A stretch of DNA of 64,000 nt from Methanoregula sp. PtaB.Bin085 (GTDB lineage Archaea > Halobacteriota > Methanomicrobia > Methanomicrobiales > Methanospirillaceae), in contig NZ_MVQB01000062.1 of NCBI RefSeq assembly GCF_002067035.1, positions 62,001 to 126,000 of the forward strand, read 5' to 3'. This document shows, piece by piece, positions 1-64,000 of this stretch. The notes under the pieces are model-generated. The model had not been told where the DNA came from and did not search any database. It saw only the letters and a list, made by a program, of their open reading frames with translations. Position numbers and translations under genes: made by a program. The stretch's first letter is position 1. Every line of letters begins with the position of its first letter.

Positions 1-695
1 TCGCATTCCTCATAGATCATGGGTATGTTTTCCGGTGTGTGTCCAATTCCACCAGGAAATGCCGCCAGACCATTGCAGCCCGCCTCTCTTCAATGGGATT
101 CGATATTCCGGCTGACCATATCTTCACACCTCCGCTTGCGGCAGTTGCCCATATGCGAAAGACCGGAAAAACCGGTTACCACCTTCTTGCAACCGGCGAT
201 GTCGAGAAGGACTTTACCGGCATGAAGAAAAACGAACCCGGGATGATACCGGACTGGGTCGTCGTGGGAGATGCCGGCGACAATGTCACCTACGACAGCA
301 TGAACACGGCTTTCCGTTTCCTGATGGACGGGGCGGAACTGCTCGCGCTGGAGAATGACCGGTACTGGATGGCTGCCGACGGGCTGTCCCTCTCAGCGGG
401 CCCCGTTGTCAGGGCTCTCGAATATGCGAGCGGAAAAACCGCCCTTGTCATGGGAAAACCCTCTCAGGCGTTCTTCAGCCTTGCCCTTCAGGACATGAAC
501 CTCCGTCCGGACGAGGCTGTTATGATCGGCGATGATATCCAGACAGATATCGGAGGGGCGTATCATGCGGGAATGAGAGGGATCCTGGTGAGAACAGGAA
601 AGTACCGCCGCGATTCCGCTGAAGCGGCCCCGGTACAGCCCGCATTTACTATTGATTCAATTGCACATATCACTGAGGTTATACAGCACAATTAA
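1..695 (+). CDS. HAD-superfamily (HAD-IIA type) phosphatase, 5' end cut by window
   Basis: The reading frame is already open at the window edge (codons from base 3), so the N-terminus with the nucleophile DxD motif lies outside. The visible part begins just before the motif II loop VSNSTRK, a Ser/Thr-Asn phosphate-binding loop, followed by a cap region. The C-terminal part holds the metal-binding motif IGDDIQTDIGGAYHAGM and then ILVRTGKYR, the classic end of HAD-IIA proteins such as NagD-like and LHPP-like phosphatases. The GTG at base 39 is inside the domain and is not a plausible start. These enzymes hydrolyse small phosphate esters in the cytoplasm; the substrate cannot be told. A methyltransferase follows convergently. 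Confidence 0.85.
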   Translation, partial: AFLIDHGYVFRCVSNSTRKCRQTIAARLSSMGFDIPADHIFTPPLAAVAHMRKTGKTGYHLLATGDVEKDFTGMKKNEPGMIPDWVVVGDAGDNVTYDSMNTAFRFLMDGAELLALENDRYWMAADGLSLSAGPVVRALEYASGKTALVMGKPSQAFFSLALQDMNLRPDEAVMIGDDIQTDIGGAYHAGMRGILVRTGKYRRDSAEAAPVQPAFTIDSIAHITEVIQHN

Positions 696-754
696 CAGGG
701 TCCGGCTTTCCGGTCTCCCGCTCATGCTGAAAATATTCCGGGAAATCGGGATCC

Positions 755-1669
755 CTACCGGGAATCCTCAATGACAATCAGCCCGGGGGCAGGATACTTC
801 GGCGAACTTTCAACTCCCCCTGAGGAAGTTTCCAGCCTTTGAAGGGCAGTAGTACAATACTGGCGCGACACATCAATCCCGATGAACCGGCGCCCAAGCT
901 TGTATGCCACAAGGGAACTCGTCCCGGCACCGTTGAAGGGATCCAGCACGATGTCGTTCCTGTACGAGAAGAGTTTCATCAGCCGACGGGGCAGCTCTTC
1001 GGGAAACATGGCGGGATGGTCATAATCCTTCATCCGGATTTCCGGAGGAAACGACCACTTCCCCAGCACCCACTCTTTGAATTCCTCGGCTGTGATATCG
1101 ATATCCTCGCGCCTGCCGCTTTTCTTGTGCGTTTCTTTCGCAAATACTTCGATGAATTCCCAAGTGTATTTGATATAGGGCATCGAGGGTGATTTCCAGC
1201 TGCCCCATGCCGTGTACTTTGCGTTGTAATTGTTCTTCTCCCAGAGGAACTCGGCTTTCCAGAGCAGCCCGAGATCGGCCAGCTGGTGGGATATTATGTG
1301 GTGCGTCGGGATATAATCCGAGAAGAGTGGCTGGACGTTGACCGCGATGCGGCCACCCGGCTTGAGGACCCGCACACATTCGCGCCACACGGCATGCAGG
1401 TTCCCGAAATACTCGTTCCATTCATGGGTATCGTCGTGGGGGTCCTGGGCATATGAATGGCCGAAGTTATAGGGGGGGGACGTGACGACCAGGTCGATGC
1501 TCTGATCCGGGATATGGTCAAGGACTTTCAGGGCATCGCCGCAGATAATTTTGTTGATGAACGGAGATAACGCGGGTGATTCCTCAGACCGGAAGGTGTG
1601 TTTTGCCTCTTTGGATCCCTTCCGGATCCTGGCCTTTCCTTCCTTGTCCCGGACCTTCTCCGGTTTCAT
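755..1669 (-). CDS. Orphan DNA methyltransferase, SPPY type (probably N4-cytosine, beta class)
   Basis: A 304-residue protein. The catalytic motif IV is TSPPYNFG near residue 62; SPPY rather than DPPY is typical of N4-cytosine methyltransferases. The SAM-binding motif I, DPFNGAGTSSLVAYKLG, lies near residue 245 and is followed by FIGID. The order catalytic motif first, SAM motif last is the beta-class order. The N-terminal 35 residues are basic and low-complexity. No restriction endonuclease lies on either side, so it looks solitary. The start is the ATG at 1669; an inverted repeat sits directly upstream (1671-1697). The target sequence is unknown. CTAG is a candidate by analogy with known archaeal N4-cytosine enzymes; this is inference. 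Confidence 0.88.
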   Translation of the reverse strand: MKPEKVRDKEGKARIRKGSKEAKHTFRSEESPALSPFINKIICGDALKVLDHIPDQSIDLVVTSPPYNFGHSYAQDPHDDTHEWNEYFGNLHAVWRECVRVLKPGGRIAVNVQPLFSDYIPTHHIISHQLADLGLLWKAEFLWEKNNYNAKYTAWGSWKSPSMPYIKYTWEFIEVFAKETHKKSGRREDIDITAEEFKEWVLGKWSFPPEIRMKDYDHPAMFPEELPRRLMKLFSYRNDIVLDPFNGAGTSSLVAYKLGRRFIGIDVSRQYCTTALQRLETSSGGVESSPKYPAPGLIVIEDSR

Positions 1670-1670
1670 C

Positions 1671-1697
1671 GCGGTAATCCCGGGTACACATTACCGC
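1671..1697. promoter_or_regulatory. Inverted repeat in the methyltransferase leader
   Basis: GCGGTAAT at 1671-1678 and ATTACCGC at 1690-1697 form perfect 8-bp arms around an 11-bp spacer. The repeat begins two bases before the methyltransferase start codon, on the leader side. A TATA-like stretch (minus strand TTTTACTC, about 1702-1710) lies just beyond. This is where a repressor would block transcription or translation initiation, so autoregulation is plausible but not shown. Confidence 0.4.
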
Positions 1698-1796
1698 ACA
1701 GGAGTAAAAGGGTGCCTGTTCGTGCTGTCTGAACCAAATGCTGGTTTTGTGCGTTTTTATGTACTGACGACCAAGGATTCCCGTTGGAGATTAAAA

Positions 1797-2110
1797 AACC
1801 GGATCCCGATTTTCGTACGAAAATCGATCCGCGGTTTTGATCTCATAATCGATCCCTGGTTCTCATTTTGAAATCGATCCGCGATTGAAAAGCAGTTCTC
1901 AGATAAAAAGTACAGACGGAACGCAAAATCGGAACCCGATTTTCGTACGAAAATCGATCCTCGATTTTGAGATCAAAATCGATCCCCGGTTTTCATTTTA
2001 AAACCGGATCCCGATTTTCAGATCGCAATCGCGATCACGATCGCGATTGAAAAACCGATCCGGATCAATCGCGATCCGATTTTGATCTGCAAATCGGGTC
2101 GCGATTGAAA
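1797..2110. repeat. GATC-rich, AT/CG-alternating palindromic repeat region
   Basis: Part of a 669-bp gene-free stretch (1670-2338). The 20-bp perfect palindrome CGATTTTCGTACGAAAATCG occurs at 1807-1826 and 1937-1956, each inside a diverged module of about 90 bp (roughly 1797-1890 and 1927-2016). Recurrent pieces are GGATCCCGATTTT, AAAATCGATCC and GCGATTGAAA (1881, 2043, 2101). GATC occurs about 17 times between 1802 and 2132, several times the density elsewhere in this window. No believable protein is encoded. From about 2180 to 2250 the sequence becomes C-rich with repeated AACCTGC. The sufC promoter (TTTAAT near 2300) closes the region. Function is unknown. Confidence 0.75.
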
Positions 2111-2338
2111 GCACCCAGTATATCCTTAGATCCATTAAGTATGCGCTATGGTTACTTACGCTGGAACCGCTGGCACTCCCGGACCAACCTGCTAACATGC
2201 TACCAACCAACCTGCCATGCCCGGCGCACAACCTGCCAACCTTCTCCAACTTCCCGGCCCGCGCCGCGTTATACGACCAGGTATGTCCCGTTGAAAAGCG
2301 TTTAATGCCGCAGTCGCCATACATTCTTCGGTAGTACT

Positions 2339-3070
2339 ATGCTGCATATCGAACACCTCCACGTGAATATCGGCGACAAGGAAGTGTTGCGCGATATCAA
2401 CCTCCATATCAACGAAGGGGAGACCCATGTCCTCCTCGGCCCCAACGGGTCGGGGAAGACCACCCTCTTAATGACCATCATGGGGTTCTCCACGTATACT
2501 ATAACCAAAGGGACGATCACCTTCAAGGGCGAGGACGTGACCCGGATGCATTCCAACGAGCGTGCGAAACGGGGGATGGGGATGCTCTTCCAGCGCCCCC
2601 CTACCATCTCCGGCCTGAAACTCGGGAAGATGCTCTCCGCCATCTCCAAGACAAAACAGGAGAACATACCGGAACTGGCAAAGACCGTCCACATGGACAG
2701 GTTCCTCGAACGCGATATAAACAAGGGATTCTCCGGCGGGGAGATCAAGCGCAGCGAGGTGCTGCAGCTGATGATCCAGAACCCGGACTTCATCATGCTC
2801 GACGAACCGGAGAGCGGCGTCGACCTGGAGAACATCTCCCTCATCGGTACCAACATCGGGGCGCTGCTCGAGAAGGACAAGCACCTTGCGAAACGGAAGA
2901 AATGCGGGCTCGTCATCACGCACACGGGATATATCCTCGATTACCTCGATGCCGACAAGGGGCATGTGATGTGCGAGGGACAGATCCGTTGCCACGGGAA
3001 CCCCCGGGAGATCTTAAAGGACATCAAGCAGCGCGGGTACAGGGAGTGTATGGAATGCCGGAACCAGTAA
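2339..3070 (+). CDS. sufC: Fe-S cluster assembly ATPase SufC
   Basis: A 243-residue ABC ATPase without membrane segments. Walker A GPNGSGKTT lies near residue 34, the Q-loop FQRP near 83, the signature FSGGEIKRSE near 131 and Walker B FIMLDEPESGVD near 151. The signature and the DEPESGVD stretch are typical of SufC rather than of transporter ATPases. SufC hydrolyses ATP to drive cluster assembly on the SufB scaffold. It overlaps the sufB start by 16 bp, so the two are translationally coupled. No sufS, sufU or sufE is nearby, which is common for the minimal archaeal SUF system. A TATA-like TTTAAT about 35 bp upstream suggests a short leader. Confidence 0.95.
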   Translation: MLHIEHLHVNIGDKEVLRDINLHINEGETHVLLGPNGSGKTTLLMTIMGFSTYTITKGTITFKGEDVTRMHSNERAKRGMGMLFQRPPTISGLKLGKMLSAISKTKQENIPELAKTVHMDRFLERDINKGFSGGEIKRSEVLQLMIQNPDFIMLDEPESGVDLENISLIGTNIGALLEKDKHLAKRKKCGLVITHTGYILDYLDADKGHVMCEGQIRCHGNPREILKDIKQRGYRECMECRNQ

Positions 3071-4170
3071 GAGTCCCAAACCTGTCGAAAGCCGACCAGA
3101 ACCGCCTCGCCCAGTCGGGAATCGACCTCTCCATGAAGAACCGGTGCGGCAGCTACCTCCAGATGGACCAGGACATCGTCCAGTCCGAGTGCTCGCAGGA
3201 GGGGATCGAGGTCCTGTCATACAAAAAGGCGATGGAAAAGTATGACTGGATCAAGGAGTATGCGTGGAAGGTCGTCTCTCCTGAAAAGGATGATATCACC
3301 AGGTACGTTGCAGCACAGAAGGAGCCAAAGGGATACGTTATTATCGCCCACAAGGGATCGAACAACATCTTCCCGATCCAGGCATGCCTTTTCCTCGGGC
3401 GCGAGCAGATCCAGCATGTCCACAATATCGTCATCGCCGAGGAGGGTGCGGAGCTTCATATCATCTCCGGCTGCACGAGCGGGGAGCATGTTGGCAAAGG
3501 TGGCGCTCATTACGGGATCTCGGAATTTTACGTTAAGAAGAATGCCAAGATCAGCTTCACGATGATACACAACTGGAGCGAGAAAATCGAAGTCTATCCC
3601 CGGAGCGCCTCGATCGTCGAGGAAAACGGCGTGTTCCTCTCGAATTACGTCTGCATGCAGCCGGTGAAGAAGGTCCAGATGTACCCGACTGCAACCTTAA
3701 AGGGAGCGAACTCCGTTGCCCGGTTCAGCAGTATCGTCATCTCCACGCCGGGATCCCATATGGATCTCGGATCGCGGGCAGTTCTCGAGGCACCCGGAGC
3801 GAGCGCCGAACTGATCACCCGTGCCATAACGAAGGGCGGTACCATCATCTCACGGGGCCATATCAACGGCAAGGTTGCCGGCACCCGCGGACACCTCGAA
3901 TGCAAGGGCCTGATCCTGCAGGACGGGGTCGTGTACGCGATACCGGAGATCGAAGGCTCGGTTGTCGGCACGGAACTTTCCCACGAAGCGGCTGTAGGGA
4001 AGATTGCCAAGGACGAGATCGAATACCTGATGTCGCGCGGGCTTGACGAGGACGAGGCAACGTCAACGATCATCCGTGGATTCCTCGATGTGAAGATCAG
4101 CGGCCTTCCCGAGGCGCTGCAGCAGCAGATCGATGCATCCATCGATGTGGCGGAAAAATCAGGTTTCTGA
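3055..4170 (+). CDS. sufB: Fe-S cluster scaffold SufB/SufD family protein
   Basis: A 371-residue SufBD-domain protein, shorter than bacterial SufB because it lacks a long N-terminal extension. The C-terminal part is a right-handed beta-helix with repeated hydrophobic strands and conserved stretches such as GGTIISRGHINGKVAG and LECKGLIL, then a helical end with LMSRGLDEDEA. His and Cys residues in the middle (HVHNIVIAEEGAELHIISGC) fit cluster-scaffold use. The start ATG at 3055 lies inside the end of sufC and is preceded by AGGGAG at a spacing of 8. A longer frame extends upstream inside sufC, but that is overlap, not protein. It forms the SufBC complex with the gene before. Confidence 0.92.
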   Translation: MPEPVRVPNLSKADQNRLAQSGIDLSMKNRCGSYLQMDQDIVQSECSQEGIEVLSYKKAMEKYDWIKEYAWKVVSPEKDDITRYVAAQKEPKGYVIIAHKGSNNIFPIQACLFLGREQIQHVHNIVIAEEGAELHIISGCTSGEHVGKGGAHYGISEFYVKKNAKISFTMIHNWSEKIEVYPRSASIVEENGVFLSNYVCMQPVKKVQMYPTATLKGANSVARFSSIVISTPGSHMDLGSRAVLEAPGASAELITRAITKGGTIISRGHINGKVAGTRGHLECKGLILQDGVVYAIPEIEGSVVGTELSHEAAVGKIAKDEIEYLMSRGLDEDEATSTIIRGFLDVKISGLPEALQQQIDASIDVAEKSGF

Positions 4171-4176
4171 AACAGT

Positions 4177-4827
4177 ATGGAAGCATATCCCCGGGCTGAA
4201 GAACGACGGATCATGGTGGAACGCCAGATCGCAGCCCGGGGCATCCGCGACAAACGCGTGCTCGGGGCAATGCTGGAGATCCCCCGCCACCTCTTTATCC
4301 CGCCTCCCTACGATCGGTCAGCATATGATGATAATCCGCTCCCGATCGGCAACGGGCAGACTATATCCCAGCCATACATCGTTGCGCTTATGACGGAACT
4401 GCTCCGCCCGAAAGCTACTGATAATGTCCTTGAGATCGGTGCAGGAAGCGGGTACCAGGCTGCGGTACTTTCCCTGCTTGTACGGAAGCTGACCACCATC
4501 GAGCGCATTGCAGCTGTTGCGGATCTCGCGCGAAGAAACCTGAATTCTCTTGGCATCAGCAATGTCACGGTCATCGAGGGCGATGGCACTCTCGGCTATC
4601 CGGCTCATGCTCCCTATGACGGCATCATCATCACCGCAGCAGCACCTGCCGTACCCCGGCCTGTGATTGAACAGCTTGCCGAGGAAGGGATCCTGGTTGC
4701 ACCCATTGGCGGCCGTGACATCCAGGATCTGGTCATCCTCCATAAAAAGGGGGGCAATTGCAGGCAGGAGTACTACGGGGGGGTACGGTTTGTACCGCTT
4801 ATCGGCCGGTACGGGTGGGAGAATTGA
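4177..4827 (+). CDS. pcm: Protein-L-isoaspartate O-methyltransferase
   Basis: A 216-residue SAM-dependent methyltransferase. It transfers a methyl group to L-isoaspartyl residues in damaged proteins and so starts their repair. Family features are the N-terminal RIMVERQIAARGI, the pre-motif PLPIGNGQTISQPYIVALM with the conserved GxGQTISQP, and motif I VLEIGAGSGYQAAVL. The C-terminal half has DGIIITAAAPAVPRPVIEQL and GILVAPIGG. Length matches the family. It begins 6 bp after sufB and its stop overlaps the next gene's start, suggesting one transcript with the suf genes. Confidence 0.95.
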   Translation: MEAYPRAEERRIMVERQIAARGIRDKRVLGAMLEIPRHLFIPPPYDRSAYDDNPLPIGNGQTISQPYIVALMTELLRPKATDNVLEIGAGSGYQAAVLSLLVRKLTTIERIAAVADLARRNLNSLGISNVTVIEGDGTLGYPAHAPYDGIIITAAAPAVPRPVIEQLAEEGILVAPIGGRDIQDLVILHKKGGNCRQEYYGGVRFVPLIGRYGWEN

Positions 4828-5444
4828 AACCATTGAAAATCATCGACATCACCCGGCCACTGAAAGAGGGGATGCTCGTGTTTCCCGGGGATATCATCCC
4901 GTCCTTCAGCCAGTCGGATCATGGCAGGTATCTCATCAGCGACCTGCACCTGAGCTCCCATACCGGAACGCATATCGATGCACCGGCACATTATCTTAAA
5001 TCCGGCGATACCATTGACACCGTCCCGCTCAGGAACCTGATGGGCGGGTGCCGGGTCATCGATGTGAGCGGGGCGGGATCCCTCATCACGGCGGCTCATC
5101 TCCGGGGAATGATTCGGGGAGCAACGCGGATACTGCTTAAAACACGGTTTTCAGGTATGGATACCTTTACCAATGCATATCCTTCGCTTGCTCTCGATGC
5201 GGCATTCCTGCTCACGGATGCCGGGGTGGAATGCATCGGGATCGACTCCCCCTCCATTGAATCGTTCGAATGCGATGGTTCCGTGCACCGGCAACTCCTG
5301 GAAAAGGGATGTCTCATCATTGAAGTGCTTGATCTGTCGGGAGTACCGGAAGGGGATTATGAGATGGTGGCGCTCCCGCTCCGGCTTGAAGGTCTTGACG
5401 GTGCGCCTGCCCGGGTCGTCCTTATACAACACCTGGAGGAATAA
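4824..5444 (+). CDS. Cyclase / kynurenine formamidase-like metal hydrolase
   Basis: A protein of about 206 residues in the cyclase family that includes arylformamidases. The metal-binding signature HTGTHIDAPAHY lies near residue 50, and a Glu-containing C-terminal stretch is present. The preferred start is a TTG at 4824 that overlaps the pcm stop (TTGA) and follows GGTGGGAG; a GTG at 4815 is an alternative. A longer frame to 4758 lies within pcm and is unlikely. Family members hydrolyse N-formylkynurenine or related amides or lactones. The nearby trp operon is biosynthetic and about 28 kb away, so a kynurenine role should not be assumed. Confidence 0.85.
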   Translation: MKPLKIIDITRPLKEGMLVFPGDIIPSFSQSDHGRYLISDLHLSSHTGTHIDAPAHYLKSGDTIDTVPLRNLMGGCRVIDVSGAGSLITAAHLRGMIRGATRILLKTRFSGMDTFTNAYPSLALDAAFLLTDAGVECIGIDSPSIESFECDGSVHRQLLEKGCLIIEVLDLSGVPEGDYEMVALPLRLEGLDGAPARVVLIQHLEE

Positions 5445-5446
5445 CC

Positions 5447-6058
5447 ATGGATTTGATACGGGATTCGGTACTGAAGATTCGGGAACTCCTGGAACACGGG
5501 GGGTGCGGGGAGGGGGATGTCCTTCTTGATGTGAATCCAAAAGCTGTGAACTGCCAGTTTGAGAAAGGTGCGTGCATGACTGCATCATTCGGAGGAAGAA
5601 CTGCGGATTTTGTAACATTCGATCCCATCAGGGCGCGGACAAGGATTTCTTTCATGTACGATGCCCCGCTCGATACCCCGGCAACGAGGGGTGCTGCATC
5701 CGCCATCATCAATGTTGTCACCGGCTTTTTCTGCCTGTCACGGGTGCTCCATGCATGCCCGGAGTCATCCCACGCAGCCTGTCTTGCAGAATTTCGGCCG
5801 TATATCGGGAACCGGAGGGTATACGTTGTCGGAGAAATTCCGGCATTCGGAGATCACTTCAGAGGGCAGATCGTCCCGGATCCGGAACATGCCGATATCA
5901 TCCTGATCGGGGGGGATGGTATGGTCATTTCAGGAACCGGAAACCTCATCGAACGGTACCGGGAAAAGAAGAGAATCGTCGGTATCGGACCATCCGTTGC
6001 CGGGATATGCCGGATCCACCAGATTGAACACTGGTGCCCGTACGGCAGATCTTCATGA
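5447..6058 (+). CDS. Conserved hypothetical protein, methanogen type (perhaps DUF2124)
   Basis: A 203-residue soluble protein of unknown function that starts 2 bp after the cyclase gene. The N-terminal half has several Cys residues; the C-terminal half is alpha/beta with VYVVGEIPAFGDHF, ADIILIGGDGMVISGTG and IVGIGPSVAGICRI, suggesting a nucleotide-binding-like fold. It ends with EHWCPYGRSS. From memory it resembles the archaeal DUF2124 family, but I cannot confirm this. Tight spacing suggests co-transcription with pcm and the cyclase gene. Confidence 0.6.
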   Translation: MDLIRDSVLKIRELLEHGGCGEGDVLLDVNPKAVNCQFEKGACMTASFGGRTADFVTFDPIRARTRISFMYDAPLDTPATRGAASAIINVVTGFFCLSRVLHACPESSHAACLAEFRPYIGNRRVYVVGEIPAFGDHFRGQIVPDPEHADIILIGGDGMVISGTGNLIERYREKKRIVGIGPSVAGICRIHQIEHWCPYGRSS

Positions 6059-6133
6059 GATCCGTTCTTCCGGAATCCTCTGCCATCTTTTCAGGGATAA
6101 AACTCTTTTTAGACAGAGAACCAATGATGTTGC

Positions 6134-7384
6134 ATGCTGTTCGGCTCCTCGGGAATACGGGGTAAATATAACCTGAATCTTGCTGATATCGCCCTGAAGG
6201 CCGGTTCTGTCCTGGGATCCGGTTCTCCTGATATAATCGTTGGTATAGATACCCGGACAACCAGCCCCATTCTTGCACATCTGGTTACTGCCGGAATTCT
6301 CGGGTCCGGAGGATCTGTCAGGTCTGCAGGGATTGTTCCAACCCCGACCGTGGCATTTTGTTCCCGGCTGGCGCAGGCCGGTTGCATGATAACTGCATCC
6401 CATAACCCGGAAGACTACAACGGGCTGAAACTGTTCAACAGGGACGGGTCATCGTTCACAAAAAAACAACAGGCAGAGACAGAAGAGCTGCTCGGCGCCT
6501 GTCACTGGACGGACTGGAAACACCAGGGGCATGAACACACATTTGATGCCATCACCCCCCATATAAAGGCGATACTTGACGGCGTGGATATCCCTCACGG
6601 CGGATCAGCTGTCCTGGATTGCGGGAATGGTGCAGGAAGTACGCTCACCCCGTCTCTTCTCTCGGATGCGGGCGTGAAGACAACCTGTATCAACTGCAAT
6701 CCGTCGGGACATTTCGGACGCCCGTCCGAACCCCTGGAAGAGAATGTCTCGTATCTTGGGGAAATCGTGAAAAAAACCGGTGCACGCTGTGCCGTTGTCC
6801 ACGATGGCGATGCCGATCGCATGATGGCATTCGATAACAGGGGCAGGTATATCAGCGGGGATCACCTTCTTGTGCTCTTTGCACGATATCTGGGTGCAAA
6901 ACAGGTTGTAACGACAAGCGACGCATCGATGATTATCGAGGACACGGCGGAGGTGCGGCGGACACCGGTTGGCGATGCCTATGTATCGGAAGAACTCCTG
7001 AAATGGGGTGATTTCGGGGGTGAACCATCCGGTGCCTGGATCTTCCCGAAAATCTCATACTGTCCTGACGGGCCCTTTGCCGCGACCCTCTTTTGTGAAA
7101 TGTCTTCTGAATGGGATATTGCACAGGAAATCGATGAAATACCATCATACCCTCTGATACGGGAGTCGTATCACTGTGAGAATGCCCGGGACATCCTTCT
7201 ATCGCTCGGCGCTTCCAGCCCGACGGATGGTATACGCATGAGCGGGGAGGATGGATGGTACCTGATCCGGGCAAGTGGTACCGAGCCCAAGATCCGGATT
7301 ACCGCTGAAGGTAAGACACCCGCAAAGGCGAAAGAACTCCTGACCATGGGGAAGGAACGTATTCAGAAGGGGAAAACCCCTTAA
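6134..7384 (+). CDS. glmM: Phosphoglucosamine mutase-type phosphohexomutase
   Basis: A 416-residue alpha-D-phosphohexomutase. The catalytic serine loop is TASHNPEDYNGLK near residue 90, the Mg site is DGDADRMMAFD near 228, and the C-terminal phosphate-binding loop is RASGTEPKIRI. It interconverts glucosamine-6-phosphate and glucosamine-1-phosphate; phosphomannomutase activity is possible, but the GlmU-like and GlmS neighbours favour GlmM. The start MLFGSSGIRG at 6134 is the usual N-terminus. A TATA-like CTTTTTAGA at 6104-6112 lies about 25-30 bp upstream, so the message may be nearly leaderless. First gene of the glycan cluster. Confidence 0.9.
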   Translation: MLFGSSGIRGKYNLNLADIALKAGSVLGSGSPDIIVGIDTRTTSPILAHLVTAGILGSGGSVRSAGIVPTPTVAFCSRLAQAGCMITASHNPEDYNGLKLFNRDGSSFTKKQQAETEELLGACHWTDWKHQGHEHTFDAITPHIKAILDGVDIPHGGSAVLDCGNGAGSTLTPSLLSDAGVKTTCINCNPSGHFGRPSEPLEENVSYLGEIVKKTGARCAVVHDGDADRMMAFDNRGRYISGDHLLVLFARYLGAKQVVTTSDASMIIEDTAEVRRTPVGDAYVSEELLKWGDFGGEPSGAWIFPKISYCPDGPFAATLFCEMSSEWDIAQEIDEIPSYPLIRESYHCENARDILLSLGASSPTDGIRMSGEDGWYLIRASGTEPKIRITAEGKTPAKAKELLTMGKERIQKGKTP

Positions 7385-7407
7385 ATGTTGCAGGAAGAGC
7401 TGTAGGT

Positions 7408-8607
7408 ATGGAATGTGTCGTTCTCGCCGCAGGAGAGGGGAAGCGGATGCGCCCCCTCACGGCGAAACGTCCGAAAGTGATGCTCCCGCTGGCGAACCGG
7501 CCGATGATGGAACATCTGGTTCTCGCGACGCGGGATGCCGGGATCAGCGATTTTATCTTCGTCGTAGGATACGGGGAACGGGAGATCCGGGCACATTTCG
7601 GCGACGGTTCCCGCTTCGGGATCAGGATAACGTATGCCGCCCAGCGACACCAGCAGGGAACGGCAGATGCTGTCAGGTCCGTCCGGGATCTGGTGACCGG
7701 CCCGTTCCTCCTGATGAACGGTGATATGATCCTGAACCATGCCGATATTGCAGACTTCATTCAACGCCCTGCCCCGTGTATGGGTATCAGTACGACAGAT
7801 CACCCGGGGGATTATGGCGTTGTGCTCGTCAGCGATGACAGGGTCATATCACTTGAAGAGAAATCACCCCACCCGAAATCCAACCTCATCAATGCGGGGC
7901 TGTACCTCCTCTCTTTGGATATATTCGACCTCGTTGACAGGGTGAAACCCTCGGCCAGGGGCGAACTCGAGCTTACGGATGCCCTTGCCGGGCTGATCGC
8001 AGAACGGAAGCTCGGGACATACCGGCTCCCGTACTGGATGGATGTCGGGTATCCGTGGGATATGCTCGACGCGAACGCAATCCTGATGGAGAAAAATCCC
8101 GGAAGTATTGCCGGGACCGTTGAAGACGGGGTGACACTCAAAGGCCCGGTCCAGGTCGGGGAAGGCAGTATTCTCAGGTCCGGAACATATATCGAGGGCC
8201 CCTGCATAATCGGGAACAACTGCCGGATCGGACCCCATGCATATATCAGGGGGTCGACAAGCATCGGTGATGACTGTCATATCGGGTATTGTACGGAGAT
8301 CAAGAATTCTATCATCATGACGGGAACAAAAGTCCCTCACTTCAACTATATCGGCGATTCGGTTATCGGCACTCACTGTAACTTCGGTGCAGGCACCAAG
8401 GGGGCAAATCTCCGGCATGACCACGCGAACGTCAGGGTATGCGGGAAAGATACTCGCAGGAAGAAATTCGGTGCGATCATCGGTGACAACGTCCAGTTCG
8501 GGATCAACTGCTCCATCAATGTCGGGGCTGTGATCGGCAGTAACGCACAGTTCGCGCCGAACTCATTCATTGAAGGATGTATTGGAGACAATGCAAGTAT
8601 CCGGTAG
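7408..8607 (+). CDS. glmU: GlmU-like bifunctional sugar-1-phosphate nucleotidylyltransferase / acetyltransferase
   Basis: A 399-residue two-domain enzyme. Residues 1 to about 230 form a nucleotidylyltransferase domain with LAAGEGKRMRPLTAKRPK. The rest is a left-handed beta-helix of hexapeptide repeats (IIGNNCRIGPHAYIRGST). The C-terminus has CNFGAGTKGANLRHDH, the acetyltransferase signature of archaeal GlmU-like enzymes. It should acetylate GlcN-1-P and couple it to UTP to give UDP-GlcNAc. GTAGGT precedes the ATG. A paralogue follows 8 bp downstream that lacks this last motif. Confidence 0.9.
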   Translation: MECVVLAAGEGKRMRPLTAKRPKVMLPLANRPMMEHLVLATRDAGISDFIFVVGYGEREIRAHFGDGSRFGIRITYAAQRHQQGTADAVRSVRDLVTGPFLLMNGDMILNHADIADFIQRPAPCMGISTTDHPGDYGVVLVSDDRVISLEEKSPHPKSNLINAGLYLLSLDIFDLVDRVKPSARGELELTDALAGLIAERKLGTYRLPYWMDVGYPWDMLDANAILMEKNPGSIAGTVEDGVTLKGPVQVGEGSILRSGTYIEGPCIIGNNCRIGPHAYIRGSTSIGDDCHIGYCTEIKNSIIMTGTKVPHFNYIGDSVIGTHCNFGAGTKGANLRHDHANVRVCGKDTRRKKFGAIIGDNVQFGINCSINVGAVIGSNAQFAPNSFIEGCIGDNASIR

Positions 8608-8615
8608 GTAACACA

Positions 8616-9770
8616 ATGCAGGCAGTTATTCTTGCAGCAGGGGAAGGAATCCGGGTCCGGCCGCTCACCAGGAGTAGGCCGAAAGCAATGATCCCGGTGG
8701 CAAACCGCCCTATCATTGAATATGTGATCGATGCACTTCTGAAAAACGGTATCCGTGACATTATCGTTGTCGTAGGATACCGCAAGGAACAGGTGACGCG
8801 GTTTTTAAACGGGCTCGAAGTCCCGGTTGAAGTTGTGGTCCAGGAAAAACAACTTGGCACGGCCCACGCTCTCCAGTGCGCAGAATCACTGATCAAAGGA
8901 GATTTCCTCGTCCTTCCGGGCGATAATTATATCGACCCCCGGTCCATCGCCCGTATCCGCGATACGACAAACGCTGTCCTTGTCAAGGAACACCCCAGTC
9001 CCTCGAATTTCGGGGTCGTTTTCATGAATAACGGCCTCGTGACCGATATCGTGGAAAAGCCAGAACATTCCCCGAGTTTCATGGTGAGTACGGGCATCTG
9101 TTCCCTGAAAAAGAGCTTCTTCTCCTATATCCGGGGAACCGATATAACCGATGCCGTGGCGGGAATGATCCAGGCCGGAGAACCTGTCCGGGCTGTTCCG
9201 GCAGATGACTGGCAGGATGCCATATTTGCCTGGGACCTGGTAAAAATGAACAGGCGCCTTTTGAAAAACATACCGAAAGCACGGGAAGGCACCGCAAGCA
9301 GACAGACCATCATCCAGGGACAGGTCAGCATTGGAAAGGGAACGAGAATCGGCCCGAACACGGTTATTACCGGTCCCGTTGTTATTGGAGATAATTGCGA
9401 GATCGGGCCAAACACGGTGATCCTGCCCGACACGAGCATCGGCTCGCGTGTCAGCCTGAATCCATTCTCCATCGTGGGTGATTCGATAATCATGGATGAT
9501 TCCACAATCGGATCGCATTCCCGGATCGTGGACAGTGTTATTGGCGAACGGTGCAGCCTTGGTGATCATACATCGGTTACCACCGCTCCCGGTCTCATGG
9601 AATTCGAAGGGCATGCCATCCGGTCGGAGTTCGGTGCGGTTCTCGGGGATAATGTTTCCAGCGGCCCGTTCACGGTATTCAAGAACAGTATCGTCGGAAA
9701 TAATGTAACGATCGAAAGCCAGGCACGTATCTCCTCCCGTATCGTACCGGACGGATCCCTGGTGATATAA
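8616..9770 (+). CDS. GlmU-like sugar-1-phosphate nucleotidylyltransferase paralogue
   Basis: A 384-residue paralogue of the preceding gene. The nucleotidylyltransferase domain starts LAAGEGIRVRPLTRSRPKAM, then has LPGDNYI and a hexapeptide-repeat helix (GTRIGPNTVITGPVVIGD). At the position of the acetyltransferase motif (GAGTKGANLRHD in the neighbour) it reads LGDHTSVTTAPGLMEF, so acetylation is probably lost. It may be a glucose-1-phosphate or other sugar-1-phosphate thymidylyl- or uridylyltransferase. The ATG at 8616 is chosen because the frame upstream lies inside glmU. It is followed by glmS after one base. Confidence 0.85.
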   Translation: MQAVILAAGEGIRVRPLTRSRPKAMIPVANRPIIEYVIDALLKNGIRDIIVVVGYRKEQVTRFLNGLEVPVEVVVQEKQLGTAHALQCAESLIKGDFLVLPGDNYIDPRSIARIRDTTNAVLVKEHPSPSNFGVVFMNNGLVTDIVEKPEHSPSFMVSTGICSLKKSFFSYIRGTDITDAVAGMIQAGEPVRAVPADDWQDAIFAWDLVKMNRRLLKNIPKAREGTASRQTIIQGQVSIGKGTRIGPNTVITGPVVIGDNCEIGPNTVILPDTSIGSRVSLNPFSIVGDSIIMDDSTIGSHSRIVDSVIGERCSLGDHTSVTTAPGLMEFEGHAIRSEFGAVLGDNVSSGPFTVFKNSIVGNNVTIESQARISSRIVPDGSLVI

Positions 9771-9771
9771 C

Positions 9772-11517
9772 GTGTGTGGCATTATCGGGTACATTGGCAG
9801 GAGAGATGCAGCCCCCCTTATTATCGAAGGCCTTAAAAAACTCGAATACCGGGGCTATGATTCCTTTGGCGTTGCGACTGCGGGTGCCGGTATTGATATC
9901 GCCAAACACCAGGGACGTATATCAGAGAAGGGTGGTTCGGCTGCACAGCTCAAAGGAAAAGCAGGTATCGGCCATACCCGCTGGGCAACCCACGGGGTGC
10001 CCAGTGACAGGAATGCCCATCCCCACACCGACTGCAGCGGAACGATCGCACTTGTCCATAACGGGATCGTTGAGAACTATGCCTCCCTGAAACGGGAGCT
10101 TGAGTCGCGGGGGCATACATTCCGGTCAGAGACCGATACCGAGGTGATCGTCCATCTCGTTGAGGAGGAGTATGCAAAAAAACCCGACCTGCTGGCTGCC
10201 GTTCAGGCCGTTATCCCCCGGCTTGAAGGATCGTACGCAATCCTTGTCCTTGCTGCCGGCGAAGACCGGATCGTGGCAGCCCGGAACGCGAGCCCCCTTG
10301 TTATCGGGATCGGGGACGGAGAGTTTTTTGCGGCATCGGATATGACCCCGGTCATAGAATTCACCGAGCGGGCAGTTTACCTTGAAGACGGGGATACGGT
10401 ATCCCTTTCAAGGAAAAACGTCGAGATCTACTCCCATGGCAAACCCGTATCCCGGCCGGTGGAACTTATTGACTGGTCGCTTGAGGATGTCAGGAAAGGC
10501 GGATTTGCCCATTATATGCTGAAGGAGATCTACGAGCAGCCCCTGGCATTCTATAATACCATCCGTTCGATGGATCCCGCGGCGCTGCCAGAAGAAGTTC
10601 TTCGGGCATCATCGGTGACGGTCGTTGCCTGCGGCTCCTCGTATCATGCAGGTCTGATTTTCAAGTACCTTCTCGAAGAGATTGCGGGTATTCCGGCCCG
10701 GCTGGAATTTGCATCCGAATTCAAGTATTTCCCCCCGCCGGTTTCAGGACTTGTCGTCGGGATTTCCCAGTCCGGCGAGACGGCCGACACCCTGGCGGCC
10801 ATGAAGTATGCCCGAAGTGCCGGTTGTCATACCCTCGCGATAACAAATGTACTGGGGAGCAGCATCACGCGGGCAGCCGATACCACGTTGTTCATGCGTG
10901 CCGGACCGGAAATCAGTGTCGCGGCAACGAAATCATTTGTTGCGCAGCTCGCAATCCTGATGCAGATTGTCAACAGGATTTCAGACAGGAAATGTGATGA
11001 AATACTGCTGCAGGCACACAAGGCTGTCGAAGAGATCCTGCTCATGGATCTCGGCGAGGCTGTCAGGGTGTGTGAGAAGGCACAGAATATCTTTTATGTA
11101 GGGCGCGGACCATTTTACCCGGTCTCCCTTGAAGGGGCATTGAAGATGAAGGAGATCTCCTACATCCATGCCGAGGGATACACCGCAGGTGAACTCAAAC
11201 ACGGACCTTTTGCCCTGCTTTCCCCGGAAACCCCGGTCATTGCACTCTGCATGCCCGGCAATACCTATGGGGTCATGATCTCGAATATCAAGGAGATGAA
11301 GGCGCGTGGGGCGCCGGTCATTGCCATCGGGGTTACCGGTGACAGGGAGCTTCCGGATATTGTTGACCTCTTTATCGCTGTCCCGAATACTCCCTTATTT
11401 ACCCAGATCCTCACGTGTCTTGTCATCGAGCAGCTCCTTGCGTACCATACAGCGGTAGCCCTCGGAAGGGATGTCGACAAACCGAGAAATCTTGCAAAGA
11501 GCGTGACAGTCGAATGA
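9772..11517 (+). CDS. glmS: Glucosamine-6-phosphate synthase, isomerizing
   Basis: A 581-residue enzyme that makes glucosamine-6-phosphate from fructose-6-phosphate and glutamine. The GTG start gives MCGIIGYIG, with Cys2 as the glutaminase nucleophile. The amidotransferase domain (residues 1-215) has TRWATHGVPSDRNAHPH and HNGIVENY. Two SIS sugar-isomerase domains follow, with SQSGETADTLAAM and a C-terminal end PRNLAKSVTVE typical of GlmS. It begins one base after the upstream stop, and its TGA overlaps the next ATG, so the cluster is an operon. Confidence 0.96.
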   Translation: MCGIIGYIGRRDAAPLIIEGLKKLEYRGYDSFGVATAGAGIDIAKHQGRISEKGGSAAQLKGKAGIGHTRWATHGVPSDRNAHPHTDCSGTIALVHNGIVENYASLKRELESRGHTFRSETDTEVIVHLVEEEYAKKPDLLAAVQAVIPRLEGSYAILVLAAGEDRIVAARNASPLVIGIGDGEFFAASDMTPVIEFTERAVYLEDGDTVSLSRKNVEIYSHGKPVSRPVELIDWSLEDVRKGGFAHYMLKEIYEQPLAFYNTIRSMDPAALPEEVLRASSVTVVACGSSYHAGLIFKYLLEEIAGIPARLEFASEFKYFPPPVSGLVVGISQSGETADTLAAMKYARSAGCHTLAITNVLGSSITRAADTTLFMRAGPEISVAATKSFVAQLAILMQIVNRISDRKCDEILLQAHKAVEEILLMDLGEAVRVCEKAQNIFYVGRGPFYPVSLEGALKMKEISYIHAEGYTAGELKHGPFALLSPETPVIALCMPGNTYGVMISNIKEMKARGAPVIAIGVTGDRELPDIVDLFIAVPNTPLFTQILTCLVIEQLLAYHTAVALGRDVDKPRNLAKSVTVE

Positions 11518-12113
11518 GAGAATATGGTATCAACCAGGTAGGACAAGGCGTGCAGGTATTCGAACCGGTGACGATAGGGTTTCCCTCCCGGGAAAATATC
11601 GGCAGAAGCGATTATCGGGGTACAACGATCGGACGCAACGCCGTTCTCAGGCCGGGAACAATAATCTACTGCGATGTCATCATCGGGGATGATTTCCAGA
11701 GCGGCCATAATTGCGTGATCCGCGAGAAAACCCGTATTGGTAACCGGACCATTGTCGGGACGGCAACGGTCATTGACGGGAATACAACAATAGGCAGCCG
11801 TGTCAGCCTGCAGAGTATGGTCTATATCCCTACGAATACAACGATAGGTGATCATGTTTTCATAGGACCGAATGCTGTCCTGACCAATGATCGGTATCCT
11901 CCCTCCTCCGGACCTCTCATCGGTCCAACGATTAAAGACGGGGTGGCTATCGGAGCAAATACCACGATCCTTCCCGGGATATGTATCGGTGAAGGTGCGT
12001 TTGTTGCAGCCGGTTCTGTTGTTACCCGCGATGTTCCGGATCATACGATGGCCATTGGATCGCCTGCGAGGATCAGGGATCTTCCGGAAGAGATGCGAAA
12101 AAGAGGAGAATAA
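11514..12113 (+). CDS. Hexapeptide-repeat acyltransferase (sugar N-acetyltransferase type)
   Basis: A 199-residue protein made almost entirely of hexapeptide repeats that fold as a left-handed beta-helix (TTIGRNAVLRPGT, GVAIGANTTILPGI). The end AAGSVVTRDVPDHTMAIGSPAR is typical of acetyltransferases that use acetyl-CoA on amino-sugar nucleotides, such as the WlbB/WbpD group. The ATG at 11514 overlaps the glmS stop (ATGA); a longer frame lies inside glmS. In this cluster it probably acetylates an amino sugar for the N-glycan. The exact substrate cannot be told. Confidence 0.85.
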   Translation: MREYGINQVGQGVQVFEPVTIGFPSRENIGRSDYRGTTIGRNAVLRPGTIIYCDVIIGDDFQSGHNCVIREKTRIGNRTIVGTATVIDGNTTIGSRVSLQSMVYIPTNTTIGDHVFIGPNAVLTNDRYPPSSGPLIGPTIKDGVAIGANTTILPGICIGEGAFVAAGSVVTRDVPDHTMAIGSPARIRDLPEEMRKRGE

Positions 12114-12161
12114 TAATCCATTCACCTGACGAGATCGTGAAAGATCCGGACCAGTTCTGCC

Positions 12162-13295
12162 ATGAAGATCCTCCTTGTTTCAACCCAGGATTACATCCAC
12201 CATCCGATTCCCTCGCGTCATCATTATATTTTTGAAGAACTGGCAGAGCGTCATGAGGTTCATGTTGCCCATTTCCATGTCAGCCGCGGGGAAACGAGAC
12301 CAACCCGGCTGATTGTTGAGGAGGCGACCCAGTTCCCGTTACAAAGCCCTCTCTTCCATTATACCCTGAATACACCGTATCATTACCTTGTTTTTAACAA
12401 TCTCCTCCGAGACAAGGGATTCGATGCGGTCGTTGCTGCTCATGTCCTTGCCGGTTCCGCGGTAATCCGTGCAGCGAAGAGATATGAGGTGCCGCTCGTT
12501 TTTGACCTCAAGGACTGGTTCCCCGACTCAGCAGCAGCCTATTTCAAGAACCGGCTGATGCAGGGCCTGGTCAGGAGGACAGTCTGGGAGATAACGAAAC
12601 GGAACCTGGCAGACAGCGATCGCATCACGACGGTTTCTCCCTCGCTTGTTGAAAAACTCGGGAGGCTGGGCTTTACGGCAGGTCTTATCACCAATGGCGT
12701 TGACACCGGCCTGTTCCGGCCAATGAGCGGAGACACGGCACGGGCTGAGCTCGGAATTGGTGCGGATGAATTTGTTATTGGTTTCTCGGGAAGTGTGGAA
12801 CGCTGGTATGCCATCGATAACATGATCCGGGCACTTCCGGAACTAATCCGCTGCCATCCCCGGACCCGGCTCCTGGTTATCGGGGGATCCCTGTTCACCG
12901 ATTACCGGCATGAACTTGAAAACCTTGCACGGGACCTCGGTGTTACCGACCGGGTGATCTTCACCGGGACGAAACCATACCACGAACTTCCCCGGTATAT
13001 TGCCTGCATGGATGTCTGTACAATCCCCTTGTCTCCCCCCCAGTGGGGGGATATTGCACTCCCGAACAAGTTCTTTGAATATTCAGCCTGCGGAAAACCT
13101 ATCGTTATGAGACCAATACCGGATGTTGCCCGTATCGGAGGACCCAACCTTTTCGTGTATAAAACACAGGAAGAGTACATCGCACAGATACGGTCATTGA
13201 TGAAGAATCCCCGAACGTTCAGTATCAACCTTGAAAAGTACAGCTGGAAAGAGAAGGCCTGCCAATTCGAAGATCTCCTACAAAGTCTCGTCTGA
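12162..13295 (+). CDS. Glycosyltransferase family 4 (group 1)
   Basis: A 377-residue GT-B fold glycosyltransferase. The N-terminus MKILLVSTQDYIHHPIPSRH is the usual first strand, and the C-terminal domain holds IGFSGSVERWYAIDN, VIFTGTKPYHELPRYIA and ALPNKFFEYSACGKPIV, which carries the nucleotide-sugar binding Glu. No transmembrane segments or signal. It probably acts on the cytoplasmic face of the membrane, adding a sugar to a dolichol-linked glycan that AglB, the next gene, transfers to protein. Donor and linkage are unknown. An internal C7/G6 hairpin (13035-13050) is just PPQWGD coding sequence. Confidence 0.9.
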   Translation: MKILLVSTQDYIHHPIPSRHHYIFEELAERHEVHVAHFHVSRGETRPTRLIVEEATQFPLQSPLFHYTLNTPYHYLVFNNLLRDKGFDAVVAAHVLAGSAVIRAAKRYEVPLVFDLKDWFPDSAAAYFKNRLMQGLVRRTVWEITKRNLADSDRITTVSPSLVEKLGRLGFTAGLITNGVDTGLFRPMSGDTARAELGIGADEFVIGFSGSVERWYAIDNMIRALPELIRCHPRTRLLVIGGSLFTDYRHELENLARDLGVTDRVIFTGTKPYHELPRYIACMDVCTIPLSPPQWGDIALPNKFFEYSACGKPIVMRPIPDVARIGGPNLFVYKTQEEYIAQIRSLMKNPRTFSINLEKYSWKEKACQFEDLLQSLV

Positions 13296-13308
13296 TACCA
13301 TTATCCAA

Positions 13309-13316
13309 ATTTATTA
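13309..13316 (+). promoter_or_regulatory. TATA box upstream of aglB
   Basis: ATTTATTA with a preceding CCAAA lies just past the glycosyltransferase stop. Transcription would begin about 13338, downstream of the ATG at 13317 but upstream of the ATG at 13359, so it argues for the later start of aglB and for separate expression of the oligosaccharyltransferase. Confidence 0.55.
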
Positions 13317-13358
13317 ATGGTCCCAGCTGAAACGTACTTACCACAAAAGGTAGGTTCC

Positions 13359-15971
13359 ATGATAACACTTGATTTTAAAAGCCGGCGTTTCTATATCATC
13401 GTCGGTCTCGTTACATTTTTTTGCCTTTTCGCCCTCTGGCTCCGCCTCCTGCCCATGCTTGTCAGCGGAAATACCGATGTCCTGATGCTCGTGGCAAGCG
13501 ACGATCCGCTCTATAACCTGCGGCAGGTTGAGCAGATACTCGCAAATTTCCCGGAGTATGCATGGTTTGACCCGATGACGAATTACCCGCACGGGTCTCC
13601 GATCTACTGGGGTCCTCTGTTTCCCACCGTTATTGCAATATGTTGTCTTCTGACAGGCGCGTCAACCCGGACGGAGATCATCAGCATTGGTCTTCTCATC
13701 CCGCCGCTCATGGCAGTGGCTACGATCGCCCTCATGTACTTTGTCGGAAAAACCTGCGGCGACTGGAAAACGGGGGTCATGTCGGCGGGATTTCTCGCAA
13801 TTATCACAGGGCAGTTCTTTTACCGTTCCCATTACGGGTACATGGACCACCACATTGCAGAAGCCCTTTTTTCAACGTTATTCTGTCTTTTCTATATGTA
13901 TGCGATCCTGACAGAGAAAGGGTCGCACATAGATCTGAAAAATCCCGGATCCTACAAATCACTCCTGCTGGTCTCCGGCCTTGCAGGAATTGCATACCTC
14001 CTTGGTCTCCTGACAATGCCGACCATGATCCTCTTCGCGATGATCGCCGGGATTTTTACCGTTATCCAGTTCATCATCGATGTCTGGCGCGGTCGATCAA
14101 GCGAGTACCTGCTTCTCATCAATATCACGATCTTCATCATTGCAATCATCGGCATGCTGGTCTTTGGATTTAAAAATCCGGGCATCGATCTTTCGACGTA
14201 CTCAGTCGGCCACATCATCGCATATCTCGGGATGATCATCGGGACGGGCATATTGTATCTCCTGCAGATTTACCTGAAAGAGAGAGAGAAAATCTATTAT
14301 CCTGTTGCACTTGCAGGATGCGGACTCGCTTTTGCACTATTCCTGTACCTGGCTATCCCGCAACTGTATACACTCCTGATTTACGATCTCTTCTCATTCT
14401 TCGGCCAGGCTCCGGTCACCGAGACCGTTCAGGAAGCCCGCGGGTGGGCGCTGGACATGGCATGGCATACGTTCAACTACGGTCTCCTCCTGATGGCCGG
14501 CGGTATCCTCGTGATGATATACAAGAACCTCCATAACGAACATCCCGAACAGGTCTTTGCCCTGGTCTGGTCTATCGTCATGTTCTTTTCCACGTGGCAG
14601 CATGTCAGGTACGAGTATTATCTTGCCATCAATGTCGCCCTGCTCGCTGCAGTCTGTGTAACATATATTTTTACCCGGGGACTGCCGGATATCAGGCACC
14701 TTATGTCCGGGGCATCCTCCCATCACGACGAAGGGGCAGGGAAAGAGAATGTACCTGCTCCGGGGGCCACGGCAAAGAAGCAGAAAAAAAGTCATAAAGC
14801 CGTATCGCGCCACACAACAATCAATTATCCCCTTGTGGGAATTCTTGTTATCACCATCGGGCTCTCCCTGCTTTTTGCCTACACCTCGGTTTCCTATAGT
14901 TACACAAGTTCTGTGGCCATCTCAACGAGGATGAACGCGGACTGGCGGGAATCGATGGAATGGCTGGGAAACAATACACCGGAAACGGGTGTCGACTACC
15001 TGAAAATTTACGACCGGAAATCGTTTGAATATCCTGCAGGATCGTATGGTATTATGTCCTGGTGGGACTACGGGCACCTCATAACCTTCATTGCAAAACG
15101 CATTCCCAATGCCAATCCGTTCCAGCAGGGGGTTGCAGGTTCTGACGGGGCAGCTGCATACTTCATGTCAACCAGTGAAGATGCAGCAAATGCCATCCTT
15201 GACCGTATCGGCACCCGGTATATCGTAACGGATATTGAAATGGACACCGGAAAATTCTGGGCCATGTCCACATGGAACAACGCGACTCTTGCCACGGATC
15301 CCTACCAGATGATCATGATCCTCCAGCGTAATGATAATCCCAATAGTGCCGATCTTGCCCGGCTCAATAAGCAGGAGTATTATATGACAACCATCTCCCG
15401 TCTCCATAATTTCGATGGTTCGATGGGAACCCCTACCGTTGCATATTATATTGAATATTCGGACCCTTCCATCACTTCAGCGTACTACCCGCTTATTACC
15501 ACAATTAAAAAAATGGATGCGGCAGAAGCGAGACTCCTGGCCCTGCAGTATAACCTCAATTCCACGAATCCCGCAAAGCATGCAGTCGTCCTGAACCCGG
15601 ATTCAACGTCCGATATCGTGCGCCCGATCGATACCGTTCCTGCGTTGCAGCATTACCGACTTGTCCATGAATCACCAACGAATGTATTCGATGTCAAGAC
15701 CGGTGTGGATGTCAGGTATGTGAAAGTCTTCGAATATGTGAAAGGGGCCCATATCAAAGGTGAAGGCATCATTGAAGTACCTCTCATCACCAACACCGGG
15801 AGAACATTCACCTACCGTCAGGCAAGTGTCAATGGTGAATTCATCGTTCCCTACCCGACGACAGGAAATCCCTATGGTGTGAAAACCACGGGAAAATATA
15901 CCATCACCGGGACCGGGAAAGAGTATGAAGTACCCGAATCGGCGGTGTCCGGGGGATTGACAATCCAGTAA
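13359..15971 (+). CDS. aglB: Archaeal oligosaccharyltransferase AglB (STT3 family)
   Basis: An 870-residue integral membrane enzyme that transfers a lipid-linked glycan to Asn in N-X-S/T sequons outside the cell. The N-terminal half carries many membrane spans. After span 1 the first external loop has SDDPLYNLRQ, and YMDHHIAEALF follows in a later loop; both are metal-binding elements. The C-terminal globular part has the hallmark SWWDYGHLI near residue 565 and DTGKFWAM, a plausible DK-type motif (DxxKxxxM). The start at 13359 follows AGGTAGG and lies past the TATA box; ATG 13317 would add 14 polar residues. It ends the glycan cluster. Confidence 0.95.
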   Translation: MITLDFKSRRFYIIVGLVTFFCLFALWLRLLPMLVSGNTDVLMLVASDDPLYNLRQVEQILANFPEYAWFDPMTNYPHGSPIYWGPLFPTVIAICCLLTGASTRTEIISIGLLIPPLMAVATIALMYFVGKTCGDWKTGVMSAGFLAIITGQFFYRSHYGYMDHHIAEALFSTLFCLFYMYAILTEKGSHIDLKNPGSYKSLLLVSGLAGIAYLLGLLTMPTMILFAMIAGIFTVIQFIIDVWRGRSSEYLLLINITIFIIAIIGMLVFGFKNPGIDLSTYSVGHIIAYLGMIIGTGILYLLQIYLKEREKIYYPVALAGCGLAFALFLYLAIPQLYTLLIYDLFSFFGQAPVTETVQEARGWALDMAWHTFNYGLLLMAGGILVMIYKNLHNEHPEQVFALVWSIVMFFSTWQHVRYEYYLAINVALLAAVCVTYIFTRGLPDIRHLMSGASSHHDEGAGKENVPAPGATAKKQKKSHKAVSRHTTINYPLVGILVITIGLSLLFAYTSVSYSYTSSVAISTRMNADWRESMEWLGNNTPETGVDYLKIYDRKSFEYPAGSYGIMSWWDYGHLITFIAKRIPNANPFQQGVAGSDGAAAYFMSTSEDAANAILDRIGTRYIVTDIEMDTGKFWAMSTWNNATLATDPYQMIMILQRNDNPNSADLARLNKQEYYMTTISRLHNFDGSMGTPTVAYYIEYSDPSITSAYYPLITTIKKMDAAEARLLALQYNLNSTNPAKHAVVLNPDSTSDIVRPIDTVPALQHYRLVHESPTNVFDVKTGVDVRYVKVFEYVKGAHIKGEGIIEVPLITNTGRTFTYRQASVNGEFIVPYPTTGNPYGVKTTGKYTITGTGKEYEVPESAVSGGLTIQ

Positions 15972-16054
15972 TTTCTTTTGTATCACGATCGCTTTTTTTA
16001 CCAGGGTCGAATCCAGACAAAAAATATATCGGAAGGAAACAATCATTCTCCGGT

Positions 16055-16348
16055 ATGTCAGCGGATGAGATAGCTCTTGGGACAAGAGTCCGTTATCCAA
16101 AGACCGGGACAACAGGTAAAATCCTTCATATCGAGCAGATCAGGGGGGAAACCTTTGCCGAACTTGACAGCACCCATCTCCTGTACCGTATCGACCAGCT
16201 CTCCCCGGTAACAGGAACTGAAAAAACGGTCTCATCGACCATTGAAGATGCCAAAAAAGTGATTGAACGGGAACGTGAATTCGCATCGGGCAGCGGTCTC
16301 CAGGACGCATTGAAGAATATCGACCAGAGCTGTGAGGGCGGGGGCTGA
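16055..16348 (+). CDS. DUF2098 family small protein
   Basis: A 97-residue protein. The N-terminus VRYPKTGTTGKILHIEQI, then FAELDSTHLLYRIDQL, matches my memory of the DUF2098 family, a small beta-barrel-like family found almost only in methanogens and of unknown role. The C-terminal third is charged and helical. TATA-like AAAAAATATAT lies about 35 bp upstream of the ATG. No operon partner is evident. Confidence 0.8.
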   Translation: MSADEIALGTRVRYPKTGTTGKILHIEQIRGETFAELDSTHLLYRIDQLSPVTGTEKTVSSTIEDAKKVIEREREFASGSGLQDALKNIDQSCEGGG

Positions 16349-16627
16349 TACACCGGCAAAGCTTTGGCGAATTCTTCTTCATTTTTACCTTTTTTCTGAA
16401 CCGTTAAAAAGAAGTTCTGGTTTTTTCCAAAAGAACAACCGGCAGGTGTGCCGGGGATCAACAAACGGCGCAATAACCGGGCATTTCCGTGGTTTGACCG
16501 ACATTCAGGATAAGAAAATGTGGAGTTCTGGATTGAATTTATGTATAAGGCGCGCAATATGATTATCAGCTATCGGCCGGAACACGGTGGGATCTGGTGG
16601 TATCACGGCATCCCACAGGGCCAAAAC

Positions 16628-16682
16628 AATAAATATTCATGGCAAGGTGGCCAGACCGGCCATCTTTTCGCGGTAAGGAGGT
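16628..16682 (+). promoter_or_regulatory. Promoter and ribosome binding site of the aIF2-gamma operon
   Basis: TATA box AATAAATATT at 16628-16637 and a strong Shine-Dalgarno TAAGGAGGT at 16674-16682. The rest of the gap 16349-16692 holds T-rich stretches near 16385-16425 that could end the DUF2098 transcript, and no gene I can support. The position of the TATA box shows that the ATG at 16639 cannot be the start of the initiation factor. Confidence 0.6.
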
Positions 16683-16692
16683 TCGATTTCAT

Positions 16693-17928
16693 TTGCATGA
16701 TGTGACAATCCCCAGTGTCAATATCGGAGTTGTCGGTCACGTTGACCACGGCAAGACAACGCTCGTGAACGCGCTCACCGGGACATGGACAGACCGGCAC
16801 AGTGAAGAAGTAAAGAGGGGTATCTCTATCCGTCTCGGGTATGCCGATGCAACGTTCTACCGGTGCGGGAAATGCGAGGGCCCTGATGCGTTCTCAACAA
16901 AACCGGACTGCCCGGTGTGCGGGGGGAAAGGAACACCCTTCCGATCCATATCCTTTGTCGATGCGCCGGGACATGAAACCCTGATGGCAACCATGTTGTC
17001 GGGATCCGCGCTGATGGACGGTGCGATGCTGGTAATTGCAGCGAGCGAGAAATGCCCGCAGCCGCAGACAAAAGAACATCTCATGGCACTTGAACTGGTC
17101 GGTATAAAGAATATCGTTATCGTCCAGAGCAAGATCGATGTTGTCAGCCAGAAAGAAGCGATTGACAATTACCAGGAAATTAAAGCATTTGTCAAAGGAA
17201 CAATCGCAGAAAATGCACCAATCATCCCCCTGTCGTCTCAAAAGGGTATCAACATCGGGGCTCTTGTCGAGGCGCTGGATCAGACGATCCCCGAGCCAAA
17301 ACGTGATCCCGATGCAGAACCGGTCATGCTTATTGCCCGTTCCTTCGACGTGAACAAACCCGGATGCAACTGGAAGGATGTCAAGGGAGGGGTCGTAGGA
17401 GGATCGCTTATCCGGGGCATTCTCCATGCCGATGAGAAAATTGAGATACGGCCCGGGAGGCAGACTCAGGTCGAGAACCGGATAAAATGGATCCCTATCG
17501 TCACGACAATCACCTCGATAAACGCCGGATCCAAAAAAGTTGACGAGGCAACCCCCGGGGGCCTGCTCGGTATCGGGACAAAACTGGACCCGGCACTCAC
17601 CAAGAGCGATGCGCTCGCCGGGCAGGTTCTCGGGCACGAGGGAAAACTTCCGCCGGTGTGGGATAAGATCCGGTGCAGTGTTACCCTGATGGAACGGGTT
17701 GTCGGTGCGACAAGCGAACTTATCATCGAACCACTGAAACATTCAGAACCCCTGATGCTTTCAGTCGGAACCGCGGTAACCGTCGGCGTTGTCAGCAACA
17801 CGAAAAAGGATCATGTTGAGATCGTACTGAAGCGGCCCGTATGTGCTGAAACGGGGTCACGGATTGCTATCAGCCGGCAGGTGGGAGCACGCTGGCGCCT
17901 GATCGGGATGGGCGTACTGGGAGAATAA
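16693..17928 (+). CDS. eif2g: Translation initiation factor aIF2 subunit gamma
   Basis: A 411-residue GTPase that delivers initiator Met-tRNA to the small ribosomal subunit. G1 is GHVDHGKTT near residue 14, G3 is DAPGH, G4 is VQSKID, and switch region ISIRLGYAD is typical. A zinc knuckle CGKC...CPVC sits between residues 57 and 78. C-terminal EF-Tu-like domains II and III follow. A TTG at 16693 placed 11 bp after the GGAGG is the best start; GTG 16702 is possible. It leads an operon with the PIN protein, rpoE1, spt4 and dephospho-CoA kinase. Confidence 0.95.
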   Translation: MHDVTIPSVNIGVVGHVDHGKTTLVNALTGTWTDRHSEEVKRGISIRLGYADATFYRCGKCEGPDAFSTKPDCPVCGGKGTPFRSISFVDAPGHETLMATMLSGSALMDGAMLVIAASEKCPQPQTKEHLMALELVGIKNIVIVQSKIDVVSQKEAIDNYQEIKAFVKGTIAENAPIIPLSSQKGINIGALVEALDQTIPEPKRDPDAEPVMLIARSFDVNKPGCNWKDVKGGVVGGSLIRGILHADEKIEIRPGRQTQVENRIKWIPIVTTITSINAGSKKVDEATPGGLLGIGTKLDPALTKSDALAGQVLGHEGKLPPVWDKIRCSVTLMERVVGATSELIIEPLKHSEPLMLSVGTAVTVGVVSNTKKDHVEIVLKRPVCAETGSRIAISRQVGARWRLIGMGVLGE

Positions 17929-17930
17929 AG

Positions 17931-18308
17931 ATTCTCCTTGACGCAAATGCACTCATGATGCCGGCACAGTATCAGATCGATCTCTTTGATGAGCTTCGCG
18001 CGCTTGTCGGGGGATATGAACCGCTTGTGCTGAAACGGGTTATGAACGAACTGGAGGGCATTTCCCGGGAGAAAGGGCAGACGGGGGCCGCGGCACGGAT
18101 GGGCCTGACCATAGGCAGCAGGTGTACTGTTGCCGAGGATAAGGATCTGAAACCCGGAACCGTCGATGAACAGGTTGTCGATTATGCAGTACGGAACGGA
18201 TGCCTGGTTGTCACCAATGACCGTCGTTTACGGGATGAACTGTATGCACGCGGGATCGGTGTAATATCAATGAGAAAACAGAAGAAACTGGAGTTATTGC
18301 GGAGGTAG
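17931..18308 (+). CDS. PIN-domain protein (Fcf1/VapC9-like), apparent non-canonical start
   Basis: PIN-domain ribonuclease-like protein of about 125 residues. The frame contains LLDANALMMP with the first catalytic Asp, but this lies upstream of the first ATG (17955). Between the aIF2-gamma stop and this motif there is no ATG, GTG or TTG in frame; ATT at 17931 is 7 bp after GGGAG (17919-17923) and gives the expected N-terminus, so I use it. Other acidic residues are in MNELEGI, VDEQVVDYA and TNDRRLRDEL. Its place between aIF2-gamma and rpoE1 is conserved in methanogens and suggests a role in RNA or ribosome maturation. If translation starts at 17955 the protein lacks its catalytic Asp. Confidence 0.8.
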   Translation: MLLDANALMMPAQYQIDLFDELRALVGGYEPLVLKRVMNELEGISREKGQTGAAARMGLTIGSRCTVAEDKDLKPGTVDEQVVDYAVRNGCLVVTNDRRLRDELYARGIGVISMRKQKKLELLRR

Positions 18309-18315
18309 AGCGGAA

Positions 18316-18957
18316 ATGTATCACAAACTGATGCTTGAAGACAAGGTTCGGGTGCCCCCCCAGCGGCTGGGAGAGAAGCTGGAGAAAGTGATCCTGGATG
18401 TCCTCCAGGAGCAGCTCGAAGGAAGTATTGACAAGGAGATCGGGATCTTCATCTGTATCACAAAAGTCCACGATGTCGGTGAAGGAGAACTTGTTCCGGG
18501 GGACGGAGGGGTATATTACGACGTGAAGTTCGAGGCCATGGTCCTCCGTCTCGCCCTGCAGGAAGTCATCGAAGGGCTTGTTGTCGAAACGACCAGCTTT
18601 GGCGCGTTCGTCAGCCTTGGTCCGATCGACGCGATGCTGCATGTAAGCCAGATATCGGATGAGTACATCAACTACGATGAAAAAAATGCCCGTCTCATCT
18701 GTCAGGAATCGAAGAGATACATCGGCGTTGGGGACATTGTCCGCGTGCGGGTTGTCACCCTTTCCCTGAACGAGCGGGAGCCCCGCGACAGCAAGATAGG
18801 GCTGACGATGAGACAGGCCGGTCTTGGGACTGCGCTCTGGCTCGAAGAAGAGATGAACAAGGAGAAAGAGAACGCCGGCCAGCCGGCGGGTTCCGTCAGG
18901 GAGAAGGCGCCTGACAAGGCAAAGAGCAGGAGGAAGGACCATGCCGCCGGCGAATAA
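18316..18957 (+). CDS. rpoE1: DNA-directed RNA polymerase subunit E' (Rpo7)
   Basis: A 213-residue homologue of eukaryotic Rpb7. The N-terminal RNP-like domain starts MYHKLMLEDKVRVPP, and the S1 RNA-binding domain has VVETTSFGAFVSLGPIDAMLHVSQISDEY. With subunit F it forms the polymerase stalk that binds nascent RNA and helps open promoters. The last 35 residues are charged and low-complexity, longer than usual. It overlaps the next gene by 17 bp. Confidence 0.95.
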   Translation: MYHKLMLEDKVRVPPQRLGEKLEKVILDVLQEQLEGSIDKEIGIFICITKVHDVGEGELVPGDGGVYYDVKFEAMVLRLALQEVIEGLVVETTSFGAFVSLGPIDAMLHVSQISDEYINYDEKNARLICQESKRYIGVGDIVRVRVVTLSLNEREPRDSKIGLTMRQAGLGTALWLEEEMNKEKENAGQPAGSVREKAPDKAKSRRKDHAAGE

Positions 18958-19147
18958 GAAGAAACAGGGCAAAGTCTGCCGTGACTGCCACCGCGTGGTT
19001 GATGGTGAAAGCTGTGTCGTCTGCGGCACGTCAAACCTGAGTGAGGACTGGTCGGGCTACCTCGTGATAATCGATCCGGAGACTTCAGAGGTCGCAAAAA
19101 GGATGAATATCAAGCTCCCCGGCCGTTACGCCCTGAAGGTCCGCTGA
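18941..19147 (+). CDS. spt4: Transcription elongation factor Spt4 / RNA polymerase subunit E''
   Basis: A 68-residue zinc protein. Four Cys in CRDC and CVVC form the zinc site, followed by LSEDWSGYLVIIDPETSEVAKRMNI, the standard Spt4 sequence that pairs with Spt5. It stabilises elongating RNA polymerase. The start at 18941 follows AGGAAGG inside the end of rpoE1, and its stop shares one base with the next ATG. Confidence 0.93.
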   Translation: MPPANKKKQGKVCRDCHRVVDGESCVVCGTSNLSEDWSGYLVIIDPETSEVAKRMNIKLPGRYALKVR

Positions 19148-19635
19148 TGCTCATACTACCGGAAGAGCACCGCAGGCTCTTCAAGGAACCCTTCGGCATA
19201 CTGTGCCGATCAATAGATGAGGTTATTCCCCTGATCGGGGGTAAGATTGTCTACACGGTAGGGGATGTTGTTACCCACAACCTGCAAAAAAAAGGGGTTC
19301 GGCCGGATGTCGCCATTGTGGACGGTTACACCATGCGATCTCCCTGCAGGAAAATGCCTGCGGTCCATGGTGAGTGTATAGCGGTAAAAAATCCTGCCGG
19401 CACAATCACCGACGACCTGATCCATGCCCTCGAACTGGCGGTCAGGAACACCCCGTCAACTATCGTTGTTGATGGTGAAGAAGACCTTGCAGTCATTCCC
19501 CTGGTTCTCACCGCACCGGATGGGGCCATCGTTCTGTACGGTCAGCCTGGCGAAGGAATCGTGCTCCGCGCGATAGACGACGAAGCCCGCAAAACCGCCA
19601 AACGGCTTCTCTCCCATTTTACCCGCACAGATTAA
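19147..19635 (+). CDS. GTP-dependent dephospho-CoA kinase
   Basis: A 162-residue protein of the former DUF359 family, shown in Thermococcus to phosphorylate dephospho-CoA with GTP, the last step of CoA synthesis in archaea. Recognisable parts are GDVVTHNL, PDVAIVDGYTMR, VKNPAGTITDDL, VDGEEDLAVIPLVL and VLYGQPGEGIVLR. Length fits the family. It starts one base before the end of spt4. The position at the end of the RNA polymerase operon is common in euryarchaea and does not indicate a transcription role. Confidence 0.9.
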   Translation: MLILPEEHRRLFKEPFGILCRSIDEVIPLIGGKIVYTVGDVVTHNLQKKGVRPDVAIVDGYTMRSPCRKMPAVHGECIAVKNPAGTITDDLIHALELAVRNTPSTIVVDGEEDLAVIPLVLTAPDGAIVLYGQPGEGIVLRAIDDEARKTAKRLLSHFTRTD

Positions 19636-19706
19636 GATTGCTGCGTTGCCGGGACTGCCATTTCCATTTTTCTCTTCGGCCGGCAGGTTATCCGGCAGGG
19701 TCATAT

Positions 19707-19714
19707 TTTAAATA
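19707..19714 (+). promoter_or_regulatory. TATA box for the S24e-S27ae operon
   Basis: TTTAAATA in the context CATATTTTAAATATACCGG, about 37 bp upstream of the S24e ATG. It gives a predicted leader of roughly ten bases, matching the lack of a clear Shine-Dalgarno sequence there. Confidence 0.6.
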
Positions 19715-19743
19715 TACCGGTTTCCAATGATTACAGGATATCG

Positions 19744-20043
19744 ATGGACATTGAGATCACCAGCGATAAAAGGAATGAACTTTTATCCAGAAGAGAGGTT
19801 CAGTTTACCCTCAAATACGACGGAGCAACTCCCTCCCGCATGCAGATCATCGGCAAAATCTGCGCCCTGCTTAATATCAAGGAGCACCAGATAACCCTTG
19901 ATACGCTGCACAGCAGTTTTGGCAAGACCGAAATCACCGGTTCCGCACGCATCTACGACAACGAGGAGAGCAGGAACAAGACCGAACGCCCGCACCTGGC
20001 AGCGCGCGGAGTGCCCCAGCCCAAGGAAGAGGGAGCGGCATAA
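19744..20043 (+). CDS. rps24e: Ribosomal protein S24e
   Basis: A 99-residue small-subunit protein found in archaea and eukaryotes. The start MDIEITSDKRNELLSRREV and the stretch GKTEITGSARIYDNEES are characteristic. It sits directly before rps27ae with a 2-bp gap, a gene pair widely conserved in archaea, followed by Kae1-Bud32. Confidence 0.95.
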   Translation: MDIEITSDKRNELLSRREVQFTLKYDGATPSRMQIIGKICALLNIKEHQITLDTLHSSFGKTEITGSARIYDNEESRNKTERPHLAARGVPQPKEEGAA

Positions 20044-20045
20044 CC

Positions 20046-20228
20046 ATGGCAGCAGCGAAGAAAGCAGCCGCAAAAGGACCCAAGAGAGGTGCCCATTTCA
20101 AGGTCGAAGGCGCCAAGGTAACGACCGCAAAGAAATACTGCCCCCGCTGCGGACCCGGTTTCATGATGGCAGACCACAAGGACCGGACTACCTGCGGCAA
20201 GTGCGGATATACAGAATTCAGAAAATAA
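20046..20228 (+). CDS. rps27ae: Ribosomal protein S27ae
   Basis: A 60-residue zinc ribosomal protein. After an Ala/Lys-rich start it has two Cys pairs, YCPRCGPGFMMADHKDR and CGKCGYTEF, forming a zinc ribbon. Archaeal versions lack the ubiquitin part of the eukaryotic fusion, as here. It is cotranscribed with S24e. Confidence 0.95.
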   Translation: MAAAKKAAAKGPKRGAHFKVEGAKVTTAKKYCPRCGPGFMMADHKDRTTCGKCGYTEFRK

Positions 20229-20234
20229 CAACCA

Positions 20235-21824
20235 ATGCCTGTTTTTGGGCAGATACTTGGGATTGAGGGAACAGCATGGAACCTCAGTGCCGCTCTTTTT
20301 GATCGGGATCTTATTACCCTTGCTTCACGACCCTACAGCCCGGCACAGGGGGGTATTCACCCCAGGGAAGCTGCCCAGCACCATGCTTCGGTCATGAAAG
20401 AGGTTCTCGGGGAAGTACTCGGGAATCCGCACAAGATTACCGGAATCGCATATTCGCAGGGGCCGGGACTCGGCCCCTGTCTGAGAACCGTTGCAACCGC
20501 AGCCCGGTCGCTGGCGCTGGCACTGGATGTTCCCCTGGTTGGCGTCAACCATTGCGTAGCTCATATCGAGATCGGGTGTTTTGCTACCGGGTGCCGTGAC
20601 CCCGTCGTTCTGTACGCAAGCGGGGCAAACACCCAGGTCATCGGGTACCTGAACGGGAGGTACCGGGTTTTTGGGGAGACCCTCGATATCGGTATCGGAA
20701 ACGCACTCGATAAGTTCGCCCGTTCAAAAGATCTCCCGCATCCGGGGGGACCCCACCTTGAAAGACTGGCAAAGCAGGGAAAATATACCGAACTTCCCTA
20801 TACCGTGAAGGGAATGGATCTTGCTTTCTCCGGCCTGGTATCCGCGGCAAAAGAGAGTCGGGCTCACCTGCAGGATGTCTGTTACAGCCTCCAGGAAACG
20901 GCTTTTGCCATGTGCGTTGAAGTCACCGAACGGGCCTTGTCCCTCAGTGGGAAGAACGAAGTCCTCCTCGTAGGCGGTGTCGGGGCGAACCGGCGTCTTC
21001 AGGAGATGCTGAGGACGATGTGCGAGGATCGCGGAGCCTTGTTTTTCGTCCCGGAACAGAAGTATCTCGGTGATAATGGCGCCATGATTGCGTATACCGG
21101 AAAGCTGATGCTCGACACTGGTGCACGTCTTTCGGTCGAAACTTCGCAGATCAATCCTTCCTTCCGCTCCGATGAGGTTGAAGTGACATGGAAACACGAA
21201 ACTCAGCAAAATGACGTTCGCCGGCAGGCTCATGACGATGCACGATATTGGAGAAGGGGAGCGGAAGCTGTGATCACGATCACCGGGAATACTGCCGGGA
21301 AACGCCGTATCCCGAAACGATACCGGGTGCCGGATCTTGACCGAAAACTGATAGCAGAACGAACACGGGCAGAAGCCAGGACGATTGCGGCAGCCCGGAG
21401 AGCAGGAGTTCCTACACCTGTCATGAGTGATATCACCACTGATACCATCTGCATGGAATATGTCGGTGGCACCCTTCTGACCGATAATCTTTCAGAAACA
21501 ACCGTCCGCGAAGTAGGGATCACCGTGGGAAAACTGCATACTGCAGGAATCATGCACGGCGACCTGACAACAAGCAACCTCATCCTCCGCAAAAAGGACA
21601 AAAGATGCGTATTGATCGATTTTGGCCTTGCACAGGTGACTGAGGAGATCGAGCAGCAGGGCGTTGATATCCATGTCTTCTTCCAGACGCTGGAAAGCAC
21701 AGCACCCGATCGTGCAGAATCCTTAAAGGCAGCATTCGTTGAGGGATACAAAGAGACCTTTCACGACGCTGAAGCGGTACTACACCGTGAATATGAGATC
21801 CGCCAGAGAGGTCGTTACCTGTGA
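20235..21824 (+). CDS. kae1-bud32: Fused Kae1-Bud32: tRNA threonylcarbamoyladenosine transferase and atypical kinase
   Basis: A 529-residue fusion. Residues 1 to about 325 are Kae1, an ASKHA-fold metalloenzyme with the metal motif HCVAHIEIG near residue 107 and VLYASGANTQV. It adds threonylcarbamoyl to A37 of ANN-decoding tRNAs in the KEOPS complex. Residues from about 335 are Bud32, a small protein kinase/ATPase with HGDLTTSNLIL and LIDFGLAQ. Fusion of the two is known in several archaea. It follows S27ae by 6 bp and overlaps the next gene by 4 bp. Confidence 0.96.
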   Translation: MPVFGQILGIEGTAWNLSAALFDRDLITLASRPYSPAQGGIHPREAAQHHASVMKEVLGEVLGNPHKITGIAYSQGPGLGPCLRTVATAARSLALALDVPLVGVNHCVAHIEIGCFATGCRDPVVLYASGANTQVIGYLNGRYRVFGETLDIGIGNALDKFARSKDLPHPGGPHLERLAKQGKYTELPYTVKGMDLAFSGLVSAAKESRAHLQDVCYSLQETAFAMCVEVTERALSLSGKNEVLLVGGVGANRRLQEMLRTMCEDRGALFFVPEQKYLGDNGAMIAYTGKLMLDTGARLSVETSQINPSFRSDEVEVTWKHETQQNDVRRQAHDDARYWRRGAEAVITITGNTAGKRRIPKRYRVPDLDRKLIAERTRAEARTIAAARRAGVPTPVMSDITTDTICMEYVGGTLLTDNLSETTVREVGITVGKLHTAGIMHGDLTTSNLILRKKDKRCVLIDFGLAQVTEEIEQQGVDIHVFFQTLESTAPDRAESLKAAFVEGYKETFHDAEAVLHREYEIRQRGRYL

Positions 21825-22375
21825 AGATCACGATGGTGACCGGTAATGCAGGAAAAGCTGCAGAAGTTGCAGCATTCTTCGGCGGGTTGCTGGAGGTGGA
21901 CCATATTGCGCTTGAGGTTCCTGAACACCGTTCAAGCGATGTCGCAGACATTGCACGGGGAAAAGCTGAATACGCATACCGTCAGTTAAAAATCCCGCTC
22001 ATTGTCGATGACACCGGCTTTTTTATCGATGCGCTGGGAGGTTTTCCCGGCCCCTATGCTGCATATGTCCTGGATACAATCGGCAATGCCGGTATCCTCC
22101 GGCTGATGGAAGGTGTTTCCGATCGCAAAGCAAGGTTCATTACCGGAATCGCCTATGCCGATACAAACGGTATCGAGGTATTTACCGGAACCCTTGAGGG
22201 GAAAATCTCTTTTGGCCCCCGGGGAGAGAACGGATTTGGCTATGATCCCATCTTTGAAATCGGGACAATGACCCTCGCCGAGATCTCTCTTGATGAAAAA
22301 AGCAGGATATCCCATCGTGGCCGTGCTCTTTCGTTATTCCATGACTGGTTTGTTTCAGCGCGATCCCCCGGATAA
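21821..22375 (+). CDS. rdgB: XTP/dITP pyrophosphatase (RdgB/HAM1 family)
   Basis: A 184-residue house-cleaning enzyme that hydrolyses XTP, ITP and dITP to monophosphates. It starts with GTG overlapping the Kae1-Bud32 stop. Family motifs are [34 protein letters not shown], and [12 protein letters not shown] near residue 135 with ISHRGRAL near the end. Length is normal. Confidence 0.95.
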
Positions 22376-22434
22376 CGCAAACGGTTAATATCTCTTACAG
22401 CTTTGGTATAAGGGCAGACAGGAGTGTTTCATAC

Positions 22435-22581
22435 ATGGCAAAGTTCCCGGAAGCCGAAGCCCGGCTCCTCAACGTAAAAATATGCATGCACTGTAATGCA
22501 CGCAATGCTATCCGCGCAACCACCTGCCGCAAGTGCGGCTATCAGAACCTGCGCCCGAAGAACAAGGAGAGAAAAGCGTAA
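22435..22581 (+). CDS. rpl40e: Ribosomal protein L40e
   Basis: A short 48-residue gene easily missed. It begins [15 protein letters not shown] and has a four-Cys zinc site, [10 protein letters not shown] and [10 protein letters not shown], ending in a basic tail. This is the complete archaeal L40e, which lacks ubiquitin. A GGAGTG Shine-Dalgarno lies upstream, and a TTAATATC sequence near 22385 may be its TATA box. The gap after it (22582-22674) shows nothing beyond possible T-rich termination. Confidence 0.95.
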
Positions 22582-22674
22582 CCTTTCGATTCCATACCAT
22601 CGTTTTTATTTATCAGGTGCAGATTGACCTGACCGGATTAAAGATTTTTAAAACAGGAATCTGTTGATCCGGTT

Positions 22675-23460
22675 TCACGCTGCGTAATATGTCACTCGTT
22701 TGCCTTTCTTGGCATACTCCCCGGCAAACGTCTCAAGGTTCCGTTTGTACCCGATCCGGTCAACAAAACCCAGTTCGCGGAGCTTTTCCCGTACCCTCAT
22801 GACGTCGGGTTCGTCCGCCCAGTCGCGGGTGTAGACATAGATGACCTTCCGGTTATCGCGGGAATCCGGGTTGGGCTTGGCTGTACTGACTTTTGCCGAG
22901 ATCCCCAGTTCGCCGGCTGCCGTGGCGTTCCTGACCTTTTTCCAGGCTGCATCAACCTGATCAGGATCCTGAAAGATCAGCCATTTTCCGGCATTCTCAT
23001 CCTCAATTGCCTCGGGCGCACTGCCCGGGGCATCCAGGACTATCCAGTACATCTGGGTTGTCTTCGTCGGGATGACCCCTTCCCCGCTGCAGAGCATCGT
23101 GTATATGGTTTCAGGATCTGAAAACCGTTGCGACAGCGCTTGTGCAAGCTGGGGATATTCCTCCCGGAATTTCTCCAGGATTGCCATAAGGTCTGCCCTG
23201 AAATCGATTCCTCCTTCTACCAGTGCATAGAGGTACTTGTCCTGTGCACGGAGGCTCCGGTTCAGGAGATGCTCGAAGATGCCGTATGCCACATCGGTCA
23301 GCGCTTCGGGATCGGCTTCATCCATGAGTACCACTCCGATGTTGGCAAAAAAATAGTTTTGGTATCCTTCAGCACCACAAGTCCGTATCTCAGCGGATAT
23401 CTGCCGCCAGTCCCGGTTAACTGCCCGGAATCGGGAGAGAATACGCGCAGAGAATTGCAA
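22675..23460 (-). CDS. DUF1917-like (putative phosphothreonine lyase fold) protein
   Basis: A 261-residue soluble protein with no signal or membrane segment. The first 120 residues are helical. The C-terminal part has GKWLIFQDPDQVDAAWKKV, ELGISAKVSTAKP and VIYVYTRDWADEPDVMRV followed by ELGFVDRIGYKRN, which from memory matches the DUF1917/Bles03-type domain annotated as a putative phosphothreonine lyase fold. Activity is not established. It is divergent from htpX with only 44 bp between the starts, so the promoters overlap. Confidence 0.6.
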   Translation of the reverse strand: MQFSARILSRFRAVNRDWRQISAEIRTCGAEGYQNYFFANIGVVLMDEADPEALTDVAYGIFEHLLNRSLRAQDKYLYALVEGGIDFRADLMAILEKFREEYPQLAQALSQRFSDPETIYTMLCSGEGVIPTKTTQMYWIVLDAPGSAPEAIEDENAGKWLIFQDPDQVDAAWKKVRNATAAGELGISAKVSTAKPNPDSRDNRKVIYVYTRDWADEPDVMRVREKLRELGFVDRIGYKRNLETFAGEYAKKGKRVTYYAA

Positions 23461-23504
23461 TCGTCGAATGATTTAAGAGTGCACGGTACGAACATGTACT
23501 AATT

Positions 23505-24398
23505 ATGGAATGGAAACGTGACTGGGGTCTTACCGCACGGGTCTGGTTCACCGGCCTGTTATTAGTACTCCTCTACCTCGTGTTCATGACGATACTCCTG
23601 GTACTCTTCCCGAGTATCAGCACCATCTTCCTTGTCCTCCTTGCCGTCGGGATGGGTCTTGTACAGTACTTCTTCTCCGACAGGATGGTCCTGTGGTCAA
23701 CCGGCTCCCGTATTGTTGAAGAAGATGAATACCCTGAGCTTCACAGGATGGTAGAAAAACTCTGCAAAGAGGCAGACCTTCCAAAACCGAAAGTCGCAAT
23801 CATGCAAAGCCCGATACCAAACGCGTTCGCCACGGGCAGGAACCCGAACCATGCGGTTATTGCATGTACCGATTCGATAATGCGCCTCCTGAACCGTGAC
23901 GAACTTGAGGCTGTGCTTGCCCATGAACTTGCCCATGTCAAGAACCGGGATATCCTGACGATGACACTTGCCAGTTTCATCGCCATGATCTCCTCGATGA
24001 TCATGCAGAGCTTTATCTTCTCTGCACTATTCGGAGGAAACAACCGGGAAGGGAATATTCTGGGAGTTATCGTTGTATGGGTTGTATCAATTATCGTGTA
24101 CTTCGTAAGCACGCTCCTGATTATGGCTCTTTCACGGTACCGCGAGTTCGCAGCAGACCGGGGCAGTGCATTGATTACGCGGAACCCGCGGGCACTCATC
24201 TCAGCACTGAATAAGATCAGCGGGAGGATCGATGTTCTCCCGGATCAGGTGAAGGAACCGGTCGCGAACGCGAATACCTTTTTTATTATCCCGGCATCGA
24301 CCAAAAGTCTTCTCCGGGAACTGACATCAACCCACCCGCCGCTCGAGAAGAGAATTGCGAATCTCGAGAAGGTCGAAGCCGAAATCAGAGGATATTAA
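23505..24398 (+). CDS. htpX: Membrane zinc metalloprotease HtpX
   Basis: A 297-residue M48-family protease. Two membrane spans lie near residues 15-55; the active-site HELAH is near residue 140 with the third zinc ligand in REFAAD near 210; two further spans lie between. It degrades misfolded membrane proteins. The end HPPLEKRIANLE is typical. It is divergently arranged with the preceding gene. Nearly leaderless, since only 44 bp separate the two starts. Confidence 0.95.
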   Translation: MEWKRDWGLTARVWFTGLLLVLLYLVFMTILLVLFPSISTIFLVLLAVGMGLVQYFFSDRMVLWSTGSRIVEEDEYPELHRMVEKLCKEADLPKPKVAIMQSPIPNAFATGRNPNHAVIACTDSIMRLLNRDELEAVLAHELAHVKNRDILTMTLASFIAMISSMIMQSFIFSALFGGNNREGNILGVIVVWVVSIIVYFVSTLLIMALSRYREFAADRGSALITRNPRALISALNKISGRIDVLPDQVKEPVANANTFFIIPASTKSLLRELTSTHPPLEKRIANLEKVEAEIRGY

Positions 24399-24545
24399 CC
24401 TTTTTTACTGATTCATTCCAGCGGGTATCTGCACATTGAATACCTGTGCACCGGGATGCCATCTTCCCGGGATTCTGCTCGTATTTTGCCCAAACGCAGA
24501 AAACCGGCATTTCCGGCAGGTGTATCTTCTGAACATTCAAACCGC

Positions 24546-24556
24546 TTATATTATAT
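24546..24556 (+). promoter_or_regulatory. TATA box of the response-regulator gene
   Basis: TATATTATATC about 35 bp before the ATG at 24585. It indicates a short leader. The rest of the gap 24399-24584 contains only a T-rich run after htpX and nothing else recognisable. Confidence 0.5.
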
Positions 24557-24584
24557 CTCCGGGCACTCAGTCAGATAGTAGGGA

Positions 24585-25985
24585 ATGAATACCGAACCAG
24601 CCTCCGTTCTCCTCATCGACGATGACGTTTCCCTTCTCGAGGTCATTAAGCTGATGGCCGAACGATCGCGGGAGATGTCTGTCCAGACTACCCAGTCCGC
24701 CAAGGAAGCCCTGGCAACCCTCGCGCAGAAGAGTTTCAATGTCATTGTTGTTGATTACGATATGCCGGAGATTGACGGCATTGAATTCCTGAAGATCCTG
24801 CGGAAACACGGGGATACCACGCCTATCATCGTTTTTACCGGTCGCGGGGGGGAACACACCGCAATCGAAGCACTGAACAATGGTGCAAATTTCCTCTTAA
24901 AAAAAGGGGAGGACCCCCGTCACCAGTTCCGCGAACTGGTGACCATGGTCAAAAGAGCAATGGAACGAAGTTCCCTTGGCAGGGCTCTTGGAACGACCCA
25001 GCGTATCATCGCTGATATGATCAACTTCTCCTCTGATGCGAGTTTTGCTGTAGATCGCGACGGAAAGGTTGTTGCATGGAACGATTCCATGGAACAGCTG
25101 ACCGACGTTCCTGCCACTGCAATGATGGGAAAAGGTGACAATATCTATTCCGAGCCATTTTTCGGGACAAGGAAAAAGATGCTCGTCAATCTCGTTTTTG
25201 AATCCGACGAAGAGATCAAACGCCAGAAATACATGCTGGTCAGCAGGGTCCCGAAGGGACCGGTTATTGCTGTTATCCGCGGACAAAAAAAGGATGGAGG
25301 GGAATGGACGCTCTGGATGAAAGCAATGCCGGTCTATGACAGCCAGGGCCAGTTCATTGCATCCGTTGGTACTATCCGTGACGTGACCACAACCTTCAGC
25401 GACGTTATTGTCCGCGATTCACGGCTTGATGAAGCTTCACAGGTTGCTGAAGCTTCGTTTACCGAACCCAAAAAATCCAAGGGGGGGCTGTTTGGCAAGA
25501 TCCTCGGGAAATCCTCATCGCATTTCAAGGACGGTATAATCCTGTACGTCAAGGAGAAGAAACACGCCGAGGCGATTGCCGAGTTCGATAAGGCACTCGA
25601 GGCGGATAATAAACTGGCGCATGTATGGAATGAACGGGGGACCTGTTTCCGGGAGATGGGTGATCATACCAATGCCCTGAAATCCCTGTTACGGGCTGTC
25701 GAATTATCTCCGGACAATCCCGAATACCTCTTCAATCTGGGGGAGACACTCGAAACAATCGGGGTCATGTACATGAGCAACAAATACCTCGATTCCGCTA
25801 TCCAGACGTTTAAAATGGTAGTAAACCAGATGCCGAACAATGCGAGTGCCTGGAACCACCTTGGCGTCTGCTTCAAGGAGATGGGAAAGCCGGAAGAGGC
25901 CAAGTTCTATTTTGACCGTTCGAGAGATATTACCCTTTGGAAAAAAGACACTCCGGTCAAGCGTAAACGTGACGAATACGTCTGA
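24585..25985 (+). CDS. Response regulator with PAS and TPR domains
   Basis: A 466-residue cytoplasmic signalling protein. Residues 5-125 form a receiver domain with acidic pair IDDD, phosphoacceptor Asp in VVDYDMPEIDG, Thr in VFTGRG and Lys in LLKKGE. A PAS domain follows from about 145 to 270 (SFAVDRDGKVVAWNDSMEQL). The region 275-325 is a linker, and residues 325-450 are TPR-like repeats (AHVWNERGTCFREMGDHTNA, ASAWNHLGVCFKEMGKPEEA). There is no DNA-binding or kinase domain, so it probably works through protein contacts. No cognate kinase is adjacent; the nine-PAS kinase is 24 kb away. Confidence 0.9.
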   Translation: MNTEPASVLLIDDDVSLLEVIKLMAERSREMSVQTTQSAKEALATLAQKSFNVIVVDYDMPEIDGIEFLKILRKHGDTTPIIVFTGRGGEHTAIEALNNGANFLLKKGEDPRHQFRELVTMVKRAMERSSLGRALGTTQRIIADMINFSSDASFAVDRDGKVVAWNDSMEQLTDVPATAMMGKGDNIYSEPFFGTRKKMLVNLVFESDEEIKRQKYMLVSRVPKGPVIAVIRGQKKDGGEWTLWMKAMPVYDSQGQFIASVGTIRDVTTTFSDVIVRDSRLDEASQVAEASFTEPKKSKGGLFGKILGKSSSHFKDGIILYVKEKKHAEAIAEFDKALEADNKLAHVWNERGTCFREMGDHTNALKSLLRAVELSPDNPEYLFNLGETLETIGVMYMSNKYLDSAIQTFKMVVNQMPNNASAWNHLGVCFKEMGKPEEAKFYFDRSRDITLWKKDTPVKRKRDEYV

Positions 25986-26138
25986 CGACTTTCCGGAAAT
26001 GAGACAAAGCGGACAATCATTTTTTCCGGTACGTTTTCTGAACACGTTTCGGAGACTTCAGGCCGCCGATGGGCGTGTCGTATTTCAGGCTATTGTGCGG
26101 TGATCGCTACCATGACCGCTGTCTCACCTGCTGAGGTA

Positions 26139-26147
26139 ACACTTAAT
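26139..26147 (+). promoter_or_regulatory. TATA-like box of the tRNA pair
   Basis: ACTTAATAC about 35 bp upstream of tRNA-Gly, followed by CTCCTCCCCCC. It is the only TATA-like element in the short gap between the response regulator and the tRNA genes, and probably drives both. Confidence 0.4.
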
Positions 26148-26178
26148 ACTCCTCCCCCCCAAAATTGTAGAGCACAGT

Positions 26179-26249
26179 GCATCGATGGTCTAGAGGTATG
26201 ACTTAGGCCTTCCAAGCCTATAGCCCGGGTTCGATTCCCGGTCGATGCA
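26179..26249 (+). tRNA. tRNA-Gly (anticodon TCC)
   Basis: Full cloverleaf by eye: acceptor GCATCGA pairs with TCGATGC, anticodon stem TAGGC/GCCTA holds loop CTTCCAA with anticodon TCC, and the T arm is CCGGGTTCGATTCCCGG. Discriminator base is A, and CCA is not encoded. It contains one of the few CTAG sites in the window, in the D arm. tRNA-Val follows after four bases. Confidence 0.95.
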
Positions 26250-26253
26250 TTGC

Positions 26254-26327
26254 GGGCTCGTGGTCTAGCTGGCTATGACGTCGCCTTCACACGGCGAAGA
26301 TCTCGTGTTCGAATCACGACGGGCCCA
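26254..26327 (+). tRNA. tRNA-Val (anticodon CAC)
   Basis: Acceptor GGGCTCG pairs with CGGGCCC (one G-T pair), anticodon stem TCGCC/GGCGA holds loop TTCACAC with anticodon CAC, and the T arm is TCGTGTTCGAATCACGA. Discriminator A, no encoded CCA. It also has a CTAG in the D arm. It is followed by the GACCCCCC repeat cluster; no copy of its 3' end was seen downstream, so no integration site is indicated. Confidence 0.95.
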
Positions 26328-26418
26328 TGCCTGTTTTAATACCTCTGCCCGAGTGTATGCCTCGTATGCATTGTTGCGTCCATGATTGGCCGTGACGGCG
26401 TATTCATGGAGCTTGCAT

Positions 26419-26689
26419 CGGACCCCCCACCTTTCCGCCCGTTATTGATTCGGGCGGGGAGACCCCCCCACAAAATTTTTTCAAAATGATCCGACCCCCC
26501 TGCCATGAGGTGGGGGGTCCGCGGGAGACCCCCTCCCCCCTCTGGCCGGATCAGACCCCCCTACTCAAATCCGGGTAACGATCGGAATCTGCACCAGCGA
26601 CAGTAATTCCATGCGGGACCGGGATGGAACGGTTGTAAGAAAAAGCATGATATTCATAATTGAGGTGGGGGGTCTGGCAGAGACCCCCC
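26419..26689. repeat. Cluster of GACCCCCC / GGGGGGTC motifs forming inverted repeats
   Basis: The gap 26328-26689 has no gene. It holds at least seven copies of GACCCCC(C) or its complement: 26421, 26461, 26493, 26512, 26527, 26554, 26667 and 26682. A perfect 14-bp inverted repeat is formed by 26419-26432 and 26508-26521. A second hairpin, GGGGGGTCT/AGACCCCCC with a 5-base loop, spans 26667-26689 and abuts the stop codon of the minus-strand gene. A third stem CCGCCCG/CGGGCGG lies at 26435-26457. It could be a decayed mobile repeat, a terminator cluster or a structured RNA. Confidence 0.7.
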
Positions 26690-27400
26690 TCACGGATCTT
26701 TGTTGCACGGGGGTCTCCGGAGATTATCCAGCCATGCATCGAATTCCTGATTGAACCGGAGGATCCTCTGGATCTCTTCCTGGGTTCTTTTCCCGGCCCT
26801 GTGTCGGAAATACCGCTCCCGGGCTTCGGCATCTGCATGATCCTCCTCGCCGTCACAGGCCAGCAGTTCCTTTTCATCACTCTTCCGGAACGGTTCGCTG
26901 GTTGCTGTCCTGCAGAACGCTGTCCGTACCGCTGACCGAAGGGGTTTTACCGCACACAACGTGTCTGAATGTCCATCCCAGCGGATATTGACCGGAAAAC
27001 CTCCCCGGGCAAGCGGAGGGTCCCAGGTTGCATCAACGAGAACCCGGCGGGAACCGATCCGGACCCGGCACGCCAGATGGTACGCAACGGGGAGGGCGGA
27101 TGCAAGCCGGCGGAGTTCCGGCGGGTACGCGAGATCCGGATCATTCCAGAGGAACGGGAACGTGGCATAGGCAACATCGTATCCAAGACGGCGGTACATC
27201 TCTGCGAGAAGGTAGTGTTTGGGGGCACAGTAGCCCTTGCCGATAATAAGGATCTGTTCCGGCGCGGTGACCGGATCGGTCATGGGAACAGAGAGCGAGT
27301 AGGGGATATCCCGGATATGATCAAAGATTGATATTATGCTCTGTCCATCGTCAAGACCATCCGTCCATTCTCGGAATGTATCATCAACCCGTGTTGACAA
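26690..27400 (-). CDS. Transglutaminase-like cysteine peptidase-fold protein
   Basis: A 236-residue soluble protein. A transglutaminase-like catalytic triad is visible: Cys in GKGYCAPKHYLLAEMYR near residue 58, His in AYHLACRVRIG near 107, and Asp in VDATWDPPL near 123. The C-terminal 80 residues are charged and lack recognisable domains. Such proteins may be proteases, amidases or structural. No signal peptide, so cytoplasmic. The 3' end merges with the GACCCCCC repeat hairpin, which may act as its terminator. Confidence 0.75.
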   Translation of the reverse strand: MSTRVDDTFREWTDGLDDGQSIISIFDHIRDIPYSLSVPMTDPVTAPEQILIIGKGYCAPKHYLLAEMYRRLGYDVAYATFPFLWNDPDLAYPPELRRLASALPVAYHLACRVRIGSRRVLVDATWDPPLARGGFPVNIRWDGHSDTLCAVKPLRSAVRTAFCRTATSEPFRKSDEKELLACDGEEDHADAEARERYFRHRAGKRTQEEIQRILRFNQEFDAWLDNLRRPPCNKDP

Positions 27401-27581
27401 TCACTGACACCCGCCGGTCTGTCACAGTCTGTTGTGATCCGCCCGGTAATTGAATATTGGGATTTGACAGATACAGGAGAGTTAAAACGAGAGCCTCCCC
27501 CGCAGGGGAAAATATTGTGCAGTCCCGCCAGCCGGATTGCTCCGGTGGCAGACGGACCGCGTGCAAAAGGAAAAAGGAAGA

Positions 27582-27797
27582 TTATGCGTTTTTCATCTTG
27601 GCCTTTGCGACGAAGCCGTCCTTGCCAATGTAGTACATGAAGCCTTTTTCTTTGGCAATCTTTTCGGTGCCGACCTTCTTCTTGCGGCCGCCCTTGTTGT
27701 GCTTCATCGGGGCTGCCCAGACATATCCATCCTTGCCGATGAAGTAGAGGTAGCCCTTTTCGCGCTGGATCTTTTCTTTTCCGATTTTGGTTCCCAT
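27582..27797 (-). CDS. Small basic protein with an internal duplication
   Basis: A 71-residue, very Lys-rich protein of unknown function. Two copies of one unit are obvious: EKGYLYFIGKDGYVWAAPMK and EKGFMYYIGKDGFVAKAKMK, separated by about 25 residues that include GGRKKKVG. Each unit looks like a beta hairpin (aromatic-IGKDG-aromatic). It has its own TATA box and a good GAGGTG Shine-Dalgarno, so it is probably well expressed. Similar short proteins occur widely in archaea and bacteria; a nucleic-acid binding role would fit its charge but is only a guess. Confidence 0.8.
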   Translation of the reverse strand: MGTKIGKEKIQREKGYLYFIGKDGYVWAAPMKHNKGGRKKKVGTEKIAKEKGFMYYIGKDGFVAKAKMKNA

Positions 27798-27847
27798 TTA
27801 AACACCTCAAAACCACTATTGGGTTTTGATAATGAGAGTTACCGCCT

Positions 27848-27860
27848 GATTATATAAAAG
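27848..27860 (-). promoter_or_regulatory. TATA box of the duplicated small protein
   Basis: Minus-strand CTTTTATATAATC, a near-consensus archaeal TATA box with an A-rich BRE side. It places the start about 29 bases before the ATG, leaving room for the GAGGTG ribosome binding site at 27803-27808. The rest of the gap up to 28089 is AT-rich and shows nothing else. Confidence 0.65.
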
Positions 27861-28089
27861 GTTTCCGTCGAAAGCCCGTCGAAGTCCGGATTTTTGCCAC
27901 TTATTTAAGGTTCTTTTGGTCATTGTGGCGCACTAATTTGTCCGTTTGAAATCCTTATTAAAATGACTGTTTTCGAATATAATCGACAGAATGCTCCCGG
28001 AATGCTCACTGGGGCAGATTAGAGCACCGGAAGCGGAAGCGCAGCAAGAGACGGTATTCGTTGGGTGTTTTACCGGGGGTGCGGCAGGA

Positions 28090-28734
28090 TCAGCCAAGAT
28101 TCATGACCGGCTGGATATTGAAGGGAACCGTGCGGCTGATTTTCAGCGGCATTGCTGTGCCATCAGGAGTCATTACAATCGTGAATTTACCATAGGGTCG
28201 AATGCCCTCCCGGGGACAGAGAAGTATCTCAAATTGTTCACCGGGTTCCAGCCAGTCATCTGAATCTGCGGTTCGCCCGGGCAGCAGGTTGGCTTTCCCC
28301 GAAATCGTCCAGTTCGGGCAGACCAGCGGAGAGACTGTTGACTGCGATATGATCTCATGACGGGTATCCGTATTCCATTCAACTTGGAGATGATCCATAT
28401 CGATCGCTCCCGTGTCACCGATAAAGAGTGAGACAACGAGCCGGACGATCCCCAGCCGGTCCGAATCCTCGTTCGTTATCTGTACCGGCATTTTCCCCAC
28501 GGTTCTGCTGATTGCAGGAAAACCGTATAAACTTCCTGCCGGCTGCAGGTTATCACCGGATACATACATGCTTTCAGCAACGAGACCTCCCGGGAACGTC
28601 CTTCCAAAAGCAGAATCCTGCCCGCTTCCCTGATAAAACAGAAAAAGAACAATCAAACCTGCAACCGCGACAAGAATCATGATGAGTCCGAATCCGGTTA
28701 ATCCATCGTCATCGATATGCAAAGAACGGATCAT
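28090..28734 (-). CDS. Archaellin/type IV pilin-like protein
   Basis: A 214-residue secreted protein. The N-terminus MIRSLHIDDDGLTGFG followed by the hydrophobic LIMILVAVAGLIVLFLFY resembles a class III (type IV pilin-like) signal, with cleavage likely after DDDG. The mature part is beta-rich, with VRLVVSLFIGDTGAIDMDHL, DDWLEPGEQFEILL and a C-terminal GKFTIVMTPDGTAMPLKISR, recalling the archaellin domain. It stands alone, without fla/arl motor genes, and overlaps the 3' end of the F390 synthetase gene by 4 bp. It may be a minor archaellin, adhesion pilin or anchored surface protein. Confidence 0.75.
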   Translation of the reverse strand: MIRSLHIDDDGLTGFGLIMILVAVAGLIVLFLFYQGSGQDSAFGRTFPGGLVAESMYVSGDNLQPAGSLYGFPAISRTVGKMPVQITNEDSDRLGIVRLVVSLFIGDTGAIDMDHLQVEWNTDTRHEIISQSTVSPLVCPNWTISGKANLLPGRTADSDDWLEPGEQFEILLCPREGIRPYGKFTIVMTPDGTAMPLKISRTVPFNIQPVMNLG

Positions 28735-30092
28735 GCATGTTCCCTGCGATCAACAAGCCGTTTCGGACGCCCTTTCTGGGTATGGAGTTCAAGACCGCCC
28801 GGCCGGGTCATGTTAACAATGATTTTCAGGTCTCCATCGGAGTAATGACCGGCAAGGCCTGGTTTGGATTTCAGGAACCTCCCGATCAGGGTATCCTGAA
28901 CAACACGCCGGTCGCACCGGCCCAGGTCAAGACATTCTACACTGATGCGGAGGATCACTTCGCCGGGAGCTTCACCATCATGGATGAATGCTTCATACTC
29001 CCCCGAGAGATACTCCATATTCTCAGGCTGAAAAACCGCTGTTTCGATATCAACCCGGTTTAATGCCGTTCCTGATATCCATGCGGTCTCTGCTTCGCGC
29101 TGCGGATTAAAAATCCGCATATGCGTCCTTCCGCACCCGCAGCGTTCCCGGGACAGAACGAGCGTGGTGTCTTCAGTATCATAATTCAGCAGGAGCATTC
29201 CGCTCTTTCCGCCGACCGGGAGAAGGGTCGTGAGAACACCCCTGCCACACTCACCATCTTTCACAAATCCCTGCATCCGGGGATCATACACATCCAGATG
29301 GACAAGATCTTCCGGTACATGCAGGCCATTCAGTTCCGTGCATTCCCCGCACATTGTGCCTTCAGTGCTGCCATACGTGTTATACACGGGGCATTCCCAC
29401 TGGTCTGCAAGGTACTTCCGGGATTCATCGGCAAAACTCTCCCCGCCCGCAACCAGTTTGTCAATGGAAAGCTCCCCGGGTTTAATCCCTTCCGCGCTTA
29501 TCCGTCGCCAGAGCCGGAGCAGTTTGAAAACGCTTCCCACGATGGATGTCGGCCGGTAATTCCTCAGGATGCGCGAATCAAAGGAGCATTTTCCAACCGG
29601 TATGATCCCCATCCCGAGTTTCTGGGCAGCAATCGTCATCGTATTTGCTCCAACGTTCATACCATAGGAAGCGCAGACAACAATCCTGTCCTTCTTCGTG
29701 AATCCCTGTGATACAAAGCTCCGGCAGTATTTTTCTGCATACCGCTTCCAGTCATCCCATGTGAGAAAGAATCCCTTGGGGGTTCCGCTGGTACCGCTCG
29801 TTTCCTGAATAGAGAATATATCAGACCACTCCGCGGAAAGGAATTCGAATTGCGGAGTAACCGGCGGCTGGTGCTCGCGGATCGCCTTTCCTGAAATCAG
29901 GGGCAGTTCAAGCAGGTCCTCATGAACACGGATTGCAGTGGGATCTATCCTGTTCTGCCGGAACCAGTGCCGGTAAAAAGGGGAGTGTTCCGCCGCATAG
30001 TGTACCGTGTACCGGACACGTTCATCGATAAGAGCATCAAGATCGCTGCGCTCCATTGTCTCAATTTCAGGTGAGAAGTAGGCAGCAGGCAT
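28731..30092 (-). CDS. Coenzyme F390 synthetase-type AMP-forming ligase (PaaK-like)
   Basis: A 453-residue adenylate-forming enzyme in the phenylacetate-CoA ligase family. Motifs are TSGTSGTPKG near residue 98, YGSTEG near 243 and LLLNYDTEDTT near 303. A Cys-rich RCGCGRTH lies near 325. In methanogens many members are annotated as coenzyme F390 synthetase, which adenylates F420, notably on oxygen stress; this is family knowledge and substrates vary, so a CoA ligase remains possible. It is co-transcribed with the pilin-like gene. Confidence 0.75.
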   Translation of the reverse strand: MPAAYFSPEIETMERSDLDALIDERVRYTVHYAAEHSPFYRHWFRQNRIDPTAIRVHEDLLELPLISGKAIREHQPPVTPQFEFLSAEWSDIFSIQETSGTSGTPKGFFLTWDDWKRYAEKYCRSFVSQGFTKKDRIVVCASYGMNVGANTMTIAAQKLGMGIIPVGKCSFDSRILRNYRPTSIVGSVFKLLRLWRRISAEGIKPGELSIDKLVAGGESFADESRKYLADQWECPVYNTYGSTEGTMCGECTELNGLHVPEDLVHLDVYDPRMQGFVKDGECGRGVLTTLLPVGGKSGMLLLNYDTEDTTLVLSRERCGCGRTHMRIFNPQREAETAWISGTALNRVDIETAVFQPENMEYLSGEYEAFIHDGEAPGEVILRISVECLDLGRCDRRVVQDTLIGRFLKSKPGLAGHYSDGDLKIIVNMTRPGGLELHTQKGRPKRLVDRREHA

Positions 30093-30145
30093 ATCAGTTG
30101 ATTACCGGAGTATTGTTTATAGATTTTGCCGCACATCATCTGTCC

Positions 30146-30961
30146 TCATACTGGTTTTTCGGCCTCGACTTCAAGCCGAACCATACTGAAGCGGATTACT
30201 CCATCTGAATCCGGAGGGGAGAGCTTACAACACATTTCATAGAGTGCGTCGATAAATGCAGGACGAAGTGAAACGGGAATCCGATCGAGGTGAGGAAGCC
30301 AGGTAGTCCGTATCCAGCCTGTAAATGATTCACGGTTGGCATGAACCATATCACGCCGGATCAATTCAAGCCGTACTGGTTTAAGGCCGGATTCAAGAAC
30401 CCATTCACGGTACTGTTCGGGGCCAAAGCACGCCCAGGGAGTACGGAGACTGGTAAAAAACTGATTCCATGGCGGATCCTGCACAAGGTAGGCAAAAGCC
30501 AGAAACGCCTCTGCTGCATTCCCTTTCCCGGCCATCTGAGCAAGCATCTTTCCCCCGGGCCGGAGAGCCCGGAAAATTCCCTTGAGAACGGGACGGTGAT
30601 CCGTAATCCAGTGCAATGCCGCGTTCGAGAAAATAACATCGAACTCATCGCGGTATTCCAGTGCCCTCGCATCAGCCACGGCAAAGGAGAGGTTTGGATA
30701 TTTTTCTGCCGGGTAACAGCTACTGGCGTACTGTATCATCTCCGCCGATGCATCAATACCGAGAATCCGCCCCTGATGAAGCCGGCGCGCGATCTCAGCA
30801 GTACTGCGACCATCGCCACAACCGATGTCAAGGATATGTTCTGAACCCCGTAAGTCCAGTTTCCCGATTACCTCTTGAGCACACTGTTCCTGGAATGCCG
30901 AATAATGAGAATACTCTTTTGCATCCCACGAGAGCTTCGTGGAGAGGTCTGGCTCCTGCAT
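30146..30961 (-). CDS. Class I SAM-dependent methyltransferase (trans-aconitate methyltransferase-like)
   Basis: A 271-residue methyltransferase. Motif I is ILDIGCGDGRSTAEIA near residue 44, followed by ILGIDASAEMI and DVIFSNAALHWITDH. The start YxxYSAFQEQCAQEVI and the ALHWI stretch resemble Tam-like enzymes, but the true substrate is uncertain. It has a start only about 110 bp from the oppositely directed radical SAM gene. Confidence 0.8.
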   Translation of the reverse strand: MQEPDLSTKLSWDAKEYSHYSAFQEQCAQEVIGKLDLRGSEHILDIGCGDGRSTAEIARRLHQGRILGIDASAEMIQYASSCYPAEKYPNLSFAVADARALEYRDEFDVIFSNAALHWITDHRPVLKGIFRALRPGGKMLAQMAGKGNAAEAFLAFAYLVQDPPWNQFFTSLRTPWACFGPEQYREWVLESGLKPVRLELIRRDMVHANRESFTGWIRTTWLPHLDRIPVSLRPAFIDALYEMCCKLSPPDSDGVIRFSMVRLEVEAEKPV

Positions 30962-31021
30962 ACTGTTGGTTCCTTAAAAGACATAGAGTGTGAACGGAAA
31001 TAAATGCGAGGATGACTGGTC

Positions 31022-31057
31022 ATGGGAAGTGTGCATTTATCATACCTGACTTCCCAT
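31022..31057 (+). promoter_or_regulatory. Inverted repeat bracketing the radical SAM gene TATA box
   Basis: ATGGGAAGT at 31022-31030 and ACTTCCCAT at 31049-31057 are perfect 9-bp inverted arms around an 18-bp spacer. The spacer contains the TATA-like CATTTATCAT (31034-31043) of the radical SAM gene, whose ATG follows at 31073. A repressor bound here would exclude TBP. The placement is strong; the regulator is unknown. Confidence 0.55.
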
Positions 31058-31072
31058 CATGAGTGGGTTTTT

Positions 31073-32197
31073 ATGTACTTCCACCTTATCCTGACCGATA
31101 ACTGCAATCTCTGCTGCAGGTATTGCAGGGCAAAGGCCTTCCAGGATCTGGATGAAAGCGAAGGGGAGCGTGCCCTGACAATAGACGAAAATCTCCCGGT
31201 TGAACTTGACTTCGACCTCAACACCCTTTATGCGTTTCTGGAAAAAGATCCCTCACCCACCCTCACGTTCTACGGGGGAGAGCCACTCCTCCGCTCCGAT
31301 CTGATCGAGCGGATCGTCAGGGAAGCACCGGTAAAGCGATTCATGATGCAGACCAACGGGATCCTGCTTGACCGTCTCCCGGCTGATATTATCAACAGGT
31401 TTACGACCATCCTTGTTTCCCTTGACGGGAACAGGGAGCTGACCGATGCAAACAGGGGATCGGGAGTATACGATCGGGTGATGGCAAACCTCCGTTCTAT
31501 CCGGGCGAAGGGATACCCGGGCGAACTGGTTGCACGCATGACGGTAACAGAGAGCTCTGATATTGCAGGAGCGGTTCATTACCTTGCGGATAACCCGGAT
31601 TTCCCGTTCTCCTCCATCCACTGGCAGGTTGATGCAAATTTTGCAGGGGACTATGCGCTGCGCGGGTTTGCAGACTGGGCCCGGGACAGGTATAATCCGG
31701 GCATCCGGCAGCTTGTCGGGGACTGGGTTGACCATATGGAGCGGGAAGGAGAAGTATTGAAGTGGTACCCGTTCCTCGATACAATGGAGGATCTCCTCGT
31801 GGGGAGAGAGAGCAGGCTCCGGTGTGGATCCGGGTACGCCAATTACAGCATCATGACAGACGGGAACATCGGGCCCTGCCCGGTGATGATCGGCATGAGC
31901 CAGTATTATGTCGGGCATATTTCCCGGTCGCATCCGCTCAAACTCAGCGAGGTACCTGTCGGTGGGGATTGTACGGACTGCAGGATCCGATCATTCTGCG
32001 GCGGACGCTGCCTTTATTCAAATATCACCCGTCCGTGGGGGACCGCAGAACGAAGGATTGTCTGTGATACAGTAGAGAATCTCCGCACTGCCCTCGTTGG
32101 TGCACTTCCCCGTGTCAGGGAACTCATTGATAAGGGTACTGTCACAGCAGAGAGTTTCAGCCATGAAAAGTACAATGGCTGTGAAATTATTCCCTGA
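31073..32197 (+). CDS. Peptide-modifying-type radical SAM enzyme, AF1577 family (SPASM)
   Basis: A 374-residue radical SAM enzyme with the CxxxCxxC motif CNLCCRYC near residue 11. A C-terminal SPASM-like region has Cys in RLRCGSGYANYS, NIGPCPVM, and CTDCRIRSFCGGRC, positions consistent with auxiliary clusters. The start MYFHLILTDNCNLCC and the rest match my memory of the AF1577 family of putative peptide-modifying enzymes. I place the start at 31073 since the 31022 ATG lies upstream of the TATA box. No obvious precursor peptide is visible, but two small genes follow. Confidence 0.85.
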   Translation: MYFHLILTDNCNLCCRYCRAKAFQDLDESEGERALTIDENLPVELDFDLNTLYAFLEKDPSPTLTFYGGEPLLRSDLIERIVREAPVKRFMMQTNGILLDRLPADIINRFTTILVSLDGNRELTDANRGSGVYDRVMANLRSIRAKGYPGELVARMTVTESSDIAGAVHYLADNPDFPFSSIHWQVDANFAGDYALRGFADWARDRYNPGIRQLVGDWVDHMEREGEVLKWYPFLDTMEDLLVGRESRLRCGSGYANYSIMTDGNIGPCPVMIGMSQYYVGHISRSHPLKLSEVPVGGDCTDCRIRSFCGGRCLYSNITRPWGTAERRIVCDTVENLRTALVGALPRVRELIDKGTVTAESFSHEKYNGCEIIP

Positions 32198-32303
32198 ACT
32201 ATCCGGGGTTCCGGCGGTGAAAGCAGATCAATATTCAGGGAGATGTATTTATACTGGACCGCGTATTGTATATGTGCAGATCACAACTGCATGAGTAAAA
32301 ACA

Positions 32304-32471
32304 ATGGAAAGAAAGAGTTTTGGTGGCCCGAGAAACTTCGGTCCCAGAGAAATGACAAAAACAGTCTGCTCAGACTGCGGCAAAGAATGCGAAGTCCCCT
32401 TCAAGCCCACAGAAGGAAGGCCGGTCTACTGCAGGGACTGCCTGCCCAAGCACCGGAAACCCCGGTTCTAA
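32304..32471 (+). CDS. Small zinc-finger protein, CxxC-x17-CxxC type
   Basis: A 55-residue protein. Its two Cys pairs, CSDC and CRDC, are separated by 17-18 residues that include CEVPFKPTEGRPVY. This matches a small family described for methanogens, with a CxxC-x17-CxxC domain that probably binds zinc. A basic tail KHRKPRF follows. A TATA-like TATTTATAC at about 32244 lies upstream. Its role is unknown; nucleic-acid binding is plausible. It is 100 bp downstream of the radical SAM gene. Confidence 0.8.
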   Translation: MERKSFGGPRNFGPREMTKTVCSDCGKECEVPFKPTEGRPVYCRDCLPKHRKPRF

Positions 32472-32562
32472 TCTCATCATTTTTCTCTTTTTTAGGATTC
32501 TTCACCATCGGGCAGCGGTTTTGGATGGCATTCTTCCGTAACCGTCAGTCTCATGATATCCT

Positions 32563-32778
32563 ATGGTCAATACAACCCCCATGGCAGGATCATGGAAAGA
32601 GGCAAGGGAACTTGCCGTAAAGGATGGGCTCCCCATGATGTATCATGACTTCGACGACGGGGTCTTCGGTGCAAGCCGGCAGGGTGAGTCGCAGGGTGTA
32701 TTCAAGAATGAAGTTTTTACCGAACACCGCTGTATCTGCATGCCTTCACATCTGACTGCAGAGGACCCCGAAGCATAA
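32563..32778 (+). CDS. Short hypothetical protein
   Basis: A 71-residue acidic soluble protein of unknown function. The first-codon pattern and amino-acid balance (ARELAVKDGLPMMYHDFDD, VFTEHRCICMP) look like real coding sequence. ATG 32563 and ATG 32581 are alternative starts; neither has a strong Shine-Dalgarno. Two Cys sit close together near residue 57 (CIC). It may be co-transcribed with the zinc-finger gene 90 bp upstream. A minus-strand gene follows convergently. Confidence 0.55.
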   Translation: MVNTTPMAGSWKEARELAVKDGLPMMYHDFDDGVFGASRQGESQGVFKNEVFTEHRCICMPSHLTAEDPEA

Positions 32779-32824
32779 GAGAGATCGTTTTTTATAGAAA
32801 ATCCGAACTGGTAAACGGGGAGAC

Positions 32825-33439
32825 TCACTGCTTCTTTTTAATTTCCTGACGGAACCGGTGGATAATATCATAGAGCATCATGCGGAATTCCGCACCGATC
32901 TCTTCCCATGATTTCACATCTGAAACCGGTTGTTCCGTCTCTTCAACCCGCACCTGGTGGACGACTTCTGCATCCGTATCTGTCTCCAGATTTGACTGCC
33001 GCCAGAGATGGCGCATGATCCCAACGTAGCCGCTGGCAAGCACGAGGAGGAAGAGGAGAGGGATCAGGATTAACGCAGGCAGCCAGAACAGGGGGAACAG
33101 GAATGTACTGAATGAACCATCGATCCACTTGAAGACATTCAGGATAAATGCAATACAGAAAATGCTGCCGAAGGCCTTGATAATCGGAAACGGCAGATTG
33201 AGGGGGAAGGGGAAAGCGTCGAAGATATCAGCGATGAAAAAAATGATTGCAATCAGGAGAAGCAGCCAGAAATTTGCGAACAGGATCCCCTCGAGGGCCT
33301 TGTAATACATACCCTCCGGAGGGAGGAGGGTTGTCAGGATCTTGGCAAGGACCACGACGATCAGGAAGCAGATGATCCCTATCATCCGCGAAACGAATAC
33401 CCAGCTGAACGATTTCTTCCGGTAGCTGCCCAAGCACAT
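32825..33439 (-). CDS. Small multi-span membrane protein
   Basis: A protein of about 204 residues, or three more if the TTG at 33448 is used. Four hydrophobic stretches span roughly residues 15-35, 50-70, 85-105 and 115-140. The C-terminal 65 residues are a charged cytoplasmic tail with WEEIGAEFRMMLYDIIHRFRQEIKKKQ. I do not recognise the family. The ATG at 33439 is preceded directly by GGGGGGA, too close to be an ordinary ribosome binding site, so the start is uncertain. The next gene, trpE, is divergent. Confidence 0.75.
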   Translation of the reverse strand: MCLGSYRKKSFSWVFVSRMIGIICFLIVVVLAKILTTLLPPEGMYYKALEGILFANFWLLLLIAIIFFIADIFDAFPFPLNLPFPIIKAFGSIFCIAFILNVFKWIDGSFSTFLFPLFWLPALILIPLLFLLVLASGYVGIMRHLWRQSNLETDTDAEVVHQVRVEETEQPVSDVKSWEEIGAEFRMMLYDIIHRFRQEIKKKQ

Positions 33440-33592
33440 TCCCCCCAAAAGTCTGTACAGGATTTGCCGGTTGTGTTAAATAGTCTTCTTGATTTTTCCC
33501 GGTGCAGTCTTCGGGAAAAACCGGATTTTCCCCCGGTTGGGAATTTTTCCTGATTCTCCTTGCCGGCAGGTGCAGGGTTCGACACGTATAAA

Positions 33593-33719
33593 TGCAATAT
33601 AAAATGCATCAATACGCAAATAACTACAACAATGTATAAATATGTACAAAGTAGACCTTTAAGAAAGAAATTCGCAACGCCCTGTTCCCGTCCGTGATCC
33701 AGGGCCCTGCAATAAAAAA
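33593..33719 (+). promoter_or_regulatory. trp operon promoter region with TGTACA next to a TATA box
   Basis: The 330-bp gap 33440-33775 holds several AT-rich promoter-like elements: ATATAAAA near 33597, GTATAAATA at 33635-33643 and CAATAAAAAA near 33710. The palindrome TGTACA at 33643-33648 directly adjoins the middle TATA box. In Methanothermobacter the TrpY repressor binds TGTACA-type TRP boxes at its trp promoter; whether a TrpY homologue exists here is unknown. No Trp-rich leader peptide is seen, so attenuation is unlikely. Confidence 0.5.
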
Positions 33720-33775
33720 CCCGGAATTACCGGAAAGCCCCGTTCATGGGGGAGTCCGGCAGGCAGGGAATGAAC

Positions 33776-35308
33776 ATGACGACACCTGAAATCCAGCTTA
33801 ACCTGCAGATCGATGAGTATCTGACGGCAGTGAATAACCAGCCCAAACCCCTGATTATTCCCCTCTGCGCCGAATTGCCATTGCCGGATATCTCTCCTCT
33901 CGACGTGTATACGGGTATCCGGACGGGGTGCGGATTCCTTCTCGAATCGATGGAAGGAAGCGAGAAACTTGCACGATATTCCTTTATCGGTATTGACCCG
34001 GAGTTTGTACTCTCAATCGGGGAATCCGTCACCCTGAACGGTAATGAGCCCTTCGTCTCCATTGCACGGGATCCCGAAGGAAGGGATCCTGTCGAGAGGA
34101 TCAAATCCGTTCTCTCCCGGTTCCATTACGTCAACGTAAAAGCCCCCCGATTTTTCGGAGGCATGGTTGGTTATTTTGCCTACGACTGTGTCTATGCTCT
34201 CTTTGAAAAAGTGCGGGAAGGAAAGACCGTCCGGCCCGGGAACAAAAACGATGTGCCTGATGCCTGTTTCATGTTCACAAAAGACTGCATCGTCATCGAT
34301 CATTGTGACCGGAAAATGTTCATCTTCTCAAGCCCGTTCCTTACGTATGATACTCAATGCGATGAGGAATACCGGAAATGTGCTAACCGGATCCGGATTC
34401 TCGCAGATCGCGTGAACACCCTTGCATCTCAGAAAAAACCGGCAATTGAAAAACAGTGCGGTATCAAAACCGGTACGCAGTTTATTACGCAAGTATCCCG
34501 GGATGCATTCGAGCGTTCTGTTGAGAAGATCAAGTCGCACATCATCGCAGGCGATATCTTCCAGGCAGTCCTTTCACGCCGCATTGAATGCACGATCGCC
34601 GACGACCCCTTTTCCGTCTATGCAGCGCTCCGCGAGATCAATCCCAGCCCCTATATGTATTATCTTGATTTTGGCGACGAGAAGGTTATCGGGGCAAGCC
34701 CCGAGATGCTGGTGAGGGTAGAAAGAAGAAGAGTGACCACGGTACCGATTGCAGGGACACGCCCGCGGGGGAAGACACCGGAAGAGGACGCACAGCTCTC
34801 ACAGGACCTCCTGAATGACGCCAAGGAGCGTGCCGAGCATACCATGCTCGTCGATCTTGCACGGAACGATATCGGGAGGGTTTGCCGGTTCGGGTCTGTG
34901 GATGTCAGCGATTTCATGGCAATTGAAAAATTTTCCCACGTCCAGCACATCGTCTCGACCGTCAGCGGAATCCTGAAGGACAATCTCGACTGCTACGATG
35001 CGTTCAGGTCATGCTTTCCCGCGGGTACCGTCTCGGGTGCACCGAAGATCCGGGCAATGCAGATAATCGACGAACAGGAGTACATGCCACGGGGGCTGTA
35101 TGCAGGTGCGGTAGGATACATCGGCTTCGACCGTAACCTCGACTTCGCGATAGCTATCCGGACAATCGTGGTGAAGGCAGGGACCGCATCCCTGCAGATT
35201 GGGGCAGGGATCGTTGCCGATTCGGTACCGGCTAACGAGTGGACCGAGACCGAGAACAAAGCTGCCGCGATGAAACGGGCAATCGAGCAATCGGGGGTGT
35301 GCTCATGA
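33776..35308 (+). CDS. trpE: Anthranilate synthase component I
   Basis: A 510-residue chorismate-using enzyme that makes anthranilate with TrpG. Key regions are PSPYMYYLDF near residue 292, PIAGTRPRGKT, LLNDAKERAEHTMLVDLARNDIG and GTVSGAPKIRAMQIIDE. The N-terminus has LARYSFIGIDPE, part of the Trp feedback site. The ATG at 33776 lies 7 bp after AGGG, a better spacing than the ATGs at 33746 or 33770. First gene of a seven-gene trp operon. Confidence 0.97.
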   Translation: MTTPEIQLNLQIDEYLTAVNNQPKPLIIPLCAELPLPDISPLDVYTGIRTGCGFLLESMEGSEKLARYSFIGIDPEFVLSIGESVTLNGNEPFVSIARDPEGRDPVERIKSVLSRFHYVNVKAPRFFGGMVGYFAYDCVYALFEKVREGKTVRPGNKNDVPDACFMFTKDCIVIDHCDRKMFIFSSPFLTYDTQCDEEYRKCANRIRILADRVNTLASQKKPAIEKQCGIKTGTQFITQVSRDAFERSVEKIKSHIIAGDIFQAVLSRRIECTIADDPFSVYAALREINPSPYMYYLDFGDEKVIGASPEMLVRVERRRVTTVPIAGTRPRGKTPEEDAQLSQDLLNDAKERAEHTMLVDLARNDIGRVCRFGSVDVSDFMAIEKFSHVQHIVSTVSGILKDNLDCYDAFRSCFPAGTVSGAPKIRAMQIIDEQEYMPRGLYAGAVGYIGFDRNLDFAIAIRTIVVKAGTASLQIGAGIVADSVPANEWTETENKAAAMKRAIEQSGVCS

Positions 35309-35886
35309 TTGTCCTGATCGTGGACTGCTACGACAGTTTTACCTTCAACCTGTACCAGCAGGTAGGGAGGCTCGGCGGGAATCCGGTGGTATTTCCCTGC
35401 GATACGCCGCTTGATACGCTGCAGAAGGTATCGTGCGACCGGATCATACTCTCGCCCGGCCCCGGTACTCCGGAGGACTCCGGCGTCTGTCGCAGCGTGC
35501 TGGAAACCATGAGCCGGACGATTCCGACGCTCGGCGTATGTCTCGGGCACCAGACTATCTGTACCGCGTTTGGAGGTGAGGTTATCCGGGCCCGTCATTT
35601 GATGCACGGGAAGACCTCCCTCATCCTCCATGAAGGAAGGGGACTTTTCACCGGTGTCGCGGCCCCGTTTACCGCCACCCGGTATCATTCCCTGGTTGCA
35701 AAGCGGGAATCCCTTCCGGATACCCTTGAAGTAACGGCATCCAGCGCAGATGACGGGTACGTGATGGGAGTCCGGCATACCGGTTACCCAATCCACGGCG
35801 TCCAGTTCCACCCGGAGAGTATCCTCTCCCAGGAAGGTGACAGGATCATCCAAAATTTCCTCTTTCATCCTGAGGTGAACGCATGA
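35305..35886 (+). CDS. trpG: Anthranilate synthase component II, glutamine amidotransferase
   Basis: A 193-residue class I amidotransferase that supplies ammonia to TrpE. The nucleophile Cys is in [10 protein letters not shown] near residue 77, and the His-x-Glu pair is in GVQFHPESI near 170. The start overlaps the trpE stop (ATGA). Not fused to TrpE or TrpD here. Confidence 0.97.
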
Positions 35887-36902
35887 ATTTCAAGGAAACC
35901 ATCTCCCGCCTTGCGGAACGGCAGAACCTCTCGTTTGATTGTGCCGGAGAGGTTATGGGCACCATCATGGACGGAAAGGCAACTCAGGCACAGGTCGGGG
36001 CAATCCTCACCGCTCTCCACATGAAGGGTGAAACTCCTGAAGAGATCGCAGCATTTGCAAAGGTCATGCGCAGCCATGCCGTAACGGTGGCACCGGTCAC
36101 CGGAAAAACCCTGGTTGATACATGCGGGACCGGGGGGGATGGGATGCACACGTTCAATATCAGCACCGCATCCGCTTTTGTGGTTGCCGGGGCCGGTATA
36201 CCGGTTGTCAAACACGGGAACCGGAGCATCAGCAGTGCCTGCGGTTCTGCGGATGTGCTCTCGGAACTTGGCGTGAACCTCGCTGTGGATCCCAGAAACC
36301 TTGCCGGAATCGTGGAACGGGTCGGGATCGCGTTTTTCTTTGCACCCAATCATCATCCCGCCATGCGCAACGTCATGCCGGCACGGCAGGAACTCGGGTT
36401 CAGGACGGTCTTCAACATCCTCGGCCCGCTGACCAATCCTGCCGGCGCGCAGGCACAGGTGCTGGGAGTGTACCACCCTTCGCTGACCCGTACCATGGCC
36501 GAAGTACTCAGGATACTCGGGCTTTCCCGCGCAATGGTCGTCCACGGAGCAGGACTGGATGAGATCACAACAACGGGTGTCACCATGGTTTCCGAACTCT
36601 ATGCAGGCAGGGTCCGTTCCTATTCGCTGGACTGCAGTACATTCGGCATCAATCCTGCATCTCTCTCAGACATCAGGGGTGGAACAACCCAAGAGAACGC
36701 TGGAATCATCCGCGAGATCCTTGCAGGGGAAAAAGGGGCCTGCCGGGATATCGTGCTGATGAATGCCGGGGCTGCAATCTGCGTAGGCGGACAGGCCCGC
36801 GATCTCCATGAAGGGATCTCTCTTGCAGAACAATCCATCGATTCCGGCAATGCCCGCGCGCGGATGGATGCCCTTGTTGATGCGACACGGTGCGCCTCAT
36901 GA
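35883..36902 (+). CDS. trpD: Anthranilate phosphoribosyltransferase
   Basis: A 339-residue enzyme that joins anthranilate with PRPP. The motif [17 protein letters not shown] near residue 79 binds PRPP, and [21 protein letters not shown] near 106 is characteristic. Start and stop both use ATGA overlaps with neighbours. Confidence 0.97.
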
Positions 36903-37654
36903 TCCTTGATGAGATTATCCGCAGGACCGAGAGGCGGGTTGCCCGGCTCCCGGATTCGTTTCCCGAACACGGAATGAGCCCGCAGCTGATACTTACGGAT
37001 GCCATACAGAACAGGAACGGAAGAAATGCGATCATCGCCGAGATCAAGTGCGCCTCGCCAAGCCGCGGGATTATCCGGAGGAACGTGGATATTCCGATGA
37101 TGGCCGGCGTCCTGGAGCAGGGGGGGTGTGCCGCACTCTCCGTACTGACCGAACCGTACTTTTTCGGAGGAACTGTACTGGACATCGGGCGCGTGAAAAG
37201 TGCCGTGAATCTGCCGGTGCTCCGGAAGGATTTCATCATCGACGAGCGCCAGATCGCCGAATCCCGTGCACTGGGTGCGGATGCAGTACTCCTTATCGCG
37301 GCAATCCTGAAAGACCGGCTGCCGGACTTTGTTGATACAGCTATCGGCACCGGTCTCGAACCGCTCGTCGAGGTCCACACTGCAGACGAGGCTGACGTGG
37401 CGCTTGCAACGAAAGCGGCTATTATCGGGATCAATAACCGCAACCTTGCAACCCTGGGAATCGACCGTTCAACAACCCGGATACTCTCGGAGAGGATCCG
37501 GCAGGAAGGCCGGCTGGTTGTATCGGAGAGCGGTATGCGTTCCGCAGATGATGTAAGGGAGATGAAACCATACTGTGATGCATTCCTGATCGGGTCGTCT
37601 ATCATGTCTCACGAACACCCGCGGAAAAAACTGGAGGAATTCGTATGCGCATAA
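36899..37654 (+). CDS. trpC: Indole-3-glycerol-phosphate synthase
   Basis: A 251-residue TIM-barrel enzyme. It has [12 protein letters not shown] near residue 45, [27 protein letters not shown], and [10 protein letters not shown] near 180. VSESGM follows near 205. The start at 36899 overlaps the trpD stop; a GTG nine bases earlier is inside trpD. Overlap with trpF is 10 bp. Confidence 0.97.
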
Positions 37655-38223
37655 AGATCTGCGGTATCACCCGTCCGGAGGATGCCCAATATGCAGAAAA
37701 AGCGGGAGCCGACGCTATCGGCGTAGTTGTTTTCTCCGGGGGCGTCTCGCGCCGTCACGTCCCTCCCAAGCGGGCGCGTGAGATTTTTGGTGCGGTCGGC
37801 CCGTTCACAACAACGGTGGCTGTATCCCACACTACATCTGAAGAGGAACTCCGCCGGATGATTGCCCTGCGGCCCCACGCCATCCAGATATCCCACCCGT
37901 TCGGGTTTGACGAAAAACCGGATGTGAAGATCATCCGGGTGATCGGGAGGGGAGATCCGCTGCCGGAAGACTGCGATGCGATTATTGTTGATGACAGTCA
38001 CGGACAAGGCCGGGATTTCGACCCGTTGTACGCCGCAGATGCCGTGAAGCGCTCGAAGATCCCGGTTATCCTTGCGGGCGGGCTCACCCAGGAAAATGTC
38101 GGCGAAGCGATCCGGAGGGTCCGGCCGTATGCAGTCGATGTAGCAAGCGGAGTCGAGATCTCACCAGGCATCAAGGATCATGAAAAAATCAGGGCGTTTG
38201 TTGAGGCCGTTAGGAGCGTGTGA
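37645..38223 (+). CDS. trpF: Phosphoribosylanthranilate isomerase
   Basis: A 192-residue TIM-barrel isomerase. [23 protein letters not shown] at the start carries the catalytic Cys, and the Asp is in [12 protein letters not shown]. The end region [17 protein letters not shown] and [15 protein letters not shown] bind phosphate. It is a separate gene, not fused to TrpC. Confidence 0.96.
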
Positions 38224-38224
38224 A

Positions 38225-39397
38225 ATGGAGAGAAAAGGAAGATATGGAAAATACGGCGGGCAGTATGTTTCAGAAACGCTCATGGGTGCCCTGATAGAAC
38301 TGCAGACCGCATACGAAAGGATCAAAAAAGACAGGAATTTTGCCCGGGAACTTACGTCCCTCCAGGGAGAATATGCCGGCCGTGAAACGCCACTTACGTT
38401 CTGCCCCAACGCCTCGCGGGAGCTGGGGTGCAGGATTTACCTGAAGCGGGAAGACCTTGTCCACGGGGGTTCCCACAAGCTGAACAACACGCTGGGCCAG
38501 GCACTCCTTGCAAAGCGTATGGGCAAGAAGCGCCTCATAGCCGAGACCGGCGCCGGGCAGCACGGGGTAGCCACTGCGATTGTCGGGGCAGCACTCGGAC
38601 TGCCGGTCGAGGTCTACATGGGCGAGGTTGACACAAAACGGCAGGCGCTCAATGTATACCGGATGGAACTGATGGGAGCAAGAGTGATACCGGTCAAATC
38701 GGGCACCCGGACCCTTAAGGACGCCATCAACGAAGCGCTCCGCGACTGGGTGGCAAACGTCCGCGACACCCATTACCTCATCGGTTCCGTTGTAGGACCC
38801 CACCCGTTTCCCCTGATGGTCCGTGACTTCCAGTCCGTGATCGGCAGGGAAGCCCGCCGGCAGGTAATGAAAAAAGAGGACAGGCTCCCTGATACCATCG
38901 TTGCCTGTGTCGGGGGCGGATCGAACGCCATGGGCATCTTCTACCCGTTCGTGAAGGACGACGTGGAGCTGATCGGGGTAGAGGCCGGGGGTGAGGGGAT
39001 CGACACCGGAAAACACTCGGCAACCCTCTGTGCCGGTGAAGCCGGAGTGCTGCACGGAACGCTCTCCTATCTTCTGCAGGATGCGAACGGGCAGGTTCTC
39101 CCGACGCACAGCATCTCCGCGGGACTTGACTACCCGGGTGTCGGTCCCGAACACTCGATGCTGAAGGACAGCGGAAGGGTCACGTATACGGCTGTAAATG
39201 ACCCCGATGTTCTCGGGGCATTCCGGTTCCTCTCCCGGAACGAGGGGATTATCCCGGCACTCGAATCGGCCCATGCCGTTGCGTGGGTGATGAAGAATGC
39301 GGACCGGTTTGACCGCGACGATATTGTTGTCATCAACCTCTCCGGGAGAGGCGACAAGGATGTGGCTGAAGTGGCCGCGCTCGAAGGGAGGATATGA
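38225..39397 (+). CDS. trpB: Tryptophan synthase beta subunit
   Basis: A 390-residue PLP enzyme that joins indole and serine. The PLP lysine is in [15 protein letters not shown] near residue 85, and the phosphate loop is [10 protein letters not shown] near 230. The start [17 protein letters not shown] is typical of the TrpB1 form that partners TrpA. ATG 38225 is 8 bp after AGGAG; the frame upstream is inside trpF. Confidence 0.97.
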
Positions 39398-40185
39398 TGG
39401 GGCGGATTGAAACGGTATTTGCGAACCTTGATCGACCGGCATTCATCGGGTTTACCGTTGCAGGAGACCCGGACAGGGAGACCAGCATCCGGGCAGCACT
39501 TGCCCTTATTGAGGGCGGAACCGATATCCTTGAACTGGGCATCCCGTTCTCCGATCCGGTTGCCGATGGCCCGACCATCCAGAAGGCCGACGAACGGGCG
39601 ATTGCTGCGGGCACGACCGTTGACACGGTCTTTGAGATCGTCCGCACCCTCCGGAAAAAAACCGGTGTCCCCGTTGTCTTCCTCGCCTACTACAACATGA
39701 TCTATCACCGGGGGATTGACAGGTTTTACCGGGAAGCGCGTGATGCCGGGGTTGACGGGATCCTCATTGCGGACATGCCCGTCGAGGAGTCTGACGACGT
39801 GTTCGAAACAGCTCTCCACTACGGGATCGATCCAATCTTCCTCATCACCCAAACTACATCTGACGACCGCATCAGGAAGATCGCTGCCCGGGCTCATGGG
39901 TACCTGTATCTGGTCGCAGTCCTTGGCGTCACGGGTGTCCGGGATACGGTTTCGGCCGGTGCAATCGATCTGTTACAGAGAGTCAGGAAGCAGACAAAGG
40001 TTCCCCTTGCCCTCGGTTTCGGCATTTCAACCCCCGACCATGCAAAAATCTGTTCGGATGCTGGTGCCGATGGCGTTATCGTCGGCAGCGCTATCGTCGA
40101 TATTGTCGGCAGGAACGTGGGGGACCCGGCAGCGATGGAACGGGAGCTGAAGTCGTATGTCGCCCGGATGAAAAAAGATCTCTGA
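39394..40185 (+). CDS. trpA: Tryptophan synthase alpha subunit
   Basis: A 263-residue TIM-barrel enzyme that cleaves indole-3-glycerol phosphate. The catalytic Glu is in [19 protein letters not shown] near residue 48, and the Asp near 60. [14 protein letters not shown] and [15 protein letters not shown] follow. It ends the operon; a convergent gene begins 14 bp later. Confidence 0.97.
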
Positions 40186-40199
40186 CCCGATACCCTTTT

Positions 40200-40718
40200 T
40201 TATTCTACCACATCGCCGCAATACCCATGCTGGGAGAGAATTGCCATGACCTGCGTATTCCATCCGGGATCGGGTTCGTTCGGTTTTTGGGTGTGCGGAA
40301 GGTGGGAGATGTGCTCTTTCCATATCGTTTCCAGGGCCTCATCGGAGGTCCGGATCTCGTTCTGGCCGATGACCCGGCCCACGAGCTTCCCCTCCCGGTT
40401 ATGGATCAGCATCCGGTAGCAGCGGAACTCCCGGCATACCGGCGGGCGGGTCGGGTAGACCGTACAGACAAAACCGTTCCCCTCAGGATTTTTTATGAGA
40501 AACAGGCACTTTTTTTCCTGGTTTCCTGTTTCCTGCGTATTCAGAAATGTGTCGGAGATCTCCCCGGCATATTCCGGCTGGACATGCACAAGGACAAGGT
40601 CATTGGTGATGCCGTACCGGCAATAGTAATCACGCTCCGTCAGCTGGCGTTCTATCCTGATAAATTCCCCGAAGCTCCTGCAGCATTTCCCGCACCAGTC
40701 ACACACAAACTCTGCCAT
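40200..40718 (-). CDS. YkgJ-family cysteine cluster protein
   Basis: A 172-residue protein with Cys-rich motifs: CDWCGKCCRSF near the start, CLFLIK mid-way, and CTVYPTRPPVCREFRCYR. This is the YkgJ-type family, which probably binds zinc or an Fe-S cluster; function is unknown. It ends very close to trpA and is divergent from arsC. Confidence 0.85.
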   Translation of the reverse strand: MAEFVCDWCGKCCRSFGEFIRIERQLTERDYYCRYGITNDLVLVHVQPEYAGEISDTFLNTQETGNQEKKCLFLIKNPEGNGFVCTVYPTRPPVCREFRCYRMLIHNREGKLVGRVIGQNEIRTSDEALETIWKEHISHLPHTQKPNEPDPGWNTQVMAILSQHGYCGDVVE

Positions 40719-40876
40719 GGATACCGGATTTTTGGCGCCGGGGCTGATAAACTGCGCGAGTATTCCGGCCGGTTGTGCCCTTTTGCCGTTCCTGAATTAC
40801 CTGTCAGAACGCTGTATGGCAGGTATGCCAAAAAATGTACAAATAGTGATGGTACACATTCTTTTAGCGGGAGATT

Positions 40877-40939
40877 ATGACAGAAATATCATGTGCTGCA
40901 GGAGAGCAGGAACCTGATCAGGATCGGGGGATGGAATGA
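40877..40939 (+). CDS. Possible 20-codon upstream ORF coupled to arsC
   Basis: ATG at 40877 follows GGGAG at 40869-40873 and opens a 20-residue frame, MTEISCAAGEQEPDQDRGME, whose TGA overlaps the arsC start (ATGA). An ORF this short may be chance, but the ribosome binding site and the exact overlap suggest translational coupling or a leader peptide. Confidence 0.35.
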   Translation: MTEISCAAGEQEPDQDRGME

Positions 40940-41361
40940 CGGGGAAACCGCGAATTCTTTTTGTGTGTACGGCAAACGCCGCCCGCTCCCAGATGGCAGA
41001 AGGGCTGCTCCGGGCAAAATATGGCGACCGGTACGACGCGTTCAGCGCCGGAACCCGCCAGTCAAAGGTGAGTGTACGGGCGATTATGGTGATGAAGGAG
41101 ATTGGGATCGACATTTCAGGTCACCGTTCAAAAACCCTTGCAGAATTTGATGGATTCCCTGTCGATCTTGCCGTAACCCTGTGCGACAACGCACATGCGA
41201 TCTGCCCGGTTGTCCATGGTGCAAAAAAGACAATACATCAGGGATTTGCCGATCCCCACCTCACACCGGGAACAGACGATGAGGTGCTTGAAGGGTATCG
41301 GAAGGTCAGGGATCAAATATCAGCATGGATCGACAGCGAGTTCGGGAGGAAAGACGGGTAA
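40936..41361 (+). CDS. arsC: Low-molecular-weight phosphatase / thioredoxin-type arsenate reductase
   Basis: A 141-residue LMW protein-tyrosine-phosphatase-fold enzyme. The P-loop is VCTANAARSQMAEG near residue 9, and a Cys pair sits in LCDNAHAIC near 80, which in ArsC enzymes relays the disulfide. FADPHLTPGTDDE near 105 is the Asp loop. It either reduces arsenate or dephosphorylates proteins; the Cys pair favours ArsC. A GGGGGATGGA sequence lies before the ATG. Confidence 0.85.
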   Translation: MTGKPRILFVCTANAARSQMAEGLLRAKYGDRYDAFSAGTRQSKVSVRAIMVMKEIGIDISGHRSKTLAEFDGFPVDLAVTLCDNAHAICPVVHGAKKTIHQGFADPHLTPGTDDEVLEGYRKVRDQISAWIDSEFGRKDG

Positions 41362-41403
41362 CTATCCTGTCAGGAATTCCCGCGCGAGGGAAAATTGCTG
41401 AAT

Positions 41404-42234
41404 TCATGGCTCCCGGAGGACACGACAGACCTTTTCCATCAGGGCGTGGTGCCTGCGGAGATGGTTCATGAATGTACTGCTGCGCTCCCGGTCAGGAAGA
41501 GGCTCCCAGCTCAGGCCGCAGTCGGTATCCCAGAGCACCAGCCCTTCGGCAGGGGCCGGGGACAAGGGTTTATCGATCACTCCTCCCAGATACTCCCGGA
41601 TAGTATCAGCTCCGATCTCGCCGTATCCCACGCGGAGGAGTGCTGCCGCCATGCACCGGACCTGGTGCCACAGGAAACTCTCCGCGGTCACTTCGAGATA
41701 CAGGAAACCGTCCTCTTTTGCAACCCGAATCCCGAGTATGTTCCGCAGGGGGTTCTTGTCCTTCACGCGGGCAAAATTCGAGAAATCATGAACTCCAAGA
41801 AAATGCCGGCATGCCTTTTCCATCTCCTCCACTTCTTTCGGGGATTCAGAGAAATAATAACGGTATGTCCGCGACCTGGCATCATAGCGCGGGTGGAATT
41901 CTGCCGGAACAGCTGCATACGCTGAGCACCACAGGTCCGGCGGGAGCTGGAGGTTGATCGTCGCGATCGCACGATCGGGAGCGTCCGTGGTAAATGCAAT
42001 AACCTGCCCGCGGGCATGGACGCCACGATCCGTCCTTCCGGCTGACTGGAATCCTGCCAGCCTCCAGTCGGAGAACAGGCTCAGCCGCTGGCAGGCAGCG
42101 ATAAACTCACCTTCAACCGTGCGGCTTTGCGCCTGCATCTGCGAGCCGTAGAACCTGCTGCCGAGGTACGAGACCCGGAAGGCCAGCCTTACCGCAGATG
42201 GACGTGGCGGGTTATCCGTTTTATCTTCTTCCAT
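41404..42234 (-). CDS. truA: tRNA pseudouridine synthase TruA
   Basis: A 276-residue enzyme for pseudouridines at positions 38-40 of tRNAs. The catalytic Asp is in SAGRTDRGVHARGQVIAF near residue 69, and FLWHQVRCMAAALLRVG near 188 is typical. The start overlaps the PHP gene end by 46 bp; no later start codon is available before the conserved VSYLGSRFYGSQ, so the overlap seems real. Confidence 0.95.
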   Translation of the reverse strand: MEEDKTDNPPRPSAVRLAFRVSYLGSRFYGSQMQAQSRTVEGEFIAACQRLSLFSDWRLAGFQSAGRTDRGVHARGQVIAFTTDAPDRAIATINLQLPPDLWCSAYAAVPAEFHPRYDARSRTYRYYFSESPKEVEEMEKACRHFLGVHDFSNFARVKDKNPLRNILGIRVAKEDGFLYLEVTAESFLWHQVRCMAAALLRVGYGEIGADTIREYLGGVIDKPLSPAPAEGLVLWDTDCGLSWEPLPDRERSSTFMNHLRRHHALMEKVCRVLREP

Positions 42235-42866
42235 GTGTTGTTGATGGACTGGCGCGTATAGGTGCGCAGCGGCGTCTTTTTCCCGCCGCAGGAGACTTTT
42301 CCGGCACGGATCGCATCAAGGATCGCCGGGACATTTTTTTCGGCATCGACATACGTTCTTCCGAACCCGACAAAGCGGGCATGGTGGGCATCGCTTCCCC
42401 CTACGCAGGGCTTGCCAAGGCGCTTTGCGATCCGTGCGGCCTTGGTATTGGCCGATCCCACGATATAACGGCTGTTGAACACTTCAACCGCATCAACTGC
42501 GGCCATCCCGGCTTTTTTCCTGCGGGCAACCCCGTGACGCCAGACATGATAGGGGTGGGGAAGGATCGCAAGGGCTCCCATGCGACGGGCGATCTCAACG
42601 GTGACAAGTACATCCAGCCCGGCAGGTATAATCTCGGTGACTCCCAGCACCAGGAGGTGTCCCTGTTTTGTCGAGACCTCGATCCCCGGGATCACAAGGA
42701 TGCTTGTGACGCAGGCGAGGGCATGCTTCGCACCATCAACCGAGTCATGGTCGGTGATAGCTATGGCGTCGAGTCCGGCCTCCTCCGCCCGTTTCAGGAT
42801 CTCTTCGACACTGCTCTCGCCGTCTTTTGAGAAGTTTGTATGTACATGCAGGTCGCAGGTCAGCAT
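42189..42866 (-). CDS. PHP-domain phosphoesterase
   Basis: A 225-residue metal-dependent phosphoesterase. Motif 1 is DLHVHTNFSKDG, followed by ITDHDSVDG near residue 38, HPYHVWRHG near 105 and GSDAHHARFVG near 157. These His/Asp clusters bind several metals. It may act on nucleotides or histidinol phosphate; the substrate is unknown. The basic C-terminus overlaps truA. Confidence 0.9.
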   Translation of the reverse strand: MLTCDLHVHTNFSKDGESSVEEILKRAEEAGLDAIAITDHDSVDGAKHALACVTSILVIPGIEVSTKQGHLLVLGVTEIIPAGLDVLVTVEIARRMGALAILPHPYHVWRHGVARRKKAGMAAVDAVEVFNSRYIVGSANTKAARIAKRLGKPCVGGSDAHHARFVGFGRTYVDAEKNVPAILDAIRAGKVSCGGKKTPLRTYTRQSINNTWKKIKRITRHVHLR

Positions 42867-42907
42867 CTGATCATAGTGTTTTTATCTCTCTGGTATTAAG
42901 GGAACTT

Positions 42908-44320
42908 ATGCGCATTCTCCTTCCCACCGGGGCTTCCACCGAACCGCAGGTGAAGCGCGCAGCAGCGGGATATGATGCCGATGTCGTGGTGACCGGGGAG
43001 ATTGCCTCGTTTCTGACCCCCCATGCCCTCCGCATGCTCCTGAAGGGAAAAACGTATGACTGCGTTATTATCTCCGGCATGTGCACGGCATCCTTCGAAC
43101 AGGTAGAACGTGAGACCGGAGTCCCCATATTCCGCGGGCCCCGCCATGCGGCGGACCTGGAACTTGTACTGCCGCTTCTGGAAACCACTGAACTGTCGCG
43201 CTCGATCCCTGCTGACGATTTTCTTGCCGCGAGAAAAGTGGAGCAGGCACTTCACCGGATCCATGAACAGGAAAAGAATGCGGTTCCTGATTTTATCATA
43301 CGGGGTGTAAAAATCGGGGGGGACTCGCGGATGAAAGTCCTTGCAGAGATCATGGATGCCCATAAATGCGGGGATATCAGGCGCCTTGTCCACCAGTATC
43401 TTGTTTCAGGTGCGGATATTGTCGATCTGGGTTTCGGGTTCGATGCTGTACCGGAAGATGTCTCCCGGGTCTTCTCCCTCCTGTCGGAAACCGATGCCCC
43501 GCTGGCAGTTGATACACAGGATCCCTCACTGATCCGGGCAGCACTCGGCCGTGCCGATATTATACTCAGCCTGCAGGAGACAAATATTCCCGTGATTGGA
43601 AAAGAAATTGCAAAAGCGGGTGCAGCTGCCGTCGTAGTACCGGGCAATAGTTCGCTTGTAAAAAACATCTCTCTTGCAAAGAAAGCAGGTATCCGGTGCA
43701 TCATTGCCGATCCGCTCCTCCAGCCGGTCGGTTCCGGGTTCGTCTCTTCCCTTGGCAGGTTCAAAAAGACCGGCTGCCCGCTCTTTTTTGGTGCAGGGAA
43801 TGTCGTGGAGCTCTTTGACGCAGATTCCATCGGAATGAACGCGCTCCTGTCCGGCATTGCTGCTGAAGCCGGCGCCTCCGTAATTTTCACCAGTGAGCAT
43901 TCAGACAAGACACAGGGATCCATCCGCGAGATGCGACGGGCAACGGAGATGATGGTCCTTGCACAGGGGCGTCCCTATCCCAAGGACCTCGGGCTCGACC
44001 TCCTTGTACTCAAGGAGAAGCGGCGCCGGAGGGAACCTCCGCTCGATTTCATCACTTCGCGGCCGGCACGCCCGATGCCTGACCAGATTACGTATGATCC
44101 CAAAGGTAATTTCCGGATTGGGATTGAAGGCGACCAGATCGTTGCGGTTATCCATAAAAAAGCCGTCAGGGGGCGCCGGTGGCAGGATGTTCTGTACAGT
44201 ATCATTTCCCAGGGAGATGTTTCCCTCCTCGATCATGCAGGGTATCTTGGCCGTGAACTGTTCAAAGCGGAACTCGCGATCCGGTACGGGAGGAGCTTTG
44301 AGCAGGACGGGGAATTCTGA
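42908..44320 (+). CDS. Dihydropteroate synthase-related protein
   Basis: A 470-residue protein of the archaeal DHPS-related family (MJ0107 type). The N-terminal 140 residues are a separate domain. The pterin-binding-like barrel shows ADIVDLGFGFDAVPEDV near residue 175, PLAVDTQDPSLI, and LFFGAGNVVELFDAD. A C-terminal domain follows. It may contribute to methanopterin synthesis, but this is inference. A TATA-like TTTTTATC lies about 28 bp upstream of the ATG, with AAGGGA as Shine-Dalgarno. Frames further upstream lie within the divergent PHP gene. Confidence 0.85.
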   Translation: MRILLPTGASTEPQVKRAAAGYDADVVVTGEIASFLTPHALRMLLKGKTYDCVIISGMCTASFEQVERETGVPIFRGPRHAADLELVLPLLETTELSRSIPADDFLAARKVEQALHRIHEQEKNAVPDFIIRGVKIGGDSRMKVLAEIMDAHKCGDIRRLVHQYLVSGADIVDLGFGFDAVPEDVSRVFSLLSETDAPLAVDTQDPSLIRAALGRADIILSLQETNIPVIGKEIAKAGAAAVVVPGNSSLVKNISLAKKAGIRCIIADPLLQPVGSGFVSSLGRFKKTGCPLFFGAGNVVELFDADSIGMNALLSGIAAEAGASVIFTSEHSDKTQGSIREMRRATEMMVLAQGRPYPKDLGLDLLVLKEKRRRREPPLDFITSRPARPMPDQITYDPKGNFRIGIEGDQIVAVIHKKAVRGRRWQDVLYSIISQGDVSLLDHAGYLGRELFKAELAIRYGRSFEQDGEF

Positions 44321-44370
44321 AGTTATGGACTTGATGCGGGTTTTTTTAGATACCCGGAAAAGGTAATGCT

Positions 44371-44408
44371 CCACGGGGCGGGGGGCGACAGATCCCGAGC
44401 GCCCGTGG
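44371..44408 (+). terminator. Stable GC-rich hairpin after the DHPS-related gene
   Basis: CCACGGG at 44371-44377 pairs with CCCGTGG at 44402-44408, and inner GGG/CCC and GC pairs extend the stem. An AT-rich stretch with a short T-run (ATAATTTTAG) follows. It could end the upstream transcript or be a small structured RNA. Confidence 0.35.
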
Positions 44409-44456
44409 CTCCATCATAATTTTAGTAGTATTTCAGTAGGTTTTCTCCAGAGCCGA

Positions 44457-44465
44457 ACTTTTTAT
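44457..44465 (+). promoter_or_regulatory. TATA box of the parvulin gene
   Basis: ACTTTTTATC-like TATA box about 30 bp before the ATG at 44492. The spacing predicts a transcript that begins within a few bases of the start codon, consistent with a leaderless message and with choosing 44492 over ATG 44471. Confidence 0.5.
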
Positions 44466-44491
44466 CTCCCGTGACAATGCACCTGTACTGC

Positions 44492-44773
44492 ATGGCACAA
44501 CAGGCACGGGCATCCCATATCCTTGTGAAGACAGAAGAGCAGGCAAAGCAGATCCTGAAACGCATTGCCGACGGTGAAGAGTTTGACAAGGTCGCACGGA
44601 GGTTCTCCTCCTGCCCTTCGGGCAAGAGCGGCGGCGACCTCGGCTGGTTCGGGAAGGGGATGATGGTCCCCGAATTCGAGAAGGTCGCATTCGAGGAAGA
44701 AGTCGGCAAGGTCGTCGGGCCGGTCAAGACCCAGTTCGGGTTCCATGTCATCAAGGTGACCGGAAAGAAATAA
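44492..44773 (+). CDS. Parvulin-type peptidyl-prolyl cis-trans isomerase
   Basis: A 93-residue single-domain parvulin. It starts MAQQARASHILVKTEEQA, has SSCPSGKSGGDLGWFGKG and VPEFEKVAF, and ends QFGFHVIKVTGKK. It speeds proline isomerisation in protein folding. No signal peptide, so cytoplasmic. The next gene begins 12 bp later. Confidence 0.95.
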   Translation: MAQQARASHILVKTEEQAKQILKRIADGEEFDKVARRFSSCPSGKSGGDLGWFGKGMMVPEFEKVAFEEEVGKVVGPVKTQFGFHVIKVTGKK

Positions 44774-44785
44774 CCCACCGGCCTT

Positions 44786-45610
44786 ATGGACACAAAATTT
44801 TTTCTCGGTATCGTTCTGGCAATTGTTGTTGTCTTTGCCGGCGCAGCAGTATACTCGGGGCTGACAAAAAACCAGACAGCAGTTGCTGCTCCGGCTGCGG
44901 GGGACCGTGACGTCCTCTACCAGGTCTCGACTATCGATGCCCTCATGCAGGGGGTATTTGACGGCATCAGGCCGGTGAAGGAGATCCGCAGACAGGGTGA
45001 TTTCGGAATCGGTACCTTTGATGCGCTGGACGGCGAGATGATCGTCCTGGACGGTGTTGTTTACCAGGCAAAAGCTGATGGCAGGATATACCCTGCCGAT
45101 GACAGGATGACCACCCCGTTTGCAACCGTTACGTTCTTCGATCAGGATCGTACCGAGGTTACCGAACAGCCTATGAACCTTTCAGAATTTTCTTCTGCAA
45201 TGGAACGAAGGCTCCCCACCGGAAACATGATTTATGCCGTGAGGATGCACGGGACATTCCCCTCGGTAAAAGTCCGGGCGATACCCGCACAGCACAAGCC
45301 ATTCCCGACACTTGCCGAAGCATCAAAGAACCAGTCGGTATATACCTACACAAACAGTACCGGCACGGTAGTCGGTTTTTTCACCCCTGTCTTTTTCAGG
45401 GGCGTCAATGTTGCAGGCTACCATCTCCACTTTATCAGCGATGATAAAAAGACCGGGGGGCATATCCTCGATATCACCATACCGGCACATACAACGGTCG
45501 TGTACGACATAACGCCGGGATTTGCCATGGCTCTGCCGACAAGCGGAGATTTTACCGGTGTTGATCTGTCGAAGGACCTGACCGGCGATCTTGCACAGAT
45601 CGAGAAATGA
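44786..45610 (+). CDS. budA: Alpha-acetolactate decarboxylase with N-terminal membrane anchor
   Basis: A 274-residue protein. The first 25 residues (KFFLGIVLAIVVVFAGAAVYSG) form a signal anchor, so the enzyme domain is outside. The rest matches acetolactate decarboxylase: YQVSTIDALMQGVFDG, GDFGIGTFDALDGEM, YQAKADG, TPFATVTFF and the zinc-binding GYHLHFISDDKKTGGHILD. It converts acetolactate to acetoin. A methanogen with an exported version is unusual; whether it meets substrate outside is unclear. It may be in an operon with the parvulin. Confidence 0.85.
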   Translation: MDTKFFLGIVLAIVVVFAGAAVYSGLTKNQTAVAAPAAGDRDVLYQVSTIDALMQGVFDGIRPVKEIRRQGDFGIGTFDALDGEMIVLDGVVYQAKADGRIYPADDRMTTPFATVTFFDQDRTEVTEQPMNLSEFSSAMERRLPTGNMIYAVRMHGTFPSVKVRAIPAQHKPFPTLAEASKNQSVYTYTNSTGTVVGFFTPVFFRGVNVAGYHLHFISDDKKTGGHILDITIPAHTTVVYDITPGFAMALPTSGDFTGVDLSKDLTGDLAQIEK

Positions 45611-45703
45611 TCCTTCATCTGGATTCCATACGATGAGTTTTTTTTGCAGCCGGGACATACAGGATGGGTACAGCATGCAGAAATACTGCCGCAGGAGCGG
45701 ACC

Positions 45704-46075
45704 ATGAAAATCAACGGGATAAAACAGGATATCCTCACGCTTCTTCTCCGGATGGCAAAAGACAGCCATCCCAACGAGTTCGTGGCGCTCCTCCGTGAAC
45801 ACGACGGGTATATCAACGAAGTAAACATGCTTCCCGGTACGGTCGTGCGCGAGGACTCCGCATCGCTCTTCTACGATATGATGCCTCTCGACACCCACGT
45901 TGCCGGCAGTGCCCACAGTCACCCGAGCGGCCCGATACTTCCTTCCGATGCGGACCTGATGTTCTTCCCAAGGACCGGAAAATACCACCTGATCATCGGG
46001 TACCCGTACCGGAAGACTGACTGGCGGTGCTTCACAGCTGATGGAGCACCACACGAGCTGGAGGTTGTCGCATGA
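45704..46075 (+). CDS. JAMM/MPN-domain metalloprotease-like protein
   Basis: A 123-residue JAMM-fold protein. The zinc site is HSHPSGPILPSDAD near residue 69, with an upstream Glu (NEFVALL). In archaea such proteins resemble Rpn11-type isopeptidases that cut ubiquitin-like SAMP conjugates, but here the short protein may act differently. The ATG at 45704 follows GGAGCGG. Its TGA overlaps ribL by ATGA. Confidence 0.85.
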   Translation: MKINGIKQDILTLLLRMAKDSHPNEFVALLREHDGYINEVNMLPGTVVREDSASLFYDMMPLDTHVAGSAHSHPSGPILPSDADLMFFPRTGKYHLIIGYPYRKTDWRCFTADGAPHELEVVA

Positions 46076-46536
46076 CAGGCCGCAGGATAGTTGCAACGGG
46101 AACCTTCGATATCCTCCACCCGGGCCACCTCTTTTACCTTGAGGAATCGAAAAAACTCGGGGATGAGTTGTTCGTGATCGTTGCACGCGATGCGAACGTG
46201 AAACACAAGCCCCATCCCATCATCCCGGAAGATCAGCGCCTTGCCATGGTTGCAGCCCTCAAACCTGTCGATCATGCCATGCTCGGGGACCAGACCGACA
46301 TGTTCCGGCCGATCGAAAAGATACGCCCGGATATTATCACGATCGGGTTCAACCAGATGTTTTCCGAAGAGACTCTCTCACGGCAGCTTGCCGAACGGGG
46401 CCTTTCACCGGCAATCGTGCGCATCGGAAAATTCTCGGGTGATGATCTCTGCAGCTCCCGGCTGGTGGTCCAGCGGATCATCACCAAGCGGGGCCATGAC
46501 CTCCACCATATGGGCGATCAGGAAAAGGATCACTGA
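46072..46536 (+). CDS. ribL: Archaeal FAD synthetase
   Basis: A 154-residue nucleotidyltransferase. The signature is ATGTFDILHPGHLFYLEE, the HIGH-like site, with KHKP near residue 43 and CSSRLVVQRI at the position of the usual ISSTR-type motif. In archaea this family includes RibL, which makes FAD from FMN with ATP or CTP. It is coupled to the JAMM gene. Confidence 0.88.
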   Translation: MTGRRIVATGTFDILHPGHLFYLEESKKLGDELFVIVARDANVKHKPHPIIPEDQRLAMVAALKPVDHAMLGDQTDMFRPIEKIRPDIITIGFNQMFSEETLSRQLAERGLSPAIVRIGKFSGDDLCSSRLVVQRIITKRGHDLHHMGDQEKDH

Positions 46537-46604
46537 AACGTTCCGGGTCGTCAGCCGTAATGCTTATGCAGTCCGGCCGGTATTCTTCTGTATTCAGGTG
46601 ACGT

Positions 46605-47252
46605 ATGGATACAGACGTGCTGGCGGAGATCGAAGCCCTGAAGACTCTTGCCCGGGATAAGGGAGCGGATGCAAAAGAGATCTCTCCGGAGGATATTGTT
46701 GTCTCGCAGTGGGTACGGTTCAAGTGCCGCTACGGGTGCAAGGGATACGGCAAACATCTCGGCTGCCCCCCCTATGCACCCGTGCCGGACGACACACGCC
46801 GCATGGTGGACGAGTATTCCATCGGGCTGCTTCTCCGGTTCGACGGGGTTCCCGGCCGCGGGGAGTTCGGGCCGGACGATATTCCGGATGATTTTCACCC
46901 GTGGTATGCGGATCTCATACGCTGGGTGAACGGCACGGTCCATCATATCGAAAAAAGCGCATTTTATGACGGCTTTTACAAGGCATTCGGCTTCGGGGGC
47001 TATCCCTGTATCTGGTGCGAGCACCAGCATTGCGTTGCCGAGGAGGCTGATGGGATTGTTGATGAGAGTTACCGGAGGAGATGCCGGCACATGGATCTGG
47101 TTCGTCCCAGCATGGAGGCAGCCGGAATCGATGTCTTTGCCACAGCCCGCAATATCGGATGGGAACTGAACACGATCCCCTGTAAAAACATGGAATACGG
47201 GAAGATTATCCATTCCCGCATACGCTCGATCGGGCTTGTGCTGATCGAATAA
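46605..47252 (+). CDS. DUF2284 family predicted metal-binding protein
   Basis: A 215-residue protein with Cys clusters: CRYGCKGYGKHLGCPPYAP near residue 43 and CIWCEHQHC near 131. These are typical of DUF2284, a family of predicted metal or Fe-S proteins of unknown function. CAGGTGA serves as Shine-Dalgarno. It is convergent with the antiporter gene, with 3 bp between. Confidence 0.85.
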   Translation: MDTDVLAEIEALKTLARDKGADAKEISPEDIVVSQWVRFKCRYGCKGYGKHLGCPPYAPVPDDTRRMVDEYSIGLLLRFDGVPGRGEFGPDDIPDDFHPWYADLIRWVNGTVHHIEKSAFYDGFYKAFGFGGYPCIWCEHQHCVAEEADGIVDESYRRRCRHMDLVRPSMEAAGIDVFATARNIGWELNTIPCKNMEYGKIIHSRIRSIGLVLIE

Positions 47253-47255
47253 CCG

Positions 47256-48398
47256 CTACCTGCCATTATGAGGGTGGTACATCAGAGCCTTTCGCCGGCT
47301 GTGGGAGATGATACATTTCCTCATCCAGGTACTGTATTTTGCCGTGAAGGCACCGACGATTGAGGTAAAAATGACCATTGCAGCGATTGTCGTTGCAATG
47401 ACCGGCGACCCGTATAATACCGCAAGCGCTATCGAGAATTCGCCCCGGCTGATCATGTTCGCCCAGATCTCGAGCCCGGACAGTGTCGAGCCATGGATGA
47501 CGACACCGATGATCATACCTGAGATCAGCTTACTCACGACTGCAAGAGTACAGATTACCGCAATGATAAACCAGTCCACACCGCTGGTAAAGTCGATGGT
47601 GACCCCGAAAAAAACAAAGAACATGACCATGAATACATCCCTGAACGGCCTGGCATGCTGTTCGAATGCATCAGGGTCGGTTGTGGCAAACGCAGCACCA
47701 AGAGCAATCACCATGAGGGTCTGCGGGATGCCAAAAAATATTGCAAACGCTGCAGTCGTGAGGACCGCGGCAAACGTGAAAAGGATGGGGATCTCATCAT
47801 CCCGCTCAAGAATGGAGACAAGAAATTCCTTACCGTAAAAAGAGACGGCGTACATGAATACAAGTGCCAGGGCTATCTTGACAAAGAACAACAGGAGATT
47901 CTGGTCGCTGGCCGAAAGCACGGCAAGGATGAATATAAGGACAATATCTTCAAAGACCGTCACCCAGATGATCGTTTCGGCTTCCCTGCTCATGAGTTTC
48001 CGGTTCTCGATGAGCGAGGTGATGATGATCGCCGTGCTGGTGATATAGAATGCCGCCCCGACGATGAACGATTCCATGAGGGTGAATCCGAGGAGATAGG
48101 CTGCTGTAAAACCGATACCCATATCAACGCTCAGACCGATGAGCCCCCCGGTCAGTACTCTCTGCGGGTTGGCAATAATCCGGTCAAGCTTCAGCTCAAG
48201 GCCCATGAAGAAGAGCAGGAACAGCAGGCCCATGTCAGAAAAGAACCGGCTGATCTCATCTGCGTGCACAATCCCAAGACCGGTCTTTCCAAGAATAACT
48301 CCTGCAATAATGTAGAAGGGGATCGCAGGGATGGATAGATATTTGGAAATAAGCGCAAGTATCAGACAGACGAAGAGTGCGATGATGAAGCCTTCCAT
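47256..48398 (-). CDS. CPA2-family cation/proton antiporter
   Basis: A 380-residue membrane protein with about 11-12 hydrophobic segments. LLFLLFFMGLELKLDRI near residue 57 and MFFVFFGVTIDF are typical of the KefB/CPA2 group. The RCK-type regulator is a separate gene just upstream and shares one base. The pair probably exports K+ or Na+ in exchange for protons. Confidence 0.92.
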   Translation of the reverse strand: MEGFIIALFVCLILALISKYLSIPAIPFYIIAGVILGKTGLGIVHADEISRFFSDMGLLFLLFFMGLELKLDRIIANPQRVLTGGLIGLSVDMGIGFTAAYLLGFTLMESFIVGAAFYITSTAIIITSLIENRKLMSREAETIIWVTVFEDIVLIFILAVLSASDQNLLLFFVKIALALVFMYAVSFYGKEFLVSILERDDEIPILFTFAAVLTTAAFAIFFGIPQTLMVIALGAAFATTDPDAFEQHARPFRDVFMVMFFVFFGVTIDFTSGVDWFIIAVICTLAVVSKLISGMIIGVVIHGSTLSGLEIWANMISRGEFSIALAVLYGSPVIATTIAAMVIFTSIVGAFTAKYSTWMRKCIISHSRRKALMYHPHNGR

Positions 48399-48892
48399 TA
48401 CTCCACCAGTATTTCGCGCTCAAATTTTTTAATCTGGTCGCTCTCACCGATGACCAGTGCCGCATCACCTTCTTCAAATGCGAATGATGGCGGGGGATTG
48501 ATGATATTCTTATCATGGCGACAGACGGCGATGATGGTTGCACCGGTCTTTGCCCGGACCTGAAGATTTTCAATCGTTTTTCCGATAACGGATCGCGGGA
48601 TAAAGAACGTATGGATCGTGATGCGGAGATCGGCGAGAGCTGAGAACGCGATCTCAACACTCTCCTGGTCTGCTTCGATGATGGCCCCGGTGAGGATGTT
48701 CCCAAGACGCCGCGCCTCGACCGGTGACATCTCGGCAGCACTTGGGGTCTGGCATCCTTTCTGGAGGGTGTACATCTGGATCGAACCGGTCTTCGTGAAA
48801 AAGACGGCGATGGTATCGCCTTTGTCGGTTTCAACCTCATATTTTGTCCCGACGCCGGGAAGGTTCACGGATCGAAGCGCCATAGCTGACAT
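48398..48892 (-). CDS. Antiporter regulatory subunit with RCK_C domain (KhtT-like)
   Basis: A 164-residue protein. The N-terminal 75 residues form a KhtT-like domain (VNLPGVGTKYEVETDKGD), and the C-terminal half is an RCK_C ligand-binding domain (VIGKTIENLQVRAKTGATIIAVCR, FEEGDAALVIG). It should gate the antiporter encoded next. ATG 48892 is used; ATG 48883 is an alternative. Confidence 0.9.
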   Translation of the reverse strand: MSAMALRSVNLPGVGTKYEVETDKGDTIAVFFTKTGSIQMYTLQKGCQTPSAAEMSPVEARRLGNILTGAIIEADQESVEIAFSALADLRITIHTFFIPRSVIGKTIENLQVRAKTGATIIAVCRHDKNIINPPPSFAFEEGDAALVIGESDQIKKFEREILVE

Positions 48893-49297
48893 TAGAAAAA
48901 CGATCCCTAAATATATTGTTGTTCCGCTGGCGCATTTCTCACCGGGAACCGGGATTGGATCGATCAGGATCCTGCCATCCGGATAACCGCACCGGATGAA
49001 TATCCGAGAGACAGCGTCCTGAACCTGCGTGAAAACAAAAAGAGGGGGGTTTGCATTCAGGGTTTGTGAGAGGTCGGGAGGAAGCGAAGCGCGAACCGAA
49101 CCGGCATCTGACTCTTCGTTTGGGGGTTATACCTCCTCCCCACATACCTTGTTGATACACCAGCATAATAAACCCCGGACCGGGCGGGGCGAAAGTGAAA
49201 AAAGATAGTGCCATCAGAAAATCTCAATCCGACCACATTTTTTATCATATCAGCTGGAGAAACGTTCCTTGAGTATTCCCGGATCCGGGGAGGAATT
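48893..49297 (+). promoter_or_regulatory. 405-bp divergent intergenic region, possible structured RNA
   Basis: No protein gene is convincing. GGGAGG at 49077-49082 pairs with CCTCCC at 49135-49140, and inner CGAAG and CTTCG can pair, so a folded RNA of about 65 bases is possible. On the other side, TTTTTTATCATA near 49238-49249 is a TATA-like box for the sensor kinase, and GGGGAGG at 49284-49290 its ribosome binding site. Confidence 0.3.
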
Positions 49298-52200
49298 ATG
49301 CCTGAAAAGAACGGAAGGGAGATACCGGAAAATCCGGAGATATCGGCGGCTTCCCAGAATGATGATCGTCTTTCATACCAGCAGGAATCCCGGAAAAAAC
49401 CACCTGATCTCCGGTCGCTCATCCAGAACCTGAAAGAGAGCGAGAAACGGCTGAACCTCCGATGTTCGCTGCTGCAGGCAATAATTGACGGGGCCAATGC
49501 TGCGATTTTTTCCGTTGATCCCGGATACAGGTATACGAATTTCAACAGGAAACATATCGATCTTGTTCGCGAATTGTACGGGAATGAGATCAGCCTGGGG
49601 GAAAACCTGAAAACGGCCTTTTATGTGGAACGAGATTACCAGAATATCCACGAGCTTGTCCGTCAGGCGTTTGCAGGAGACGAGGGATCTGTCAGCGATT
49701 TCTTCGGGGACAACGCTCACAACCGCAGGTTCATCGATATCTCCGCCTATCCGATCTGCAACGAAACGGGTTGTATCACCGGTGCCGCAATTATCGCCCT
49801 TGATAGTACAGCCCGGAAACAGCACGAGATGGAACTGATCGAACGTGAAGAGCGGTTCCGGCGGCTGGCTGCGGATGCACCCGATTTCCTGTATCGTATG
49901 TCCCTCCCGGAGGGGAAGTATGAATTTGTGAGCCCGGAAGCACACGCGTTCACCGGATACACTCCGGAAGAATTCGCACGGAAACCCGGCCTGCTCTATG
50001 AGTTGATCCATTCGTCAGATAAGGATGCGTTCGGACGGCAGCTGGAACTCCTGATTCAGGGCAGGGCGCCCCCTCCGGCTGAATTCCGGATCGTGCACCG
50101 GAACGGTACGGTACGCTGGGGATATTTCAGGACTGCCCTTGTCCGGGATACTGAAAACAAACCTGTGGCTGCTGAAGGTTTCGTCACCGATATCACGAGA
50201 CTGAAAACCGAGCTGGCCGAAACCCAGATGACAAAAGACCGGTTCCAGGCGATCGTTGAATCGGCAGATGCCGGAATCCTTGTCGTTGATGCGACAACCC
50301 ATATCATTTCCGATGCCAACCCCCGGGCACGGGAGATGATCGGGGCGCCCCGGGAGAACATTATCGGTGCTGTCTGCCACAATTTCATCTGCCCTGCGGA
50401 AAATGGCAGGACCCCGGTACCTGATCCCGGCGGGAAGGTGGATGAATCGGAGCGGGTAATCCGCACCGCAGACGGACGGACTATTCCGGTACACATGAGC
50501 GTAGTACCGGCACACATCTCCGGCAGGGATGTGCTCATCGGGTCCTTCTTCGATGTCTCGGAACTGAAGAAAGACCGGGATGTCCTCCGGCAGAGCGGGG
50601 AACGGTACCGGGCATTTATCACTGACAGCAGCGATGGGATTTTCAGGTCTGAATCAGACAGAAAAATTTCCGTAACACTTCCGGCTGATGAACAGATTAC
50701 CCTCCTGCTTGAATCCGGATATATTGCTGAATGCAACGATGCGATTGCTCGGATGTATGGTTTTGAACATGCCGGGGAACTGGCCGGGCAAAAACTCTCG
50801 CTGGTTATCGACATTCATGACCCCGCCATGATCGAATGTATGCGAACCTTCATCCGAAACGGGTATCAGATCGCGGGTTACGAGAGCGAAGAACGCGACC
50901 CGACCGGCCGGATCCGCTGGTTTTCCAGTACCCTGAACGGTGTTGTCCGGGATGGCTGTGTTACCGCGCTCTGGGGCATCCGGCGGGATATCACCGGCCG
51001 TAAAAAAGCCGAGGTTGCCCTCCGGCAAAGCGAGGAGCAGTACCGGGAACTGGTGAACCGGTCGATCGATATCATGTATACCATCGGTTTTTCCGGGGAG
51101 ATTACATCGATAAGTCCGGCTGTGATCCCGCTCCTTGGTTACCAGCCGGAAGAGATGATTGGGAGAAACATTCTTGAATTCATCAGGCCGGAGTCCCGGC
51201 AATACGTGCAGGAAATTCTCGCAAGAAAAAAAGAGGGAGATGCATCAGATGCTTTCTTTGAGGTATATCTCCGGGCAAAGGATGACAGCCTCATCCCGTT
51301 CGACGTGAATATGCGAGTCCGCTCCGATGGTCGTGACACTGCCGGTATCATCGGTATTGCCCGCGAGATCGCCGAACGGAAACGAAACGAGGATGCACTC
51401 AAAGAAACCGAAGAGCGGTTCCGTATTCTCCTTGAGTACGTTCCGTCCGTAGCCGTACTGGCGTTCGGGCCGGATTTTTCGATCATCTCATGGAACCAGG
51501 CCAGCGCGAAAATGTTCGGGTTTACTGCAGAGGAGGCTATTGGCAAGGACATCCGCGAGCTGCTCATCCCGCCCGAATTCCGTGATGAGGTTACCGAAAC
51601 ATGCAGGGATATGGAGAAGACCGGTATTCCCGTGCCGTTGGAAGAACGCGACTTCCTGAATAAGAACCGTACACGCGTGCCCGTCTTTGTCACCCTTGCC
51701 GTTGTAAAAATTCCAAAAAAGAGCACAACACTTCACTGCATCGCAATCGACCTGACGGAACGGAAGAAGGCACAGACCGCACTCCGTGAAGCAGAACAGC
51801 GGCTCCAGTCGATCCTTGATGTTGCGCCGTTCGGCTCCTTCGTCTGTGAACTGCACGAAGACGGGAGCCTGGTGTTTATCGGCGGAAACAGGTCTGCGGA
51901 CAGGATACTTGGTACCGACTGCACCCGGTTTATCGGGATGACTCTTGAAGAGGCTTTCCCGATGCCTGCCCCCGCCGGGATACCCGAAGCCTTCCGCAGG
52001 GTCATACGCGAGGGAAAACCATTCCATGATGATGCTTTTGAGTACATGACCGTTGGGGGATCAGGCATTTTCGAGATTCACGCGGTCCCGCTGGCACAGA
52101 ACAGGATGACCGTGTTCTTCCGGGATATCTCCGAGAAGAGAAAAGCAGAAGAAGAACTCGAACAGAGCGAAACCCGGTTCCGAACCCTCATTCAGAATTC

Positions 52201-53575
52201 CCCGGACATCATCCAGATCCTTGACGGGGAGCGAAGGCTGGTCTACAGCTCCCCGGCACTCCGGAAGATCCTGGGGTATCCCGTAGAATCCCAGAATAAC
52301 CAGCGTCTTCTCGATCTCATCCATCCTGATGACCGCGAACGTGTTGCAGCAGATCTCGACGAGGTGTATTCCCGCACAAACCCGGGAGTACCGACAGAGT
52401 ACCGCATGCTCACCGCTGACGGGAACAGCATCTACGTGGAGTCCGTCGGAGTGAACCTGCTCGATGTACCGGGCGTAAACGGTATCGTTATCAACACCCA
52501 TGCCGTCCACGAGCGGAAACGTGCCGAACAGGCACTCATCGAGCGCGAGGAACGGTTCCGGCTCATCTTTGAGCATTCCAACGATGCGATGTACCTTTTT
52601 GAGATCACCGCATCGGGTATGCCCGGAAAAATTGCGGATACCAATGAGGTGGCCGTTCACCAGACCGGATATACACGGGACGAACTGGTACAAAAAAGCC
52701 TGCTCGATCTCTGTTCCCGGGATCTTTCCCAGCGGTCGCGGGCCATCATGATGGAACTCCTGACACGCGGGGAGGCAAGGTTCGAGACCGAGACGATAAA
52801 AAAAGACGGATCCCTCCTGCCCGTCGAGATGAGCACACGTCTTGCAAAATTCAGGGAAAAGAACTATGTCATCGCCATCTCGCGGGATATATCGCGGAGA
52901 AAGCGGGAAGAGCGTGCGCTCCGGATTGCCAACCAGAAACTGCAGCTGATGAATATCGTTGCCTGGCACGATATCCAGAACAAGATCACCGGCCTCATGG
53001 GATACGTGGAACGCTCAAAAGACCGGCTCACTGACGAGAAACTGAAAAAATTCATGGACCGCGGGGAAGATGTCCTCAGGATCATCCACCGCCAGCTCCA
53101 GTATACCAGGGAGTACCAGGAGATGGGCATCCATCCCCCCCGGTGGGTGAGTCTCCCGCGGGTACTTCACACGATTGTATCCGTCAGGGAGATGGGATCG
53201 CTGAAGATCGAGATGGAGCTCCATGACCTTGAGCTCTTCTGCGACCCGGTCATCGAGAAGGTTTTCTCCCACCTGATCGAAAATACCCTGAAGCACGGGA
53301 AAAAAGCAACGAAAATCCATATCGCCTGCCAGGAGACTGCAACCGGGCTCGTGCTCGTGTATGAAGACGACGGGATCGGTATCCCCGTGGAAAAGAAAAA
53401 AGACCTCTTCGTCCCTGGCGCCGGTTCGGCTGCCGGTTTCTCCCTGTTCTTTGTCCATGACATTCTCGAGATCTCGGATATGACTATCCAGGAGACCGGT
53501 GTACCGGGATCAGGAGTCCGGTTTGAGATTGCCATACCCGGGGGACTCTACCGGATCAACCGGGAATCTTCATAA
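49298..53575 (+). CDS. Soluble sensor histidine kinase with nine PAS domains
   Basis: A 1425-residue signalling protein with no membrane segment, so it senses cytoplasmic signals. Nine PAS-like domains start near residues 60, 186, 315, 437, 581, 707, 834, 961 and 1086 (for example FRRLAADAPDFLYRM, FRTLIQNSPDIIQI). The kinase part follows: H-box AWHDIQNKITGL near 1222, N-box ENTLKHGKKATKI, G-box YEDDGIGIPVEKKKDLF and the last glycine-rich GAGSAAGFSLFFVHDI. No receiver is attached. The ATG at 49298 follows GGGGAGG; ATG 49208 lies upstream of the TATA box. The partner regulator is not adjacent. Confidence 0.93.
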   Translation: MPEKNGREIPENPEISAASQNDDRLSYQQESRKKPPDLRSLIQNLKESEKRLNLRCSLLQAIIDGANAAIFSVDPGYRYTNFNRKHIDLVRELYGNEISLGENLKTAFYVERDYQNIHELVRQAFAGDEGSVSDFFGDNAHNRRFIDISAYPICNETGCITGAAIIALDSTARKQHEMELIEREERFRRLAADAPDFLYRMSLPEGKYEFVSPEAHAFTGYTPEEFARKPGLLYELIHSSDKDAFGRQLELLIQGRAPPPAEFRIVHRNGTVRWGYFRTALVRDTENKPVAAEGFVTDITRLKTELAETQMTKDRFQAIVESADAGILVVDATTHIISDANPRAREMIGAPRENIIGAVCHNFICPAENGRTPVPDPGGKVDESERVIRTADGRTIPVHMSVVPAHISGRDVLIGSFFDVSELKKDRDVLRQSGERYRAFITDSSDGIFRSESDRKISVTLPADEQITLLLESGYIAECNDAIARMYGFEHAGELAGQKLSLVIDIHDPAMIECMRTFIRNGYQIAGYESEERDPTGRIRWFSSTLNGVVRDGCVTALWGIRRDITGRKKAEVALRQSEEQYRELVNRSIDIMYTIGFSGEITSISPAVIPLLGYQPEEMIGRNILEFIRPESRQYVQEILARKKEGDASDAFFEVYLRAKDDSLIPFDVNMRVRSDGRDTAGIIGIAREIAERKRNEDALKETEERFRILLEYVPSVAVLAFGPDFSIISWNQASAKMFGFTAEEAIGKDIRELLIPPEFRDEVTETCRDMEKTGIPVPLEERDFLNKNRTRVPVFVTLAVVKIPKKSTTLHCIAIDLTERKKAQTALREAEQRLQSILDVAPFGSFVCELHEDGSLVFIGGNRSADRILGTDCTRFIGMTLEEAFPMPAPAGIPEAFRRVIREGKPFHDDAFEYMTVGGSGIFEIHAVPLAQNRMTVFFRDISEKRKAEEELEQSETRFRTLIQNSPDIIQILDGERRLVYSSPALRKILGYPVESQNNQRLLDLIHPDDRERVAADLDEVYSRTNPGVPTEYRMLTADGNSIYVESVGVNLLDVPGVNGIVINTHAVHERKRAEQALIEREERFRLIFEHSNDAMYLFEITASGMPGKIADTNEVAVHQTGYTRDELVQKSLLDLCSRDLSQRSRAIMMELLTRGEARFETETIKKDGSLLPVEMSTRLAKFREKNYVIAISRDISRRKREERALRIANQKLQLMNIVAWHDIQNKITGLMGYVERSKDRLTDEKLKKFMDRGEDVLRIIHRQLQYTREYQEMGIHPPRWVSLPRVLHTIVSVREMGSLKIEMELHDLELFCDPVIEKVFSHLIENTLKHGKKATKIHIACQETATGLVLVYEDDGIGIPVEKKKDLFVPGAGSAAGFSLFFVHDILEISDMTIQETGVPGSGVRFEIAIPGGLYRINRESS

Positions 53576-53651
53576 AAAGCGCCGACCATATCTCAGTTCC
53601 CGTCCGGATAAAATCACAACACATAACTGTCTTCCGTCGGATTTTCTCTGC

Positions 53652-55121
53652 ATGCATACGAAGAAATTCACCATTCTGCATTCAAACGACATGCATGGCG
53701 ATTTTCTCGCTGAGGCTGGCAGTGGTTCCGGGGAGATGATTGGCGGGCTTGCCCTCCTGTCCGGTTATATCAACAGGGTACGAAGTGAGGAAGAGAACGT
53801 CCTGTACGTTATCGCCGGGGACATGGTCCAGGGTTCCCTGATCGATTCGGAATACCGCGGGGTCTCAACGATCGAGATCATGAATTATCTCTCCCCGGAC
53901 GTTGCGACGCTCGGAAACCATGAGCTTGACTATGGGCTTGAACATCTCCTCTTCCTGGAAAGGATGGCCAATTTCCCTATTGTCAATGCGAATCTGTATA
54001 TCAAAAAATACCACAAGCGTCTGATGATGCCGCATGTTATCCTCAAAAAAGCGGGATTCGACATCCTCTTCATCGGGATTATCACGGAAAAAGTGATGGA
54101 TTCAATCATCCGAGATACCGAGATCGGGAGTTTCATTTCGCTTGAGGAAGCACGGCATGAGGTTGGCAGGATCTGCAACGCATATAAGAACAGCGATATC
54201 GATCTCACAGTGCTTCTTACCCATATCGGTTTTGAATCGGATCGGGAGCTTGCACGGATGCTGGATCCCGCGTGGGGCGTTGACATTATCATCGGCGGGC
54301 ATTCACATACGATACTCGATCAGCCGGCACGTGAAAACGATATCCTGATCGTCCAGGCCGGTGTCGGGACCAACCAGATCGGGCGGTTCGACATCACCGT
54401 TGACGACGACACCAACAGTATCACGGAGTGGACATGGAATCTTGTGCCGGTCTGTGAAAAAACCGCCCCGCCGGATCAGAAGCTCCTGGCATTCATCGAC
54501 TCGTTCCGGGACGTTGTTGACCGGAAATACAAGACACTGCTCTGTAAATTCGCCACAACCCTGACCCATCCCTGCCGCGAGGAGGAATCAACGCTCGGGA
54601 ACCTTGTGGCAGACATTTTCGCGGAAACCGCCACCTGCGATGTGATGCTGATGGGATCGGGGGCAATCCGGTCAAAGGAGCTCGGCCCTGCAGTAACCCT
54701 TGGCGATTTCAGGGCGTGTTTCCCGTTTGACGAAACCCTGAAACGGTACACGATCACGGGGAGCCAGCTGAAAGGTATCTTCTCCCACATCATGCGCCCG
54801 GATAACCGGGACGGCGAGGGGGAGTGTTACGAGGTGAATGGTGCGGTCAGGGCAGTGTACAATGACCGGAAAAAGATGCTTGAATCGCTCGGGATCCATG
54901 GTGAACCGGTGGATGAGGACCGGTACTATACCCTCGGGCTCATCGGGTATCATGCTGATAATTGTGAGAAGAATCTGAACATCACCAGGGAGGACCTGAC
55001 CGCGCTGGGAGGGACAAAAGTAATTGCCACGTCAACAGTAAGTGTCCTTGAGGAATACCTGCAGGCCCACCCGAACCTGAACCGGCATATCGAAGGGCGG
55101 CTCGTCTTCCGGGCGTCCTGA
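53652..55121 (+). CDS. 5'-nucleotidase / 2',3'-cyclic phosphodiesterase family protein
   Basis: A 489-residue calcineurin-like enzyme. The metallophosphatase domain has ILHSNDMHGDF near residue 8, VIAGDMVQGS near 53, LGNHELDYG near 84 and GGHSHTI near 216. The C-terminal 5'-nucleotidase domain carries NLVADIFAETATCDVMLMGSGAIR. Unlike bacterial UshA it has no signal peptide, so it appears cytoplasmic. It hydrolyses nucleotides; the substrate is unknown. ATG 53652 gives the normal start; no clear Shine-Dalgarno. Confidence 0.9.
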   Translation: MHTKKFTILHSNDMHGDFLAEAGSGSGEMIGGLALLSGYINRVRSEEENVLYVIAGDMVQGSLIDSEYRGVSTIEIMNYLSPDVATLGNHELDYGLEHLLFLERMANFPIVNANLYIKKYHKRLMMPHVILKKAGFDILFIGIITEKVMDSIIRDTEIGSFISLEEARHEVGRICNAYKNSDIDLTVLLTHIGFESDRELARMLDPAWGVDIIIGGHSHTILDQPARENDILIVQAGVGTNQIGRFDITVDDDTNSITEWTWNLVPVCEKTAPPDQKLLAFIDSFRDVVDRKYKTLLCKFATTLTHPCREEESTLGNLVADIFAETATCDVMLMGSGAIRSKELGPAVTLGDFRACFPFDETLKRYTITGSQLKGIFSHIMRPDNRDGEGECYEVNGAVRAVYNDRKKMLESLGIHGEPVDEDRYYTLGLIGYHADNCEKNLNITREDLTALGGTKVIATSTVSVLEEYLQAHPNLNRHIEGRLVFRAS

Positions 55122-55210
55122 CTGCTATCCGTGGCGGCCGGACCGGATCTGATACTTTTTTCACCCGCAGTGATGATACTAATGACAGATCAACGATCGC
55201 GTGCTCGCGT

Positions 55211-56128
55211 TTGAGGATCCGTTCACCACCACTGCAGGAGTTGGATACCATCGCCGAAATACCCAAAGAAGAATACGTGCTGAAATGCACGTCTGCCTGT
55301 GCCGGGTGCAGCGATTCGCTCGCCCTCAGGTACGTGCTCAAGGCGGCAGGGCCCGATACCGTGCTCGTCGTTCCCGCATGCTGCACCAGTGTCATCCAGG
55401 GAATCTGGCCGAACACCGCCTTCAACGTCCCGGTGTACAATATCGCGTTCGGGGCAGCTGCGGCCTGCGCTTCCGGGATGAGCAACGCGTTCCGTGCAGC
55501 CGGGAAGAAGACAAATGTTATCGTCTATGCCGGAGACGGCGGAACGCTTGATATCGGGATCCAGGCCATGTCCGGAGCATTTGAACGGGGGACGGATTTC
55601 CTCTATATCTGCTACGACAACGAAGCCTACGGCAACACCGGCATGCAGCGATCCGGTGCAACGCCGCTCGGGGCAAGGACCACGACAACCCCTGCGGGCA
55701 AGACCGATGCCAAGAAAGACATCGACGCAATCATCGCCGCCCACGACCCGCCATACCAGGCAACCGCCGCCGCCGCGTACCCGCAGGACCTCTTCAAGAA
55801 AGTCCAGAAAGCCCTCACCTTCCGCGGTCCCACATTCATCCATGTCCTTGCCCCCTGCCCTCCCGGCTGGAGGTATTCGACCGAGAAGACCGTCGAGATG
55901 GGCAAGCTTGCGGTGAAGTCCGGCATGTGGGTTCTCTATGAGCGCGAATATGGCAGACTGACGATCGGCGCCCAGTCAAAAGCAGCGATGAAGAAACCTA
56001 TCCCGCTCGAGGATTACCTTGCCCCGCAGGGACGGTTCAAGGGTATCGATGCAAAGACGGTGGATATCATAAAACAGCGGATCGCACGGAACCTGGCCAG
56101 ACTTGCAGCGGAGGAGGCGGCACCATGA
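55211..56128 (+). CDS. porB: Pyruvate:ferredoxin oxidoreductase subunit beta
   Basis: A subunit of about 305 residues. It binds thiamine diphosphate through YAGDGGTLDIG and CYDNEAYGNTGMQRSGATP, a sequence typical of pyruvate-specific PorB, and a 4Fe-4S cluster via Cys in CTSACAGC near residue 26. The complex makes pyruvate from acetyl-CoA and CO2. The start is uncertain: TTG 55211 is listed, and TTG 55241 lies directly after GGAG, too close for normal use. It overlaps porA by 4 bp. Confidence 0.9.
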   Translation: MRIRSPPLQELDTIAEIPKEEYVLKCTSACAGCSDSLALRYVLKAAGPDTVLVVPACCTSVIQGIWPNTAFNVPVYNIAFGAAAACASGMSNAFRAAGKKTNVIVYAGDGGTLDIGIQAMSGAFERGTDFLYICYDNEAYGNTGMQRSGATPLGARTTTTPAGKTDAKKDIDAIIAAHDPPYQATAAAAYPQDLFKKVQKALTFRGPTFIHVLAPCPPGWRYSTEKTVEMGKLAVKSGMWVLYEREYGRLTIGAQSKAAMKKPIPLEDYLAPQGRFKGIDAKTVDIIKQRIARNLARLAAEEAAP

Positions 56129-57237
56129 AAAAGATCGCAACCGGCAACAAGGCCGTTGCCGAAGCGGTGAAGCAGGTACGACCGGATGTCATCGCGGCAT
56201 ATCCCATCACGCCCCAGACCGAGATCGTGGAGCAGATCGCTGAGTTCGTATCCGGGGGGGAACTGAAGAGCCGGTACATCCCGGTGGAGAGCGAGCACTC
56301 GGCAATGGCAGCCTGCATTGGTGCAAGCATCACGGGCGCCCGGACATTCACCGCCACAAGCTCCCACGGGCTCCTGTACATGCACGAGATGACGAACTGG
56401 GCGGCAGGAGCACGACTGCCGGTCGTCATGGCGAATGTGAACCGTTCGCTCGGGCCCGGCTGGAACATCTGGGCGGAACATACCGATGCCCTGCAGGAGC
56501 GCGACACCGGCTGGCTGCAGGTGTACGTGAGCACGGTGCAGGAAGCATACGATGCTACCCTGATGGCGTTCCGGATCGCGGAACACAACGACGTGCTCCT
56601 GCCGGTGATGATCAACCTCGACGGATTCCTCCTGTCCCATATCATGCAGCCTCTCGACACGATCGATCCCGGCGATTTCATACCCCCGATGAGCCTCCCG
56701 CATGCGATCGATACAAAGAACCCGGCGGGATATGGCGGCCTGACCGGGCCCGACCAGCAGTTCAGGGTCCGCTGGGATATCGAGCGCTCGATGCGGGATG
56801 CCGTGAAGGTGATCGAGAAGACCCAGGAGGAGTTCGCGAAGCGGTTCGGCCGCAAGTACGGTTTCACCGAGGATTACCTGTGCGGGGACGCGGAGGTGAT
56901 TATTGTCGCGATGGGTACCCTCGGGAAAGAGGCAGAAGTCGCTGTCGACATGCTCAGGCAGGAGGGGGTTAAGGCCGGGTCCATGCGCCTGCGCTGGTTG
57001 CGGCCGTTCCCCAAACTGAACCTGAAGGGAAAGCAGGTCGTTGTCATCGACCGTGATTACTCGTTCGGGCGCGGCGGGATCCTGGCAACAGAGATCACGG
57101 CACAGACAAAAGAACAGGTGGCGAGCATCATCGCGGGAATCGGTGGCCAGGAGGTCACCTATGAGGACATTGCAGACTTTGTCCGGCACCGTTGTATGGG
57201 AACGGAGTTCTGGTTCGGGGTGGACAAATATGTTTGA
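56125..57237 (+). CDS. porA: Pyruvate:ferredoxin oxidoreductase subunit alpha
   Basis: A 370-residue subunit. AAYPITPQTEIVEQIAEFV near residue 24, then YIPVESEHSAMAACIGAS and TSSHGLLYMHEM, are typical of the alpha pyrimidine-binding domain. The C-terminal part has MRLRWLRPFPKL. It pairs with PorB to form the active site. The stop overlaps the gamma gene by 8 bp. Confidence 0.95.
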   Translation: MKKIATGNKAVAEAVKQVRPDVIAAYPITPQTEIVEQIAEFVSGGELKSRYIPVESEHSAMAACIGASITGARTFTATSSHGLLYMHEMTNWAAGARLPVVMANVNRSLGPGWNIWAEHTDALQERDTGWLQVYVSTVQEAYDATLMAFRIAEHNDVLLPVMINLDGFLLSHIMQPLDTIDPGDFIPPMSLPHAIDTKNPAGYGGLTGPDQQFRVRWDIERSMRDAVKVIEKTQEEFAKRFGRKYGFTEDYLCGDAEVIIVAMGTLGKEAEVAVDMLRQEGVKAGSMRLRWLRPFPKLNLKGKQVVVIDRDYSFGRGGILATEITAQTKEQVASIIAGIGGQEVTYEDIADFVRHRCMGTEFWFGVDKYV

Positions 57238-57757
57238 GATACGCATACACTCGCGTGGCGGGCAGGGCGGTGTTACTGCAGCCCGGCTTCTGGCGCTTGC
57301 CGCAATCTATGACGGGAAATACGCAACCGCTGCCCCATTCTACGGGGCAGAGCGCCGCGGTGCCCCGATCGTTTCGTTTGTCCGGATCGATGACAAGCCC
57401 ATCAGGATATACAGCCAGATCAGGAAACCGGATATGGTCGTGGTACTTGACGCAAGCGTCATGGACGTTGTCGATGTACTGCAGGGACTCAAAGCCGGCG
57501 GGAAGGTTTTCGTCAACAGCCAGCAGAAGAAGACCTTTTCCGGCTACGTGTCAAGCAATGTGGACCTGACCGGCATCGCCCTGAAAGAGAACCTCGTGGT
57601 TTCCGGAAGCCCGATTCTCAACACGCCGGTCATCGGAGCCCTTGCAAAAATGGGGATTGTCTCCGTGGAATCGGCAAAGAAGGCAATCCGGGAGATGTTT
57701 ACCGATGAACGCAATGTCAAGGCTGCTGAGGCCGCATTCCGGGAGATGAGCGCATGA
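57230..57757 (+). CDS. porC: Pyruvate:ferredoxin oxidoreductase subunit gamma
   Basis: A 175-residue subunit. It starts FEIRIHSRGGQGGVTAARLLA, the gamma-subunit signature, with FYGAERRGAPIVSFVRI. The ATG at 57230 overlaps the end of porA. A longer frame to 57041 lies inside porA. Confidence 0.95.
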   Translation: MFEIRIHSRGGQGGVTAARLLALAAIYDGKYATAAPFYGAERRGAPIVSFVRIDDKPIRIYSQIRKPDMVVVLDASVMDVVDVLQGLKAGGKVFVNSQQKKTFSGYVSSNVDLTGIALKENLVVSGSPILNTPVIGALAKMGIVSVESAKKAIREMFTDERNVKAAEAAFREMSA

Positions 57758-58014
57758 CCCCTGCACTGAAACGCGAACGGCTGGCTATCAGCAGGCCGGT
57801 GCAGGGTGCGGCAGGCAAGACCGGAACCTGGCGGGTTTTCCGGCCTGTTGTCGATAAGGAGAAGTGCAATGCCTGCGGTCTTTGCGCAACCTACTGCCCC
57901 GATGCAGTCATCAATGAAGATCTTGAGATCGACCTCACCTTCTGCAAGGGCTGCGGTATCTGTTCCAACGAGTGCCCCAAGAAAGCCATCGAGATGGTTC
58001 GCGAAGAGAAGTAA
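57754..58014 (+). CDS. porD: Pyruvate:ferredoxin oxidoreductase subunit delta (ferredoxin)
   Basis: An 86-residue subunit with two 4Fe-4S motifs, CNACGLCATYCP and CKGCGICSNECP. The N-terminal 30 residues are typical of delta subunits. It passes electrons to ferredoxin. It overlaps porC by 4 bp, completing the order beta-alpha-gamma-delta. Confidence 0.95.
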   Translation: MTPALKRERLAISRPVQGAAGKTGTWRVFRPVVDKEKCNACGLCATYCPDAVINEDLEIDLTFCKGCGICSNECPKKAIEMVREEK

Positions 58015-58076
58015 TCCTCATTTCTTCGGCACCTTTTTGAACCTCCCCGCGAATACCATCACAGGAGGAAAATATT

Positions 58077-58805
58077 TTGAACCGAATGTTCTTTGGCGAT
58101 GCCCGCGACCTGTTCAAGTTCGACCTTGTCCGCCATATCATGAAAGCATTCCCGGAACTCGGAAGCTTTACATTCGTCCCGATGCTCACGGAGGATGAAC
58201 CGGTCTCCGGAAAGAAAACGACAAGGACAAAAGATCTTGGGCTTGCCGTGAAAAAGGGCAGGGCAGGAACCCGGAACCGCGAGCTGATGGAGGATCTCGG
58301 CCGGCTCCAGGAGATCGATGACGATCTCGCGTACTTCCATGGGATCCAGTCCTATTTCAGGAAGGAGAATATTGTCGTCGACGTCCTGCACAGGGATACG
58401 TTTTCCCACGAGCACCGCGAGAATTATTTCAAAAAAGTATTCGACAGGTTTCCGTCCAGCTCCCTGGTCTTTCTCGATCCCGATACCGGTCTTGAAGTGA
58501 AGAACCCGACCCAGCGGCACCTGCTGTTTGACGAGGTGAAGCGGATATTCGATCGGATGGACCATCAGTCAGTTCTGATGATCTACCAGCACCTCCCGCG
58601 GGTCATCAGAGAGGGATATATCAGAAAGCGGTGCAGGGAGCTTGCATCTCTCACGCACTCGCGACCGGAAACCATCACCGACAACGAGATCGTCTTTTTC
58701 ATCCTCACAAAGAATCCCCAGCATAAGACCCGCCTCTGTGCCGTGCTGGGAGAGTATGCGGACCAATACAATACCCTGACTGCATGTGACTGCCAGGGAG
58801 CCTGA
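58077..58805 (+). CDS. Conserved hypothetical protein (FGDARDLFKFDL family)
   Basis: A 242-residue soluble protein of unknown function. It starts NRMFFGDARDLFKFDLVRHI, and mid-way has SSSLVFLDPDTGLEVKNPTQ. Similar proteins with the FGDxxDLFKYDL start occur in scattered bacteria and archaea. The DPDTG stretch recalls phosphate or nucleotide-binding loops but no known catalytic set is visible. AGGAGG at 58063-58068 lies 8 bp before a TTG, which is better than the ATG at 58086, so I use the TTG. Confidence 0.7.
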   Translation: MNRMFFGDARDLFKFDLVRHIMKAFPELGSFTFVPMLTEDEPVSGKKTTRTKDLGLAVKKGRAGTRNRELMEDLGRLQEIDDDLAYFHGIQSYFRKENIVVDVLHRDTFSHEHRENYFKKVFDRFPSSSLVFLDPDTGLEVKNPTQRHLLFDEVKRIFDRMDHQSVLMIYQHLPRVIREGYIRKRCRELASLTHSRPETITDNEIVFFILTKNPQHKTRLCAVLGEYADQYNTLTACDCQGA

Positions 58806-58821
58806 AAAAATACAGGTTTTT

Positions 58822-59184
58822 TCAGGATCCCGTTGTCTCATTTTCAAAATATTCGAGATCGAATTTATAGAAATGGGTAAAACCGCAGTTCCGGCACCGG
58901 ATAATGAAGTGCCTGCAGCCGATGGTCATATCATGGGGACCGGTCACATGGCAGTTCCGGCAGGTTGCAGTCTCGACCAGCTTCCATTGATCATAGCAGC
59001 CGATCCTGATATATTCACCTTCCCTGCTGACATCCTCGATGCGGGGCACGAAAACCCGGGCAGCGCCGCAGTTGTTGCAGACGACCTTGGCCTGGTTCGG
59101 TACGGCAGTAATAATCTGGTCCGCGGTTTTTTTACAATGGTAGCAGTTTGTGGAATATCGTGTTGTGATGAACCGGTCGCTCAT
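58822..59184 (-). CDS. Small zinc-ribbon protein
   Basis: A 120-residue protein with several Cys pairs: CYHC, CNNC, CRNC and CRNC near the end, spread over two likely zinc ribbons. The end FYKFDLEYFENETTGS is acidic. Function is unknown; nucleic-acid or protein binding is likely. Its stop is 17 bp from the convergent gene. Confidence 0.75.
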   Translation of the reverse strand: MSDRFITTRYSTNCYHCKKTADQIITAVPNQAKVVCNNCGAARVFVPRIEDVSREGEYIRIGCYDQWKLVETATCRNCHVTGPHDMTIGCRHFIIRCRNCGFTHFYKFDLEYFENETTGS

Positions 59185-59386
59185 GGTTGATAGTGGGCAC
59201 GTCCGGGTTCATTAACCTGATGCCCGGGAATCACACCGTACGGATCCGAGTCATAAACCGCGCGCCGATAATCTGGCCTGATAATTGTCCCGGTTTTCCC
59301 TCTCCGACACGGATATTTGCGGTAAACGGAAAAACGAGGCAATACTGGCGGTAAATTTAATTACACGCCGGATTCAATTGTATTTG

Positions 59387-59950
59387 ATGAAGACGATTAT
59401 CGGTGTGTTCATTCTGGTGATGCTTCTTGCCGCTGCCGGCGGATGTACCACCCAGCAGGCAAAACCTGCAGTCACGGCTGAGACCATCACAACAACAGCT
59501 GTCGCAACAGAAGTCCCGACTGAAGTTTCAACTCCCCAGCCCACGGCATCCCCGACAAAAATTATCACCACTACCGCAATCCCGGAGGCAACATCCAATG
59601 TATCGGCAACAAAGACTCCCTGGTCGTCTGCAACATTCTCGTCCACCAGGAAACTTGAAATCCATATCCGGGACAACAAATTCGAACCGGATTCCCTGAC
59701 GGTTCTCCCGGGCACGATGGTCACCTGGATTAACGATGACAACAGGGTTCATATCGTCAAGGCAACCGGTGACAGTGCCGGAAAGTTCACGTCCGCAGAG
59801 CTGATGAAGGGTGCCCAGTTCAATTATGACTTTGGTGAGAAAACAGGGATCTATGAATTTACCGATCCCGCGTATCCTGAAATGATAGGGGCAATCATAG
59901 TCAGGAAGGGAGAAACCCTCTGGAGCGCGGAGAACAAGCCCTCATCATAA
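59387..59950 (+). CDS. Cupredoxin-fold lipoprotein lacking a normal copper site
   Basis: A 187-residue exported protein. A lipobox LAAAGGC ends the signal peptide, so it is probably lipid-anchored. A Thr/Pro-rich linker runs to about residue 85. The rest is a cupredoxin-like domain: FEPDSLTVLPGTMVTWINDDNRVHIVKA and GIYEFTDPAYPEMIGAIIV. The first His is present, but the usual Cys and second His are replaced by Asp and Tyr, leaving a Met. A T-rich run after the stop (near 59960-59990) probably ends the transcript. Confidence 0.8.
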   Translation: MKTIIGVFILVMLLAAAGGCTTQQAKPAVTAETITTTAVATEVPTEVSTPQPTASPTKIITTTAIPEATSNVSATKTPWSSATFSSTRKLEIHIRDNKFEPDSLTVLPGTMVTWINDDNRVHIVKATGDSAGKFTSAELMKGAQFNYDFGEKTGIYEFTDPAYPEMIGAIIVRKGETLWSAENKPSS

Positions 59951-60207
59951 CCTGCTGATAGTTTTTTCCCTTTTTTGCTGTTGTTTTTTCGATACGAACG
60001 ACTACTTTTCCGTGTGGCAACCGGGGGATAATACATTCATAACCGGCAGTCCCGCGGTTCATCATTCTCAGACGGTGATAATAAAAATTCATTCAGGCGA
60101 TACTGCCGGCAGTGGTTTTTTGGTTCACCTGAACCGTGCAAACCTTCCCGGAGAATGGGCCTTGTGCAATGGTAACAGAAAAATGTATAATAAAAAGGGG
60201 TGTGGGA

Positions 60208-61863
60208 TCAGTAGTCGCCCATACCCGGGGGCATACCGCCCATGCCGCCCATGCCGCCGGGGCCGCCTGCGCCGGGTGCCGGCTCGGGAGCTTTGGAGGA
60301 GGCGATCACATCGTCAATGCGCAGGATCATGACCGCTGCCTCTGCGGCAGAGGAGATTGCCTGGGTCTTGACGCGGAGCGGCTCGACAACGCCGGCAGCC
60401 TTCATGTCAACTGCCTTGCCCTCAAACACGTTCAGGCCGTGGGTCTTCTTGCCCTTCTCGTGGGCTGCACGGATCTCGACGAGCATGTCGATGGGGTCGA
60501 GACCTGCGTTCTCCGCGAGGGTGCGGGGAATGACTTCGAGAGCGCTTGCGAATGCCTCGATGGCGAGCTGGGCCCGGCCGCCGACCGTTGCCGCGTACTC
60601 GCGGAGGCGGAGCGAGAGTTCTGTCTCGGGTGCGCCGCCACCGGCAACAACCTTCTTGTCCTCAACAACAACACCGACAACTCGGAGTGCGTCGTGGATG
60701 GCGCGCTCGAGCTCGTCGACCACGTGCTCGGTGCCGCCCTTGACGATGATGGAGACCGCCTTGGGGTTCTTGCACTGCTCGACAAAGGTCATCTCTTCGC
60801 CGCCAACCTTGCGCTCTTCAACGAGACCGGCCTTGCCGAGTTCTTCCTTGCCGATCGCATCGATGGAGGAGACGAGGCTTGCGCCGGTTGCCCGGACGAG
60901 TTTCTCCATGTCGCTCTTCTTGACGCGGCGGGTTGCAAAGATCCCTGCCTTGGCAAGGTAGTGCTGGGCGATGTCGTCAATACCCTTCTGGCAGAAGAGG
61001 ACGTTTGCACCGCTCTTCTCGATCTTGTCGACAATGCCCTTGACCATCCGCTCTTCCTCGTCAAGGAATGCCTGGAGCTGGTCGGGGGAGGTGATGTTGA
61101 TCTCGGCGTCGACTTCGGTCTTCTTGAACTCGACTGCTGCGTTAAGCAGGAGGATCTTTGCATTGGTGACCTTCTTCGGCATCGCCGGGTGGACACGTTC
61201 CTTGTCGATGAGGACGCCCTCAACGATCTCGGAATCCTCGATCGAGCCGCCGGTCTTCTTCTCGACCTTGATGTTCTCGACATCCACGGTGCCGTCGTCA
61301 TCGGTGACCATGGTGACTGCCCTGACAACAAGGTCGCAGAGCTTGTCCTTGCTTGCCTCTGCGCTCTTGCCGGTCATGGCGGTACCGGCAATGTTCTTTA
61401 AGAGGGCCTTGTCGCTTGCCTTGACATCGAAAGCGATCTCTTTTAAGATTGCCTGCGCCTTCTCGGCAGCCTGCCGGTAACCGGCTGCGATAACGGTCGG
61501 GTGGACGTCCTGTTCGAGGAGGTCCTCTGCCTTCTTGAGGAGCTCGCCGCCGATGACAACTGCCGTTGTGGTCCCGTCGCCGACTTCGGCGTCCTGGGTC
61601 TTTGCCACTTCAACCATCATCTTTGCGGCCGGGTGCTCGATGTCCATTTCCTTGAGGATCGTGACACCGTCGTTGGTAATCACAACGTCGCCGATTGTGT
61701 CGACGAGCATCTTGTCCATGCCCTTGGGACCGAGCGTGGTCCTTACTGCGGCTGCCACTGCCTTTGCGGCGGTGATGTTCATACCCTGGGCATCGCGGCC
61801 GCGGGTACGGGTGCTGCCTTCCTTGAGAATGAGAATTGGTTGTCCTCCAAGTTGCTGTGACAT
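60208..61863 (-). CDS. thsA: Thermosome subunit (group II chaperonin)
   Basis: A 551-residue chaperonin subunit that folds proteins in a two-ring ATP-driven complex. [14 protein letters not shown] and [12 protein letters not shown] near residue 55 and [15 protein letters not shown] near 85 are ATP-binding motifs. [17 protein letters not shown] near 400 is typical. It ends in the Gly/Met-rich [15 protein letters not shown]. The ATG at 61863 is chosen; upstream sequence holds TATA and an inverted repeat. An antisense frame of 421 codons covers the gene but is an artefact of its codon use. Confidence 0.97.
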
Positions 61864-61882
61864 AAAATCACCACTTAGCACA

Positions 61883-61921
61883 AATTTTAGCACTAAAATT
61901 GGTTTGTGGTTCTATATAAAG
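61883..61921 (-). promoter_or_regulatory. Thermosome promoter with palindromic operator
   Basis: The minus-strand TATA box CTTTATATAG lies at 61912-61921. AATTTTAG-CA-CTAAAATT, an inverted repeat of 8-bp arms, spans 61883-61900 and covers the predicted start of transcription. GTGCTAA occurs twice nearby. This position fits a heat-shock repressor such as the archaeal Phr or HSR1 proteins, though the sequence is not their known site. Confidence 0.6.
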
Positions 61922-62169
61922 ATTAGGAAAACCGGCACTCTGGGCATCCCGGTCGATCAGGAAATGTGCCCGCGTATGGAGAGTTTGTAACCGGGGATGG
62001 ACTTTGTTACAGCGGTGAGTTGGTACAATACAACGTTTTGCCTTCATAAAAAACATGACAACCGATCCCCGGAAGAAAAATTTCAATCACCCCCTCTCTC
62101 CCTGCCTGCAATTTTTCAATCGGGATCCGATCGATCGGCCGTAACGTTCACGCCGGAAACCGGAAAAAG

Positions 62170-62230
62170 TTGTAAAGTACTCCCTTAGTGAATCAAGTAC
62201 TTACCCGGCAATCAAGAGGGTACTTTACAA
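62170..62230. promoter_or_regulatory. Symmetric three-part inverted repeat between regulator and thermosome
   Basis: TTGTAAAGTAC at 62170-62180 and GTACTTTACAA at 62220-62230 are perfect 11-bp inverted arms. Between them, AAGTACTT at 62195-62202 is a palindrome at the centre. All three carry AAGTAC or GTACTT. Minus-strand T-runs just before it (near 62237-62255) could end the regulator transcript. The rest of the 424-bp gap 61864-62287 shows nothing else I can name. Confidence 0.5.
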
Positions 62231-62287
62231 CAAATTTTTCACGATAAAAAAAATTTACTAGGATGCGGCTGCAAAAACAGAAGGCCG

Positions 62288-63214
62288 TTACTCGCCCAGC
62301 AGGTCGAGGAGTTCGAATCCGTCCCCGATTGCGTGGAGGCGCTTCTCGCCAATCACCAGTGTCTTTCCGATCTTCTTCTCCTTGTGGTAATCGGTGATGA
62401 CGCACATGGCGTGCTTCTTGGCGATCTGCGAGAGGTTGCCGATGAGAGCGGCCCGTTTCACCACTTTCTGTGCCGGCCCATAGCCGGTCAGGATCGTGTG
62501 TTTGTCGAACTCGAGCAGCGCCTGGAACGGCGCCCCGTGGAGCGTGTGGAGGTGGACGCCGATCTGCTCAAGGAACTCCATGGGGCTCTGCGGGTGCGTG
62601 CCGGTCTCCTTCCTGTCGACGTCCATGGCGCGGGGGGGTTCATGTTTTACGAGATCGATTGCCTCGACAACACCGGTATCGAAGAATTCCTCGATCCGGA
62701 TCGCCACATCCAGTGTTGTGCCCATCCCGCTCTCGTACTTGCTGATGGTGCGCCGCGACACCCCGAGCACGTTCCCGAGATCGCCAAGCGACATGTTCCG
62801 GCGCTCGCGAAGCTCCCGGAGGGCGTCGCCATTGATGTTGACGTACAGGCCGCCCGGTGAGGCATATACGAGCGGGGGGATCTTCTCCACGAAGTAATCG
62901 TACAGGGTTGCGGGGCTGATGGCATAGATGCCGTACCGCACATAGACCGCCCCGCGCTCCAGTTCAGCGTCCCGGGCCCGTTCGCCCACGATCAGAGGGA
63001 TCCCGCCCAGAAGCCGGGAGATGAGCTCGATATCGAACGCCACCTCCTCGCTCACCGAGTCGATATGGGAGACCACCTTGATCACGAGCAGCGTCCCGTT
63101 GTTGCGGGCGATGAGATCGAAACTCCGGGGCCGTAAGGTAAAGCGCTCGGAGACTTCAAACCCGGCCGTGATCATGACGCTCATGACAAGCTGGAGCTGG
63201 CGGTCCTGGGACAT
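62288..63214 (-). CDS. Archaeal HTH-type transcriptional regulator
   Basis: A 308-residue protein conserved in archaea. The N-terminal 110 residues have RPRSFDLIARNNGTLLVIKVV, resembling nuclease-fold or restriction-like domains. A Cro/C1-type helix-turn-helix lies near residues 127-185, LRELRERRNMSLGDLGNVLGV and SRRTISKYESG. The C-terminal third is a separate domain of unknown role. The start at 63214 is about 31 bp from a TATA box, indicating a leaderless message. The target is unknown; the symmetric repeat and the thermosome lie just downstream. Confidence 0.88.
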   Translation of the reverse strand: MSQDRQLQLVMSVMITAGFEVSERFTLRPRSFDLIARNNGTLLVIKVVSHIDSVSEEVAFDIELISRLLGGIPLIVGERARDAELERGAVYVRYGIYAISPATLYDYFVEKIPPLVYASPGGLYVNINGDALRELRERRNMSLGDLGNVLGVSRRTISKYESGMGTTLDVAIRIEEFFDTGVVEAIDLVKHEPPRAMDVDRKETGTHPQSPMEFLEQIGVHLHTLHGAPFQALLEFDKHTILTGYGPAQKVVKRAALIGNLSQIAKKHAMCVITDYHKEKKIGKTLVIGEKRLHAIGDGFELLDLLGE

Positions 63215-63240
63215 GCAGTTACAAATGGATGGAGCGTGCC

Positions 63241-63254
63241 CATATATTAATATA
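63241..63254. promoter_or_regulatory. Symmetric TATA region between the HTH regulator and tiaS
   Basis: CATATATTAATATA reads nearly the same on both strands. On the minus strand it is about 31 bp from the regulator start codon, a good leaderless distance. On the plus strand it is only about 12 bp from tiaS, too near for a normal promoter, so tiaS may use an upstream element such as TTACAAAT near 63220. Confidence 0.5.
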
Positions 63255-63257
63255 GAC

Positions 63258-64000
63258 ATGCTGATCGGGATCGATGATACGGATTCGCCGGCGGGCATGT
63301 GCACCACGTACCTCGGGGCAGTGCTCGCCCGCAGGCTCATCCGGGAGCACATGAGGGTGCGCGAGGCCCGGCTCGTCCGGCTCAATCCCAACGTGACGTT
63401 CAAGACCCGGGGCAACGCGGCAATCATGCTTGATGTCGATGGAGATCCGGACCGGGCATTCGCTATCGCGTCCGGCCTTGTGGAAGAGCTTGCCGATTTC
63501 TCCTGCAGCAACACCAATCCCGGCCTTGTTGTCTCGGAAACGAAACCGGATAGGGAGTTTTACCGGAAGGCAGTGACGGACTTCTGCACCATCGATGAAG
63601 CAACAGCCCTCCTTGAGGAAACCGGAGCCCGGTATCGCGGCTGGAAGAACCGGCGCGGCCTGATAGGCGCAACTGCAGCCGTGGCAAGCGAATTCCCTGA
63701 CAGGACATCAGAAATACTCGTCTACCGCGAGCCGGCACGGTTTGGCACACCGCGTACTGTTGATCGGCAGAGCCTGTTTGACGCGGAAACGGCAACGTTC
63801 CCCCATACATGGGACACCGTCGATACCATCAACGATGTCGTGGTCTGCGTCCCGCACACACCCGATCCGGTCCTGTTCGGCATCCGGGGCGAGAGCCCGC
63901 AGTGGGTGATGGCAGCCCGGCAGATGATCGAATCCGAGAAACCCGGCATCGAGCAGATCTGGGTGACCAATCAGGGCACTGATGCCCACCTGCTTTCCGG
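63258..64000 (+). CDS. tiaS: tRNA(Ile2) 2-agmatinylcytidine synthetase TiaS, 3' end cut
   Basis: The first about 247 residues of TiaS. LIGIDDTDSPAGMCTTYLGAVLARRL at the start is the conserved nucleotide-binding region of this family. FKTRGNAA and SCSNTNPGLVV follow. TiaS attaches agmatine to C34 of tRNA-Ile(CAU), letting archaea read AUA codons. The gene runs off the window end, and C-terminal OB and zinc domains are not seen. Confidence 0.93.
   Translation, partial: MLIGIDDTDSPAGMCTTYLGAVLARRLIREHMRVREARLVRLNPNVTFKTRGNAAIMLDVDGDPDRAFAIASGLVEELADFSCSNTNPGLVVSETKPDREFYRKAVTDFCTIDEATALLEETGARYRGWKNRRGLIGATAAVASEFPDRTSEILVYREPARFGTPRTVDRQSLFDAETATFPHTWDTVDTINDVVVCVPHTPDPVLFGIRGESPQWVMAARQMIESEKPGIEQIWVTNQGTDAHLLS

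Follow-up and report, generated by a model that had tools for sequence, protein, structure and literature searches.

The repeat array described here belongs to a family of non-coding arrays in which ordered units of ~281 bp are built around a conserved core of two palindromes, and which is old in one clade of the genus Methanoregula. It lies in a window of 64,000 nucleotides (the whole stretch of DNA that was analysed; Methanoregula sp. PtaB.Bin085, contig NZ_MVQB01000062.1, positions 62,001 to 126,000). Tentatively, and with less than even confidence, we interpret the family as clade-specific arrays of half-sites for a putative DNA-binding protein with a role at the level of the chromosome; a REP- or satellite-like repeat is a nearly equal candidate. 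The family is apparently undescribed so far. No description of such a repeat was found in the literature, of which the coverage was incomplete and excluded supplements, and neither plasmid records nor viral contigs gave a match to the array.

A preliminary description of this locus had reported two perfect 20-bp palindromes, a richness in GATC and diverged modules of about 90 bp in a gene-free stretch near the start of a methyltransferase gene, and these observations were all confirmed. The perfect palindrome CGATTTTCGTACGAAAATCG occurs in exactly two copies, no further match with up to 3 mismatches being present in the window, while shuffled sequence gave zero matches even when 3 mismatches were allowed. 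Genome-wide, 10 sites of this type were found with up to 2 mismatches. Positions 1797-2110 contain 16 GATC sites (17 when extended to 2132), the highest density of any 314-bp stretch in the window, for which the runner-up has 9 and the median is 2. The two modules (1795-1886 and 1925-2016) are 84% identical at an offset of 130 bp, and repeat finding and TRF showed that both are composed of 25-bp units and that the array is a tandem repeat of period 25. The stretch first described begins at a distance of 128 bp from the methyltransferase start codon (ATG), and the array contains no convincing gene. Its limits were refined to about 1794-2108, and a core that had not been singled out before was recognised (Table 1). 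In the interval between the array and the sufC-type gene, imperfect ACCAACCTGC repeats are present at 2187-2260.

Table 1. Array features and neighbouring genes, in positions of the window
Feature	Position	Strand	Basis or remark
Beta-class DNA methyltransferase (N6_N4_Mtase)	755..1669	-	neighbour only; conserved with or without array
Approximate region added to the spacer when compared with array-free relatives	1715..2285		spacer sequences, alignment, lengths
Non-coding repeat array, GATC-rich subtype A	1794..2108		~ten dyads in 25-bp steps; repeat finding, TRF
Perfect palindrome CGATTTTCGTACGAAAATCG, copy 1 (GATT-n10-AATC dyad)	1807..1826		sequence match
Breaks in the dyad frame of the array	about 1892-1924, 2022-2037		repeat finding, TRF
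Perfect palindrome CGATTTTCGTACGAAAATCG, copy 2, within the second 92-bp module	1937..1956		sequence match, repeat finding
Dyad CGATTTTGAGATCAAAATCG, same frame as copy 2, 25 bp on	1962..1981		repeat finding
Conserved core: palindrome ATCGCGATCAcGATCGCGAT (from 2028), A-rich spacer, palindrome GATCCGGATC	2029..2071	+	relatives
Dyad CGATTTTGATCTGCAAATCG, final full unit	2077..2096		repeat finding
Putative SufC-type ATPase gene	2339..3070	+	neighbour only; divergently oriented to the methyltransferase in the majority of Methanoregulaceae examined

Similar arrays are found at about 15 other places in the genome that contains the window (G000; 2.9 Mb, 63 contigs), and complete genomes of relatives have about 12-16 each, with lengths of ~300-900 bp. 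The window array is matched end to end both at other loci of its own genome and in relatives. When the units were aligned, alternating GATT and AAYC half-sites became apparent. In 46 oriented arrays, the spacing GATT-n-AAYC had n=10 in 133 of 149 cases and the spacing AAYC-n-GATT had n=7 in 206 of 218, which together give the 25-bp period; the spacing is strict, while the filler sequence between the half-sites is variable. Autocorrelation of the arrays peaks at 25 and 281. The part that is best conserved in relatives corresponds to window positions 2028-2083, of which 43-bp pieces share 91-98% identity with other Methanoregula species, and its consensus consists of the palindrome ATCGCGATCAyGATCGCGAT, an A-rich spacer and then GATCCGGATC. 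In the genomes G018, G020 and G029, successive copies of this core are mostly spaced at 280-282 bp, and as many as four follow one another. The number of units varies between arrays, and copy number and internal order turn over.

The arrays are AT-rich (GC 0.33-0.47 compared with 0.43-0.61 in the flanks). Two subtypes are present in G000, namely the window type A with ~46-53 GATC per kb and a type B with ~16-32, the latter having mostly 12-26 in G018 and G020; flanks have 8-9 per kb overall. Since subtype B is poorer in GATC, the very high density that first drew attention to the locus is a feature of subtype A and not of the family.

The distribution of the family was determined with a sequence model of the core (R1). 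Arrays were detected in 28 of 39 Methanoregula genomes, and in none of 112 sampled genomes of the order outside this genus, for which stricter filters were used. In an orc1 tree of 37 genomes, one Methanoregula clade (support 88/90) contains three or more R1 matches in 24 of its 24 genomes. The remaining 13 are array-free except for G005 with six matches, G016 with two and G022 with one, and the presence label changes 2 times on the tree compared with 10.4 times when shuffled. The array at G005:C63:121379-121587 lies near a contig end in an otherwise array-free clade, and its score exactly equals that of G017:C18:14869; it may represent a transfer or an assembly chimera.

Many array loci have flanks that are syntenic between species (L165/L180/L204; L166/L186/L196; L171/L185/L195/L207; L173/L184/L194/L206; L187/L197; L188/L198; L189/L199), although in some of these pairs a distance of up to about 2-3 kb separates the end of the alignable DNA from the array. 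G018 and G020 differ by an inversion of the segment bounded by the G018 arrays at 967 and 1033 kb, and both ends of the inversion are at arrays. The breakpoint arrays (L183 and L184 versus L193 and L194) are in opposite orientation.

Between orthologous units of G018 and G020, the columns that are conserved in G000, G029 and G033 showed 4.0% differing cells, compared with about 11% for the remaining columns (p = 0.0008 in a core-anchored stack, the cells of which are not independent). No significant difference was obtained for the core as a block against the rest of the unit (8.0% vs 11.1%, p = 0.12), and a cruder mapping of whole arrays through a long HMM gave no difference in divergence.

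According to the reading we prefer, a putative sequence-specific protein would bind the GATT/AAYC half-sites as dimers and cover the array cooperatively. The resulting ~12-16 nucleoprotein clusters per chromosome, many of them at inherited sites, may organise the chromosome or help to segregate it rather than control neighbouring genes. This reading is preferred over a selfish repeat because of the strict spacing, the retention throughout the clade and the syntenic positions. It also draws on the lower divergence of conserved columns, the neighbouring genes in all orientations with no family or function in common, the dyad mismatches without G-U bias and an insertion sequence that reads the arrays independently. 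Several results count against it, namely the lack of a candidate binding protein beside the arrays, the core block that does not evolve significantly more slowly, the cruder mapping that gave no difference, the turnover of copies and their order, the origin of the window copy by insertion in one small clade and an enrichment near Orc1 that is weak outside G018 and G020. As sister clades live without arrays, any role would in addition be dispensable in the genus.

A strong contender, to which we give only slightly less credence, is a selfish or neutral repeat comparable to REP/BIME or satellite elements, that is, a non-autonomous palindromic family. Such a family would have been spread through recombination or a putative mobiliser and kept homogeneous by gene conversion and unequal crossing-over, its presence in intergenic DNA being tolerated. 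The history of the window locus is in line with such an element. Across Methanoregulaceae, the methyltransferase and sufC genes are kept as a divergent pair, with a spacer of mostly 113-225 bp and no array, and none was detected either in six relatives with spacers of 388-580 bp. An array is present in this spacer only in L069 (306 bp), L070 (663 bp) and the window (669 bp), and the three differ in unit order. Because an array at this site is confined to the window and its two nearest relatives, it entered between the two genes in this small clade. Similarly, a copy at L169:9419-10486 lies within ~1.07 kb that is missing from the syntenic site of G018 (L190:13392-13404). Varying unit numbers, the location of arrays at inversion breakpoints and the lack of a link to gene function also favour a selfish repeat.

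A further point in its favour is the use of the arrays as targets by an insertion sequence of G029, as REPs are targets of particular IS in bacteria (Tobes and Pareja, 2006; PMC1525189). This element (loci L204:9538, L205:9483, L206:661, L208:10157, L210:9016, L270, L271 and L272) has nearly identical copies, 11 of them full and two partial, and encodes a 313-aa transposase-like protein, the copies of which are identical. The motif GAT[T/G/C] is found 14 bp away from the junction in 11 of 13 cases, the other two having AATC or CATT. Of the 13 insertion points, 9 are in or beside arrays. The junction motif together with the location indicates that array units are recognisable DNA targets. In the target consensus of this IS, GAT[T/G] near -14 precedes a run rich in A and T that extends to the junction. 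However, no mobiliser was found among the array-neighbouring genes, and a selfish repeat does not readily account for the strict spacing with variable filler, the lower divergence of the conserved columns, or the retention in 24 of 24 species of the clade and at syntenic positions.

A more specific version of a chromosomal role, namely a centromere-like or chromosome-organising archaeal system made up of about a dozen satellite-like arrays with a putative bound protein at fixed places, partly around the origin, is conceivable and in our judgement rather unlikely. The number of arrays at most 135 kb away from the main orc1 was 4 in G018 (1.0 expected, p 0.014), 4 in G020 (1.2 expected, p 0.026), 3 in G029 (1.1 expected, p 0.10) and 4 in G062 (1.5 expected, p 0.058), the four tests not being independent. 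Since the sites are partly shared by descent and the arrays of G033 are far from its orc1, clustering near Orc1 or the origin is only suggestive. A strong claim of an origin cluster, based on G018 and G020, was dropped once G029 and G062 had been added, and placement of the origin by GC-skew sampling of G018 was uninformative. Array-like matches at G018:C1:434783 and G020:C1:406604 also lie 1.2-1.3 kb from the second orc1/cdc6 gene of the respective genome.

It is improbable that the arrays are cis-regulatory elements of their neighbours, such as promoters, terminators or operator arrays. They do occupy intergenic DNA, and the window array lies between two divergent genes, the second of which is suggested to be SufC by its sequence features and its place before a SufB-like gene. 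However, convergent, divergent and tandem neighbours are all seen and their functions are unrelated. Scanning of the flanking genes revealed neither a common theme nor a DNA-binding candidate, and the gene families next to arrays recur only as scattered pairs, save for one transposase in G029. In the window, the gene-proximal regions of the spacer are still alignable with array-free relatives on both sides. The arrays are not linked to particular neighbouring genes.

Even less probable is a family of structured non-coding RNAs. The core region of the window array folds well on the two strands (z -5.3 and -4.5), but other segments of the array fold little better than shuffled sequences (z -1.1 to -2.3) and the strands fold alike. 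Mismatches in the dyads comprise 63 G-U and 86 A-C pairs; with no G-U bias, there is no sign of pairing at the RNA level. Covariation of the inner arms of the dyads was not significant (p 0.05 and 0.26), and a search of Rfam 15 yielded nothing above the gathering score and a match at chance level only.

A link to the orphan methyltransferase beside it, with the array as a methylation-sensitive element for control or replication, had been proposed first and is in our judgement very unlikely. In its favour, the gene adjoins, the 16 GATC sites are present and a Dam-like enzyme probably methylates GATC in Methanomicrobiales (PMC10609329). Against it, the methyltransferase is kept in dozens of genomes without an adjoining array, relatives with a similar methyltransferase have mostly array-free spacers there (an outcome that the preliminary description had itself named as refuting the link), arrays occur at many loci without this gene, and the same array exists in a GATC-poorer subtype. 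The window array is probably not tied to the neighbouring methyltransferase. According to the same survey, the GATC enzyme of the order is a separate Dam-like orphan, and the Methanoregula group has further persistent orphans, namely m4C enzymes that target AGCT, GTAC and CTNAG (PMC10609329). Methylation of GATC in this cell is quite conceivable, but nothing connects it with the neighbouring enzyme. The other readings in the preliminary description have held up better, a protein-binding array still being the best and a decayed repeat its main rival. Contigs that carry the labels Chloroflexi/Anaerolineae and Thermoplasmata contain relatives of the methyltransferase with 50-65% identity, suggesting cross-domain transfer or mislabelled bins.

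The organisation and segregation of euryarchaeal chromosomes are a largely open field. Strictly spaced, position-conserved arrays that only part of a genus possesses offer a direct handle on it, the array-free sister clades serving as natural controls. Selfish arrays, too, would be of interest, as the counterpart in archaea of REP elements: an IS reads them, and a genome inversion has its ends in them.

Plasmid-type iteron or centromere arrays consist, as here, of short sites in rows at a fixed spacing. The present arrays differ in being chromosomal and multi-locus, in their alternating inverted half-sites and in their higher-order unit. Archaeal SegB sites and bacterial parS are likewise palindromic and scattered over the chromosome, some being enriched near the origin or the segregation locus (PMC12284271, PMC7333895). 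SegB, however, uses a single 13-bp motif, TCTAGASTCTAGA, mostly inside genes, whereas the arrays are intergenic with a different motif, and neither the consensus of the conserved core nor the array units examined contain TCTAGASTCTAGA. The repeats of Subirana and Messeguer (PMC6749651, PMC8161180) are non-coding, tandem and of fixed size with variable sequence, and nucleoid binding or small RNAs were suggested for them; the accessible part of their archaeal survey makes no mention of the array family. A fixed repeat length with variable sequence, which defines constant-size tandem repeats, is also found here, at 25 bp and ~281 bp and in two subtypes, whereas those repeats are described there as 20-21 or 52 nt long and from Bacillus. 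The likeness to REP, BIME and REPIN elements lies in being dispersed, intergenic, palindromic, multi-copy and hot spots for particular IS. REP/BIME elements themselves are short palindromes (20-40 bp) dispersed in intergenic DNA, most REPs having a GTAG or CGTC tag at one end (PMC3733652). By contrast, the arrays described here are long (~300-900 bp), their half-sites follow a strict period of 25 bp within units of 281 bp, and they are few per genome, syntenic between species and archaeal.
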